DNA of 34,532 nt from Candidatus Blautia avicola (GTDB lineage Bacteria > Bacillota > Clostridia > Lachnospirales > Lachnospiraceae), in the NCBI GenBank assembly GCA_019120515.1, contig DWUY01000290.1, positions 1 to 34,532 on the forward strand, read 5' to 3'. A program made the translations under genes and the position numbers. The notes under the pieces are model-generated. The model was not told where the DNA came from. It was given only the letters and a program-made list of their open reading frames with translations, and searched no databases. Below, in pieces: positions 1-34,532 of this stretch. Every line of letters begins with the position of its first letter. Position 1 is the stretch's first letter.

Positions 1-578
1 GAAATAGAATTAATAGTCACTTCAAAAGTCACGGGCTTTCCGGATAAGTCAGGATTATTCCGATAATTTTCAGGGAAGGACAGGTCCAGGGTCACAGTCT
101 CACCTTTTTTGTGTCCGATAAGCCCATCTTCAAATCCATCAATAAAACTGCCGGAACCAATGATCAGGTCCTGGTCCTGAGCACTTCCACCGTTAAAAGT
201 TTCCCCGTCCATATACCCGGTAAAATCAATATTCACTGTATCATTTTCCTGTACGGCCCGGTCCTGGGTGACTTCTACTGGAGCGTAATTATAGATAAGC
301 TGTCTTTCTACATAATCATCTACATCTTCCTGGGTGACCTCTTCCTTTGGTTCTTCCTCTACCGTAAGGTTCTGATACTGGCCCAGTGTCACATAGTCCT
401 CCAGATTATCAACATCTACGGCAACCACCAGTCCTTCGCTGTTTACCACAGATTCCTCCTCGGTCTCCTGAGCGGTGTTCTGTGTATTTTCCGTATCGGT
501 TTCTTCTTTACCAGAGCATCCCGCCCCGAGGCTAAGGATACTCATGGATAAAAGAAGAACTGCAAGTTTTTTTCTCAT
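1..578 (-). CDS. FKBP/trigger-factor-type peptidyl-prolyl isomerase lipoprotein (partial)
   Basis: This gene is absent from the ORF track because it runs off the left edge; I translated it from ATG at 578. About 192 residues are present and the C-terminus is missing. It starts with a lipoprotein signal peptide (MRKKLAVLLLSMSILSLGAGC), with the lipobox LGAGC placing the lipidated Cys at residue 21. An acidic linker rich in E, T and Q follows. The FKBP-type domain carries NIDFTGYMDGETFNGG and GSGSFIDGFEDGLIG, the pattern seen in trigger-factor PPIase domains. It probably acts outside the membrane, catalysing proline isomerisation during folding of secreted proteins. The start is supported by a GAGAGGAA-type ribosome binding site about 6 nt upstream. 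It is divergent from the gene at 738. Family call is firm; client proteins are unknown. Confidence 0.87.
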   Translation of the reverse strand, partial: MRKKLAVLLLSMSILSLGAGCSGKEETDTENTQNTAQETEEESVVNSEGLVVAVDVDNLEDYVTLGQYQNLTVEEEPKEEVTQEDVDDYVERQLIYNYAPVEVTQDRAVQENDTVNIDFTGYMDGETFNGGSAQDQDLIIGSGSFIDGFEDGLIGHKKGETVTLDLSFPENYRNNPDLSGKPVTFEVTINSI

Positions 579-667
579 ACTTTCATTCCTCTCGTCTAAA
601 TTTAGTCTTATACCTGGTGTTATACCATAGATAAGCCTAAAATGAAAGTCTTTCTCTCCATTTTTAG

Positions 668-696
668 TTGCCTTTTCCAGGAAAGAATGCTAGAAT
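668..696 (+). promoter_or_regulatory. Putative sigmaA promoter for the 738-1199 gene
   Basis: TTGCCT at 668-673 and TAGAAT at 691-696 are separated by exactly 17 nt, a vegetative -35/-10 arrangement. The predicted start near 703 would give a leader of about 35 nt ahead of the AGGAGG at 722-727. This is pattern matching only. Confidence 0.5.
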
Positions 697-737
697 GATT
701 TAAGTATGACATAGAGATTCTAGGAGGTTTTATACAA

Positions 738-1199
738 ATGAATGGCTGGATAGTATTTTTTATAATCATGGCTATTTTGATCATCGGCCTTGTTGTCCTC
801 TACTTCTTTGGAAAAAAGGCCCAGAAAAAGAGAGATGAACAGCAGGAGCAGATGGAGGCGGCCAAACAGACCATCACCATGCTGGTAATTGATAAGAAAC
901 GGCTCCCTATCAAGCAGTCGGGGCTCCCTCAGATGGTCATCGATCAGACCCCCAAGCTTATGCGCCGCTCTAAACTGCCGATCGTAAAGGCAAAGATCGG
1001 ACCCAGGATCATGTCCCTGGTAGCAGATGAGTCTGTATATGACCTGATCCCGGTTAAGAAGGAGATTAAGGCTGAAGTAAGCGGTATCTACATCATGAGC
1101 GTGAGAGGACTGAGAGGCTCCCTTACACCGCCGGCGAAAAAGCCTGGATTTTTCCAGCGGCTTAAAGCCAAAGCCACAAGTATGGCAGAGAAAAAATAA
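738..1199 (+). CDS. Small membrane-anchored protein of unknown function
   Basis: The 153-residue product has one N-terminal transmembrane segment (about residues 4-24, rich in I, V, L and F) followed by a basic KKAQKKRDEQQEQ stretch, so the remainder is probably cytoplasmic. The middle (residues 50-120) has alternating hydrophobic and charged residues that could form a compact domain, and the tail is Lys-rich (KPGFFQRLKAKATSMAEKK). I do not recognise a family. The start is well supported by AGGAGG 10 nt upstream and a 17-nt-spaced promoter. It is monocistronic, ends at a strong hairpin, and converges on the DUF1934 gene. Real gene very likely; function unknown. Confidence 0.8.
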   Translation: MNGWIVFFIIMAILIIGLVVLYFFGKKAQKKRDEQQEQMEAAKQTITMLVIDKKRLPIKQSGLPQMVIDQTPKLMRRSKLPIVKAKIGPRIMSLVADESVYDLIPVKKEIKAEVSGIYIMSVRGLRGSLTPPAKKPGFFQRLKAKATSMAEKK

Positions 1200-1215
1200 T
1201 TTAAGAACGAATACG

Positions 1216-1259
1216 TTAAGAAGGGGGACTTCCAGTTGATCGGAAGTCCCCCTTCTTAA
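1216..1259. terminator. Bidirectional hairpin terminator between convergent genes
   Basis: A perfect 18-bp stem (1216-1233 with 1242-1259) encloses an 8-nt loop and is GC-rich in its centre (GGGGGACTTCC / GGAAGTCCCCC). It lies 16 nt after the stop of the 738 gene and 46 nt beyond the stop of the DUF1934 gene on the other strand. The T-tract is weak on both sides, but length and position fit a shared terminator. Confidence 0.8.
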
Positions 1260-1304
1260 TATATTTCTATTATAAATCTACCCTCAGTGTACATTATGTC
1301 AGGA

Positions 1305-1760
1305 TCACACCACATCCAGGGAAAGATTTCCCGGCACTTTGGGCTTTACATTGATCTGTATCTGGCAGTCCGCCGCATGCTCCGCATTGATCTCCAGAGC
1401 ATAATCAATAGCCAGATCCAATCCCTGTTCTTCTTCTTTCACAGCAATCTTAGTAGCGGCGATCCCCATCTGGAGATTCCCAAAAGGCGTAGCGTAATAT
1501 GTAAGGTTTTTCTTGTTTTCCTCAAAGATCATCTGAACGTTGGTAACGCCTTTTTTCTTTACTTCAACGCTTTTGTCTGTGATCTTGATAGTATTCTTGG
1601 TAGGCTGGGGAAATCCTTCGGTCATTTCTTCAAAAAAGATGTAGTGATGACCGTTCCTGTAATAGTAGTCTCCCTTTGCCACCAGCTCTACTTCTTCAGG
1701 ATTGTCTATGTTTTCCAGGGTCTGAAGACCCTTGATCGTAACTAATACGTCCTTTTCCAT
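1305..1760 (-). CDS. DUF1934 (YwiB-like) beta-barrel protein
   Basis: The 151-residue product matches the DUF1934/YwiB family of small calycin-like beta-barrel proteins, whose biochemical role is not established. Visible family traits are an N-terminal VLVTIKGLQ strand, a GDYYYRNGHHYIFFEE segment, and the pattern NTIKITDKSVEVKKKG followed by a TYYATPFGNLQMGI strand. Length is normal. It starts only 3 nt after the murI stop, so the two are almost certainly co-transcribed and translationally linked; this family often sits near cell-wall or tRNA-synthetase genes. No signal peptide or membrane segment is visible, so it should be cytoplasmic. Confidence 0.85.
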   Translation of the reverse strand: MEKDVLVTIKGLQTLENIDNPEEVELVAKGDYYYRNGHHYIFFEEMTEGFPQPTKNTIKITDKSVEVKKKGVTNVQMIFEENKKNLTYYATPFGNLQMGIAATKIAVKEEEQGLDLAIDYALEINAEHAADCQIQINVKPKVPGNLSLDVV

Positions 1761-1763
1761 CTC

Positions 1764-2585
1764 TTAATACTCCTCGATCTGTATCTGTTTGGTGCTCTTT
1801 ACATCATAGGGCAGTATAGAATTGGCAAATTTCTGAAAATATTCTTCCTCATCACTGACAAAGAACCGGTAAGGAAACTCTTCTTCTTCCTTTCCTTCTC
1901 TCAGAAGCCCCTTATCCTCCAGCATCCTTTTCAAAGCCAGAGCCGTCTCATAGGCCGGGTTTACCAGCGTCACCTGCTCTCCCACCAGTTCTTTCAGCAG
2001 AGAACGGAGAAGGGGATAATGGGTGCAGCCCAGGATCAGAGTGTCGATCTCCTGCTCCAGGAGAGGTTCCAGATACCGTCTGGCTACTGCCACTGTGATC
2101 TCATCTTTCAGCCAGCCTTCTTCCACCAGAGGCACAAACAGGGGACAGGGCTGCCCGATCACCTGGATTTCCGGGTCGGCCTTCTGGATCACTTTCTGAT
2201 ACAGACCGGACTTAACCGTAGCCCTGGTGCCGATCAGACCGATCTTTTTATTTCTGGTGGTTTGTACTGCCACCTTTGCTCCCGGTTCTACCACGCCGAT
2301 CATCGGCAGGTCCGTCTCGGCGGAGATCGTCTCCAAAGCCAGGGCGCTGGCCGTATTGCAGGCCACCACAATAGCCTTTACATCCTGGGTCTTCAGAAAT
2401 CTGACGATCTGTCTGGAATAACGGATAATGGTTTCTTTGGATTTGCTTCCGTAGGGAACTCTGGCCGTATCGCCGAAATATACGATCTTTTCCTGAGGAA
2501 GATTCCTCATGATCTCTCTGGCCACGGTCAGCCCTCCCACCCCTGAGTCAAACACTCCGATAGGGGCGTCCTTTAACTGCTTCAT
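1764..2585 (-). CDS. murI: Glutamate racemase
   Basis: MurI converts L-glutamate to D-glutamate for the second position of the peptidoglycan stem peptide, in the cytoplasm and without cofactor. The 273-residue product has the full family signature: N-terminal IGVFDSGVGGLTV, FGDTARVPYG, the first catalytic cysteine in VACNTAS (Cys76) and the second in LGCTHYPLL (near residue 187). Length is typical. It is the first gene of a two-gene unit with DUF1934. Upstream lie a 17-nt-spaced promoter and a perfect inverted repeat, listed separately, suggesting control of its expression. Identification is secure. Confidence 0.97.
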   Translation of the reverse strand: MKQLKDAPIGVFDSGVGGLTVAREIMRNLPQEKIVYFGDTARVPYGSKSKETIIRYSRQIVRFLKTQDVKAIVVACNTASALALETISAETDLPMIGVVEPGAKVAVQTTRNKKIGLIGTRATVKSGLYQKVIQKADPEIQVIGQPCPLFVPLVEEGWLKDEITVAVARRYLEPLLEQEIDTLILGCTHYPLLRSLLKELVGEQVTLVNPAYETALALKRMLEDKGLLREGKEEEEFPYRFFVSDEEEYFQKFANSILPYDVKSTKQIQIEEY

Positions 2586-2595
2586 AAAATAACCT

Positions 2596-2644
2596 CTTTA
2601 TCTGTTAATATCACTGTGTCTCATTGTACCCTTAACAGATAAAG
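2596..2644 (-). promoter_or_regulatory. Perfect 13-bp inverted repeat over the murI promoter/RBS
   Basis: CTTTATCTGTTAA (2596-2608) and its exact complement TTAACAGATAAAG (2632-2644) are separated by 23 nt. Read on the minus strand, one arm fills the -35/-10 spacer of the predicted murI promoter and the other ends at the murI ribosome binding site (AGAGG). This could be a two-half-site operator, or a hairpin in read-through transcripts from spoIIR. No T-tract follows, so it is not an ordinary terminator. Confidence 0.6.
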
Positions 2645-2651
2645 ATTTCAA
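2623..2651 (-). promoter_or_regulatory. Putative sigmaA promoter for murI-DUF1934
   Basis: On the minus strand TTGAAA (2651-2646) and TACAAT (2628-2623) are separated by exactly 17 nt. Transcription would begin near 2616, about 30 nt before the murI ATG. Confidence 0.6.
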
Positions 2652-2653
2652 GC

Positions 2654-3331
2654 CTAAAACCATTTAAATCCAATCCTTATCTTTTTCTTTTCCTCCGGAT
2701 CCCCCAGGATCTTCTGAAATTCTTCTTCTGTAAGAACTTCTTTCAGCTCTTCTTTTTTCTCCTCTGTAACGATCCCCCAGGTATCGTCTATAAAGCAGAG
2801 GCTGGGGTAAAGGACACACCACCAGTTTTTCCCTTGTCCCCGGCCGATCCTCACATTCAGCGCTTCATATTCACCTGCGGGAAAAGTACAATCCCCATAG
2901 GTTTTATCAGGAAAGTAAGTATTTTCCACACTGGCGGACACCGGATATGTTTCGCCTGTGTCCTCCACTGTTCTTGCCGCCGCCTCTTCTATACCCGGAA
3001 GATTTTCCAAGACCCATCTTCTGGTTTCTTCAAGACCTGCCTCCTCCCCCAGATTTTCCTGCAGATATTCTACAACTGTTTTTTTCACTGCCATCTTCAG
3101 CTCCTGGTCCTCTTTGCTGTTACTGTTCGCGATAACATGGAGGCGGAAGATCTCCCCGGCGATCCCCTCCTGGATCTCCCGGTCCAGCCGTTCCTGAAGT
3201 TTGCCCTTTTCCTTCCCCAGAACAGCGTTCTGCCAGGAAGTGACCAGAAGGGCTCCTGTCAGTCCTATAAGCAAAGACCATGTCAGGATCCTCCTTCCTT
3301 TCCTTCCTTTTTCTCCATCCATCCTTCTCAT
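2654..3331 (-). CDS. spoIIR: Stage II sporulation protein R
   Basis: SpoIIR is the secreted forespore signal that triggers SpoIIGA-dependent processing of pro-sigmaE in the mother cell. The 225-residue product has a basic N-terminus, one hydrophobic signal/anchor segment (about residues 14-31) and the diagnostic LHVIANSNSKEDQELKMAVK motif near residue 65, followed by the family's C-terminal region including YPSLCFID. ATG at 3331 lies 10 nt after AGGAGG; an overlapping ATG at 3335 is in another frame. It begins 23 nt after the stop of the gerAB-gerAC fusion, so it appears to be the last gene of the germination operon. Both halves would then be forespore-expressed, which agrees with known sigmaF/sigmaG control of these families (inference). 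Confidence 0.93.
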   Translation of the reverse strand: MRRMDGEKGRKGRRILTWSLLIGLTGALLVTSWQNAVLGKEKGKLQERLDREIQEGIAGEIFRLHVIANSNSKEDQELKMAVKKTVVEYLQENLGEEAGLEETRRWVLENLPGIEEAAARTVEDTGETYPVSASVENTYFPDKTYGDCTFPAGEYEALNVRIGRGQGKNWWCVLYPSLCFIDDTWGIVTEEKKEELKEVLTEEEFQKILGDPEEKKKIRIGFKWF

Positions 3332-3354
3332 CCATCCAGCACCTCCTGCTCCTT

Positions 3355-5016
3355 CTATCCGGAGTGTTGACAGATACTGGGCTTCTTATTCACTATGGTT
3401 ACCTCAGGAAGCTTGGGGAACTCCTCCTCTCTGTGCCAGGCTCCGTAAAGATCCTGGAGGATCACCGCCTTTTCTTTCTTTTGATCCATAGTATTTTCCA
3501 GGATCCCGGTCAGATAGTCCCCCACAGAATCCACTCCCTGTCCGTCCAGGCGCATCAGTTCTTCCATATCTTCTGTGACAAACACATAGATATTTCCTGC
3601 TACCGCAGGATTATCTTCCAGAAATCCCAAAAATCCCGTCAGAGCATCTCTGTTTTCCATAATGTGTTCTCCCAGGATAATCGCTTTCATATGCCCCATG
3701 TCCAGATAATTTTCCTGATTTTCATTAAAGCGCTCCAGGGCGTCCTGAGGCGTCAGCCCTTCATAGACCAGAGCCTGTTCCTCCCCGGACTGGGTCTCTT
3801 CTTTATCCTGTCCTGTGACCTTTGACAGTTGAGGGATCCCGTAAACGATCCGGTAATGTCCGTTTTCATAGTCCGCTCCCATGGACATGGGAAATACCCG
3901 ATCCTCTAAAGAAACTCCACAGCCGGACAACCCCAGCAATGCCATCGTCAGGAGACCCGTCTTTATGATCTTTCCCTTTTTCCCTGTAAGTCCTGCCAGG
4001 ATCAAAAGTAAAAACAGCAGGGGGCCGTAAATCTCCATAGTGATCTCGATAAAAAATTCCGGAGCGATCCCGGCCTTCTCACAGGCCAGAGCTCCCAGCA
4101 CCACAGCCCCGCCTGCCGCAAGAGCCGTTTTCTCCAGACGGATCCTTGCCAGCAGTTCATGGCTGTAGAAAAACACGCTGCCAAGGCTAAAAAGGATCCC
4201 GAAGACCAGAGCGGCCACCCAGAAAAGATCCACTCTTTCCAGAAAGTCCCCTGGCAGGCGTATGCCGCTCATAAGCCGGATAGCAGGATATTCCTCATGT
4301 TCATAACCGCCCAGGCCGAAGCTTCCCTGAAGCAGGATCAGGGTCAGGATCAGAAGTCCGGTGAGTACTGCCAGAGCGGAACGCATAACTTTTCCCGTAT
4401 CCGCCGGCCTCTTTACATTTCCCAGAGCAGCGGGCAGAAAAGCGAATGGGAGAAACACACACAGTACCTGCCAGCTTCCCCTTGCCCAGCCTGAAAAGGT
4501 CAGTTCTCCCATTTCTTCCAGATACTCCGGCCGTACCTGGATAGCGGCCAGAAAGAGCATCCCGGCCAGGATCAGAAGCAGTATGGGAAAAGAAACCTCC
4601 GCCATTCTCCCCCTCCTTTCCAGTCCCTGATGACTGCCCAGGTAGGCGGCAAAGGCAGCCAGAAGGATCACTGCCCAGGAAGGGCTCCCTTCTATAAGGT
4701 ATTTTCCAGTGATCCTGGCGGTCATGAGCAGAAGATACACTCCCATAAGCCACAACCAAGAAGTATACAGGAGGATAAAAACCTTACCCCATATTTTTCC
4801 CATATAGCGCTGAGGATCCTGAAAGAAATACCGGATCCGGATAAAATAAATACCTAGAAATCCATAGACCCCCGCCCCGGTAAGAAGGCAGAGGACCCCC
4901 TGGCGTCCCCTCATACCCGGCAGCACAGGGACCACCAGAAAGTAGATTCCCAGAAGCCCTGTAAGGATCTGCCGGAAAAGCTGTCGGTGAGAAATCCTGG
5001 CATTATCGGTATACAT
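3355..5016 (-). CDS. GerAB-GerAC fusion spore germination protein
   Basis: The 553-residue product joins two germinant-receptor subunits normally made separately. Residues 1-345 form a GerAB-type transporter-like membrane domain (LeuT/APC fold family) with about ten hydrophobic segments. Residues 350-366 form a hydrophobic stretch ending in LLGLSGC, a canonical lipobox with Cys366. Residues 367-553 resemble only the N-terminal domain of GerAC (DMGHMKAIILGEHIMENRDALTGFLGFLEDN), so this part is roughly half the usual GerAC length of about 370. ATG 5016 follows AGGAGG and overlaps the gerAA stop by 14 nt. The usual GerAC CWDxxE start is replaced by CGVSLEDR. Whether the lipobox is processed, splitting the protein, or remains as an extra membrane helix is unknown. 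Confidence 0.85.
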   Translation of the reverse strand: MYTDNARISHRQLFRQILTGLLGIYFLVVPVLPGMRGRQGVLCLLTGAGVYGFLGIYFIRIRYFFQDPQRYMGKIWGKVFILLYTSWLWLMGVYLLLMTARITGKYLIEGSPSWAVILLAAFAAYLGSHQGLERRGRMAEVSFPILLLILAGMLFLAAIQVRPEYLEEMGELTFSGWARGSWQVLCVFLPFAFLPAALGNVKRPADTGKVMRSALAVLTGLLILTLILLQGSFGLGGYEHEEYPAIRLMSGIRLPGDFLERVDLFWVAALVFGILFSLGSVFFYSHELLARIRLEKTALAAGGAVVLGALACEKAGIAPEFFIEITMEIYGPLLFLLLILAGLTGKKGKIIKTGLLTMALLGLSGCGVSLEDRVFPMSMGADYENGHYRIVYGIPQLSKVTGQDKEETQSGEEQALVYEGLTPQDALERFNENQENYLDMGHMKAIILGEHIMENRDALTGFLGFLEDNPAVAGNIYVFVTEDMEELMRLDGQGVDSVGDYLTGILENTMDQKKEKAVILQDLYGAWHREEEFPKLPEVTIVNKKPSICQHSG

Positions 5017-6517
5017 GGCCCTCCTCCTTTTCCATCTTTCTATTCCGAAGTTTTATCTGTTCCTCTTTTCTGGCATATATAGGCCGCCTGTTAAGAAAGG
5101 GCAGCGGAAAACGGATAAAACTGTCTCTTTCTCCCACATACCCCTCCCGGTTCTGGGCCGCAAAAGGAGAAAGATAAGGAATCCCGAAGCTTTTCAGTCC
5201 TGCCAGATGGCTCACCACCAGATACAGTCCCAGAACCATGCCAAAGACCCCCATAGTCCCTCCCAGTATGACAAATCCGAATTTCAAAAGGCGGAAAGGG
5301 GCGGAAAACTCATCGGTAGGAATAGCCAGCGAACTGAGGGCCGACACAGCCACTACCACCACCACAATAGGGCTTACCAGATTGGCGGTCACTGCCGCCT
5401 GGCCGATGATCAGACCTCCAACGATCCCGATGGTCCCTCCCAAAGGTCCGGGCATCCGCACCCCTGCCTCCCGGATCATTTCAAACGCCAGTTCCATTAA
5501 CAGGACCTCCAGGATCCCCGGAAAGGGAACTCCCTGACGGGCCTCTGAAAAGGAAAGGATCAGGTTAGTAGGAAGCACCTGGGTGTGAAAATTCGTCACC
5601 GCCAGATAAGTGCCGGAAAACAGCATGGTCATAAGAACTGCTCCGTACCGGATCAAACGCTGAAGAGATACGATGGCAAAACGGTTATAATAATCTTCGC
5701 TGACCTGAAGAAAATCATTAAATACCGCCGGCAGCAGCAGCCCCACAGGGGAATGGTCTGTCAGGACCAGGATCCTGCCGTTTAAGATCTCCGCGGCGCA
5801 TTTATCCGGACGCTCTGTGGTCTGAAACTGGGGAAATGGAGACAGCCAGCTGCTCTCTGTCATCTGCTCCAGGACCCCGGAATCCAGAACTCCGTCTATA
5901 ACAAAAGAATCCAGCCGTTTCTCGATCTCTTCCACCAGCCCCGGGCGGACCAGATCTTCCATATACAGGATCTGGACCACCGTCTGGCTTCTTTCCCCCA
6001 GAGTCTTCTGTTTCACCTTCAGCCGGGTATCCCGGATCCTTTTCCGGACCAGAGCTGAGTTCGTCTTTACTGCATCGGTAAATCCTTCTTTTGAACCGCG
6101 AAGGACCTTTTCTCTGGTAGACTCAGACACGCTCAGATTAGGATATCCCTTACTGGAAACTTTAATGGCTTTACTATATCCGTCCAGGAAAAACACTGCA
6201 TTGCCCGCCAGCATAGAAGCAAAAACCGCCTCCATAGTGTCCAGAGGCTGGACGTCGGAGATCCCCATGCCGTTGTCTCTTACAAATTCCAGGATCTTAT
6301 CCGAAGGCATCTCCCACATATGGTTGACCAGCTTGCCGATCACAGAATCCTCCAGCACCATATTGCTTACGGCTACCTCAATATAGACTACCAGACACCG
6401 GACCTTTTTCTCCTCTCCCAGAAGCATAGGGCGGATAATAAAATCATCACAGTTTTCCAGCCGTTTTCTTACGTAAGCTTCATTTTCTTCTATCTTACAG
6501 GAAATTTTCTGATCCAT
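5003..6517 (-). CDS. gerAA: GerAA-family spore germination receptor subunit
   Basis: This is the large A subunit of a GerA-type germinant receptor, which sits in the spore inner membrane and responds to nutrients. I place the start at ATG 6517 (504 aa), not 6565, because AAGGAG lies 7 nt upstream and the protein then begins MDQKISCKIEENEAYV, matching the usual start of the soluble N-domain. That domain covers about residues 1-270. The C-terminal membrane domain carries the family signature ARQGVPFPGILEVLLMELAF, then REAGVRMPGPLGGTIGIVGG, then IIGQAAVTANLVSPI. It overlaps the downstream gene by 14 nt. No recognisable vegetative promoter precedes it: a GC-rich repeat fills the leader region. 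The germinant cannot be predicted. Confidence 0.95.
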   Translation of the reverse strand: MDQKISCKIEENEAYVRKRLENCDDFIIRPMLLGEEKKVRCLVVYIEVAVSNMVLEDSVIGKLVNHMWEMPSDKILEFVRDNGMGISDVQPLDTMEAVFASMLAGNAVFFLDGYSKAIKVSSKGYPNLSVSESTREKVLRGSKEGFTDAVKTNSALVRKRIRDTRLKVKQKTLGERSQTVVQILYMEDLVRPGLVEEIEKRLDSFVIDGVLDSGVLEQMTESSWLSPFPQFQTTERPDKCAAEILNGRILVLTDHSPVGLLLPAVFNDFLQVSEDYYNRFAIVSLQRLIRYGAVLMTMLFSGTYLAVTNFHTQVLPTNLILSFSEARQGVPFPGILEVLLMELAFEMIREAGVRMPGPLGGTIGIVGGLIIGQAAVTANLVSPIVVVVVAVSALSSLAIPTDEFSAPFRLLKFGFVILGGTMGVFGMVLGLYLVVSHLAGLKSFGIPYLSPFAAQNREGYVGERDSFIRFPLPFLNRRPIYARKEEQIKLRNRKMEKEEGHVYR

Positions 6518-6527
6518 TTCACATCTC

Positions 6528-6716
6528 CTTCCCGGGCTTATCCAATCGTTTCGGCTTCGCCTCACGATTGCTGCGATAACGCACAGCTCGCTGCTTCGCT
6601 GCTCGCTGTACTTGCCCGGTAAATGGTGCTGCGTGCCAGTGGCACGCGTTCAGCACGGACCGTAGCGGAGCGAAGACCTGCTCGTGCAAGCACGGCAGCC
6701 GCTTCCCGGGCTTATC
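6528..6716. repeat. GC-rich multi-hairpin intergenic repeat, copy 1
   Basis: A ~190-bp block is bounded by an exact 15-bp direct repeat CTTCCCGGGCTTATC (6528-6542 and 6702-6716). Inside are hairpins CAATCGT/ACGATTG (6543-6549/6564-6570), a two-part stem GTGCTG-CGTGCC/GGCACG-CAGCAC (6626-6637/6641-6656), and CGTGC/GCACG (6683-6694). The end next to the gntR terminator shares CGTGCAAGCACGGCAG and a TTTCCGGGC.TATCGCA-like string with a second region at 17286-17416. No credible ORF is present. Its right part overlaps the gerAA ribosome binding region by two bases. Confidence 0.75.
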
Positions 6717-6720
6717 GCAC

Positions 6721-6754
6721 AAAAAGAGCGCCGCCAGTGTTGGTGCGCTCTTTT
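6721..6754 (-). terminator. Intrinsic terminator of ispE-gntR
   Basis: On the minus strand, AAAAGAGCGC pairs with GCGCTCTTTT, with a further three pairs inside, and the stem is followed by a T run (CTTTTTGTG). It lies about 22 nt downstream of the gntR stop. Confidence 0.85.
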
Positions 6755-6776
6755 ATTATGTGTCTTTTCTGTTTTT

Positions 6777-7448
6777 TTATTCGTTGTCCTGGTTCAGGCC
6801 CCGGATGATGGCTTTTTGCTGGTTATCGATATGGACCCGTATATAATCCAGCGCCTTTGTCTCGTCTCCTGCCCGGAGGGCTTCGCAGATGGAACGGTGT
6901 TCTTCTGCCAGAGTCCGGCGGACCGCGATGTCTTTCAGATATTCTACACGGTAGCGGTACATCTGTTCCCGGAGATTATTTAAAAGCTGTACCAGTCTCT
7001 GGTTATTTGTAGCTTTATAGATGGTATCATGAAATTCTACATCCAGTTCGGCCAGTTCGGTGAGATTTCCAGCCTCGATCTGAGCCTGAAATTTTCCTTC
7101 TATCTCTTCCAGCCTGTCCAGTTCTTCTTTTGTGATCCGCTGGCAGGCCAGAGAAACCGCCAGTACTTCCATGCCCTTACGCACTTCCAGCACATCATTC
7201 AGGTCCCGCTCTGTAATAGAAGCCACCTTGGCTCCCTTCCTGGGGGCCATGACTACCAGACCTTCCAGTTCCAGCTTCCGGATCGCTTCTCTGATAGGAG
7301 TCCTGCTGACCCCCAGCTTGTCTGCCAGGGCGATCTCCATCAGCCGCTCTCCCGGTTTCAGCTCTCCTTTTAAAATTGCCGCCCGAAGGGTGTTAAAGAC
7401 CACATCCCTTAAGGGCAGATATTCATCCATATGCATTTCCAGCTCCAT
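6777..7448 (-). CDS. GntR-family transcriptional regulator (FCD domain)
   Basis: The 223-residue DNA-binding regulator has an N-terminal winged helix (residues about 10-75; LKPGERLMEIALADKLGVSRTPIREAIRKLE is the classic GntR helix-turn-helix) and an all-helical FCD effector domain. Putative metal/ligand residues are visible in LDVEFHDTIYKAT (Asp and His), EHRSICEAL (His) and VHIDNQ (His). AGGAGG precedes ATG 7448 and it follows the ispE stop by 2 nt, so it is co-transcribed with ispE. The FadR-type subfamily generally binds small carboxylates; the ligand and targets here are unknown, and no clear autoregulatory site was found. Confidence 0.9.
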   Translation of the reverse strand: MELEMHMDEYLPLRDVVFNTLRAAILKGELKPGERLMEIALADKLGVSRTPIREAIRKLELEGLVVMAPRKGAKVASITERDLNDVLEVRKGMEVLAVSLACQRITKEELDRLEEIEGKFQAQIEAGNLTELAELDVEFHDTIYKATNNQRLVQLLNNLREQMYRYRVEYLKDIAVRRTLAEEHRSICEALRAGDETKALDYIRVHIDNQQKAIIRGLNQDNE

Positions 7449-7450
7449 GT

Positions 7451-8323
7451 TTATTTCCTCCTTCCTCCGTTGTTAAAAACTGTAGTCAAGAAAACCGTCT
7501 TTGCCAGATGGCTGGCGCGAAGGGCTTCACAGGCCTGCTGGGCAGTATGCTTATCGTCAAAAAGCCCGAATACCGTAGGGCCGCTGCCGCTCATAAGAGC
7601 GTTCAGGGCTCCATGGTCTTTCATATGATCTTTAATCTCCTGGATCACCGGATATTTTGGAATGGTCACTGTCTCCAGAACGTTTTCCATCAGATCCGCG
7701 ATCTTATACAGATTATGCCATTGTATAGCCTCCAGCATCCCGTCAATATTTGGATGCTCTTTCAGTTCATCCGCATGAAGATTTTCATAGACAAATTTTG
7801 TGGAAACACTGATCCCCGGCTTGCCGATCAGCACATAACAGCCGGGACATGCGGGAAGAGAACGGAGTTTATCACCGATTCCCTCAGCCAGAGCGGTCCC
7901 CCGCAGAAGGCAGTAAGGGACGTCTGCCCCTACCTTTACCCCTCTCTCCATCAGTTCTTTTACGGAAAGTCCCAGGCCGAAAAGGCGGTTAACGCCGATC
8001 ATCGCCGCAGCCGCATCCGAACTTCCCCCTGCCATGCCTGCGGCAACAGGAATAAATTTCTGCAGCTCTACCCGGATCCCCTGGGCGATCTGGAATTCAT
8101 CCATTAAAAGCTTTGCAGCTTTATGCACCAGATTATTTTCATTTGTGGGAATAAAAGGAAGATTGGTGGAAATATGGATTCCCGGTTCCTGGCAGATCTC
8201 TATCTCCAGCTGATCGTACATATTGATGGTCTGCATGATCATCCGCAGCTCATGATATCCATCTTCTCTCTTTCCCAAAACATCCAGTCCCAGATTGATC
8301 TTGGCCAGCGCTCTTAATCTCAT
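7451..8323 (-). CDS. ispE: 4-(cytidine 5'-diphospho)-2-C-methyl-D-erythritol kinase
   Basis: IspE is the ATP-dependent GHMP kinase of the MEP pathway to isoprenoid precursors. The 290-residue product begins with the typical AKINLGLDVLGKREDGYHELRMIMQTI and has the glycine-rich ATP-binding motif PVAAGMAGGSSDAAAAM near residue 95, plus a C-terminal MSGSGPTVFGLF motif. Length is normal. The ribosome binding site GGGAGGAAC precedes ATG 8323. It heads a two-gene unit with the GntR regulator, and its upstream region contains the terminator of the sipL gene. Confidence 0.97.
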   Translation of the reverse strand: MRLRALAKINLGLDVLGKREDGYHELRMIMQTINMYDQLEIEICQEPGIHISTNLPFIPTNENNLVHKAAKLLMDEFQIAQGIRVELQKFIPVAAGMAGGSSDAAAAMIGVNRLFGLGLSVKELMERGVKVGADVPYCLLRGTALAEGIGDKLRSLPACPGCYVLIGKPGISVSTKFVYENLHADELKEHPNIDGMLEAIQWHNLYKIADLMENVLETVTIPKYPVIQEIKDHMKDHGALNALMSGSGPTVFGLFDDKHTAQQACEALRASHLAKTVFLTTVFNNGGRRK

Positions 8324-8410
8324 GATAGTTCCTCCCTCTTATCTCCTGTATATTGTATCCTTTCTAATACATTCCATTCTAGCTGAAATAAAAGTATTTT
8401 TCAACAGAAA

Positions 8411-8470
8411 AAAAGAGGAGAGTATCCCCAAAAGCCCCGGCAAAAAGCCCAAAGCTTACGGAATACTCTC
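8411..8470 (-). terminator. Probable intrinsic terminator after the sipL-like gene
   Basis: On the minus strand GAGAGTAT (8470-8463) pairs with ATACTCTC (8425-8418), followed by CTCTTTTTTTC. The intervening loop is long (37 nt) but contains smaller pairings. It lies about 50 nt after the stop at 8519. Confidence 0.6.
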
Positions 8471-8518
8471 ACTGTCTATTTCAGAGATCAAAAAATCTGC
8501 CGCAACGGCTGCTTTTTC

Positions 8519-10078
8519 TCAGCCTTCTACCTTTTTCATAAGGATCAGAGTATCATAGGGCCTGATATTCTGATCTTCCAGATGATTCAGCTGCACAATA
8601 GTCTCTATGGTAGTATAAAATTTCTTTGCAATATCCCAGAGGGTATCTCCCGGCTGGACCTGGTAGCCTACGATCCCCGGCATACTGCTTAACTTTTCCC
8701 GGTCCAGTTCTTTCTCTTCGATCCCCCGGATGATCCCGGTTTTTATGCCTTTCAGCACCAGGGCATTGAGATTGATAATAATCTTTACTTCAATCTCATC
8801 ACTGTCGATCATAGTGGTGGAAAGCTGTTCCAGATCGGTGCGCAGATGATAGGTACAATCCTGGGAGATACCAGGGGCTTCGATAAGATGGGAAAAGGGG
8901 ATCATAGTTTCCATAGAATAAAAGGGCATATCATCATCACTGATAATATACAGGATACGCACCTGAACGATCCCCTCTACCAGTATCCCCCTGTCGGTAA
9001 TGCTGGTGTCATCGATCTTTACATTGCCGTCGCTGTGGCAGATCTGAAGGATCTTTCCCTGGCCATTCTCTGTTTTTACCCGGTCGCTGACTTTACATTT
9101 GGAAAAATTCTTCACCAGAAGGCTTTCCAGTCTTTTCTCCTCCCGAAGAGCCTGGCAGTCTCTGGCAGGAGTGTAAACATCCAGGAGAAGAGAGAGCTCT
9201 TCCTCCTCGTAAATATTCATTTCCAGTTCCAGGACCACATCCACTCCGATCATCCGTTCCTCTCCATCTTCATCCTGCTTCACCTTCAGATCGCTGTGAG
9301 ACATGGAAACTTCCACATTGGGGATCATATCACTGCTGCACCCCGGACACTCCAGTTCCTGATAAAAAGGCAGGGAGTGTTCCAGCCACTGAAGGGAATT
9401 ATTATCATCATTGCCTCTATACAGGACAAAAACAAAGAGTTCTCCCTTTACAGCTACCTTATCCTGCTCTGTCCGGATATCCAGTCCCCGGGTCTCTACG
9501 GTATCCCAGAGAAGCTGGTAAATATCCGGCTTATTGGAAGCCAGGCTGATATCCTCCTTCACCCGCATAGTATCTTTTTTATGTACTGCTGTTCCCATAA
9601 TGGAAAGCTCTTCTTTTTTCTGTGAAATATCCTGGTCCTCCACCCCGATGGGCAGCTCTGTTTCCCCTACCTCCTCCGCATAAGCAGTAAAAGTTACCAG
9701 GGCTTTAATATTCAGCTTCCTGGAATTGATAAAGTGTACCGTAAGATCCTCGATCTCCCATTTCAACTGAACTTTATCGCCGTTTTCCAGGCCTTCCAGA
9801 TTGAGATTTTCCCCCAGGGGAAGATTTCCCATAAGGCTTTCTATATTCCGCTCTTCACTGTCGCTTACATACAGAAGAAACACCTGCAGGGCCCCGGTAA
9901 TATAAGCCTTGCCTTCTGTGATCTGGATATCTTCGATCTGGATATTTCCTTTTTTCTGGATCATCCGTCCCATATCCGGCTTCACATCCGGTACATTCAT
10001 ATCTTCGTCAAAGGTGATCTGGCTCACTGCCTGACATTTTCTCTCCAGCATATGCATTTTTTTCGTTATCAGTTCCAC
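8519..10078 (-). CDS. sipL: SipL-like protein: DUF3794 (SPOCS) domains plus C-terminal LysM
   Basis: The 519-residue product has repeated SPOCS/DUF3794 domains: N-terminal (QITFDEDMNVPDVKPDMGRMI, about residues 20-150), a middle copy (about 180-310) and a third (about 330-460). It ends in a LysM module (YQVQPGDTLWDIAKKFYTTIETIVQLN). This is the architecture of SipL of Clostridioides difficile, which binds SpoIVA and tethers the spore coat to the forespore outer membrane. The start is GTG at 10078 with AAGGGG 7 nt upstream. It lies 15 nt behind the PrcB-like lipoprotein gene, and a sigmaE-like promoter precedes that pair. Orthology is inferred from architecture and length, not from a search. 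Confidence 0.8.
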   Translation of the reverse strand: MELITKKMHMLERKCQAVSQITFDEDMNVPDVKPDMGRMIQKKGNIQIEDIQITEGKAYITGALQVFLLYVSDSEERNIESLMGNLPLGENLNLEGLENGDKVQLKWEIEDLTVHFINSRKLNIKALVTFTAYAEEVGETELPIGVEDQDISQKKEELSIMGTAVHKKDTMRVKEDISLASNKPDIYQLLWDTVETRGLDIRTEQDKVAVKGELFVFVLYRGNDDNNSLQWLEHSLPFYQELECPGCSSDMIPNVEVSMSHSDLKVKQDEDGEERMIGVDVVLELEMNIYEEEELSLLLDVYTPARDCQALREEKRLESLLVKNFSKCKVSDRVKTENGQGKILQICHSDGNVKIDDTSITDRGILVEGIVQVRILYIISDDDMPFYSMETMIPFSHLIEAPGISQDCTYHLRTDLEQLSTTMIDSDEIEVKIIINLNALVLKGIKTGIIRGIEEKELDREKLSSMPGIVGYQVQPGDTLWDIAKKFYTTIETIVQLNHLEDQNIRPYDTLILMKKVEG

Positions 10079-10093
10079 ACGATTACCCCTTTT

Positions 10094-10522
10094 CTATTCA
10101 AAAATCACCGGCTCTTCCCGGTATTTCATCTTTACTACCAGACAGGGGTAGGAAGGCTCGTCTGTCAGCTCTTCCCGGTTCTCAGGTCCCATCAATACGG
10201 TCTTAAGATGGATAGCGTTTTCCCAAAGAGACAGATCTTCGATCTGAATACTATAGCCTCCGGTTTCCTGTTTCCCGTATCCCTTCAGCAGATAAAGATA
10301 GCCCTGGTCCTGATAAGTCATCTGAAACTCTTCTTCCCTGTTTTCACTGATCAGTTCTTTTACCTTTTCCGGGTAGTCTTCTTCCTTTATCACCGTATAC
10401 TCCGGTTTTACTCCGTCCCCTGCCCGGACCTTCTCAATACTGCATCCTCCCAGGAGACAGCAAAGGACCAAAAAAAGCAGAATTCCTGCTCCGAATCTTT
10501 TCAATTTTCCTGCCGCCCTCAC
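10094..10522 (-). CDS. PrcB C-terminal domain lipoprotein
   Basis: The 142-residue product starts at GTG 10522 with AAGG 8 nt upstream. It has a lipoprotein signal (LLFLVLCCLLGGC, lipobox LGGC at about residue 27). The mature part contains the PrcB-type pattern YLYLLKGYGKQETGGYSIQIEDLS and ends in a beta strand PCLVVKMKYRE. In other bacteria this domain was named for a dentilisin-complex subunit; here it is probably an extracytoplasmic binding module of unknown partner. It is the first gene of a unit with the sipL-like gene, which suggests a role in the sporangium, but that is inference. Confidence 0.75.
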   Translation of the reverse strand: MRAAGKLKRFGAGILLFLVLCCLLGGCSIEKVRAGDGVKPEYTVIKEEDYPEKVKELISENREEEFQMTYQDQGYLYLLKGYGKQETGGYSIQIEDLSLWENAIHLKTVLMGPENREELTDEPSYPCLVVKMKYREEPVIFE

Positions 10523-10540
10523 TTTATCAACCTTATCCCT

Positions 10541-10569
10541 AATTTATGCGGTGTTCACAAAAAATATAC
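10541..10569 (-). promoter_or_regulatory. SigmaE-like promoter candidate for the lipoprotein-sipL operon
   Basis: On the minus strand GTATATT (10569-10563) and CATAAATT (10548-10541) are separated by 14 nt. This resembles the mother-cell sigmaE consensus (KMATATT, 13-15 nt, CATACAMT) with mismatches at one -35 and two -10 positions. No good sigmaA promoter was found here. Confidence 0.4.
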
Positions 10570-10579
10570 CTGTTTTTCC

Positions 10580-10608
10580 TTGCGGATTTTACATAGACTC
10601 ATTATAAT
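10580..10608 (+). promoter_or_regulatory. Putative sigmaA promoter for plsC
   Basis: TTGCGG (10580-10585) and TATAAT (10603-10608) are spaced by exactly 17 nt. Transcription would start near 10615, about 58 nt before the plsC ATG. Confidence 0.65.
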
Positions 10609-10625
10609 AGAATGATATCAGGGTC

Positions 10626-10643
10626 CTATACCATTTGGTATAG
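10626..10643 (+). promoter_or_regulatory. Palindrome in the plsC leader (operator or hairpin)
   Basis: CTATACC (10626-10632) and GGTATAG (10637-10643) form a perfect 7-bp inverted repeat with a 4-nt spacer. It lies about 11-28 nt after the predicted start site, a usual place for a repressor operator. The binding protein is unknown. Confidence 0.45.
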
Positions 10644-10672
10644 AAAATATATTTTGTAAAGGATTGAATAGT

Positions 10673-11416
10673 ATGTTTCGTTTTATCATTATCTGTATCA
10701 TTGTGATCGGGTATCTGATCTTATCCATCCCCATACTTTTCGGCGAATGGATCCTGGGGAAATTTGATATGAGAAAAAAGGATATCAGCTCTCTGCGGAT
10801 CATCCAGGCAGTATTCCGGCTGATCCTGAAAGTTACCGGCGCGGACATCACCATCATCGGCCATGAAAAAGTTCCAACAGACCAGGCGGTTTTATATATC
10901 GGCAACCACAGAAGCTTTTTTGATATCCTTCTGACTTATGTCCTCTGTCCGGACACCACAGGCTATGTTGCCAAAAAAGAAATGGAGCCTATCCCTCTTC
11001 TTTCCCACTGGATGCGGTATCTCCACTGTCTCTTTCTGAACCGGAAAGATATCAAAGAAGGTCTGAAGACCATACTCACCGCTATAGAAGAAGTGAAAAA
11101 CGGCATATCCATCTGCATCTTTCCGGAAGGCACCAGAAACAAAGGAGACAGCGAACTGGAACTTCTGCCCTTCCACGAAGGAAGCTTTAAGATCGCTACC
11201 AAAACCGGATGTCCGGTAATCCCTATGGCCATCCACAATTCTGCGGAGATCTTTGAAGCACACTTTCCAAAGATCCGCCCCTGCAAGGTGGTAGTAGAAT
11301 ACGGAGATCCCATCTATCCCGATCAGCTCTCAAAAGAGGACAAAAAACATTTAGGCCAGTATACCCGGAACGTGATCCTGCAAATGCTGGAAAAACACCA
11401 GACAGCAGCAGCATAA
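10673..11416 (+). CDS. plsC: 1-acyl-sn-glycerol-3-phosphate acyltransferase
   Basis: PlsC acylates lysophosphatidic acid to phosphatidic acid at the membrane, a core phospholipid step. I choose ATG 10673 (247 aa) over the tracked TTG at 10664 because AAGGA at 10659-10663 abuts the TTG but sits 9 nt before the ATG. An N-terminal hydrophobic helix (about residues 3-22) anchors it. The catalytic HX4D motif is NHRSFFD, and the substrate-binding motif is FPEGTRNKG; a third conserved block is GCPVIPMAIH. Length is normal. It is monocistronic, with its own promoter and a leader palindrome, and ends at the dispersed hairpin element shared with the convergent gene. Confidence 0.95.
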   Translation: MFRFIIICIIVIGYLILSIPILFGEWILGKFDMRKKDISSLRIIQAVFRLILKVTGADITIIGHEKVPTDQAVLYIGNHRSFFDILLTYVLCPDTTGYVAKKEMEPIPLLSHWMRYLHCLFLNRKDIKEGLKTILTAIEEVKNGISICIFPEGTRNKGDSELELLPFHEGSFKIATKTGCPVIPMAIHNSAEIFEAHFPKIRPCKVVVEYGDPIYPDQLSKEDKKHLGQYTRNVILQMLEKHQTAAA

Positions 11417-11420
11417 AAAA

Positions 11421-11576
11421 GAAGGGAGCTGTCCCATTTATCATATTTCAGGAATATTTATACATTTTATGCCAATTTACCGGGCATCGCTTTAAGACCA
11501 CAGGCGCAAAGCAGCGCAGACTGAACAGCAAAATATATAAATCTTCTTGATTTTGATTAATGGGACAGTTCCCTTC
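11421..11576. repeat. Dispersed long-hairpin element, copy A (likely bidirectional terminator)
   Basis: This 156-bp element fills the space between two convergent genes. Outer arms 11421-11443 and 11554-11576 pair over 23 positions with one mismatch and one G-T pair. Further imperfect pairing continues inward (TTCAGGAATATTTATA-type arms), and a central hairpin lies near GCTTTAAG...GCAAAGC. T-rich DNA follows it on the plus strand and A6 precedes it, as expected of a two-way terminator. The 116-nt core (11441-11556) is the reverse complement of the core at 28320-28435, with 95 of 116 positions identical and no gaps in my hand alignment. Confidence 0.85.
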
Positions 11577-11584
11577 CTTTTCTT

Positions 11585-12322
11585 TTATATTCTTCCAAAG
11601 GAAACCTGCCTTTTGTGTTTTTTATGTCTCTTTCTCTTTACATCTCTGTTCTCCATGCAGGAGACAAATTCCACATGCCGGTCCATCCAGTCTCCGATCC
11701 ACCCTATGACTTTTCCCATAGTAAAGGCAGCCAGGACCGTTCCGATCCCCAGCCCTTTAATATGCCCAAGGAAGGTCCAGGTCATAAAGACGGTCAACGC
11801 CAGACAGGACACGTCAAAACAGATCTTCACCCTGGAATAGGCAAATCCCGTGATCTGAGAAAATTCCCGGGGAAAAAGATCCGTAGGCGCAATAGGCATC
11901 TTACATCGGTTAGCCAGAGCGATCCCAAAGCAGATCAGCAGATAACTGATGCAGAAATACAGGATCTGAAAGAAGATCCCCTTGGGCAGAAGTCCGATCC
12001 ATGCTTCATGGAGATCCACCGCTATACCGAAGAAAAATCCCACCACAAAACTGAGCAGATAGGGCAGATGTATCTTTCCCCGGAGAACAAACAGGGCTCC
12101 CACCAAGAGGGCCTGGAATATATAAGTCCAGGTTCCCAGGGAAACCTGAGGAAGCACCTGGTTAAAGGCATAGGGAACACTGGAAATGGCAGAAATCCCC
12201 GACCCGGAATACAGCATCAGCACGACTGCAAAACTGTTTACAAAGATCAAGGGGATCAGCGCCAGTTCCCCTCTGACCTGTACTTTTTTCTCTTTCATAA
12301 AACATAGAGCTGTTCCCTGCAT
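11585..12322 (-). CDS. YczE/YitT-like integral membrane protein
   Basis: The product is at most 245 residues with about five hydrophobic segments: LALIPLIFVNSFAVVLMLYS, WTYIFQALLVGALFVL, LLSFVVGFFFGIAVDL, IFFQILYFCISYLLICFGIAL and one more around residues 175-205. It has PIAPTDLFPREF and a basic C-terminal tail. This fits the YczE/YyaS/YitT membrane family; no transport substrate is established. The start is uncertain: ATG 12322 lacks a close ribosome binding site, and the internal ATG 12295 (MKEKKVQVRGE) gives a more usual N-terminus. It is divergent from the LysR gene, so LysR control is plausible. Confidence 0.8.
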   Translation of the reverse strand: MQGTALCFMKEKKVQVRGELALIPLIFVNSFAVVLMLYSGSGISAISSVPYAFNQVLPQVSLGTWTYIFQALLVGALFVLRGKIHLPYLLSFVVGFFFGIAVDLHEAWIGLLPKGIFFQILYFCISYLLICFGIALANRCKMPIAPTDLFPREFSQITGFAYSRVKICFDVSCLALTVFMTWTFLGHIKGLGIGTVLAAFTMGKVIGWIGDWMDRHVEFVSCMENRDVKRKRHKKHKRQVSFGRI

Positions 12323-12440
12323 AGTTTTGTTTCACAGGGCAGCTCTCCTCCTTTCTTGTCTGAAAATCTTTTTTGTCTCTTTCTTCAGATATCATAGATT
12401 TCTTTTTGCCTAAAATCCAATGAATAATTTTTATTAAATA

Positions 12441-12455
12441 ATAGATTTTATCTAT
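12441..12455 (+). promoter_or_regulatory. LysR-type dyad ATAGAT-TTT-ATCTAT
   Basis: A perfect 6-bp dyad with a 3-nt spacer lies about 38 nt before the LysR ATG, in the divergent intergenic region. It matches the general T-N11-A interrupted palindrome bound by LysR regulators and could serve autoregulation and control of the divergent membrane-protein gene. Confidence 0.5.
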
Positions 12456-12492
12456 GATTTATAGTAGGATAGAAAAAAAAGGAGGTTGTCTT

Positions 12493-13389
12493 ATGAATCT
12501 TTTTCATCTCCGGTATTTCGTAGAACTGGCCCATACCAGACATTATACCAAAGCCGCGGAACATCTCTGCATTGCCCAGCCCAGTCTCAGCCATGCTATC
12601 AGCCAGCTGGAAGCAGAACTGGGTGTTCCTCTATTTGAAAGATCCGGCAGAAATACCACCCTTACCTGTTTCGGGGAGCAGTTTCTGGATTGTGCGGAAA
12701 ATGCTTTAAAAACTCTGGATTCCGGAGTAGAAATGCTCAGGCAGAGCGCCCAGGGGGCCGGGACCATACGGCTGGGTTTCCTCCGGGTGCTGGGAGTCAG
12801 CTGGCTTCCGGCTCTGGCAGAAAAATTTCTGAAAGCCCATACAGATGTGCCAGTCCGCTTTACTTTTCACACAGGGGTCACCAGTGAACTTCTGGAAGGA
12901 CTGAAAGCCCGGCATTTTGATCTGGTCTTTTCCTCTTATCCGGCAAAGGAAAAGGATCTTAGCTGTGTTCCCGTGGCAGGCCAGCAGTTAGTGCTGATTG
13001 TTTCCAAAGATCATCCTCTGGCCCGGTACGAGGAAGCAGATCTGGAACAGACCCTTCCCTATCCCTACATTTATTTTTCCCCGGGTTCCGGCGTACGCTA
13101 TGATGTGGACCTGCTCTTTGAAAAGATTGGCAAAAGACCCCTAATCGCCTACGAAACCGAAGAAGATCAGGTTATCGCCGGCCTGACCGCGAAAAATTTC
13201 GGAATTTCCATTGTACCGGAAATGGACCTGCTGGATCACCTGGATATAAAAAAAATAAAGATAAAAAATTCCACTGCCCAAAGGAATATCTATATGGTCA
13301 GCAACGACCAGATCTATATTCCTCCGGCAGTGGAAAACTTCCGAAGATTTATTATTGAAGAGCTTCCAGGATCTTTCCAAACTCCATGA
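12493..13389 (+). CDS. LysR-family transcriptional regulator
   Basis: The 298-residue regulator starts at ATG 12493: GGAGG lies 7 nt upstream, whereas the tracked start at 12454 lies in the promoter/dyad region. The N-terminal winged helix is MNLFHLRYFVELAHTRHYTKAAEHLCIAQPSLSHAISQLEAELGVPLFER, a textbook LysR helix-turn-helix, with a linker helix to about residue 85. The C-terminal periplasmic-binding-like effector domain follows (IRLGFLRVLGVSWLP, then AKNFGISIVPEMDLLD). The gene is divergent from the YczE-like gene, its probable target, and its 3' end overlaps murF on the other strand by 38 nt. Effector unknown. Confidence 0.93.
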   Translation: MNLFHLRYFVELAHTRHYTKAAEHLCIAQPSLSHAISQLEAELGVPLFERSGRNTTLTCFGEQFLDCAENALKTLDSGVEMLRQSAQGAGTIRLGFLRVLGVSWLPALAEKFLKAHTDVPVRFTFHTGVTSELLEGLKARHFDLVFSSYPAKEKDLSCVPVAGQQLVLIVSKDHPLARYEEADLEQTLPYPYIYFSPGSGVRYDVDLLFEKIGKRPLIAYETEEDQVIAGLTAKNFGISIVPEMDLLDHLDIKKIKIKNSTAQRNIYMVSNDQIYIPPAVENFRRFIIEELPGSFQTP

Positions 13390-14716
13390 AGTGGGAAGCC
13401 TTCACTAAAACATTATCTCCCTGTTCCAGGATATGAGGAAGGTCTTCCAGCAGCTCCTCCTTGGAAGCAAAATGCCGGATTTCCTTTGCAGGAGCTGTAA
13501 GATGGGCAGCCTCTGCCATATAGGCGGACAGCTCTCCCACACAAAGGAGCACGTCAATATTTCTGGAAGCGGCGTATACTCCCACTTCCCGGTGCATATC
13601 CACCTGATCCTCTCCCAGTTCTCCCATATCTCCCAGGATGGCTACCTTCCGGCCAAGGGCGTCGGAAAGAACGTCCAGAGAAGCTTTCATAGAAACAGGA
13701 TTTGCATTGTAGCAGTCGTCGATAATGGTATACCTGTCGGTATGGATAATATGGAATCTGCCGCTTACCGGCTGAAGGCTCTGGATCCCTTCTTTGATCT
13801 CCTCTTTTGAAAGACCGTAGATCTGTCCCACCGCCGCGGCTGCCAGGGCATTATATACCATATGCCGTCCCGGCACGGGAATCAGGACCTTAAAAGAGTC
13901 TCCTCCCATATGTATCCGGCAGGAGATCCCCCGAAGGCCTTCCGGCTGCACCTGGTCTGCCCAGATCCCCTGATGGTTCTCCAGTCCGAAAAATACAGGA
14001 CGGATCCCTTTTACTTCTTTTACTGTCACCAGCTTGTCGTCATCACCGTTTAAAACGATGTGTCCATCCTCTCTGAGGAAGTCAAAAATTTCTGTCTTGG
14101 CCTTTAAGATCCCGTCCCTGGATTTGAGAAATTCCAGATGACACAGACCGATGTTGGTGATCACACAGGTATCCGGCCGTGCGATCTTGGCCAGTCTGTG
14201 CATCTCTCCGAAATCACTGATTCCCATTTCCAGCACTGCCATCTCATGTTCATCCCGCAGGTTGAACACCGTAAGAGGCAGGCCCAGCTCATTATTGAAA
14301 TTCCCCTGGGTCTTCAGCACCTTATATTTCTGAGAAAGTACCGAGGCGATCATTTCCTTGGTGCTGGTCTTTCCCACGCTGCCTGTGATCCCCACAACAG
14401 GGATTTTCAGCTGCTTCAGATAATATTCCGCAATATCCTTTACCGCCTGAAGAGAAGAGTCCACCTGGATATAGGGATAAGGCTTTTCTCCCAGATCTTT
14501 CTCGGAAAGAGTGGCCAGAGCCCCCTTCTCTATAACTCCTTCTATAAAATCATGGCCGTCCGCCCTCGCTCCTTTAATAGGCACGAAAAGACTTCCTTCC
14601 TGGACTTTTCTGCTGTCTGTGTAGATTCCTGTGACTTCCCTGGTCTTATCTGCTTCAGAGCCTTTATAAATTCCTTTACATGCCTGGGCAATATGCTCTA
14701 ACGTCAGATTCTTCAT
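13352..14716 (-). CDS. murF: UDP-N-acetylmuramoyl-tripeptide--D-alanyl-D-alanine ligase
   Basis: MurF adds D-Ala-D-Ala to the UDP-MurNAc-tripeptide, the last cytoplasmic step of the peptidoglycan precursor. The 454-residue product has the Mur-ligase ATP loop GITGSVGKTSTKEMI near residue 110, NFNNELGLPLTVFNL, the metal-site region EMGISDFGEM and ITNIGLCHLEFL, and the C-terminal block DDCYNANPVSMKASL. Length is normal. It starts 13 nt after the ddl stop, so product (D-Ala-D-Ala) and user are encoded together. The stop at 13352 lies inside the convergent LysR gene, an unusual tail-to-tail overlap with no terminator between them. Confidence 0.96.
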   Translation of the reverse strand: MKNLTLEHIAQACKGIYKGSEADKTREVTGIYTDSRKVQEGSLFVPIKGARADGHDFIEGVIEKGALATLSEKDLGEKPYPYIQVDSSLQAVKDIAEYYLKQLKIPVVGITGSVGKTSTKEMIASVLSQKYKVLKTQGNFNNELGLPLTVFNLRDEHEMAVLEMGISDFGEMHRLAKIARPDTCVITNIGLCHLEFLKSRDGILKAKTEIFDFLREDGHIVLNGDDDKLVTVKEVKGIRPVFFGLENHQGIWADQVQPEGLRGISCRIHMGGDSFKVLIPVPGRHMVYNALAAAAVGQIYGLSKEEIKEGIQSLQPVSGRFHIIHTDRYTIIDDCYNANPVSMKASLDVLSDALGRKVAILGDMGELGEDQVDMHREVGVYAASRNIDVLLCVGELSAYMAEAAHLTAPAKEIRHFASKEELLEDLPHILEQGDNVLVKASHFMEFGKILEALQ

Positions 14717-14729
14717 TGCCTGTTTCCCC

Positions 14730-15761
14730 CTAATGATACTTATTTAATGAAACCTCTATAAGCTTTTCGCAAAGCCGGGGATAACTGATCCCGATGACCT
14801 TTGCTTCCTGAGGGATCAGACTGGTAGGCGTCATTCCCGGCAGGGTATTCGCCTCAAGACAGTACATATTTCCCTCTTCGTCCATGATAAAGTCCAGTCT
14901 GGCATAGGCCTGAAGATGGAGAGCCCTGTATCCTAGTTCCGCATAGTTCTGCATTTCCTTGGTGAGCATTACAGAGATGTCTGCAGGACAGGTCTCTACA
15001 CAGGAGCCTTCCTGGTATTTATTCTTATAATCATAGAATCCTTCCAGAGGAGCGATCTCAATGACAGGATAGGCTTTTCCGTCTACTACTGCCACGGAAA
15101 ATTCCCGGCCCTGGATAAACTGCTCTACCACAACTTCATCTTCATAGGAAAAAGCTTCTGCCAGAGCCATTTCATATTCTTTCTGATCTTTAGCGATACA
15201 AACTCCCACGCTGGAACCTCCGCAGCAGGGCTTTACGATCACCGGGAAATCCATGCCGTAGTCCGCCAGTCTGGAAGTGCAGGTTTTCTTATCCAGAGTA
15301 ACCCCCTTTGGAGTAGGGACTCCCGCCGCCTCAAAGATCACTTTTGTGATCCCTTTATCCATAGCCATGGCGCTGCTTAAAGGATCTGAACCGGTATAGG
15401 GGATTCCCATAAGATCCAGTACAGACTGGACCTTTCCGTCCTCTCCATTAGCTCCGTGGAGAGCCAGGAATACGATATCTGCCTGTCTGCAGATATCCAG
15501 CACATAAGGTCCGAAGAACTCTCTCCGCTCTTTCATGGTTTTTTCCAGATCCCGGCTTTTTTCCTCCATCCATGCGGCTTCTTTTTCCACATCATATTCT
15601 GCGGGAAAAAGGTCTTCTTCCAGCTTTTCCCGTCCGAAATAAGCGTCTAAGAGGACTGCCCTGTGGTTTCTCTCCCGAAGAGCCGTGCAGACTCCTTTTC
15701 CGGAAACAATGGAAACTGCTCTCTCTGTACTGTTTCCTCCGGCTAAAACTACTATATTCAT
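14730..15761 (-). CDS. ddl: D-alanine--D-alanine ligase
   Basis: Ddl joins two D-alanines with ATP in the cytoplasm. The 343-residue ATP-grasp protein shows the N-terminal VLAGGNSTERAVSIVSG, FLALHGANGEDGKVQSVLDLMGIPYTGS, the phosphate-loop CGGSSVGVCIA, the active-site loop EGFYDYKNKYQEGS with the Tyr usual for D-Ala-D-Ala specificity, and the C-terminal EANTLPGMTPTSLIPQ. The Tyr loop argues against a VanA/VanB-type D-lactate ligase. It lies between the L,D-transpeptidase gene (27 nt upstream) and murF (13 nt downstream), forming a wall operon. Confidence 0.95.
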   Translation of the reverse strand: MNIVVLAGGNSTERAVSIVSGKGVCTALRERNHRAVLLDAYFGREKLEEDLFPAEYDVEKEAAWMEEKSRDLEKTMKERREFFGPYVLDICRQADIVFLALHGANGEDGKVQSVLDLMGIPYTGSDPLSSAMAMDKGITKVIFEAAGVPTPKGVTLDKKTCTSRLADYGMDFPVIVKPCCGGSSVGVCIAKDQKEYEMALAEAFSYEDEVVVEQFIQGREFSVAVVDGKAYPVIEIAPLEGFYDYKNKYQEGSCVETCPADISVMLTKEMQNYAELGYRALHLQAYARLDFIMDEEGNMYCLEANTLPGMTPTSLIPQEAKVIGISYPRLCEKLIEVSLNKYH

Positions 15762-15788
15762 ATCTTAACTCCTTTTGACCCTGGTATT

Positions 15789-17192
15789 TTAATATACTAC
15801 TACAGGAACTCCCTTTTCGATATTATTGTAAATGGTTGCGGCATTCTCCGTAGGCGTATTCACACAGCCATGAGAACCGTTGTTAAGGTAGATAGAACCT
15901 CCGAAGCTGGATCTCCAGCTTGCGTCATGGATACCCACATTGGCATAGAAAGGCATCCAGTAGGACACTGAAGAATTATATCCTTCCCCTACCAGTGTGG
16001 CGTCACGCTCCTTATACATGATCGCGTAAACTCCGGTATGGGTATCCCAGCCTTTGTTGTGGCAGCCGGTAACTACATCTGTATCCACGATCAGCTGTCC
16101 GTCTTTATAAAACCACATATGCTGCTGATCCAGGCTGATCTCTACATAAGTATTTCCTATATCGTTGGTACCCCGGCAGTATCCGGTATAAGTGTACTCC
16201 GGCTCAATAGTCTGGGACTGTCCGCTCTTGATAGTATCTATGATCTTTGTCGTAGTATCGTTGGGCGCGATCAGCCAGCCGTAATCTCCTCCGCTTACAG
16301 TGATAGTCTGCCCGGAAGAGGCTTTAAACTGCCTGGAACTGCCAAAGGTATCATATTTGTACTGGAGCTGCTGGACATACGCCCGCACCTTGTCCCGGTC
16401 AAGATCCACATTACCCGCTTCATCAGTGGTCAGCCAGTCCTTCATCACATCTCCATTGATCACTTCCTGCCTGTCCGAAAAGCTGATGGTAACTGTCACG
16501 GTAAGGAACTTATTTCCCTCGTCTCTCTGTTTTGCCAGATTCTCATCTGTGCTGAGGATTGTTGGTTCTATGTAGCACCCCGCCTGATCCAGATCTAAAA
16601 GAGTCTCTCCGCTGTCAATGGCGTTTTTCACAGCTTCTTTTACCTTATCGCTGTCAAGGGCGGTTCCCTGGGTCTCTTCCACGATCACATACTGGCCGTT
16701 CTGCACCTCCAGATGAGCGTCCACCGGCTGTACTATATTTTCTTCCTTAAAGCAGTCCAGAGCGTCCACTGCCTCGTTTAATGCATTTTCGTCATAAGAA
16801 GTAGTGGCAGACAGTGTGTAATCCTGCTGTCTGGCAAAGGACAAAAACCATGTAAAAGGATTCTGCTGCTCTTTTAACTCCTGTATTTTCCCGTCGCTTA
16901 TGTATTGCATACTGATCTGGGACGCGCTGATGGTCTCGCTTTTATCTCCCCGTTCTTTCAGGACCAGCTGATAGGAAGCGATCTGGCTTTCCATATTGTT
17001 TTCCACTTCTTCCACTGTTTTTCCTGAACAGTTCATGCCGTTGATCTCTGTGCCTGACAAAAAGCGGCTGGAATAGTAAAACACTCCAATGCCATAGGCA
17101 ATGACCAGCAGGGCCACATACCCAATGAGAACGCCCAGCATGATCTTCTTCGCTTTTTTGTATTTTCCTTTCTTGGTTTTCTTTTTTGCCAT
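15789..17192 (-). CDS. L,D-transpeptidase (YkuD) with PG-binding-4-type domain
   Basis: The 467-residue enzyme forms 3-3 cross-links or attaches ligands to peptidoglycan outside the membrane. A Lys-rich cytoplasmic start (KKKTKKGKYKKAKK) is followed by one transmembrane anchor (about residues 17-39). Next comes FLSGTEINGMNCSGKTVEEVENNM, typical of the PG_binding_4/YoaR-like region, which continues to about residue 320. The C-terminal YkuD domain (about 345-467) has VGIHDASW and the catalytic NGSHGCVNTP with nucleophile Cys443. AAGGGG precedes ATG 17192. It is the first gene of a unit with ddl and murF, driven by the promoter at 17230-17258. Confidence 0.94.
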   Translation of the reverse strand: MAKKKTKKGKYKKAKKIMLGVLIGYVALLVIAYGIGVFYYSSRFLSGTEINGMNCSGKTVEEVENNMESQIASYQLVLKERGDKSETISASQISMQYISDGKIQELKEQQNPFTWFLSFARQQDYTLSATTSYDENALNEAVDALDCFKEENIVQPVDAHLEVQNGQYVIVEETQGTALDSDKVKEAVKNAIDSGETLLDLDQAGCYIEPTILSTDENLAKQRDEGNKFLTVTVTISFSDRQEVINGDVMKDWLTTDEAGNVDLDRDKVRAYVQQLQYKYDTFGSSRQFKASSGQTITVSGGDYGWLIAPNDTTTKIIDTIKSGQSQTIEPEYTYTGYCRGTNDIGNTYVEISLDQQHMWFYKDGQLIVDTDVVTGCHNKGWDTHTGVYAIMYKERDATLVGEGYNSSVSYWMPFYANVGIHDASWRSSFGGSIYLNNGSHGCVNTPTENAATIYNNIEKGVPVVVY

Positions 17193-17229
17193 ATTTCTTA
17201 CCCCTTTTCAACTCTCACTGTTTCGTTTC

Positions 17230-17258
17230 AGTATAGCACAAATTTTCTTCCATACCAA
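17230..17258 (-). promoter_or_regulatory. Putative sigmaA promoter of the ldt-ddl-murF operon
   Basis: On the minus strand TTGGTA (17258-17253) and TATACT (17235-17230) are separated by exactly 17 nt. Transcription would begin near 17223, about 31 nt before the L,D-transpeptidase ATG. Confidence 0.65.
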
Positions 17259-17285
17259 CCCCGTATCCGGGAGAATTCTCATGTT

Positions 17286-17416
17286 TCTTTCCCAGGGATC
17301 GGCCCCGTCCGATCCCCGGGATACTCGGTCAGCTCACGGCACAGCCGTTCGCTGTCCGTTGCCCGGCAAATGCCTGCCCGTGCAAGCACGGCAGGCGCTT
17401 TCCGGGCGTATCGCAT
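17286..17416. repeat. GC-rich multi-hairpin intergenic repeat, copy 2
   Basis: This region makes up most of the 302-bp gap between the L,D-transpeptidase and aminotransferase genes. Hairpins: GGGATCGG/CCGATCCC (17295-17302/17309-17316), ACGGC/GCCGT (17336-17340/17344-17348) and GCCTGCC-c-GTGC with GCACGGCAGGC (17372-17395). The end nearest the terminator is related to copy 1 at 6528-6716: both carry CGTGCAAGCACGGCAG, then CGCTTYCCGGGC-TATCGCA, then A5 of the terminator, plus TGCCCGGYAAAT. Copy 1 has about 50 extra bp. No credible ORF. Confidence 0.65.
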
Positions 17417-17447
17417 AAAAAGCGGCGCCGTGAGTCTTCACAGCGCC
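17417..17447 (-). terminator. Intrinsic terminator of the aminotransferase gene
   Basis: On the minus strand GGCGCTGTGA pairs with TCACGGCGCC (one mismatch, 4-nt loop), followed by GCTTTTTATG. It lies about 48 nt beyond the stop at 17495. Confidence 0.8.
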
Positions 17448-17494
17448 TTAACATTCCTGACAACAGGCGTTTTTAAGGGCCAAACGTCTGTTGC

Positions 17495-18781
17495 TTAATT
17501 TTCTTCCAGTAACTTATCAATACTTACCAGCTTTACGCTGAGAACAAAGATTTCTGTTGCCAGCTGCAGTTCTTCCAGTGACGGGAAGCTTGGAGCAATA
17601 CGGATATTACTGTCTTTTGGATCGATGCCATATGGATAGGTAGCGCCGGCTTCTGTCATCTTCAGTCCTGCCTCAGCCGCCTTTGCAACGATCTTCTTCG
17701 CACAGCCTTCCAGTGCGTCAAAGGAAATGAAATAACCGCCCATTGGTTTGGTCCAGGTTCCGATCTCAGTTCCTCCCAGTTCCTGCTCCAGTGTATTTTC
17801 TACTGCCTCAAATTTCGGACGGAGGATCTCCGCGTGTTTCTTCATATGCTTATGCATACCTACAATGCCGCCGAAGAAACGCACGTGACGAAGCTGATTG
17901 ATCTTATCATGGCCAATGGTCTGTACGGTCATATGCTCCTTGATATCCGCCAGGTTTCTCGGTGAAGCCGCGATAGCCGCAATACCGGATCCCGGGAAGG
18001 TAACTTTTGAAGTAGAAACATATTTATAAACCATATCCGGATTTCCTGCCTTCTCACATTCATCCAGGATCTCCAGCAGAAAGTCCTGATGTTCATCATA
18101 GAGATGGTGGATACAGTAAGCGTTATCCCAGAAAATACGGAAATCTTCTGCCGCCGGTTTCAGTCTGGCAAATCTCTTTACCGTCTCGGCGGAATAGGTG
18201 ATACCCTGAGGATTGGAATATTTCGGTACACACCAGATACCCTTAATGGCAGGGTCGGAACTTACCAGTTCCTCTACCATATCCATATCCGGCCCTGTAG
18301 GAGTCATAGGTACATTGATCATCTCAATGCCAAAATACTCTGTGATCCGGAAATGACGGTCATATCCGGGAACAGGGCATAAGAATTTTACTTTATCCAG
18401 CTTGCACCATGGAGTGCTGCCGCAGACACCGTGGGTCATGGAACGGGAAACTGTATCAAACATCACGTTCAGACTGGAATTTCCGAAGATGATGATATGC
18501 TCAGGAGAAATCTCCATCATTTCTCCCAGAAGTCTCCTGGCCTCGGGAATACCTTCCAGAAGTCCGTAGTTACGGCAGTCAATGCCGGTTTCGCATTTCA
18601 GCTTATCGGTGCTTTTTAACTCTTCCAGCATGCCCATAGACAGGTTTAACTGTTCTTTACATGGTTTTCCTCTGGACATATCAAGGTTTAATCCCTTGGC
18701 TTTCACTTCTTCAAACTGCTTCTCTAAATCGCCTTTCATGGCCTGTAACTGTTCTTTGCTAAGTTCTCTGTACGGTGTCAT
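17495..18781 (-). CDS. Class I PLP-dependent aminotransferase (aspartate aminotransferase Ic / MocR-like subgroup)
   Basis: I set the start at ATG 18781 (428 aa) because AGGAGG lies 6 nt upstream and the strong promoter at 18820-18848 would start transcripts near the tracked 18811 start. The N-terminus MTPYRELSKEQLQAMKGDLEKQFEEVKAKGLNLDMSRGKP, then NYGLLEGIPEARRLL and STSKVTFPGSG (PLP lysine), fit the aminotransferase family sometimes called Asp_aminotransf (PF12897), which includes class Ic aspartate aminotransferases. It would interconvert an amino acid and 2-oxo acid in the cytoplasm; aspartate/oxaloacetate is the likeliest pair but is not proven. It is monocistronic with its own promoter and terminator. 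Confidence 0.88.
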   Translation of the reverse strand: MTPYRELSKEQLQAMKGDLEKQFEEVKAKGLNLDMSRGKPCKEQLNLSMGMLEELKSTDKLKCETGIDCRNYGLLEGIPEARRLLGEMMEISPEHIIIFGNSSLNVMFDTVSRSMTHGVCGSTPWCKLDKVKFLCPVPGYDRHFRITEYFGIEMINVPMTPTGPDMDMVEELVSSDPAIKGIWCVPKYSNPQGITYSAETVKRFARLKPAAEDFRIFWDNAYCIHHLYDEHQDFLLEILDECEKAGNPDMVYKYVSTSKVTFPGSGIAAIAASPRNLADIKEHMTVQTIGHDKINQLRHVRFFGGIVGMHKHMKKHAEILRPKFEAVENTLEQELGGTEIGTWTKPMGGYFISFDALEGCAKKIVAKAAEAGLKMTEAGATYPYGIDPKDSNIRIAPSFPSLEELQLATEIFVLSVKLVSIDKLLEEN

Positions 18782-18819
18782 GGTTTTCCTCCTGGTCTTT
18801 TTTGATTTCACTGCTTCCT

Positions 18820-18848
18820 ATTGTATCCGGCGCATGATATGGTGTCAA
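18820..18848 (-). promoter_or_regulatory. Near-consensus sigmaA promoter for the aminotransferase gene
   Basis: On the minus strand TTGACA (18848-18843), a perfect -35, and TACAAT (18825-18820) are separated by exactly 17 nt. This is the best promoter in the window and supports the downstream ATG 18781 as the start. Confidence 0.8.
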
Positions 18849-18936
18849 GCATTTCTTGCATTTTTGTGTTTTTTTACCGGAAAAATACCGGTTTTTTTAT
18901 TTTTATATGCAACTTCACGTCACCTCTCCTGCAAAA

Positions 18937-21522
18937 TCACTGATTTTTATGAACTCCCAGCAGCTTTCCCGGAAGAAGGAGCAGTTCATGAAATACCAGC
19001 GGCAGGACAGAAATCCCCAGAAGAAGCTGCCACTCTCCAAAGGATAACTGCTTGGTGCCGAAAGCATCTACCAGCCAGGGTACCTCTGTGACCAGCACCT
19101 GTAAAAAGATCCCCAGGAAAAAAGCCAGGATCATAAAGGGATTTTCCAGATGGTTCATCCGGAATATGGAACGCTCCCTGTCCCGCATCCCCCAGGCATG
19201 GAAAAGCTGAGAAACCCCCAGGACTGTAAAAGCGTAGGTCTGGCCGCCCAGATAGAAGGCGTAAAGAGTAATGCCTCCTATTAATATCCCGTAGAAGATC
19301 GTAAAGAGCCAGCCTCCATGGGCGAAGATCCCCTCTTTGGGATCTCTGGGATTCTTGCTCATCAGAGCTTTGGCGTCATTTTTATCCACTCCCAGCGCCA
19401 GTGCAGGAAGGGAATCTGTGATCAGGTTCACCCACAGGATATGACTTGCCTTTAACGGCGCCGGCAGCCCCAGAAGAACCGCCACAAACATTGTCAGGAT
19501 CTCTCCGAAGTTGGAAGAAAGGAGGAAAAGGATCGCCTTCTTAATATTTACATAAATACTCCTTCCCTCTTCCATGGCTTTTTCTATGGTAGAAAAATTA
19601 TCGTCTGTAAGGATCATATCCGCTGCATTTTTCGCCACATCTGTACCATTTTTTCCCATAGCAATGCCAATATCCGCTGCCCGCAGAGAAGGGGCGTCGT
19701 TTACCCCGTCCCCGGTCATGGCAACGATCTGTCCTGCCTCCTGGAAACCTCTGACAATCTTTACCTTATGAGCCGGTGTGACCCTGGCAAAAACCCGGAT
19801 ATGAGGGATCTTCCGGCGAAAGGCTTCCGGACTCAGGCTGTCTATTTCACTGCCTGTCATACACTGGTCTATGGAATCTGCAATACCGATCTTTCTGGCA
19901 ATAGCAAAAGCAGTCTCCTTATAGTCTCCTGTGATCATAGCCACCTTGACTCCTGCTCTTTTCAGGATCTTGACAGAGGAGGCGGCTTCCTTTCTGGGCG
20001 GATCGATCATTCCTGCCATTCCCGCAAAGACCAGCCCTCGCATAAGACCGGACTCTGTCTTTTCCTCTACCCTTTCCCGGTAAGCCAGAGCCAGGATCCT
20101 CAGGCCTTCTTTTGCCATCTGTTCCATGGCCAGGCGGATCTTCATCTTTCTGGCCTGGGTCATAAGCTCCTGCCGGTCGCCGATCTGGACATAACTGCAT
20201 TTTTCCAGAAGATAGTCGCAGGCCCCTTTTACATAGACGGTTTCATGGCCGCTGTCTCTATGTACACTGATCATATATTTCTTTTCTGAATCAAAGGGTA
20301 CCTCAAAAGTCCGGGGATACTGTTCCAGCAGTCTTTCCCGGTCGTATCCCATATCTTTGCCCATATGAAGGAGCGCCAGTTCTGTAGCGTCGCCGATCTC
20401 CTGTTTTCCCAGAATGCTGTTATTACAGAGGAGAAACCCTTCTGTCAGCCTGGGAAATTCCCTTTTTCTCACTTTGGAAACCGGAAGGATCATGTCGTTG
20501 GCATAAATCTGAGCTACCCTCATGTGGTTTTCCGTAAGGGTGCCTGTTTTATCGGAACACACAACCCCGACAGATCCCAGAGTTTCCACAGCAGGCAGTT
20601 TCCGGATAATGGTGTTCACCTTCACCATACGCCCTACTCCCAGGGCCAGCACTATGGTCACCACAGCAGGCAGGCCCTCCGGTATGGCCGCCACAGCCAG
20701 AGAGATCGCCAGAAGGAGCATCTGGAGCATATCCCTGTGCTGGAAAAGCCCCAGCACAAATAAGGCCAGACAGAATCCCACAGCAGTAATGCTCAGGATT
20801 TTTCCAAGATCCCCAAGCCTCTTCTGAAGAGGTGTATGCTCCCCGGTGACCTGGTTGATCATATGGGCGATCTTCCCCAGTTCCGTATCCATTCCTGTTG
20901 CGGTAACGATCCCTTCGCCGCTGCCTTTCATGATCTGGGAAGACATAAAAAGCATATTTCGCTTTTCCGGGGCAGGCAGGCCCGGACCTAAAGGCAGGCA
21001 GGTTTTCTGTACAGGGAGAGATTCTCCTGTAAGGGCAGACTCATCTGCCGACAGCCCCCTTACCCTTAAAAGCCGGATATCCGCCGGCACCTGGTCTCCT
21101 GCTTCTACCTTCACCAGATCCCCCTTTACCAGATGAGCGGCAGGGATCTTCCGGTATTCCTCTCCTCTCTTTACAAGGGCTTCCGGGGCAGTGATCTTCT
21201 TCAGAGCCTCCATGGCCTTTACTGCCTTCCCCTCCTGAAATACACCTACGGCTGTATTCAGAAGTATCACCGCCAGGATGATCCCTGTATCGCTGAATTC
21301 CCGCAGGAGCATGGAAATCGCCGCCGCCACAAAAAGAATGAAGATCATAGGATCATTGATCTGTTCCTGTACCATATCCCAGAAGTTTTTCTCTTTTCCT
21401 TTTTTCAGAACGTTTTCTCCCTGGCTTTCAAGACGCCGGCCGGCTTCCTCCTGTGTCAGTCCTTTTTTCGGATCCGTATCCAGGATCCGGCAAATTTCTT
21501 TCTCTTTTAAAGTCTCATACAT
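18937..21522 (-). CDS. Calcium-translocating P-type ATPase (PMCA/SERCA-like, type II)
   Basis: The 861-residue pump exports cations using ATP. The N-terminal cation-ATPase domain is followed by the actuator TGES (residues 165-168). TM4 contains [10 protein letters not shown] (about 278-287), diagnostic of type II Ca2+ pumps, and the phosphorylation motif CSDKTGTLT has Asp324. Further on are [22 protein letters not shown] and TM6 [15 protein letters not shown], all as in Ca2+ ATPases. About ten transmembrane segments are present and length is typical. GGGAGG precedes ATG 21522. It is monocistronic and divergent from the methyltransferase operon. Ca2+ specificity is inferred from TM4 and TM6. 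Confidence 0.93.
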
Positions 21523-21675
21523 GGCACACCTCCCAGATCAGGGACAGAGATTGTCTGCTAACTCAATGTATGCGCAGAAAATAAAGAAAAGACGTTTATT
21601 TCTCCCCTCTGATAAATCTGATCCATAACGATACCGCCGGGGAACCGAATCCATTATATAAATTCTACTGCCGGG

Positions 21676-21704
21676 TTGCCTGTATTTTTTCCTTCTGTTA
21701 TACT
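21676..21704 (+). promoter_or_regulatory. Putative sigmaA promoter for the methyltransferase-aroC operon
   Basis: TTGCCT (21676-21681) and TATACT (21699-21704) are separated by exactly 17 nt. Transcription would start near 21711. The leader then contains a small hairpin GGGGCA/TGCCCC (21731-21736/21747-21752) before the ribosome binding site AAAGGA. Confidence 0.65.
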
Positions 21705-21787
21705 ATCCATGTCAGAAAATTAATCGCACAGGGGCAGAATATTTCTTGCCCCGATCTCAGAAAACAAAGAAAAAGAAAGGATTCTAT

Positions 21788-22648
21788 ATGTGGATCGCAG
21801 ATAAATGGAAAGACTATGAAGTAATTGATACTTCCGGCGGTGAAAAGCTGGAAAGATGGGGAAAATACCTGCTGGTCCGTCCGGACCCCCAGGTCATCTG
21901 GAACACCCCCAGGAACCATGCCGGATGGAAACATCCTAACGGACATTACCACAGGAGCAAAAAAGGCGGCGGCGAGTGGGAATTTTTCGATCTTCCCGAG
22001 CAGTGGAAGATCCGCTACAAAGACCTTACCTTTAACCTGAAGCCTTTCAGCTTCAAGCATACCGGGCTCTTCCCGGAACAGGCGGTAAACTGGGACTGGT
22101 TCTCGGAAAAGATCCGAAACGCAGGAAGGCCGGTAAAGGTGCTGAACCTTTTTGCCTATACCGGAGGAGCCACCCTGGCGGCCGCTGCCGCAGGGGCCAG
22201 CGTCACCCATGTAGACGCTTCCAAAGGTATGGTCACCTGGGCAAAGGAAAACGCGGTTTCTTCAGGGCTGAAGGACGCTCCTATCCGCTGGCTGGTAGAC
22301 GACTGTGTAAAATTTGTAGAGCGGGAGATCCGCCGGGGAAATACTTATGACGGGATCATCATGGATCCGCCTTCCTACGGAAGAGGCCCCAAAGGAGAGA
22401 TCTGGAAAATTGAAGACAACATCCACCATCTGATACAGCTATGTGTCCGGATCCTCTCAGAAAAGCCTCTGTTCTTCCTGCTGAATTCCTATACCACCGG
22501 ACTGGCTCCGGCAGTGCTCACCTACATGCTCTCCGTGGAACTGAAAAAATTCCACGGCAGGGTAGAGTCTCAGGAGATCGGCCTTCCGGTAACCCAGACC
22601 GGACTGGTCCTGCCCTGCGGCGCCTCCGGACGCTGGGAGGCAGAATGA
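21788..22648 (+). CDS. Class I SAM-dependent methyltransferase (RlmI/RlmK-like)
   Basis: I place the start at ATG 21788 (286 aa; MWIADKWKDYEVID), with AAAGGA just upstream, not the TTG at 21746, which lies in a leader hairpin. The SAM-binding motif is VLNLFAYTGGATLAAAAAGA (about residues 116-136) with the acidic THVDAS strand. The active-site DPPSYGRGP (about residue 196) is typical of the 23S rRNA cytosine/guanine methyltransferase group related to RlmI/RlmK. No N-terminal PUA domain is visible, so the target is not certain. It is the first gene of a probable operon with the asparaginase (10 nt gap), DUF1294 and aroC. Confidence 0.87.
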   Translation: MWIADKWKDYEVIDTSGGEKLERWGKYLLVRPDPQVIWNTPRNHAGWKHPNGHYHRSKKGGGEWEFFDLPEQWKIRYKDLTFNLKPFSFKHTGLFPEQAVNWDWFSEKIRNAGRPVKVLNLFAYTGGATLAAAAAGASVTHVDASKGMVTWAKENAVSSGLKDAPIRWLVDDCVKFVEREIRRGNTYDGIIMDPPSYGRGPKGEIWKIEDNIHHLIQLCVRILSEKPLFFLLNSYTTGLAPAVLTYMLSVELKKFHGRVESQEIGLPVTQTGLVLPCGASGRWEAE

Positions 22649-22658
22649 GAGGCATATC

Positions 22659-23671
22659 ATGAAGAAAAAACTATTGATCATCACTACCGGAGGGACCCTG
22701 GCATGTATCCAGGATGAAAAAGGACTTGTGCCAGGTCTCTCCGGCCAGGATATCCTGGCTTATATATCCGACATTACAGACCTGTACCAAGTAGATTTTC
22801 TGGAGCTGTTCCAACTGGACAGCGCCAATATCCAGCCGGAAAACTGGCAGAAACTGGCAGAAACCATCTATGAAAAACACCGGGACTATGACGGCATTGT
22901 AATCTTTCACGGCACAGATACTATGGCTTACACCTCTTGTGTGCTGTCCTTTATGCTGCCTAACATTCCCATACCCGTGGTACTTACCGGAAGCCAGCTC
23001 TCCATCCTGAATCCACTGGCCGACGCTGTGGAAAACTGCCGCTGTGCCATCCATATGGCGGCCAGTTCTATTCCCGGTATCTTTCTGGCCTTTAACCGGA
23101 AAGTGATCCTGGGCACCCGGGCTTCTAAAGTCCGCACCACCAGTTTTCATGCCTTTGAAAGCATTAATTATCCCTATATCGGAGAGATCAACTCCCGGGG
23201 ACTGGATCTTCAGGCTTCTTTCGTACCAAGGCTTACAGGTCCCTGCAGGCTGAAGGCGGCGCTGGAAAAAAAGTATTTCTCATCAAGCTTGTTCCCGGCT
23301 TTGACGGCAGTATTTTCCAGCTTCTTTTTGCCCAGGGCTACCGGGGACTGGTCATCGAGGCCTTCGGTCTGGGCGGTATCCCCTCCCTTTCCTCGGAAGT
23401 CATGGAGGACCTGGAAAAGGTGATCCGTCAAGGTATGGTAGTGGCGGTAAAAAGCCAGTGTCCCTACGAGGGCAGCGACCTTTCTGTCTACGAAACCGGC
23501 CATGCCGCCCTGAAAGCAGGAGTGTTCCAGGCATATGACATGAGTACGGAGGCAGTAGTGACCAAGATCATGTGGCTGCTGGGAAATTTCCAGAAACGGG
23601 AAGAAATTGAAAAATACTTTTATAAAAATCTGGCAGGAGAACTCCGGATCCCGGAAACTATCCTGCTGTAA
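22659..23671 (+). pseudogene. ansA: L-asparaginase type I (AnsA-like), interrupted by a frameshift at A7
   Basis: The enzyme would hydrolyse asparagine to aspartate and ammonia in the cytoplasm. The first frame has LIITTGGTLACI (catalytic Thr) and HGTDTMAYT (second catalytic Thr-Asp pair) and continues through residue 205. Translation then leaves frame at A7 (23266-23272), and the tracked protein after ALEKK is junk. Shifting to the -1 frame at this point restores VFLIKLVPGFDGSIFQLLFA and continues to the stop at 23671, giving a normal 337-residue protein. The ATG at 23402 in the track is internal. The break sits exactly on A-AAA-AAG, a known slippery heptamer. It may be a sequencing or assembly error, a real single-base deletion, or recoding; one extra A would restore the frame. 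Confidence 0.85.
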
Positions 23672-23696
23672 CAGAAAATACAAAGGAGCGTCTGTT

Positions 23697-23969
23697 TTGA
23701 TCTTAAAAAATATTTTTATGTACTTTGCATTTATAAATGTCCTGGCTTTTGTCTGTTTTGGTATTGATAAACAAAAGGCAAAGACCCACCAGTGGAGAAT
23801 CTCAGAAAAGACCCTGATGGCCATCGCTATCTGCGGCGGATCCATAGGGGCCATCCTGGGCATGCGTTTCTTTCACCATAAGACCCAGCATGCCAAATTT
23901 GCCCTGGGCCTTCCGGCGATCCTGATCCTGCAGGGTATCGCCGCCATTCTTATATACAGTCTTATCTAA
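23697..23969 (+). CDS. DUF1294 small membrane protein
   Basis: The tracked ORF starts inside the asparaginase gene; the real start is TTG 23697 (90 aa), with AAGGAG at 23683-23688, 8 nt upstream. The protein has three hydrophobic segments (about residues 4-22, 40-58 and 66-88) and the DUF1294 hallmarks FGIDKQKA after the first helix, ISEKTLMAIAICGGSIGAILGM, and FHHKTQHAKF. The family's function is unknown. It lies between asparaginase and aroC and is likely co-transcribed. Confidence 0.88.
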   Translation: MILKNIFMYFAFINVLAFVCFGIDKQKAKTHQWRISEKTLMAIAICGGSIGAILGMRFFHHKTQHAKFALGLPAILILQGIAAILIYSLI

Positions 23970-23982
23970 AGGAGGAAATATT

Positions 23983-25089
23983 ATGAACGGATCTACATTC
24001 GGCAATATTTTTAAAATCACTACCTGGGGGGAATCTCACGGGAAAGCTATCGGCGTGGTCATAGACGGCTGCCCGGCAGGTCTGCCTCTTACAGAAGAAG
24101 ACATCCAGAAATTTCTTAACCGGAGGAAACCCGGCCAGTCCCGGTTTACTACCAAACGCCAGGAGGCTGATCAGGTACAGATCCTTTCCGGAGTATTTGA
24201 AGGAAAGACCACAGGCACTCCGATTTCCCTTATGGTGCCCAACACTGACCAGCGTTCCAGAGACTACAGCGAGATCGCCAATTATTACCGTCCCGGACAC
24301 GCAGATCTGAACTATGACCGGAAATACGGGTTCCGTGACTATCGGGGAGGCGGGCGTTCCTCAGGAAGAGAGACCATTGGAAGAGTTGCCGCAGGAGCCA
24401 TAGCCTCAAAGATCTTAAAAGAACTGGGGATCTCCCTGTGCGCTTACACCTGTGCTATAGGCCCTGTAACGATCGACAGGACGCGCTTCGACCAAGAAGA
24501 GATCTTCCGCAATCCCCTGTATATGCCAGACGCCCAGGCAGCTCTGAAGGCCCAGGAATGTCTGGAGCAGGCCATGAAAGAGACCAATTCCCTGGGGGGC
24601 ATGGTAGAGTGCGTCATCACCGGCGTTCCCGCAGGCCTGGGAGAACCGGTCTTTGATAAACTGGACGCTGCCCTGGCAAAAGGGATCCTTTCCATCGGCG
24701 CAGTAAAAGGTTTTGAGATCGGCTCCGGTATGGCTGCCGCCAGATCAAACGGCCTGGAAAACAACGACGCCTACGGAGTAGACGAACAGGGAAATCTTAT
24801 TAAGAAAACCAATCATTCCGGCGGCATCACCGGAGGACTCAGCGACGGAGCTCCCATCATCTTCCGGGCAGCCTTTAAGCCTACCCCGTCTATAGCCTCT
24901 GTCCAGGAAACAGTAAACCGCCAGGGAGAACCTATCGAAGTCCGCATAAAAGGCCGCCACGACCCCATCATTGTTCCCCGGGCTGTGGTAGTGGTAGAAT
25001 CTATGGCCGCCCTTGTGATCCTGGACGCTCTTCTGGCTTCCATGACTACAAGAATGGACCGGATCAAAAGTTTTTTCCTGGACAGATAA
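23983..25089 (+). CDS. aroC: Chorismate synthase
   Basis: AroC makes chorismate from EPSP, the last shikimate-pathway step, using reduced FMN. The 368-residue product has the N-terminal FGNIFKITTWGESHGKAIGVVIDG, the RRKPGQSRFTTKRQEAD region, GHADLNYDRKYGFRDYRGGGRSSGRET and the C-terminal HDPIIVPRAVVVVESM. Length is normal. AAAGGAGG precedes ATG 23983, 13 nt after the DUF1294 stop, so it is the last gene of the plus-strand operon. No other aromatic-pathway gene is in the window. Confidence 0.97.
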   Translation: MNGSTFGNIFKITTWGESHGKAIGVVIDGCPAGLPLTEEDIQKFLNRRKPGQSRFTTKRQEADQVQILSGVFEGKTTGTPISLMVPNTDQRSRDYSEIANYYRPGHADLNYDRKYGFRDYRGGGRSSGRETIGRVAAGAIASKILKELGISLCAYTCAIGPVTIDRTRFDQEEIFRNPLYMPDAQAALKAQECLEQAMKETNSLGGMVECVITGVPAGLGEPVFDKLDAALAKGILSIGAVKGFEIGSGMAAARSNGLENNDAYGVDEQGNLIKKTNHSGGITGGLSDGAPIIFRAAFKPTPSIASVQETVNRQGEPIEVRIKGRHDPIIVPRAVVVVESMAALVILDALLASMTTRMDRIKSFFLDR

Positions 25090-25208
25090 AAGGAAACCAG
25101 CCCCTGAAAGTTTTTATCCATAATTATTAAGAAAATCTTTCGTTTTTACACACGTCACTTTTTAATATTGTAATTTATATTTACATCATAAAACAGGAGA
25201 GTAACATC

Positions 25209-25922
25209 ATGGAAATGAATCACATTTTAATCGTGGAGGATGACAAAGATATCAGAGAAGGAGTGGGGATCTACCTGAAAAGCCAGGGATACCAGGTTTT
25301 CATGGCTGCTGACGGCGTGGAAGGTCTGGAAGTTCTGGACCAGGAAGAGATCCATCTGGCTATCGTGGACATTATGATGCCCCGTATGGACGGTATCACC
25401 ATGACCATGAAACTGAGAGAAAAACACGACTTCCCTGTGATCATGCTTTCCGCAAAGTCCGAGGAAGTAGATAAGGTCATGGGCCTGAACATCGGTGCAG
25501 ACGACTATGTGACAAAGCCTTTCACTCCCATGGAACTGATGGCAAGAGTGAATTCCCAGATGCGCCGCTACCGGAGATTCATGGAAAAACTCCAGGAAAA
25601 GGAAGCCCAGAATTCAGATACGGTTTATACCATCGGCGGTCTGGAAGTCAATGAAAGCACCTTTGAAGTCCGGGTAGACGGCGCTCCCGTTAAAATGACT
25701 CCCATGGAGTTTAAGATCCTCCTGTTGCTGATCAAAAATCCTGGCAGGGTTTTCTCGGCTGACGAAATTTACGAGCGGGTATGGAATGAACGGGCAGTAA
25801 ACACGGAAACCGTCATGGTCCATGTCCGTAACATTCGTGAAAAGATCGAGATCAACCCTAAGGAGCCAAAATATTTAAAGGTGGTGTGGGGAGTTGGATA
25901 CAAAATCGAAAAACAATCATAA
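25209..25922 (+). CDS. OmpR/PhoB-type response regulator
   Basis: The 237-residue regulator has a receiver domain (residues 4-120: ILIVEDDKD, phospho-acceptor Asp54 in VDIMMPRMDG, conserved Lys in YVTKPF) and a C-terminal OmpR-type winged helix (about 140-235; KMTPMEFKILLLLIKNPGRVFS, TVMVHVRNIREKIE). AGGAGA lies 8 nt before ATG 25209. The 3' end overlaps the start of the histidine kinase gene by 29 nt, so the two form one signalling pair. Signal and regulon are unknown. Confidence 0.95.
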   Translation: MEMNHILIVEDDKDIREGVGIYLKSQGYQVFMAADGVEGLEVLDQEEIHLAIVDIMMPRMDGITMTMKLREKHDFPVIMLSAKSEEVDKVMGLNIGADDYVTKPFTPMELMARVNSQMRRYRRFMEKLQEKEAQNSDTVYTIGGLEVNESTFEVRVDGAPVKMTPMEFKILLLLIKNPGRVFSADEIYERVWNERAVNTETVMVHVRNIREKIEINPKEPKYLKVVWGVGYKIEKQS

Positions 25923-28299
25923 ACTGGCAGTGCTGATCATCGCTCTGGTGATCCTCCTGCCTTCTCTGGCCATGATGTTTATCAGGCCGCATTATATCAG
26001 CCGTCAGAAAGAAGACGGACAGATTTCCTACTCAAATACAGACTTAATGGACCAGCTTGTAAAAGATACTTATGTCCTCTACGCGGAGGAATATCAGAGA
26101 GAACATGGAAGCGACGTGACGCCCTTTGAGATCTTTTTCCAGAGAGATACCTCCGTAGAGGAAAACACCCCAGAGGAAGATACCTCGGATAAAGAAGCCT
26201 CCGGCGACTCTGCTTCCGACAGCCCTTCCCCGGAAAACAGCCAGACCCAGGATCCGGCATCTGGAGAAAACGCCTCCGATGCTGCATCTTCAGAAGAATC
26301 TACCAGTGATCCATCTGAGGAGACGGCCTCTTTAGAAGAAACCTCCGAAGAGACTTATGAAGATGATATAAGCAGCGTTGCCTATGCTTTCCAGGACAAT
26401 ATGTACAGCGAATGGAGAGATGATTTCTCTGATATCCGCTCTTTTATTGAATATGAGGTGCTGGACGGAAAGGGGACTACTCTGGACACCAACCAGTCTT
26501 TGGCAGATTCCCAGGAATCTCTCTATAATTCCCTGAGCAATATCCAGACCAATTCCGTATTGCACGCAGACAGCGGATACGCCTTTGTGGCTGTGATCAA
26601 ATATGGAAAAAAGGGAAATATTGAATCCACGACTTTTCTTACCCATGAAAGAGATAACGCCTCTCAGGCTTTAAACGAGCTGGCCCGGTCAGATCCCGGA
26701 GAATATCTCCGTGACTACTATTATTATTCCGGCGCTTTCCAGCCTCCTCAGGACAGGATCTACTGCTTCGCCATGACCCAGACGGCTCTGGAATCTTATT
26801 CTTCCGATTATGATCCTTCCATTTTGTATGCCGACGGCTACAGCACAGGGGCTGATCTGGTGGTCCTTTTTATGACATTTGTGGGATTTGTATGTGCCGC
26901 CGCTCTTCTCCTTCCTTTTATAAAGGCCTTAGAGACCGGAAATGAAAAAATTTTTTCCTACCCCTTTGAGCCGGTATGCCTGATCGCTCTTTGTGTGATC
27001 AGTGTTGCAACCAGCATAACAGCCAATCCCGGCACTCTGGATCATCAGTCTATCCGAAGTGTGCTCATAAGCATAGGTCTCTATGAAAAAGCGGCTACAG
27101 TGATCCAATACCTGTGGGGACTTTTAGGCTGGGTACTGATCTTTGCCGTATGTTACTGGGCGGCAGCCTGTTTCCGGCATATTTTCACCATGGGGCCGAA
27201 AGAATATCTCCATAAGCGAGTCCTGACCTACCGTTTCTGGCCCTGGATCACCAAATGGTGCCGCCGGATCTATCAGGGACTCCTTCATGTAGATCTCCGG
27301 GACAATGCTTCCCGGATACTGTTAAAACTGGTCCTTATCAACTTTATCATACTGGGCTTTATCAGCCTTCTATGGTTCTGGGGACTGGCGGCTCTGATCG
27401 TTTACTCCGTGATCCTCTTCTTCCTTCTGCGAAAATATGTGCGGAAGGTCCAGGATCAGTATCAGCTTCTCCTTCAGGCCACCAATGAATTGGCCCAGGG
27501 AAATCTAAACGGAACCATACCGGAAGACCTGGGCGTCTTTGAACCTTTCCGGGAAGAGATCGATAAGATCCGCGCCGGTTTCCGCAAGGCGGTAGACGAG
27601 GAAGTAAAAAGTACCAGGATGAAGACCGACCTGATCACCAATGTGTCTCATGACCTGAAAACTCCCCTTACTGCCATTATTACTTATGTGGATCTGTTAA
27701 AAGAGCCTGATCTTCCCAGGGAAACCCAGGAGAAATATATCCGGATCCTGGATCAGAAAGCCAACCGTCTGAAGCTGCTCATCGAAGACCTCTTCGAGAT
27801 CAGCAAGGCTACCAGCAAAACTGTACAGCTTCATATCGTAGATGTGGACATTGTCAGTCTTCTCCGCCAGGTAAAGCTGGAACTTCAGGACAAGATCGAT
27901 GCCACAGACCTGTCCTTCCGCTGGCAGTTTCCGGAAGAAAAAGTAATCCTTCCTCTGGATTCCCAGCGCACTTACCGGGTATTTGAAAATCTGCTGGTCA
28001 ACATTACAAAATATGCTATGCCTCATACAAGGGTGTACATCAACATGGAAGATACGGAAAATCATGTGAAGATCTCTATGAAGAATATCTCAGCTACAGA
28101 GCTGACTTTTAACCCCAGCGAGATCACCGAACGTTTTGTAAGAGGAGACGTCTCCAGAAATACCGAGGGAAGCGGTCTGGGCCTGGCTATTGCCAAAAGC
28201 TTTACCGAACTTCAGGGCGGCAGGCTGGAAGTTTTCACAGACGCGGATCTTTTCACAGTGGAGATCACCTTTTTAAAGACCTCCAAAAAGACGGATTAA
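25894..28299 (+). CDS. Membrane sensor histidine kinase with acidic Ser/Glu-rich ectodomain
   Basis: The 801-residue partner of the preceding regulator starts at TTG 25894, inside the regulator gene, with GGTGGTG upstream. One N-terminal helix (11-30) leads to a ~290-residue extracytoplasmic region with a low-complexity S/E/D/P-rich stretch at about 87-158. Four to five more helices follow (about 319-343, 357-377, 405-428, 476-512). Then come a HAMP-like linker, HisKA with His586 in NVSHDLKTPLTA, and HATPase with ENLLVNITKYA and SGLGLAIAKS. The usual DxGxG G1 box reads KNISATEL instead, a variant I know from several clostridial kinases. The signal is unknown. Confidence 0.9.
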   Translation: MDTKSKNNHKLAVLIIALVILLPSLAMMFIRPHYISRQKEDGQISYSNTDLMDQLVKDTYVLYAEEYQREHGSDVTPFEIFFQRDTSVEENTPEEDTSDKEASGDSASDSPSPENSQTQDPASGENASDAASSEESTSDPSEETASLEETSEETYEDDISSVAYAFQDNMYSEWRDDFSDIRSFIEYEVLDGKGTTLDTNQSLADSQESLYNSLSNIQTNSVLHADSGYAFVAVIKYGKKGNIESTTFLTHERDNASQALNELARSDPGEYLRDYYYYSGAFQPPQDRIYCFAMTQTALESYSSDYDPSILYADGYSTGADLVVLFMTFVGFVCAAALLLPFIKALETGNEKIFSYPFEPVCLIALCVISVATSITANPGTLDHQSIRSVLISIGLYEKAATVIQYLWGLLGWVLIFAVCYWAAACFRHIFTMGPKEYLHKRVLTYRFWPWITKWCRRIYQGLLHVDLRDNASRILLKLVLINFIILGFISLLWFWGLAALIVYSVILFFLLRKYVRKVQDQYQLLLQATNELAQGNLNGTIPEDLGVFEPFREEIDKIRAGFRKAVDEEVKSTRMKTDLITNVSHDLKTPLTAIITYVDLLKEPDLPRETQEKYIRILDQKANRLKLLIEDLFEISKATSKTVQLHIVDVDIVSLLRQVKLELQDKIDATDLSFRWQFPEEKVILPLDSQRTYRVFENLLVNITKYAMPHTRVYINMEDTENHVKISMKNISATELTFNPSEITERFVRGDVSRNTEGSGLGLAIAKSFTELQGGRLEVFTDADLFTVEITFLKTSKKTD

Positions 28300-28302
28300 C
28301 AA

Positions 28303-28452
28303 AGAAGCTGCCGCATTATTCAAAGTTAAGAACATTTATACATTTTACTGCTCAGTCTGCGCAGCTTTGAGCCTATGGTCTCAAAGCTATGCTCGACAAA
28401 TCCGAATAAAATCTGTAAATATTCTTGAACTATGAGTAATGCGGCAGCTTCT
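28303..28452. repeat. Dispersed long-hairpin element, copy B (likely bidirectional terminator)
   Basis: This 150-bp element fills the gap between the kinase gene and the convergent hydrolase gene. Outer arms 28303-28318 and 28437-28452 pair perfectly over 16 bp (AGAAGCTGCCGCATTA). Imperfect pairing continues inward (TCAAAGTTAAGAACATTTA against its partner), and the centre has a perfect 8-bp hairpin GCTTTGAG/CTCAAAGC. The 116-nt core (28320-28435) matches copy A in reverse orientation. A T-rich stretch follows on the plus strand. Confidence 0.85.
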
Positions 28453-28458
28453 ATATTT

Positions 28459-28986
28459 TTATTTTCCTTCTTCGGTCTCTATCTGGCAAGCCTTCATGGC
28501 TTTCAGAGCATTGTTGTGGCTCTCGGGAGTCACCCCTGCGCAGCAGGCAGGATCTACCCGTACCACCGCCTCAGGCAGGGCAGCTTTCAGGATCATGGCG
28601 TTGGAGATCACGCAGATATCCGTGCACAGCCCGATCAGCTCAATCTCCTCATATTCTTTTTCTCTGGCGATCCCGGCCAGTTCCATACTGCCAAAAGTGG
28701 GCTTTTCCAGAATCCTGCAGCCCTTCGCCAGTTCTTTCAAGCTGCCGTCAAGTTCCCATCCTTCCGTTCCCTTTACACAGTGAGGCACCGGAAGCTTTCG
28801 TCCCTCCTGGGTCATCAGATAATCTTTGTGATGGGTATCCTTTGTAAAGACAACGTCTGCTCCCTGTTCTTTGGCTTTCCGTATTTTCTCAGCCGCCGGC
28901 CCTACGATCTTCACTGCTTCTTCTGTTCCCAGGGCGCCGTCAATAAAGTCTTTCTGCATATCCACCACTACTAATAATTTCTTCAT
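28459..28986 (-). CDS. Nicotinamidase-like isochorismatase-family cysteine hydrolase
   Basis: The 175-residue protein has the isochorismatase fold with catalytic triad Asp9 (VVVDMQKDF), Lys95 (EKPTFGS) and Cys125 (GLCTDICVISNA). Asp50, His52 and His69 (TKDTHH, PHC) match the metal site of true nicotinamidases, so hydrolysis of nicotinamide to nicotinate in NAD salvage is the best guess (pncA-like). Length is slightly short but normal for the clostridial group. It starts 48 nt after the CmpB-like gene and converges on the kinase gene. Substrate not proven. Confidence 0.85.
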   Translation of the reverse strand: MKKLLVVVDMQKDFIDGALGTEEAVKIVGPAAEKIRKAKEQGADVVFTKDTHHKDYLMTQEGRKLPVPHCVKGTEGWELDGSLKELAKGCRILEKPTFGSMELAGIAREKEYEEIELIGLCTDICVISNAMILKAALPEAVVRVDPACCAGVTPESHNNALKAMKACQIETEEGK

Positions 28987-29034
28987 ACAGCTCTCTCCTT
29001 CTCAATAGCTTTTCAGCACATGTTCCTCTTCTCC

Positions 29035-30384
29035 TTATTTCAGCTCGTTCATTTTTTCCCATGTTCCATCTGCTGCCTGTACTTTTGCGTTGGGATAAAC
29101 CTTTTCCATCCTCTGATCGTCAAAATGCTGATCCAGAAAGGCTTCCAGGGCGTTATCCGGTTCCGGATGAGTCAGCCTGTCGTTGTACCGGTAAAGGGCA
29201 AGGGCCGACATGATCATGTCCACTGTAAGGAACACCACTGCGCACCAGGTAATGATCTTTCCCGGTTTCATAGGGATCTTTTCGATCCAGCGGGAAAATC
29301 TGGGATACAGGATCTTGATCCAGACCACTGCGGCGATCCCCCAGAAAAAGCAGTAAAGAAGATTGATCCTTCCTCCCAGATTAAAGGGGATCTCGCTGTA
29401 ATCCCAGAATACCGTCCCGAAGATCCGTTCGGAAAGCACGCTGCAGGCATATTCATAAAAGCCGCCCAGCACTGTTCCATAAAGGAAAATATACCGGTCG
29501 CTCTTATCTCTGTAACGGTATAAAAGAGCCGTCAGAAAACTGCAGCCAAAGCCCCAGACAATACTGAAAGGCCCCCAGACAAAACTGCTGCGGCTCATCC
29601 ATTCGCCCATGGTAAACCGGCAGAAAACCGTTTCCACCGCCACGCCCACGACCGCGCCGATGATAAACATCCACACCAGCTTATAAAAACTGCAGCCCTG
29701 GGCAAAGACCGTGGCCTTTTCCTTTGGTTTCAGTACCTCCAGGATCTTTCCCAGCTGGATATTGGGATAGGCCTTTGTCATACGTCTCTGTACTCTTCTT
29801 GTAAGGGCGTTGCCGAAATCCTCGGTAAAATTCTGCACATAGTCAAAAAAAGCCGCCTGGACTGCCGAACGGTGCATCTGCATAACCGTAGCCACACAGA
29901 AGACCACATCTGTCAGGACCAGCAGCCCCAGACAGATCTCCAGGACTGTCTCCACCTTATCCGGCAGCATATGTATCAGATTCAGGATCAGCGGATTTAT
30001 AAACCAGATGCTGGCAACCGCCGCCACGCCGAAAAACAGCAGATGCACGAAATTCAGATACCCCTGGAACTGGAATCTGGCCTGACTGTAATCCCACCAT
30101 TTTCTGTTAAACACTTTCTCCAGGATCACGCCGGTAATAACGATCACCAGAAAGGCCACCACTGCTCCTCCCAGGAACAGGAAGAAGATCCTGTGCTTCA
30201 ATTCCGGAAGAAAGATACAATAGGCCGCCCCGATCACCCCGTACACAGGACAGAGGGGCAGATTCAGAAAACCTGTGTTGATAAATCTTTTTCTCCTCAT
30301 AGCATTGGCGACGACCCCTGCGCACCAGCCCGCAAAAGAATAAACAATAAAAATCCAGAACAAATCAATTCTCGTATATTCCAC
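29035..30384 (-). CDS. CmpB-type putative ABC transporter membrane protein, internally duplicated
   Basis: The 449-residue integral membrane protein has two copies of the PF06541-type module (putative ABC transporter permease, CmpB). The first spans about residues 5-140 (FWIFIVYSFAGWCAGVVANAM, GFLNLPLCPVYGVIGAAY, WWDYSQARFQFQGYLNF). The second spans about 233-390 (WMFIIGAVVGVAVETVF, SSFVWGPFSIVWGFGC, FWDYSEIPFNLGGRINL). A cytoplasmic-looking basic linker joins them. The start is GTG 30384 with AGGAG 7 nt upstream. No ATP-binding partner is nearby, so a transport role is unproven. Confidence 0.82.
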   Translation of the reverse strand: MEYTRIDLFWIFIVYSFAGWCAGVVANAMRRKRFINTGFLNLPLCPVYGVIGAAYCIFLPELKHRIFFLFLGGAVVAFLVIVITGVILEKVFNRKWWDYSQARFQFQGYLNFVHLLFFGVAAVASIWFINPLILNLIHMLPDKVETVLEICLGLLVLTDVVFCVATVMQMHRSAVQAAFFDYVQNFTEDFGNALTRRVQRRMTKAYPNIQLGKILEVLKPKEKATVFAQGCSFYKLVWMFIIGAVVGVAVETVFCRFTMGEWMSRSSFVWGPFSIVWGFGCSFLTALLYRYRDKSDRYIFLYGTVLGGFYEYACSVLSERIFGTVFWDYSEIPFNLGGRINLLYCFFWGIAAVVWIKILYPRFSRWIEKIPMKPGKIITWCAVVFLTVDMIMSALALYRYNDRLTHPEPDNALEAFLDQHFDDQRMEKVYPNAKVQAADGTWEKMNELK

Positions 30385-30716
30385 AATGTCTCTCCTGATC
30401 TTTTTTTACATTTTTTTCGTATCTTTTATCATAGCAGAGAAATACGGTAAAAGAAACCCTTTTCCAATTATTTAATATATTTTTATGTGGATTTATTGTC
30501 TTGACCAAAGCTATAAATCCAAGTAAAATTATTTTCTAACAGACAGAATCTGCGTTTTTCTAAAAAAATTTAAATTTTTTTCCTGTTATGTGTCATAAAT
30601 GGCCTGTTTCCCTCGTATATTAATCAGTAATACAATTTTCTATCATCAGTTTAATATGGATTTACGAGTATATTGGCTATATAATAAATCCAGAACATTT
30701 TAACGGGAGAACATTT
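30385..30716. other. AT-rich 332-bp divergent intergenic region
   Basis: This gap is clearly more AT-rich than its neighbours and contains no ORF or strong repeat that I can support. A TATAAT at 30680-30685 sits about 31 nt before the downstream ATG and could be the -10 of the 30717 gene, but the matching -35 (TGGATT at 30657-30662, spacing 17) is poor. Low GC, long A/T runs and divergence suggest promoters for both flanking genes. Confidence 0.5.
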
Positions 30717-31154
30717 ATGAAAAAAAAATTAAGTACTTTTGAAAGACAATTAATGCTGGACGAGATTTTATTCTACAGCATCTGCAGCGATCAGGACAGA
30801 CAGAAGATACTTGATCAGCAGCCCATGACATTCCAGGATTTCCGCAGGCTTTCCCTGCTGACCGATTACCTGGAACTGGAATATCTCCACAGGTTTATCT
30901 GGGATCTGCATGGATACAAATTTATGGACGAAATGGACCGTCTATACAGTCAATGTAAAGAAGGCAATGAAGACCTGCCGGAAATGCTCATGGAAACAGG
31001 CCGCTGGCTGGACGATTTCTGGAAACAGGCTCCTAATATCACTGTTTCCTTCCTGCTCCGCCAGATCTTTGCAGACGGCTTAAAAAGCCGACGGAAAAAT
31101 AATATCACTCTCTATCCCGGTCCTGACAAAGGCAAAGGAAAATCTTCATCCTGA
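30717..31154 (+). CDS. Small acidic-basic helical protein of unknown function
   Basis: The 145-residue product is predicted soluble, with no signal or membrane helix. It looks mostly alpha-helical (FERQLMLDEILFYSICSDQDRQKILDQQ, LSLLTDYLELEYLHRFIWDL) and ends in a Lys/Ser-rich tail (KGKGKSSS). I do not recognise a family. GGGAGA lies 8 nt before ATG 30717. It precedes the RsmF-like gene by 46 nt in the same direction, so they may be co-transcribed. Codon use looks like that of its neighbours. Real gene likely; role unknown. Confidence 0.72.
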   Translation: MKKKLSTFERQLMLDEILFYSICSDQDRQKILDQQPMTFQDFRRLSLLTDYLELEYLHRFIWDLHGYKFMDEMDRLYSQCKEGNEDLPEMLMETGRWLDDFWKQAPNITVSFLLRQIFADGLKSRRKNNITLYPGPDKGKGKSSS

Positions 31155-31200
31155 TCCGGCACGCCTTCAGACAGGATGAGCAGCAGAAAGGAAATCATAT

Positions 31201-32649
31201 ATGAACACACAGCTTCCCCAGGCATTTCTCGAAAGGATGGAAGAAATGCTGAAAGAGGAGTTTCCGGCTTTTCTAGAAAGCTATCAGGCGCCCCGTCAGT
31301 TCGGACTCCGGATAAACACAAAAAAAATAAGCACTGAAAAGTTCCTGGAGATCTCGCCTTTTCATCTTACGCCGATCCCGTGGATAGAGAACGGCTTTTT
31401 CTACGGAAGTGAGGACAGGCCTTCCCGGCATCCCTACTATCAGGCAGGTCTCTACTACCTTCAGGAGCCCAGCGCCATGACCCCTGCCAGCCGTCTCCCG
31501 GTTGTCCCGGGAGAAAGGGTTCTGGATCTGTGCGCTGCCCCCGGAGGAAAAGCGACCGAGCTTGGCAGCCGTCTGAAAGGCCGGGGACTGCTGGTAGCCA
31601 ATGATATCAGCAGTTCCAGGGCTAAAGCCCTTATGCGGAATCTGGAACTATGGGGGATTGAAAATTCTCTTGTGACCACGGAGACTCCCAAGCGCCTGTC
31701 TCAGGTCTTTCCTGAATATTTCCACAAGATCCTTATTGATGCTCCCTGTTCCGGCGAAGGGATGTTCCGCAAGGACCCGGATGTTGCCAAAACCTGGGAC
31801 TCCTCCCGGCCTGCCTATTTCAGCAGTCAGCAAAAGGAGATCGTTGCCAGAGGTATTTCCATGCTCCGTCCGGGAGGTATGCTGCTCTACTCTACCTGTA
31901 CCTTCTCTCCCCAGGAAAATGAAGGAGTGATCTCTTTCATCCTAGAAAACTTTCCTCAGATGGAGCTTCTGGACATTCCCGGATACCGGGGATTTTCCAA
32001 AGGCTGTCCACAATGGGGAAACGGAGATCCCCGTCTGGAAAAATGTGTCCGGATCTTTCCTCATCATATGGAGGGAGAAGGTCATTTTCTTGCGCTTCTT
32101 ACGAAAAAGGAAGAAGGAAACCCCGGGCTAACCTTGGAAAATACCCGGGATATCTTCCAGTCTCCCGCCCCCTCCCGGAGCAGGAAAGAAAAAGGCGCCC
32201 CACAGAAGACTTCCGGGCTGGATAAGGCTTCCCGGATTCTTCTGGAGGAATTCTTCCGTGAAGTATCGCTCCCCCTGGACACTTCCAGGCTGGAAGTACG
32301 GAACGCACATGTATATGCCCTTCCCGGGGCAGGGCCGGAATCTGTCAAAGGCCTGAAGTTCCTTCGCTGGGGGCTGTATCTGGGAGAATTAAAGAAAAAC
32401 CGTTTTGAGCCCGGTCAGCCTCTGGCCATGGCTCTGTCCGCCGGGGATTATCCCCGGGTTCTGAACCTGTCTTCTTCAGACCAGCGGATCCTCCGTTATC
32501 TGGGAGGAGAAACGCTTCTCCTGGAGCCTCCTGAGACAGCCAAAGGCCCCGGATGGTATCTGGTCTGCGCAGACGGCTATTCCCTGGGCTGGGGAAAAGT
32601 ATCAGGAAATCTCCTGAAAAACAAATATCCCGCCGGATGGCGCTGTTAA
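31201..32649 (+). CDS. RsmF/NOL1-NOP2-Sun-type rRNA m5C methyltransferase
   Basis: The 482-residue enzyme would make 5-methylcytosine in rRNA (or tRNA) with SAM. The N-terminal region FGLRINTKKIS is followed by GLYYLQEPSAM and the SAM motif VLDLCAAPGGKATELG (about residues 105-120). The two catalytic cysteines lie in DAPCSGEGMFRKD (Cys183) and YSTCTFSPQENE (Cys233). The C-terminal third (about 340-482) resembles the RsmF-type extension (LKFLRWGLYLGELKKNRFEP). Length fits the RsmF/YebU group. AAGGAAA precedes ATG 31201. The exact cytosine is not predictable. Confidence 0.92.
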   Translation: MNTQLPQAFLERMEEMLKEEFPAFLESYQAPRQFGLRINTKKISTEKFLEISPFHLTPIPWIENGFFYGSEDRPSRHPYYQAGLYYLQEPSAMTPASRLPVVPGERVLDLCAAPGGKATELGSRLKGRGLLVANDISSSRAKALMRNLELWGIENSLVTTETPKRLSQVFPEYFHKILIDAPCSGEGMFRKDPDVAKTWDSSRPAYFSSQQKEIVARGISMLRPGGMLLYSTCTFSPQENEGVISFILENFPQMELLDIPGYRGFSKGCPQWGNGDPRLEKCVRIFPHHMEGEGHFLALLTKKEEGNPGLTLENTRDIFQSPAPSRSRKEKGAPQKTSGLDKASRILLEEFFREVSLPLDTSRLEVRNAHVYALPGAGPESVKGLKFLRWGLYLGELKKNRFEPGQPLAMALSAGDYPRVLNLSSSDQRILRYLGGETLLLEPPETAKGPGWYLVCADGYSLGWGKVSGNLLKNKYPAGWRC

Positions 32650-32690
32650 CGGACAATGCCTCTACCAGATACTTCAAAGGAGTCTCCTAT

Positions 32691-32750
32691 AAAAAAAGAC
32701 TGCCTTACCCGGAGCCTTTCAAAAAGCTTCCGGATAAGGCAGTCTTCTTT
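32691..32750. terminator. Bidirectional terminator between rsmF-like gene and spoVG
   Basis: AAGACTGCCTTA (from 32696) pairs with TAAGGCAGTCTT (to 32746); the stem extends inward with one mismatch through CCGG/CCGG. T-rich sequence follows on plus (CTTCTTTCTTTTTC), and A7 at 32691-32697 gives T7 on minus. It is shared by the convergent methyltransferase gene and spoVG. Confidence 0.85.
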
Positions 32751-32763
32751 CTTTTTCATACGC

Positions 32764-33048
32764 CTACTGGGCAGATTCCTCCAGAGGTTCCTCTGCCAGC
32801 ACCTGCTCGTATTTTTCCAGGATGATATTCTGTATCCTCTCACGGGTTGCAGAATTGATGGGATGGGCAATATCTCTGTATTCCCCGTCCGTGGCCTTAC
32901 GGCTGGGCATTGCGATAAATAATCCTTTTTCGCCCTCGATGACCTTAATGTCATGCACTACAAATTCTTCGTCAATGGTAATGGAAACCACTGCTTTCAT
33001 TTTGCCTTCTTTCGCCACTCTTCTTACTCTTACATCTGTGATGTTCAT
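32764..33048 (-). CDS. spoVG: SpoVG RNA/DNA-binding regulator
   Basis: SpoVG is a small nucleic-acid-binding global regulator affecting septation and sporulation. I set the start at ATG 33048 (94 aa): the protein then begins [19 protein letters not shown], the family's fixed start, and GGGGAAGG lies 4-5 nt upstream. The conserved core includes [28 protein letters not shown] and [18 protein letters not shown]. Length is normal. The upstream leader has two small hairpins (33117-33132 and 33138-33152). Confidence 0.97.
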
Positions 33049-33116
33049 ACAACCTTCCCCTTTCATCGCCGCCTTGTTCAGTCGTGCTTTCTGTCTTTTT
33101 TGGAATTTTATATTCC

Positions 33117-33152
33117 GGCAGGTTTTCCCGCCTACAAAGCGGTTTTACCGCT
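33117..33152 (-). other. Tandem small hairpins in the spoVG leader
   Basis: In minus-strand RNA AGCGGU-aaa-ACCGCU (33152-33138) is followed by GGCGGG-aaaa-CCUGCC (33132-33117, one G-U pair). They lie between the glgD 3' region and spoVG, roughly 70-105 nt before its ATG. They may be part of a regulated leader or of glgD transcript ends. Confidence 0.4.
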
Positions 33153-33242
33153 CTGTTCCTTAGTAGATTTATAAAAGCCTAGAACCGCCCGGCATCTCCG
33201 CGGCCGGTCCGTCTCCCTTTTGAGACCGGCTTTCATGATAAA

Positions 33243-34358
33243 TTACAGAACGTACCTTTCGTTCTTTTCGATCACTACCTTAATGCTGTCTTCTCCGCAA
33301 TAATAAGAGTTTGCCCGGATGGTATCACGGCTCTCCACAATGCAGTTCTCAATATGAGTATTATCGCCTAAATATACATCATTTAAGATGATCGAATTTT
33401 TGATCACACAGTTATTGCCTACAAAAACCTTCTTGAACAGAATAGAATTTTCCACCTGTCCGTTTATGATACAGCCGCTGGAGATCAGGCTGTTTCTCAC
33501 ATCTGAACCCGGATTATATTTTGCCGGAGGCAGGTCGTCGATCTTGGACTGGATACCCGGATACTGCCGGAAGAAATAATCTCGGATCTCCGGTTTCAGG
33601 AAGTCCATGTTTGTCTTATAATAAGACTCCACTGTGGAGATATTGCTCCAGTAAGTATCGATCTTATATCCATAGATCCGTTTCAGGTTCTTATAACGGA
33701 TAAGGATGTCCTTTACAAAATCATGCCGGTCTTCCTGTCCGCATTTTTCTATCAGCTCTATCAGCTGTCTTCTTCTGATCACATAAATACCTGTAGAGAT
33801 CGTCGTAGACTGAGTCACCATAGGCTTCTCATCAAACTCTACGATCCTGCAGTCTTCGTTCATCTTAACACAGCCGAATCTGGTAGCGTCCTCTCCGCTG
33901 ACCTCTGTACACACAACGGTAATATCCGCTCTCTTTGCGATATGATATTCCAGCACCTTATTATAATCCAGTTTATATACGCAGTCTCCTGAGGCAATGA
34001 CCACATAAGGCTCATGGCTGTTTTTCAGAAAACTGAGATTCTGATAGATAGCGTCCGCCGTTCCCTGATACCAGAAACTGTTATCCGGGGTAATGGTGGG
34101 GGTAAATGTATACAGGCCGCCCTGCTTTCTTCCGAAATCCCACCACTTGGAAGAACTTAAATGTTCATTCAGGGATCTGGCATTGTACTGGGTCAGCACA
34201 GCTACCTTCTGGATATGGGAATTTGACATATTACTGAGAGCAAAATCTATGCTGCGGTAACTGCCTGCAATGGGCATTGCCGCAATGGCTCTCTTCTGGG
34301 ATAATTCTCTCATTCTGTGATTATTGCCGCCGGCAAGGATAATACCTATTGCTCTCAT
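33243..34358 (-). CDS. glgD: GlgD, glucose-1-phosphate adenylyltransferase-like subunit
   Basis: GlgD is the non-catalytic partner of GlgC in Firmicute ADP-glucose pyrophosphorylase for glycogen synthesis. The 371-residue protein has a nucleotidyltransferase domain (IGIILAGGNNHRMRELSQKRAIAAMPIAGSYRSIDFALSN) and a C-terminal left-handed beta-helix (KVFVGNNCVIKNSIILNDVYLGDNTHIENCIVE). The GlgD-type start and altered GAGG loop distinguish it from GlgC. Its ATG overlaps the glgC stop (ATGA), so translation is coupled. Confidence 0.93.
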   Translation of the reverse strand: MRAIGIILAGGNNHRMRELSQKRAIAAMPIAGSYRSIDFALSNMSNSHIQKVAVLTQYNARSLNEHLSSSKWWDFGRKQGGLYTFTPTITPDNSFWYQGTADAIYQNLSFLKNSHEPYVVIASGDCVYKLDYNKVLEYHIAKRADITVVCTEVSGEDATRFGCVKMNEDCRIVEFDEKPMVTQSTTISTGIYVIRRRQLIELIEKCGQEDRHDFVKDILIRYKNLKRIYGYKIDTYWSNISTVESYYKTNMDFLKPEIRDYFFRQYPGIQSKIDDLPPAKYNPGSDVRNSLISSGCIINGQVENSILFKKVFVGNNCVIKNSIILNDVYLGDNTHIENCIVESRDTIRANSYYCGEDSIKVVIEKNERYVL

Positions 34359-34532
34359 TCTGTCTCACCTTCCTTATTCAATGTTTCTCCGCTTTCCAAT
34401 ACGCCTCCCGGATAGTCCTCTGGTGTGGTCTCTCCTACGATAGCCGTATTCTTTCCGATCTTGACATCGGAAGGGATCACGGTATTCTCCCCTACTGTTA
34501 CCAGTCCGAAAGAATACACATTAGGCTTCAGC
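34355..34532 (-). CDS. glgC: GlgC, glucose-1-phosphate adenylyltransferase (3' end only)
   Basis: Only the last ~58 codons are in the window; it is absent from the ORF track. The frame reads LKPNVYSFGLVTVGENTVIPSD, then KIGKNTAIVGETTPEDYPGG, a beta-helix end typical of GlgC. Stop TGA at 34357-34355 overlaps the glgD ATG. Its position upstream of glgD matches the usual glgC-glgD order. Confidence 0.88.
   Translation of the reverse strand, partial: LKPNVYSFGLVTVGENTVIPSDVKIGKNTAIVGETTPEDYPGGVLESGETLNKEGETE

What the first reader, a model, noticed from the sequence alone, without database searches (positions are those of the whole stretch)
11421..11576. Dispersed ~150-bp long-hairpin element between convergent genes (copy A), with covarying outer stem
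Seen directly: this element and the one at 28303-28452 have a 116-nt core of identical length, related as reverse complements, with 95/116 identity and no gaps by hand alignment. Outside the core the arms differ in sequence but still pair within each copy. Four stem positions show compensatory changes: 11432-11565 T-A vs 28311-28444 C-G; 11434-11563 C-G vs 28313-28442 G-C; 11426-11571 G-C vs 28305-28450 A-T; 11424-11573 G-C vs 28303-28452 A-T. Both copies sit exactly between two convergent genes. This suggests a mobile or multiplied structured element working as a two-way terminator, or a structured RNA, beyond an ordinary terminator. I do not know whether it has been described.
Basis: partly seen in the sequence, partly recalled or inferred. 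Interest (0 to 1): 0.85.

Follow-up and report, generated by a model that had tools for sequence, protein, structure and literature searches.

The report
Mobile hairpin that replaces terminator loops
The two hairpins belong to a family of about 40 copies per genome in poultry-gut Blautia bacteria: a small gene-less mobile DNA piece that appears to drop into existing stop-transcription hairpins, replacing the top of the hairpin but keeping its base, which explains why each copy has different but still matching outer arms.

Summary
The element is a dispersed family: about 40 places in this draft genome and many in six related Blautia genomes, with a sister subfamily in two other Blautia and a few copies in one other genus. 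Best explanation: a MITE-like non-autonomous element of the IS1182/IS1272 type that inserts into existing hairpins, mostly intrinsic terminators, deletes the top of the stem-loop and keeps its base, without target duplication. Evidence: empty orthologous sites carry ordinary terminators whose stem base is the filled site's outer stem; ends (GGRGCTGTCGCATTA) resemble Blautia IS1182 ends (GGGGCTGTCGC); convergent sites are enriched about six-fold; copies nest inside copies. So much of the outer-stem covariation is inherited from the target. The resulting long hairpin is expected to terminate both ways (not measured). Not explained: a ~45-nt cap is conserved across subfamilies and two genera while the stems below change completely yet stay paired, and arms also covary at orthologous sites. 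No strand preference, which argues against a one-strand RNA. No Rfam, phage, plasmid or IMG/VR match. I judge it a new variant of a known kind.

The parts
11416..11424 (+). Copy A, left outer stem and A-tract (AAAAAGAAG), read as the retained base of the target hairpin
   Evidence: Pairs with 11573-11581; differs from copy B and from other copies; flank pairing test over 94 copies z 6.4
11425..11571 (+). Copy A, element proper: left end GGAGCTGTCCCATT to right end AATGGGACAGTTCC
   Evidence: Profile match L001:1505-1650; ends as in the family alignment
11479..11521 (+). Copy A, conserved cap (ACCGGGCATC..AGCGCAGAC) with inner hairpin 11489-11496 / 11505-11512
   Evidence: Alignments A2 and A3; pair counts
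11573..11581 (+). Copy A, right outer stem and T-tract, read as retained target
   Evidence: Pairs with 11416-11424
28306..28450 (-). Copy B, element proper, opposite orientation
   Evidence: Profile match L021:1499-1643 minus
28355..28397 (-). Copy B, conserved cap
   Evidence: Pattern at L021:1573-1590 minus; alignment A2
28298..28305 (+). Copy B, left outer stem (plus-strand view), partly paired with 28451-28458
   Evidence: Folding and inverted repeat I4
28451..28458 (+). Copy B, right outer flank
1209..1267 (.). Comparator, not part of the family: ordinary long hairpin in another convergent gap of this window
   Evidence: Inverted repeat I11 and fold of 1200-1304, -39.0 kcal/mol
32692..32750 (.). 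Comparator, not part of the family: ordinary long hairpin with A-tract and T-rich tail between convergent genes
   Evidence: Inverted repeat I6 and fold of 32650-32763, -34.4 kcal/mol

Best explanation
A MITE-like, non-autonomous mobile element of about 147 bp with IS1182-family ends (GGRGCTGTCGCATTA). An IS1182-type transposase, not detected in most high-copy genomes today, moved it into existing DNA hairpins, mostly intrinsic terminators at gene 3' ends. As reported for IS1272/TnSha1, insertion deletes the upper stem and loop, keeps the base of the stem and makes no target duplication. Target stem plus element arms then form one long hairpin, often with the target's A-tract and T-tract, which goes on working as a terminator, in both directions at convergent sites. 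Afterwards the arms stay paired, by selection or by template-switch correction of a near-palindrome, and inner parts are deleted, exchanged between copies, or hit by further insertions. Shown: dispersal, site polymorphism, terminators at empty sites, retained stem, convergent bias, no strand bias, shared end sequence. Inferred: the transposase, the transposition chemistry, termination, and the cause of arm maintenance.
For: About 40 places in the own genome and many in six relatives, absent in seven congeners. Empty sites: L068 versus L278 (stem base ACAGGACCGGGAAGG / CCTTCCCGGTCCTGT retained, hairpin top replaced), L010 versus L205 in the sister genome, L083 versus L186; copy A site holds other terminator-like hairpins in G005, G006, G019 and copy B site in G019. 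Flanks of the same copy pair beyond chance, z 6.4, 0 of 2000 shuffles. Convergent sites OR 6.0, p 1.6e-9. Nested copies. Blautia IS1182 elements with ends GGGGCTGTCGG or GGGGCTGTCGC(A/T) and, in one of six copies, clearly paired flanks; G012 copy L347 shares GCTGTCGCTTTAA with the IS end. Precedent for hairpin targeting with partial hairpin deletion and no target duplication: PMC4923244, PMC5678879.
Against: No IS1182 transposase (PF13751) found in G005, G009, G016, G018 or G019; no tblastn match in 1.55 Mb of G018. The IS elements do not contain the cap and match only about 11 end bases. The ends diverge more (17-21%) than the core (4.7%), the reverse of what end recognition alone predicts. 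Variant copies keep the cap without the ends. Two or three empty sites are clean; others are rearranged. Only about half of the copies have a run of 4 A (left) or 4 T (right). Termination was not measured.
Confidence: 0.7

Rival explanations
1. The cap is a functional structured nucleic acid (an RNA, or a DNA hairpin read by a protein). Stems may drift as long as they pair; cap bases may not. The multiplied Blautia form would be a mobile derivative of an older functional hairpin.
For: Cap 46 nt identical at two loci in each of two species of genus g102 on unrelated perfect 25-28 bp stems; one orthologous pair has compensatory stem changes and no cap change. Covariation: 52 cells changed on both sides versus 7.3 shuffled and at most 13 slid. 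Variant stems in Blautia.
Against: No strand preference; very narrow range; no Rfam relative; orthologues L013/L258 and L023/L273 changed in the core and not in the arms; gene conversion among copies and template-switch correction can mimic both signals.
Confidence: 0.17
2. Ordinary mobile repeat without hairpin targeting: it inserts anywhere, and only insertions downstream of genes survive, some being co-opted as terminators.
For: Pneumococcal BOX, RUP, SPRITE and IS elements are also enriched between convergent genes, and the authors read that as tolerance (PMC3049150).
Against: Does not predict that outer flanks of the same copy pair (z 6.4), nor that empty sites are hairpins whose stems continue in the filled site, nor the nesting.
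Confidence: 0.08
3. Not mobile: locally evolved bidirectional terminators kept alike by gene conversion between copies.
For: Core differences between orthologues with identical arms look like conversion (L013/L258, L023/L273); sites A and B are shared by several species.
Against: Presence/absence at orthologous sites and nested copies; common IS-like ends at unrelated sites; tens of matches in some Blautia and none in others.
Confidence: 0.05

Closest known systems
IS1272 and TnSha1 (IS1182 family, staphylococci; PMC5678879, PMC4923244)
   Same: Insertion into hairpins, often terminators; deletion of part or all of the stem-loop; no target duplication; ends pair
   Different: They are an IS with a transposase gene and a transposon carrying it; here about 150 bp without a gene, high copy number, and a conserved cap
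SPRITE, RUP and BOX repeats of Streptococcus pneumoniae (PMC3049150)
   Same: Short palindromic intergenic repeats enriched between convergent genes; SPRITE resembles a rho-independent terminator
   Different: Different host; this element keeps the target stem as its own outer stem; no such target pairing is described in the passages read
ERIC and Correia elements (from general knowledge and PMC3049150 background)
   Same: About 100-150 bp intergenic palindromes, probable MITEs that act when transcribed
   Different: Other taxa; the general MITE definition quoted there includes target duplications, which were not seen here
IS1182-family insertion sequences of Blautia (L031, L121, L125)
   Same: End sequence GGGGCTGTCGC/G; flanks sometimes paired (L139)
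   Different: Carry a transposase of about 540-600 aa; no cap

Membership tests
MITE (non-autonomous IS derivative) | Short, multicopy, no coding gene | tested here: met
   About 150 bp; 79 matches at about 40 places in one genome; too short for a transposase
MITE (non-autonomous IS derivative) | Terminal inverted repeats shared with an autonomous IS of the host lineage | tested here: inconclusive
   About 11 end bases shared with Blautia IS1182 elements, longer in L347; no IS1182 transposase in five high-copy genomes
MITE (non-autonomous IS derivative) | Insertion polymorphism at orthologous sites | tested here: met
   L010/L205, L068/L278, L083/L186
IS1272-type hairpin-replacing transposition | Target is an inverted repeat | tested here: met
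   Empty sites are hairpins; flank pairing z 6.4
IS1272-type hairpin-replacing transposition | Deletion of part or all of the hairpin, no target duplication | tested here: met
   Seen at L010 and L068 by alignment; few sites, and no recent strain pair
IS1272-type hairpin-replacing transposition | Catalysed by an IS1182-family transposase | not testable with these tools
   Needs a mobility assay
Intrinsic (rho-independent) terminator, bidirectional | Stable hairpin followed by a T-tract on the transcribed strand | tested here: inconclusive
   54% of copies have at least 4 A left or 4 T right within 13 nt, 19% both; the simple scan found no hit at copy A because its loop limit is 8 nt
Intrinsic (rho-independent) terminator, bidirectional | Transcripts end there | not testable with these tools
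   No RNA data
Known Rfam RNA family | Score at or above the gathering cut-off | tested here: not met
   Window: none at gathering scores. Copy A, L288 and L291 were searched at relaxed E-values and no listed match reached its gathering score

The most novel reading that the evidence does not exclude
The cap is an undescribed recognition module, shared by two Lachnospiraceae genera, that sits on stems of free sequence. It may be what a transposase or a host protein reads when the hairpin is extruded, and the Blautia amplification would show an element that spreads by swapping the tops of cellular hairpins, so that terminators become a renewable habitat for mobile DNA.
Probability: 0.22. Interest if true: 0.78.

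Novelty: new variant of a known kind. Interest (0 to 1): 0.56.

Why it matters
Outer-stem covariation between repeat copies is usually taken as evidence for a selected RNA structure. Here much of it is explained by insertion into hairpins that were already there, a trap for covariation-based RNA discovery. It would extend hairpin-replacing transposition from staphylococcal IS1272 to gene-less elements in gut anaerobes and show how terminators can be rebuilt by mobile DNA. The conserved cap on freely changing stems is a concrete, testable candidate for structure-guided recognition.

Tried and rejected
Rfam at gathering and relaxed thresholds: only sub-threshold matches, mostly generic microRNA-type hairpins. 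Phages, plasmids and IMG/VR for the cap: nothing meaningful. An autonomous parent with the cap inside: IS1182 loci scored at most 14.9 bits, E 0.11, taken as chance. A one-strand regulatory RNA: no orientation bias. A mobile unit confined to the core, with all arms taken from targets: not favoured, because the best-preserved copies share ends GGGGCTGTCGCATTA at unrelated sites and L010's arms do not come from its empty site. The scan of the class used stricter filters, so weak distant relatives may be missed. Single matches in Merdivicinus (L077) and Mediterraneibacter (L079) metagenome-assembled genomes were not counted as host range: L077's flanks are 89% and 98% identical to a Blautia locus, which suggests binning error; L079 was not checked. 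Gene calls are a home-made codon model, good enough for orientation only.

Full report
OBSERVATION. Copies A and B are present as described. The best ungapped 116-nt match is 95/116, the four quoted pairs are right, and both fold far below shuffled energies. They are the longest inverted-repeat pair in the window and both lie between convergent genes. The window's two other convergent gaps (1200-1304 and 32650-32763) hold ordinary strong hairpins without the element, so in this window the element sits where a terminator would otherwise be.

A DISPERSED FAMILY. A search of the draft genome gave 79 matches at about 40 separate places. An aligned and oriented set of 30 shows an asymmetric cap, long arms and ends near GGRGCTGTCGCATTA. 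A pattern scan of one genome per species found 66 stretches, nearly all in poultry-gut Blautia (An81, merdipullorum, stercorigallinarum, pullistercoris, stercoripullorum and the A106 bin). Among 20 Blautia genomes the matches run to tens in G000, G005, G006, G009, G016, G018 and G019, are fewer or weaker in six others and absent in seven. From contig lengths, G006 corresponds to An81, G018 to B. stercorigallinarum, G005 to B. merdipullorum and G016 to the A106 bin. G003 and G012 carry a diverged subfamily with many copies. Shorter forms of 42-87 bp with the same ends and no cap also occur.

TARGET SITES. For 97 distinct full-length copies, genes were called with a simple codon model: 30 sites are convergent, 49 tandem, 4 divergent, the rest unresolved. 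Against the other gene pairs of the same loci the convergent odds ratio is 6.0 (p 1.6e-9) and the divergent one 0.35 (p 0.039); tandem copies lie a median 40 bp from the end of the upstream gene. Some copies come from the same site in related species, so they are not all independent. The 8 nt just outside the element pair with each other more often than when right flanks are dealt to other copies (4.54 versus 3.67, z 6.4, 0 of 2000). Individual outer stems can be long and unique, for example ACAGGACCGGGAAGGA / TCCTTCCCGGTCCTGT in L068.

EMPTY SITES. At L068 the orthologue in G018 (L278) is a plain terminator-like hairpin, AAACAGAACCGGGAAAGTT...AACTTCCCGGCCCTGTTTTT. The filled site keeps that stem base and has the element in place of the top; the flank alignments run through the stem on both sides. 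At L010 the sister genome G018 (flanks 94-98%) has AAAGAAAAGGGAGACAG-TATATAAG-CTGTCTCCTTTTCTTTTT, and the filled site keeps the AAAAGAAAAGG / CCTTTCTTT base. L083/L186 is a third case, with only the base at one side clearly retained. At copy A's site, G006 has GACCGCATAATTCTGCGGTCTTTTT, and G005 and G019 a different long hairpin, while G018, G016 and G009 hold the same insertion in altered form. Copy B's site in G019 (L173) holds GATTTATAAAAGGAGCC...GGCTCCTTTTATAAATC. Copies also sit inside copies (L017/L052, L024, L073), as expected if hairpins are the target. Not every site is clean: L016, L030 and L073 are complex or partly deleted.

LIKELY MOVER. Blautia genomes hold IS1182-family elements (PF13751; NF033551 at 288.8 bits against a cut-off of 270 for L031). 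Their ends are GGGGCTGTCGG in G007 (six copies, one with paired flanks AAAAGTAA / TTACTTTT) and GGGGCTGTCGCACTA and GGGGCTGTCGCTTTA in G003, the latter also in G012. These resemble the element's ends, and a G012 copy (L347) carries GAAGCTGTCGCTTTAA. IS1272 and TnSha1 of this family are reported to insert into hairpins, often terminators, with partial or whole deletion of the stem-loop and no target duplication (PMC4923244; PMC5678879). The transposase is not seen in G005, G009, G016, G018 or G019, so the mover is inferred.

WHAT A PLAIN MITE DOES NOT EXPLAIN. Over 94 copies the core diverges 4.7% from consensus but the ends 17-21%. Variant copies keep the cap on unrelated, well-paired stems (L113, L116, L062, L018). 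A 35-sequence alignment, chosen for diversity, has 52 cells changed on both sides against 7.3 in shuffles and at most 13 when slid. One other genus of the family (g102) has three copies in each of two species, on unrelated stems mostly of 25-28 perfect pairs; the cap is identical over 46 nt at two of the loci in both species, and one orthologous pair shows compensatory stem changes and no cap change. A scan of 391 genomes of the class with the cap model found no others at E 0.01, under stricter filters. Possible causes are a function of the cap, recognition of the extruded hairpin, gene conversion among copies, or template-switch correction of the arms. Against strict constraint on each copy, orthologues L013/L258 and L023/L273 changed in the core and not in the arms. 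In 21 orthologous pairs the shared outer-arm base pairs show 20 double and 13 single changes, a count biased towards retained pairs and possibly inflated by repeated insertion at one site. There is no strand preference (24/25).

CONCLUSION. The element most likely is a small gene-less mobile palindrome that spreads by replacing the tops of hairpins, chiefly terminators, and leaves a longer hairpin that can still end transcription from both sides. Termination, transposase identity and the role of the cap remain untested. My text searches found no description of this family, but only an open-access subset was searched, so novelty is provisional.

Noticed in passing
window 6660-6726 and 17356-17422: A second dispersed repeat (67 nt, 82% alike; CCCGTGCAAGCACGGCAG hairpin): 11 further matches in 1.55 Mb of G018. 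Not identified.
   Followed up: partly
L003, L008, L011, L112, L147, L148 near the element: A third repeat, CAAATGGACATGC..GCATGTCCGCTTGGCTCGTTGC..GCGGGAATAAAA: 24 matches in 1.55 Mb of G018, often inserted in or beside these hairpins.
   Followed up: partly
L028 1448-1618, L029 1489-1659, L117 874-1064: A GATGCTTGCATCGGGG hairpin interrupts copies of the element, apparently another small insertion.
   Followed up: no
L125 237-2132 and L124: Each end of the IS1182 element carries its own small hairpin (GGGGCTGTCGCACTAAATAATTAGTGCGCAGCCTC), similar to the short cap-less forms of the repeat.
   Followed up: no
L100 977-1026, L101 938-979, L102 949-998, L109 824-873: Short cap-less hairpins of 42-50 bp with the same ends; L100 looks like an internal deletion between AATAT repeats, and all resemble plain terminators.
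   Followed up: partly
L152 and L153 (copy A site in G005 and G019): A different long hairpin, GGAGCATTCAACAGA..TCTGTTGAATGCTCC, at the same convergent site, with changes on both arms between the two species.
   Followed up: no
L077 619-763: A match in a Merdivicinus metagenome-assembled genome has flanks 89% and 98% identical to a Blautia locus, probably a binning error.
   Followed up: partly
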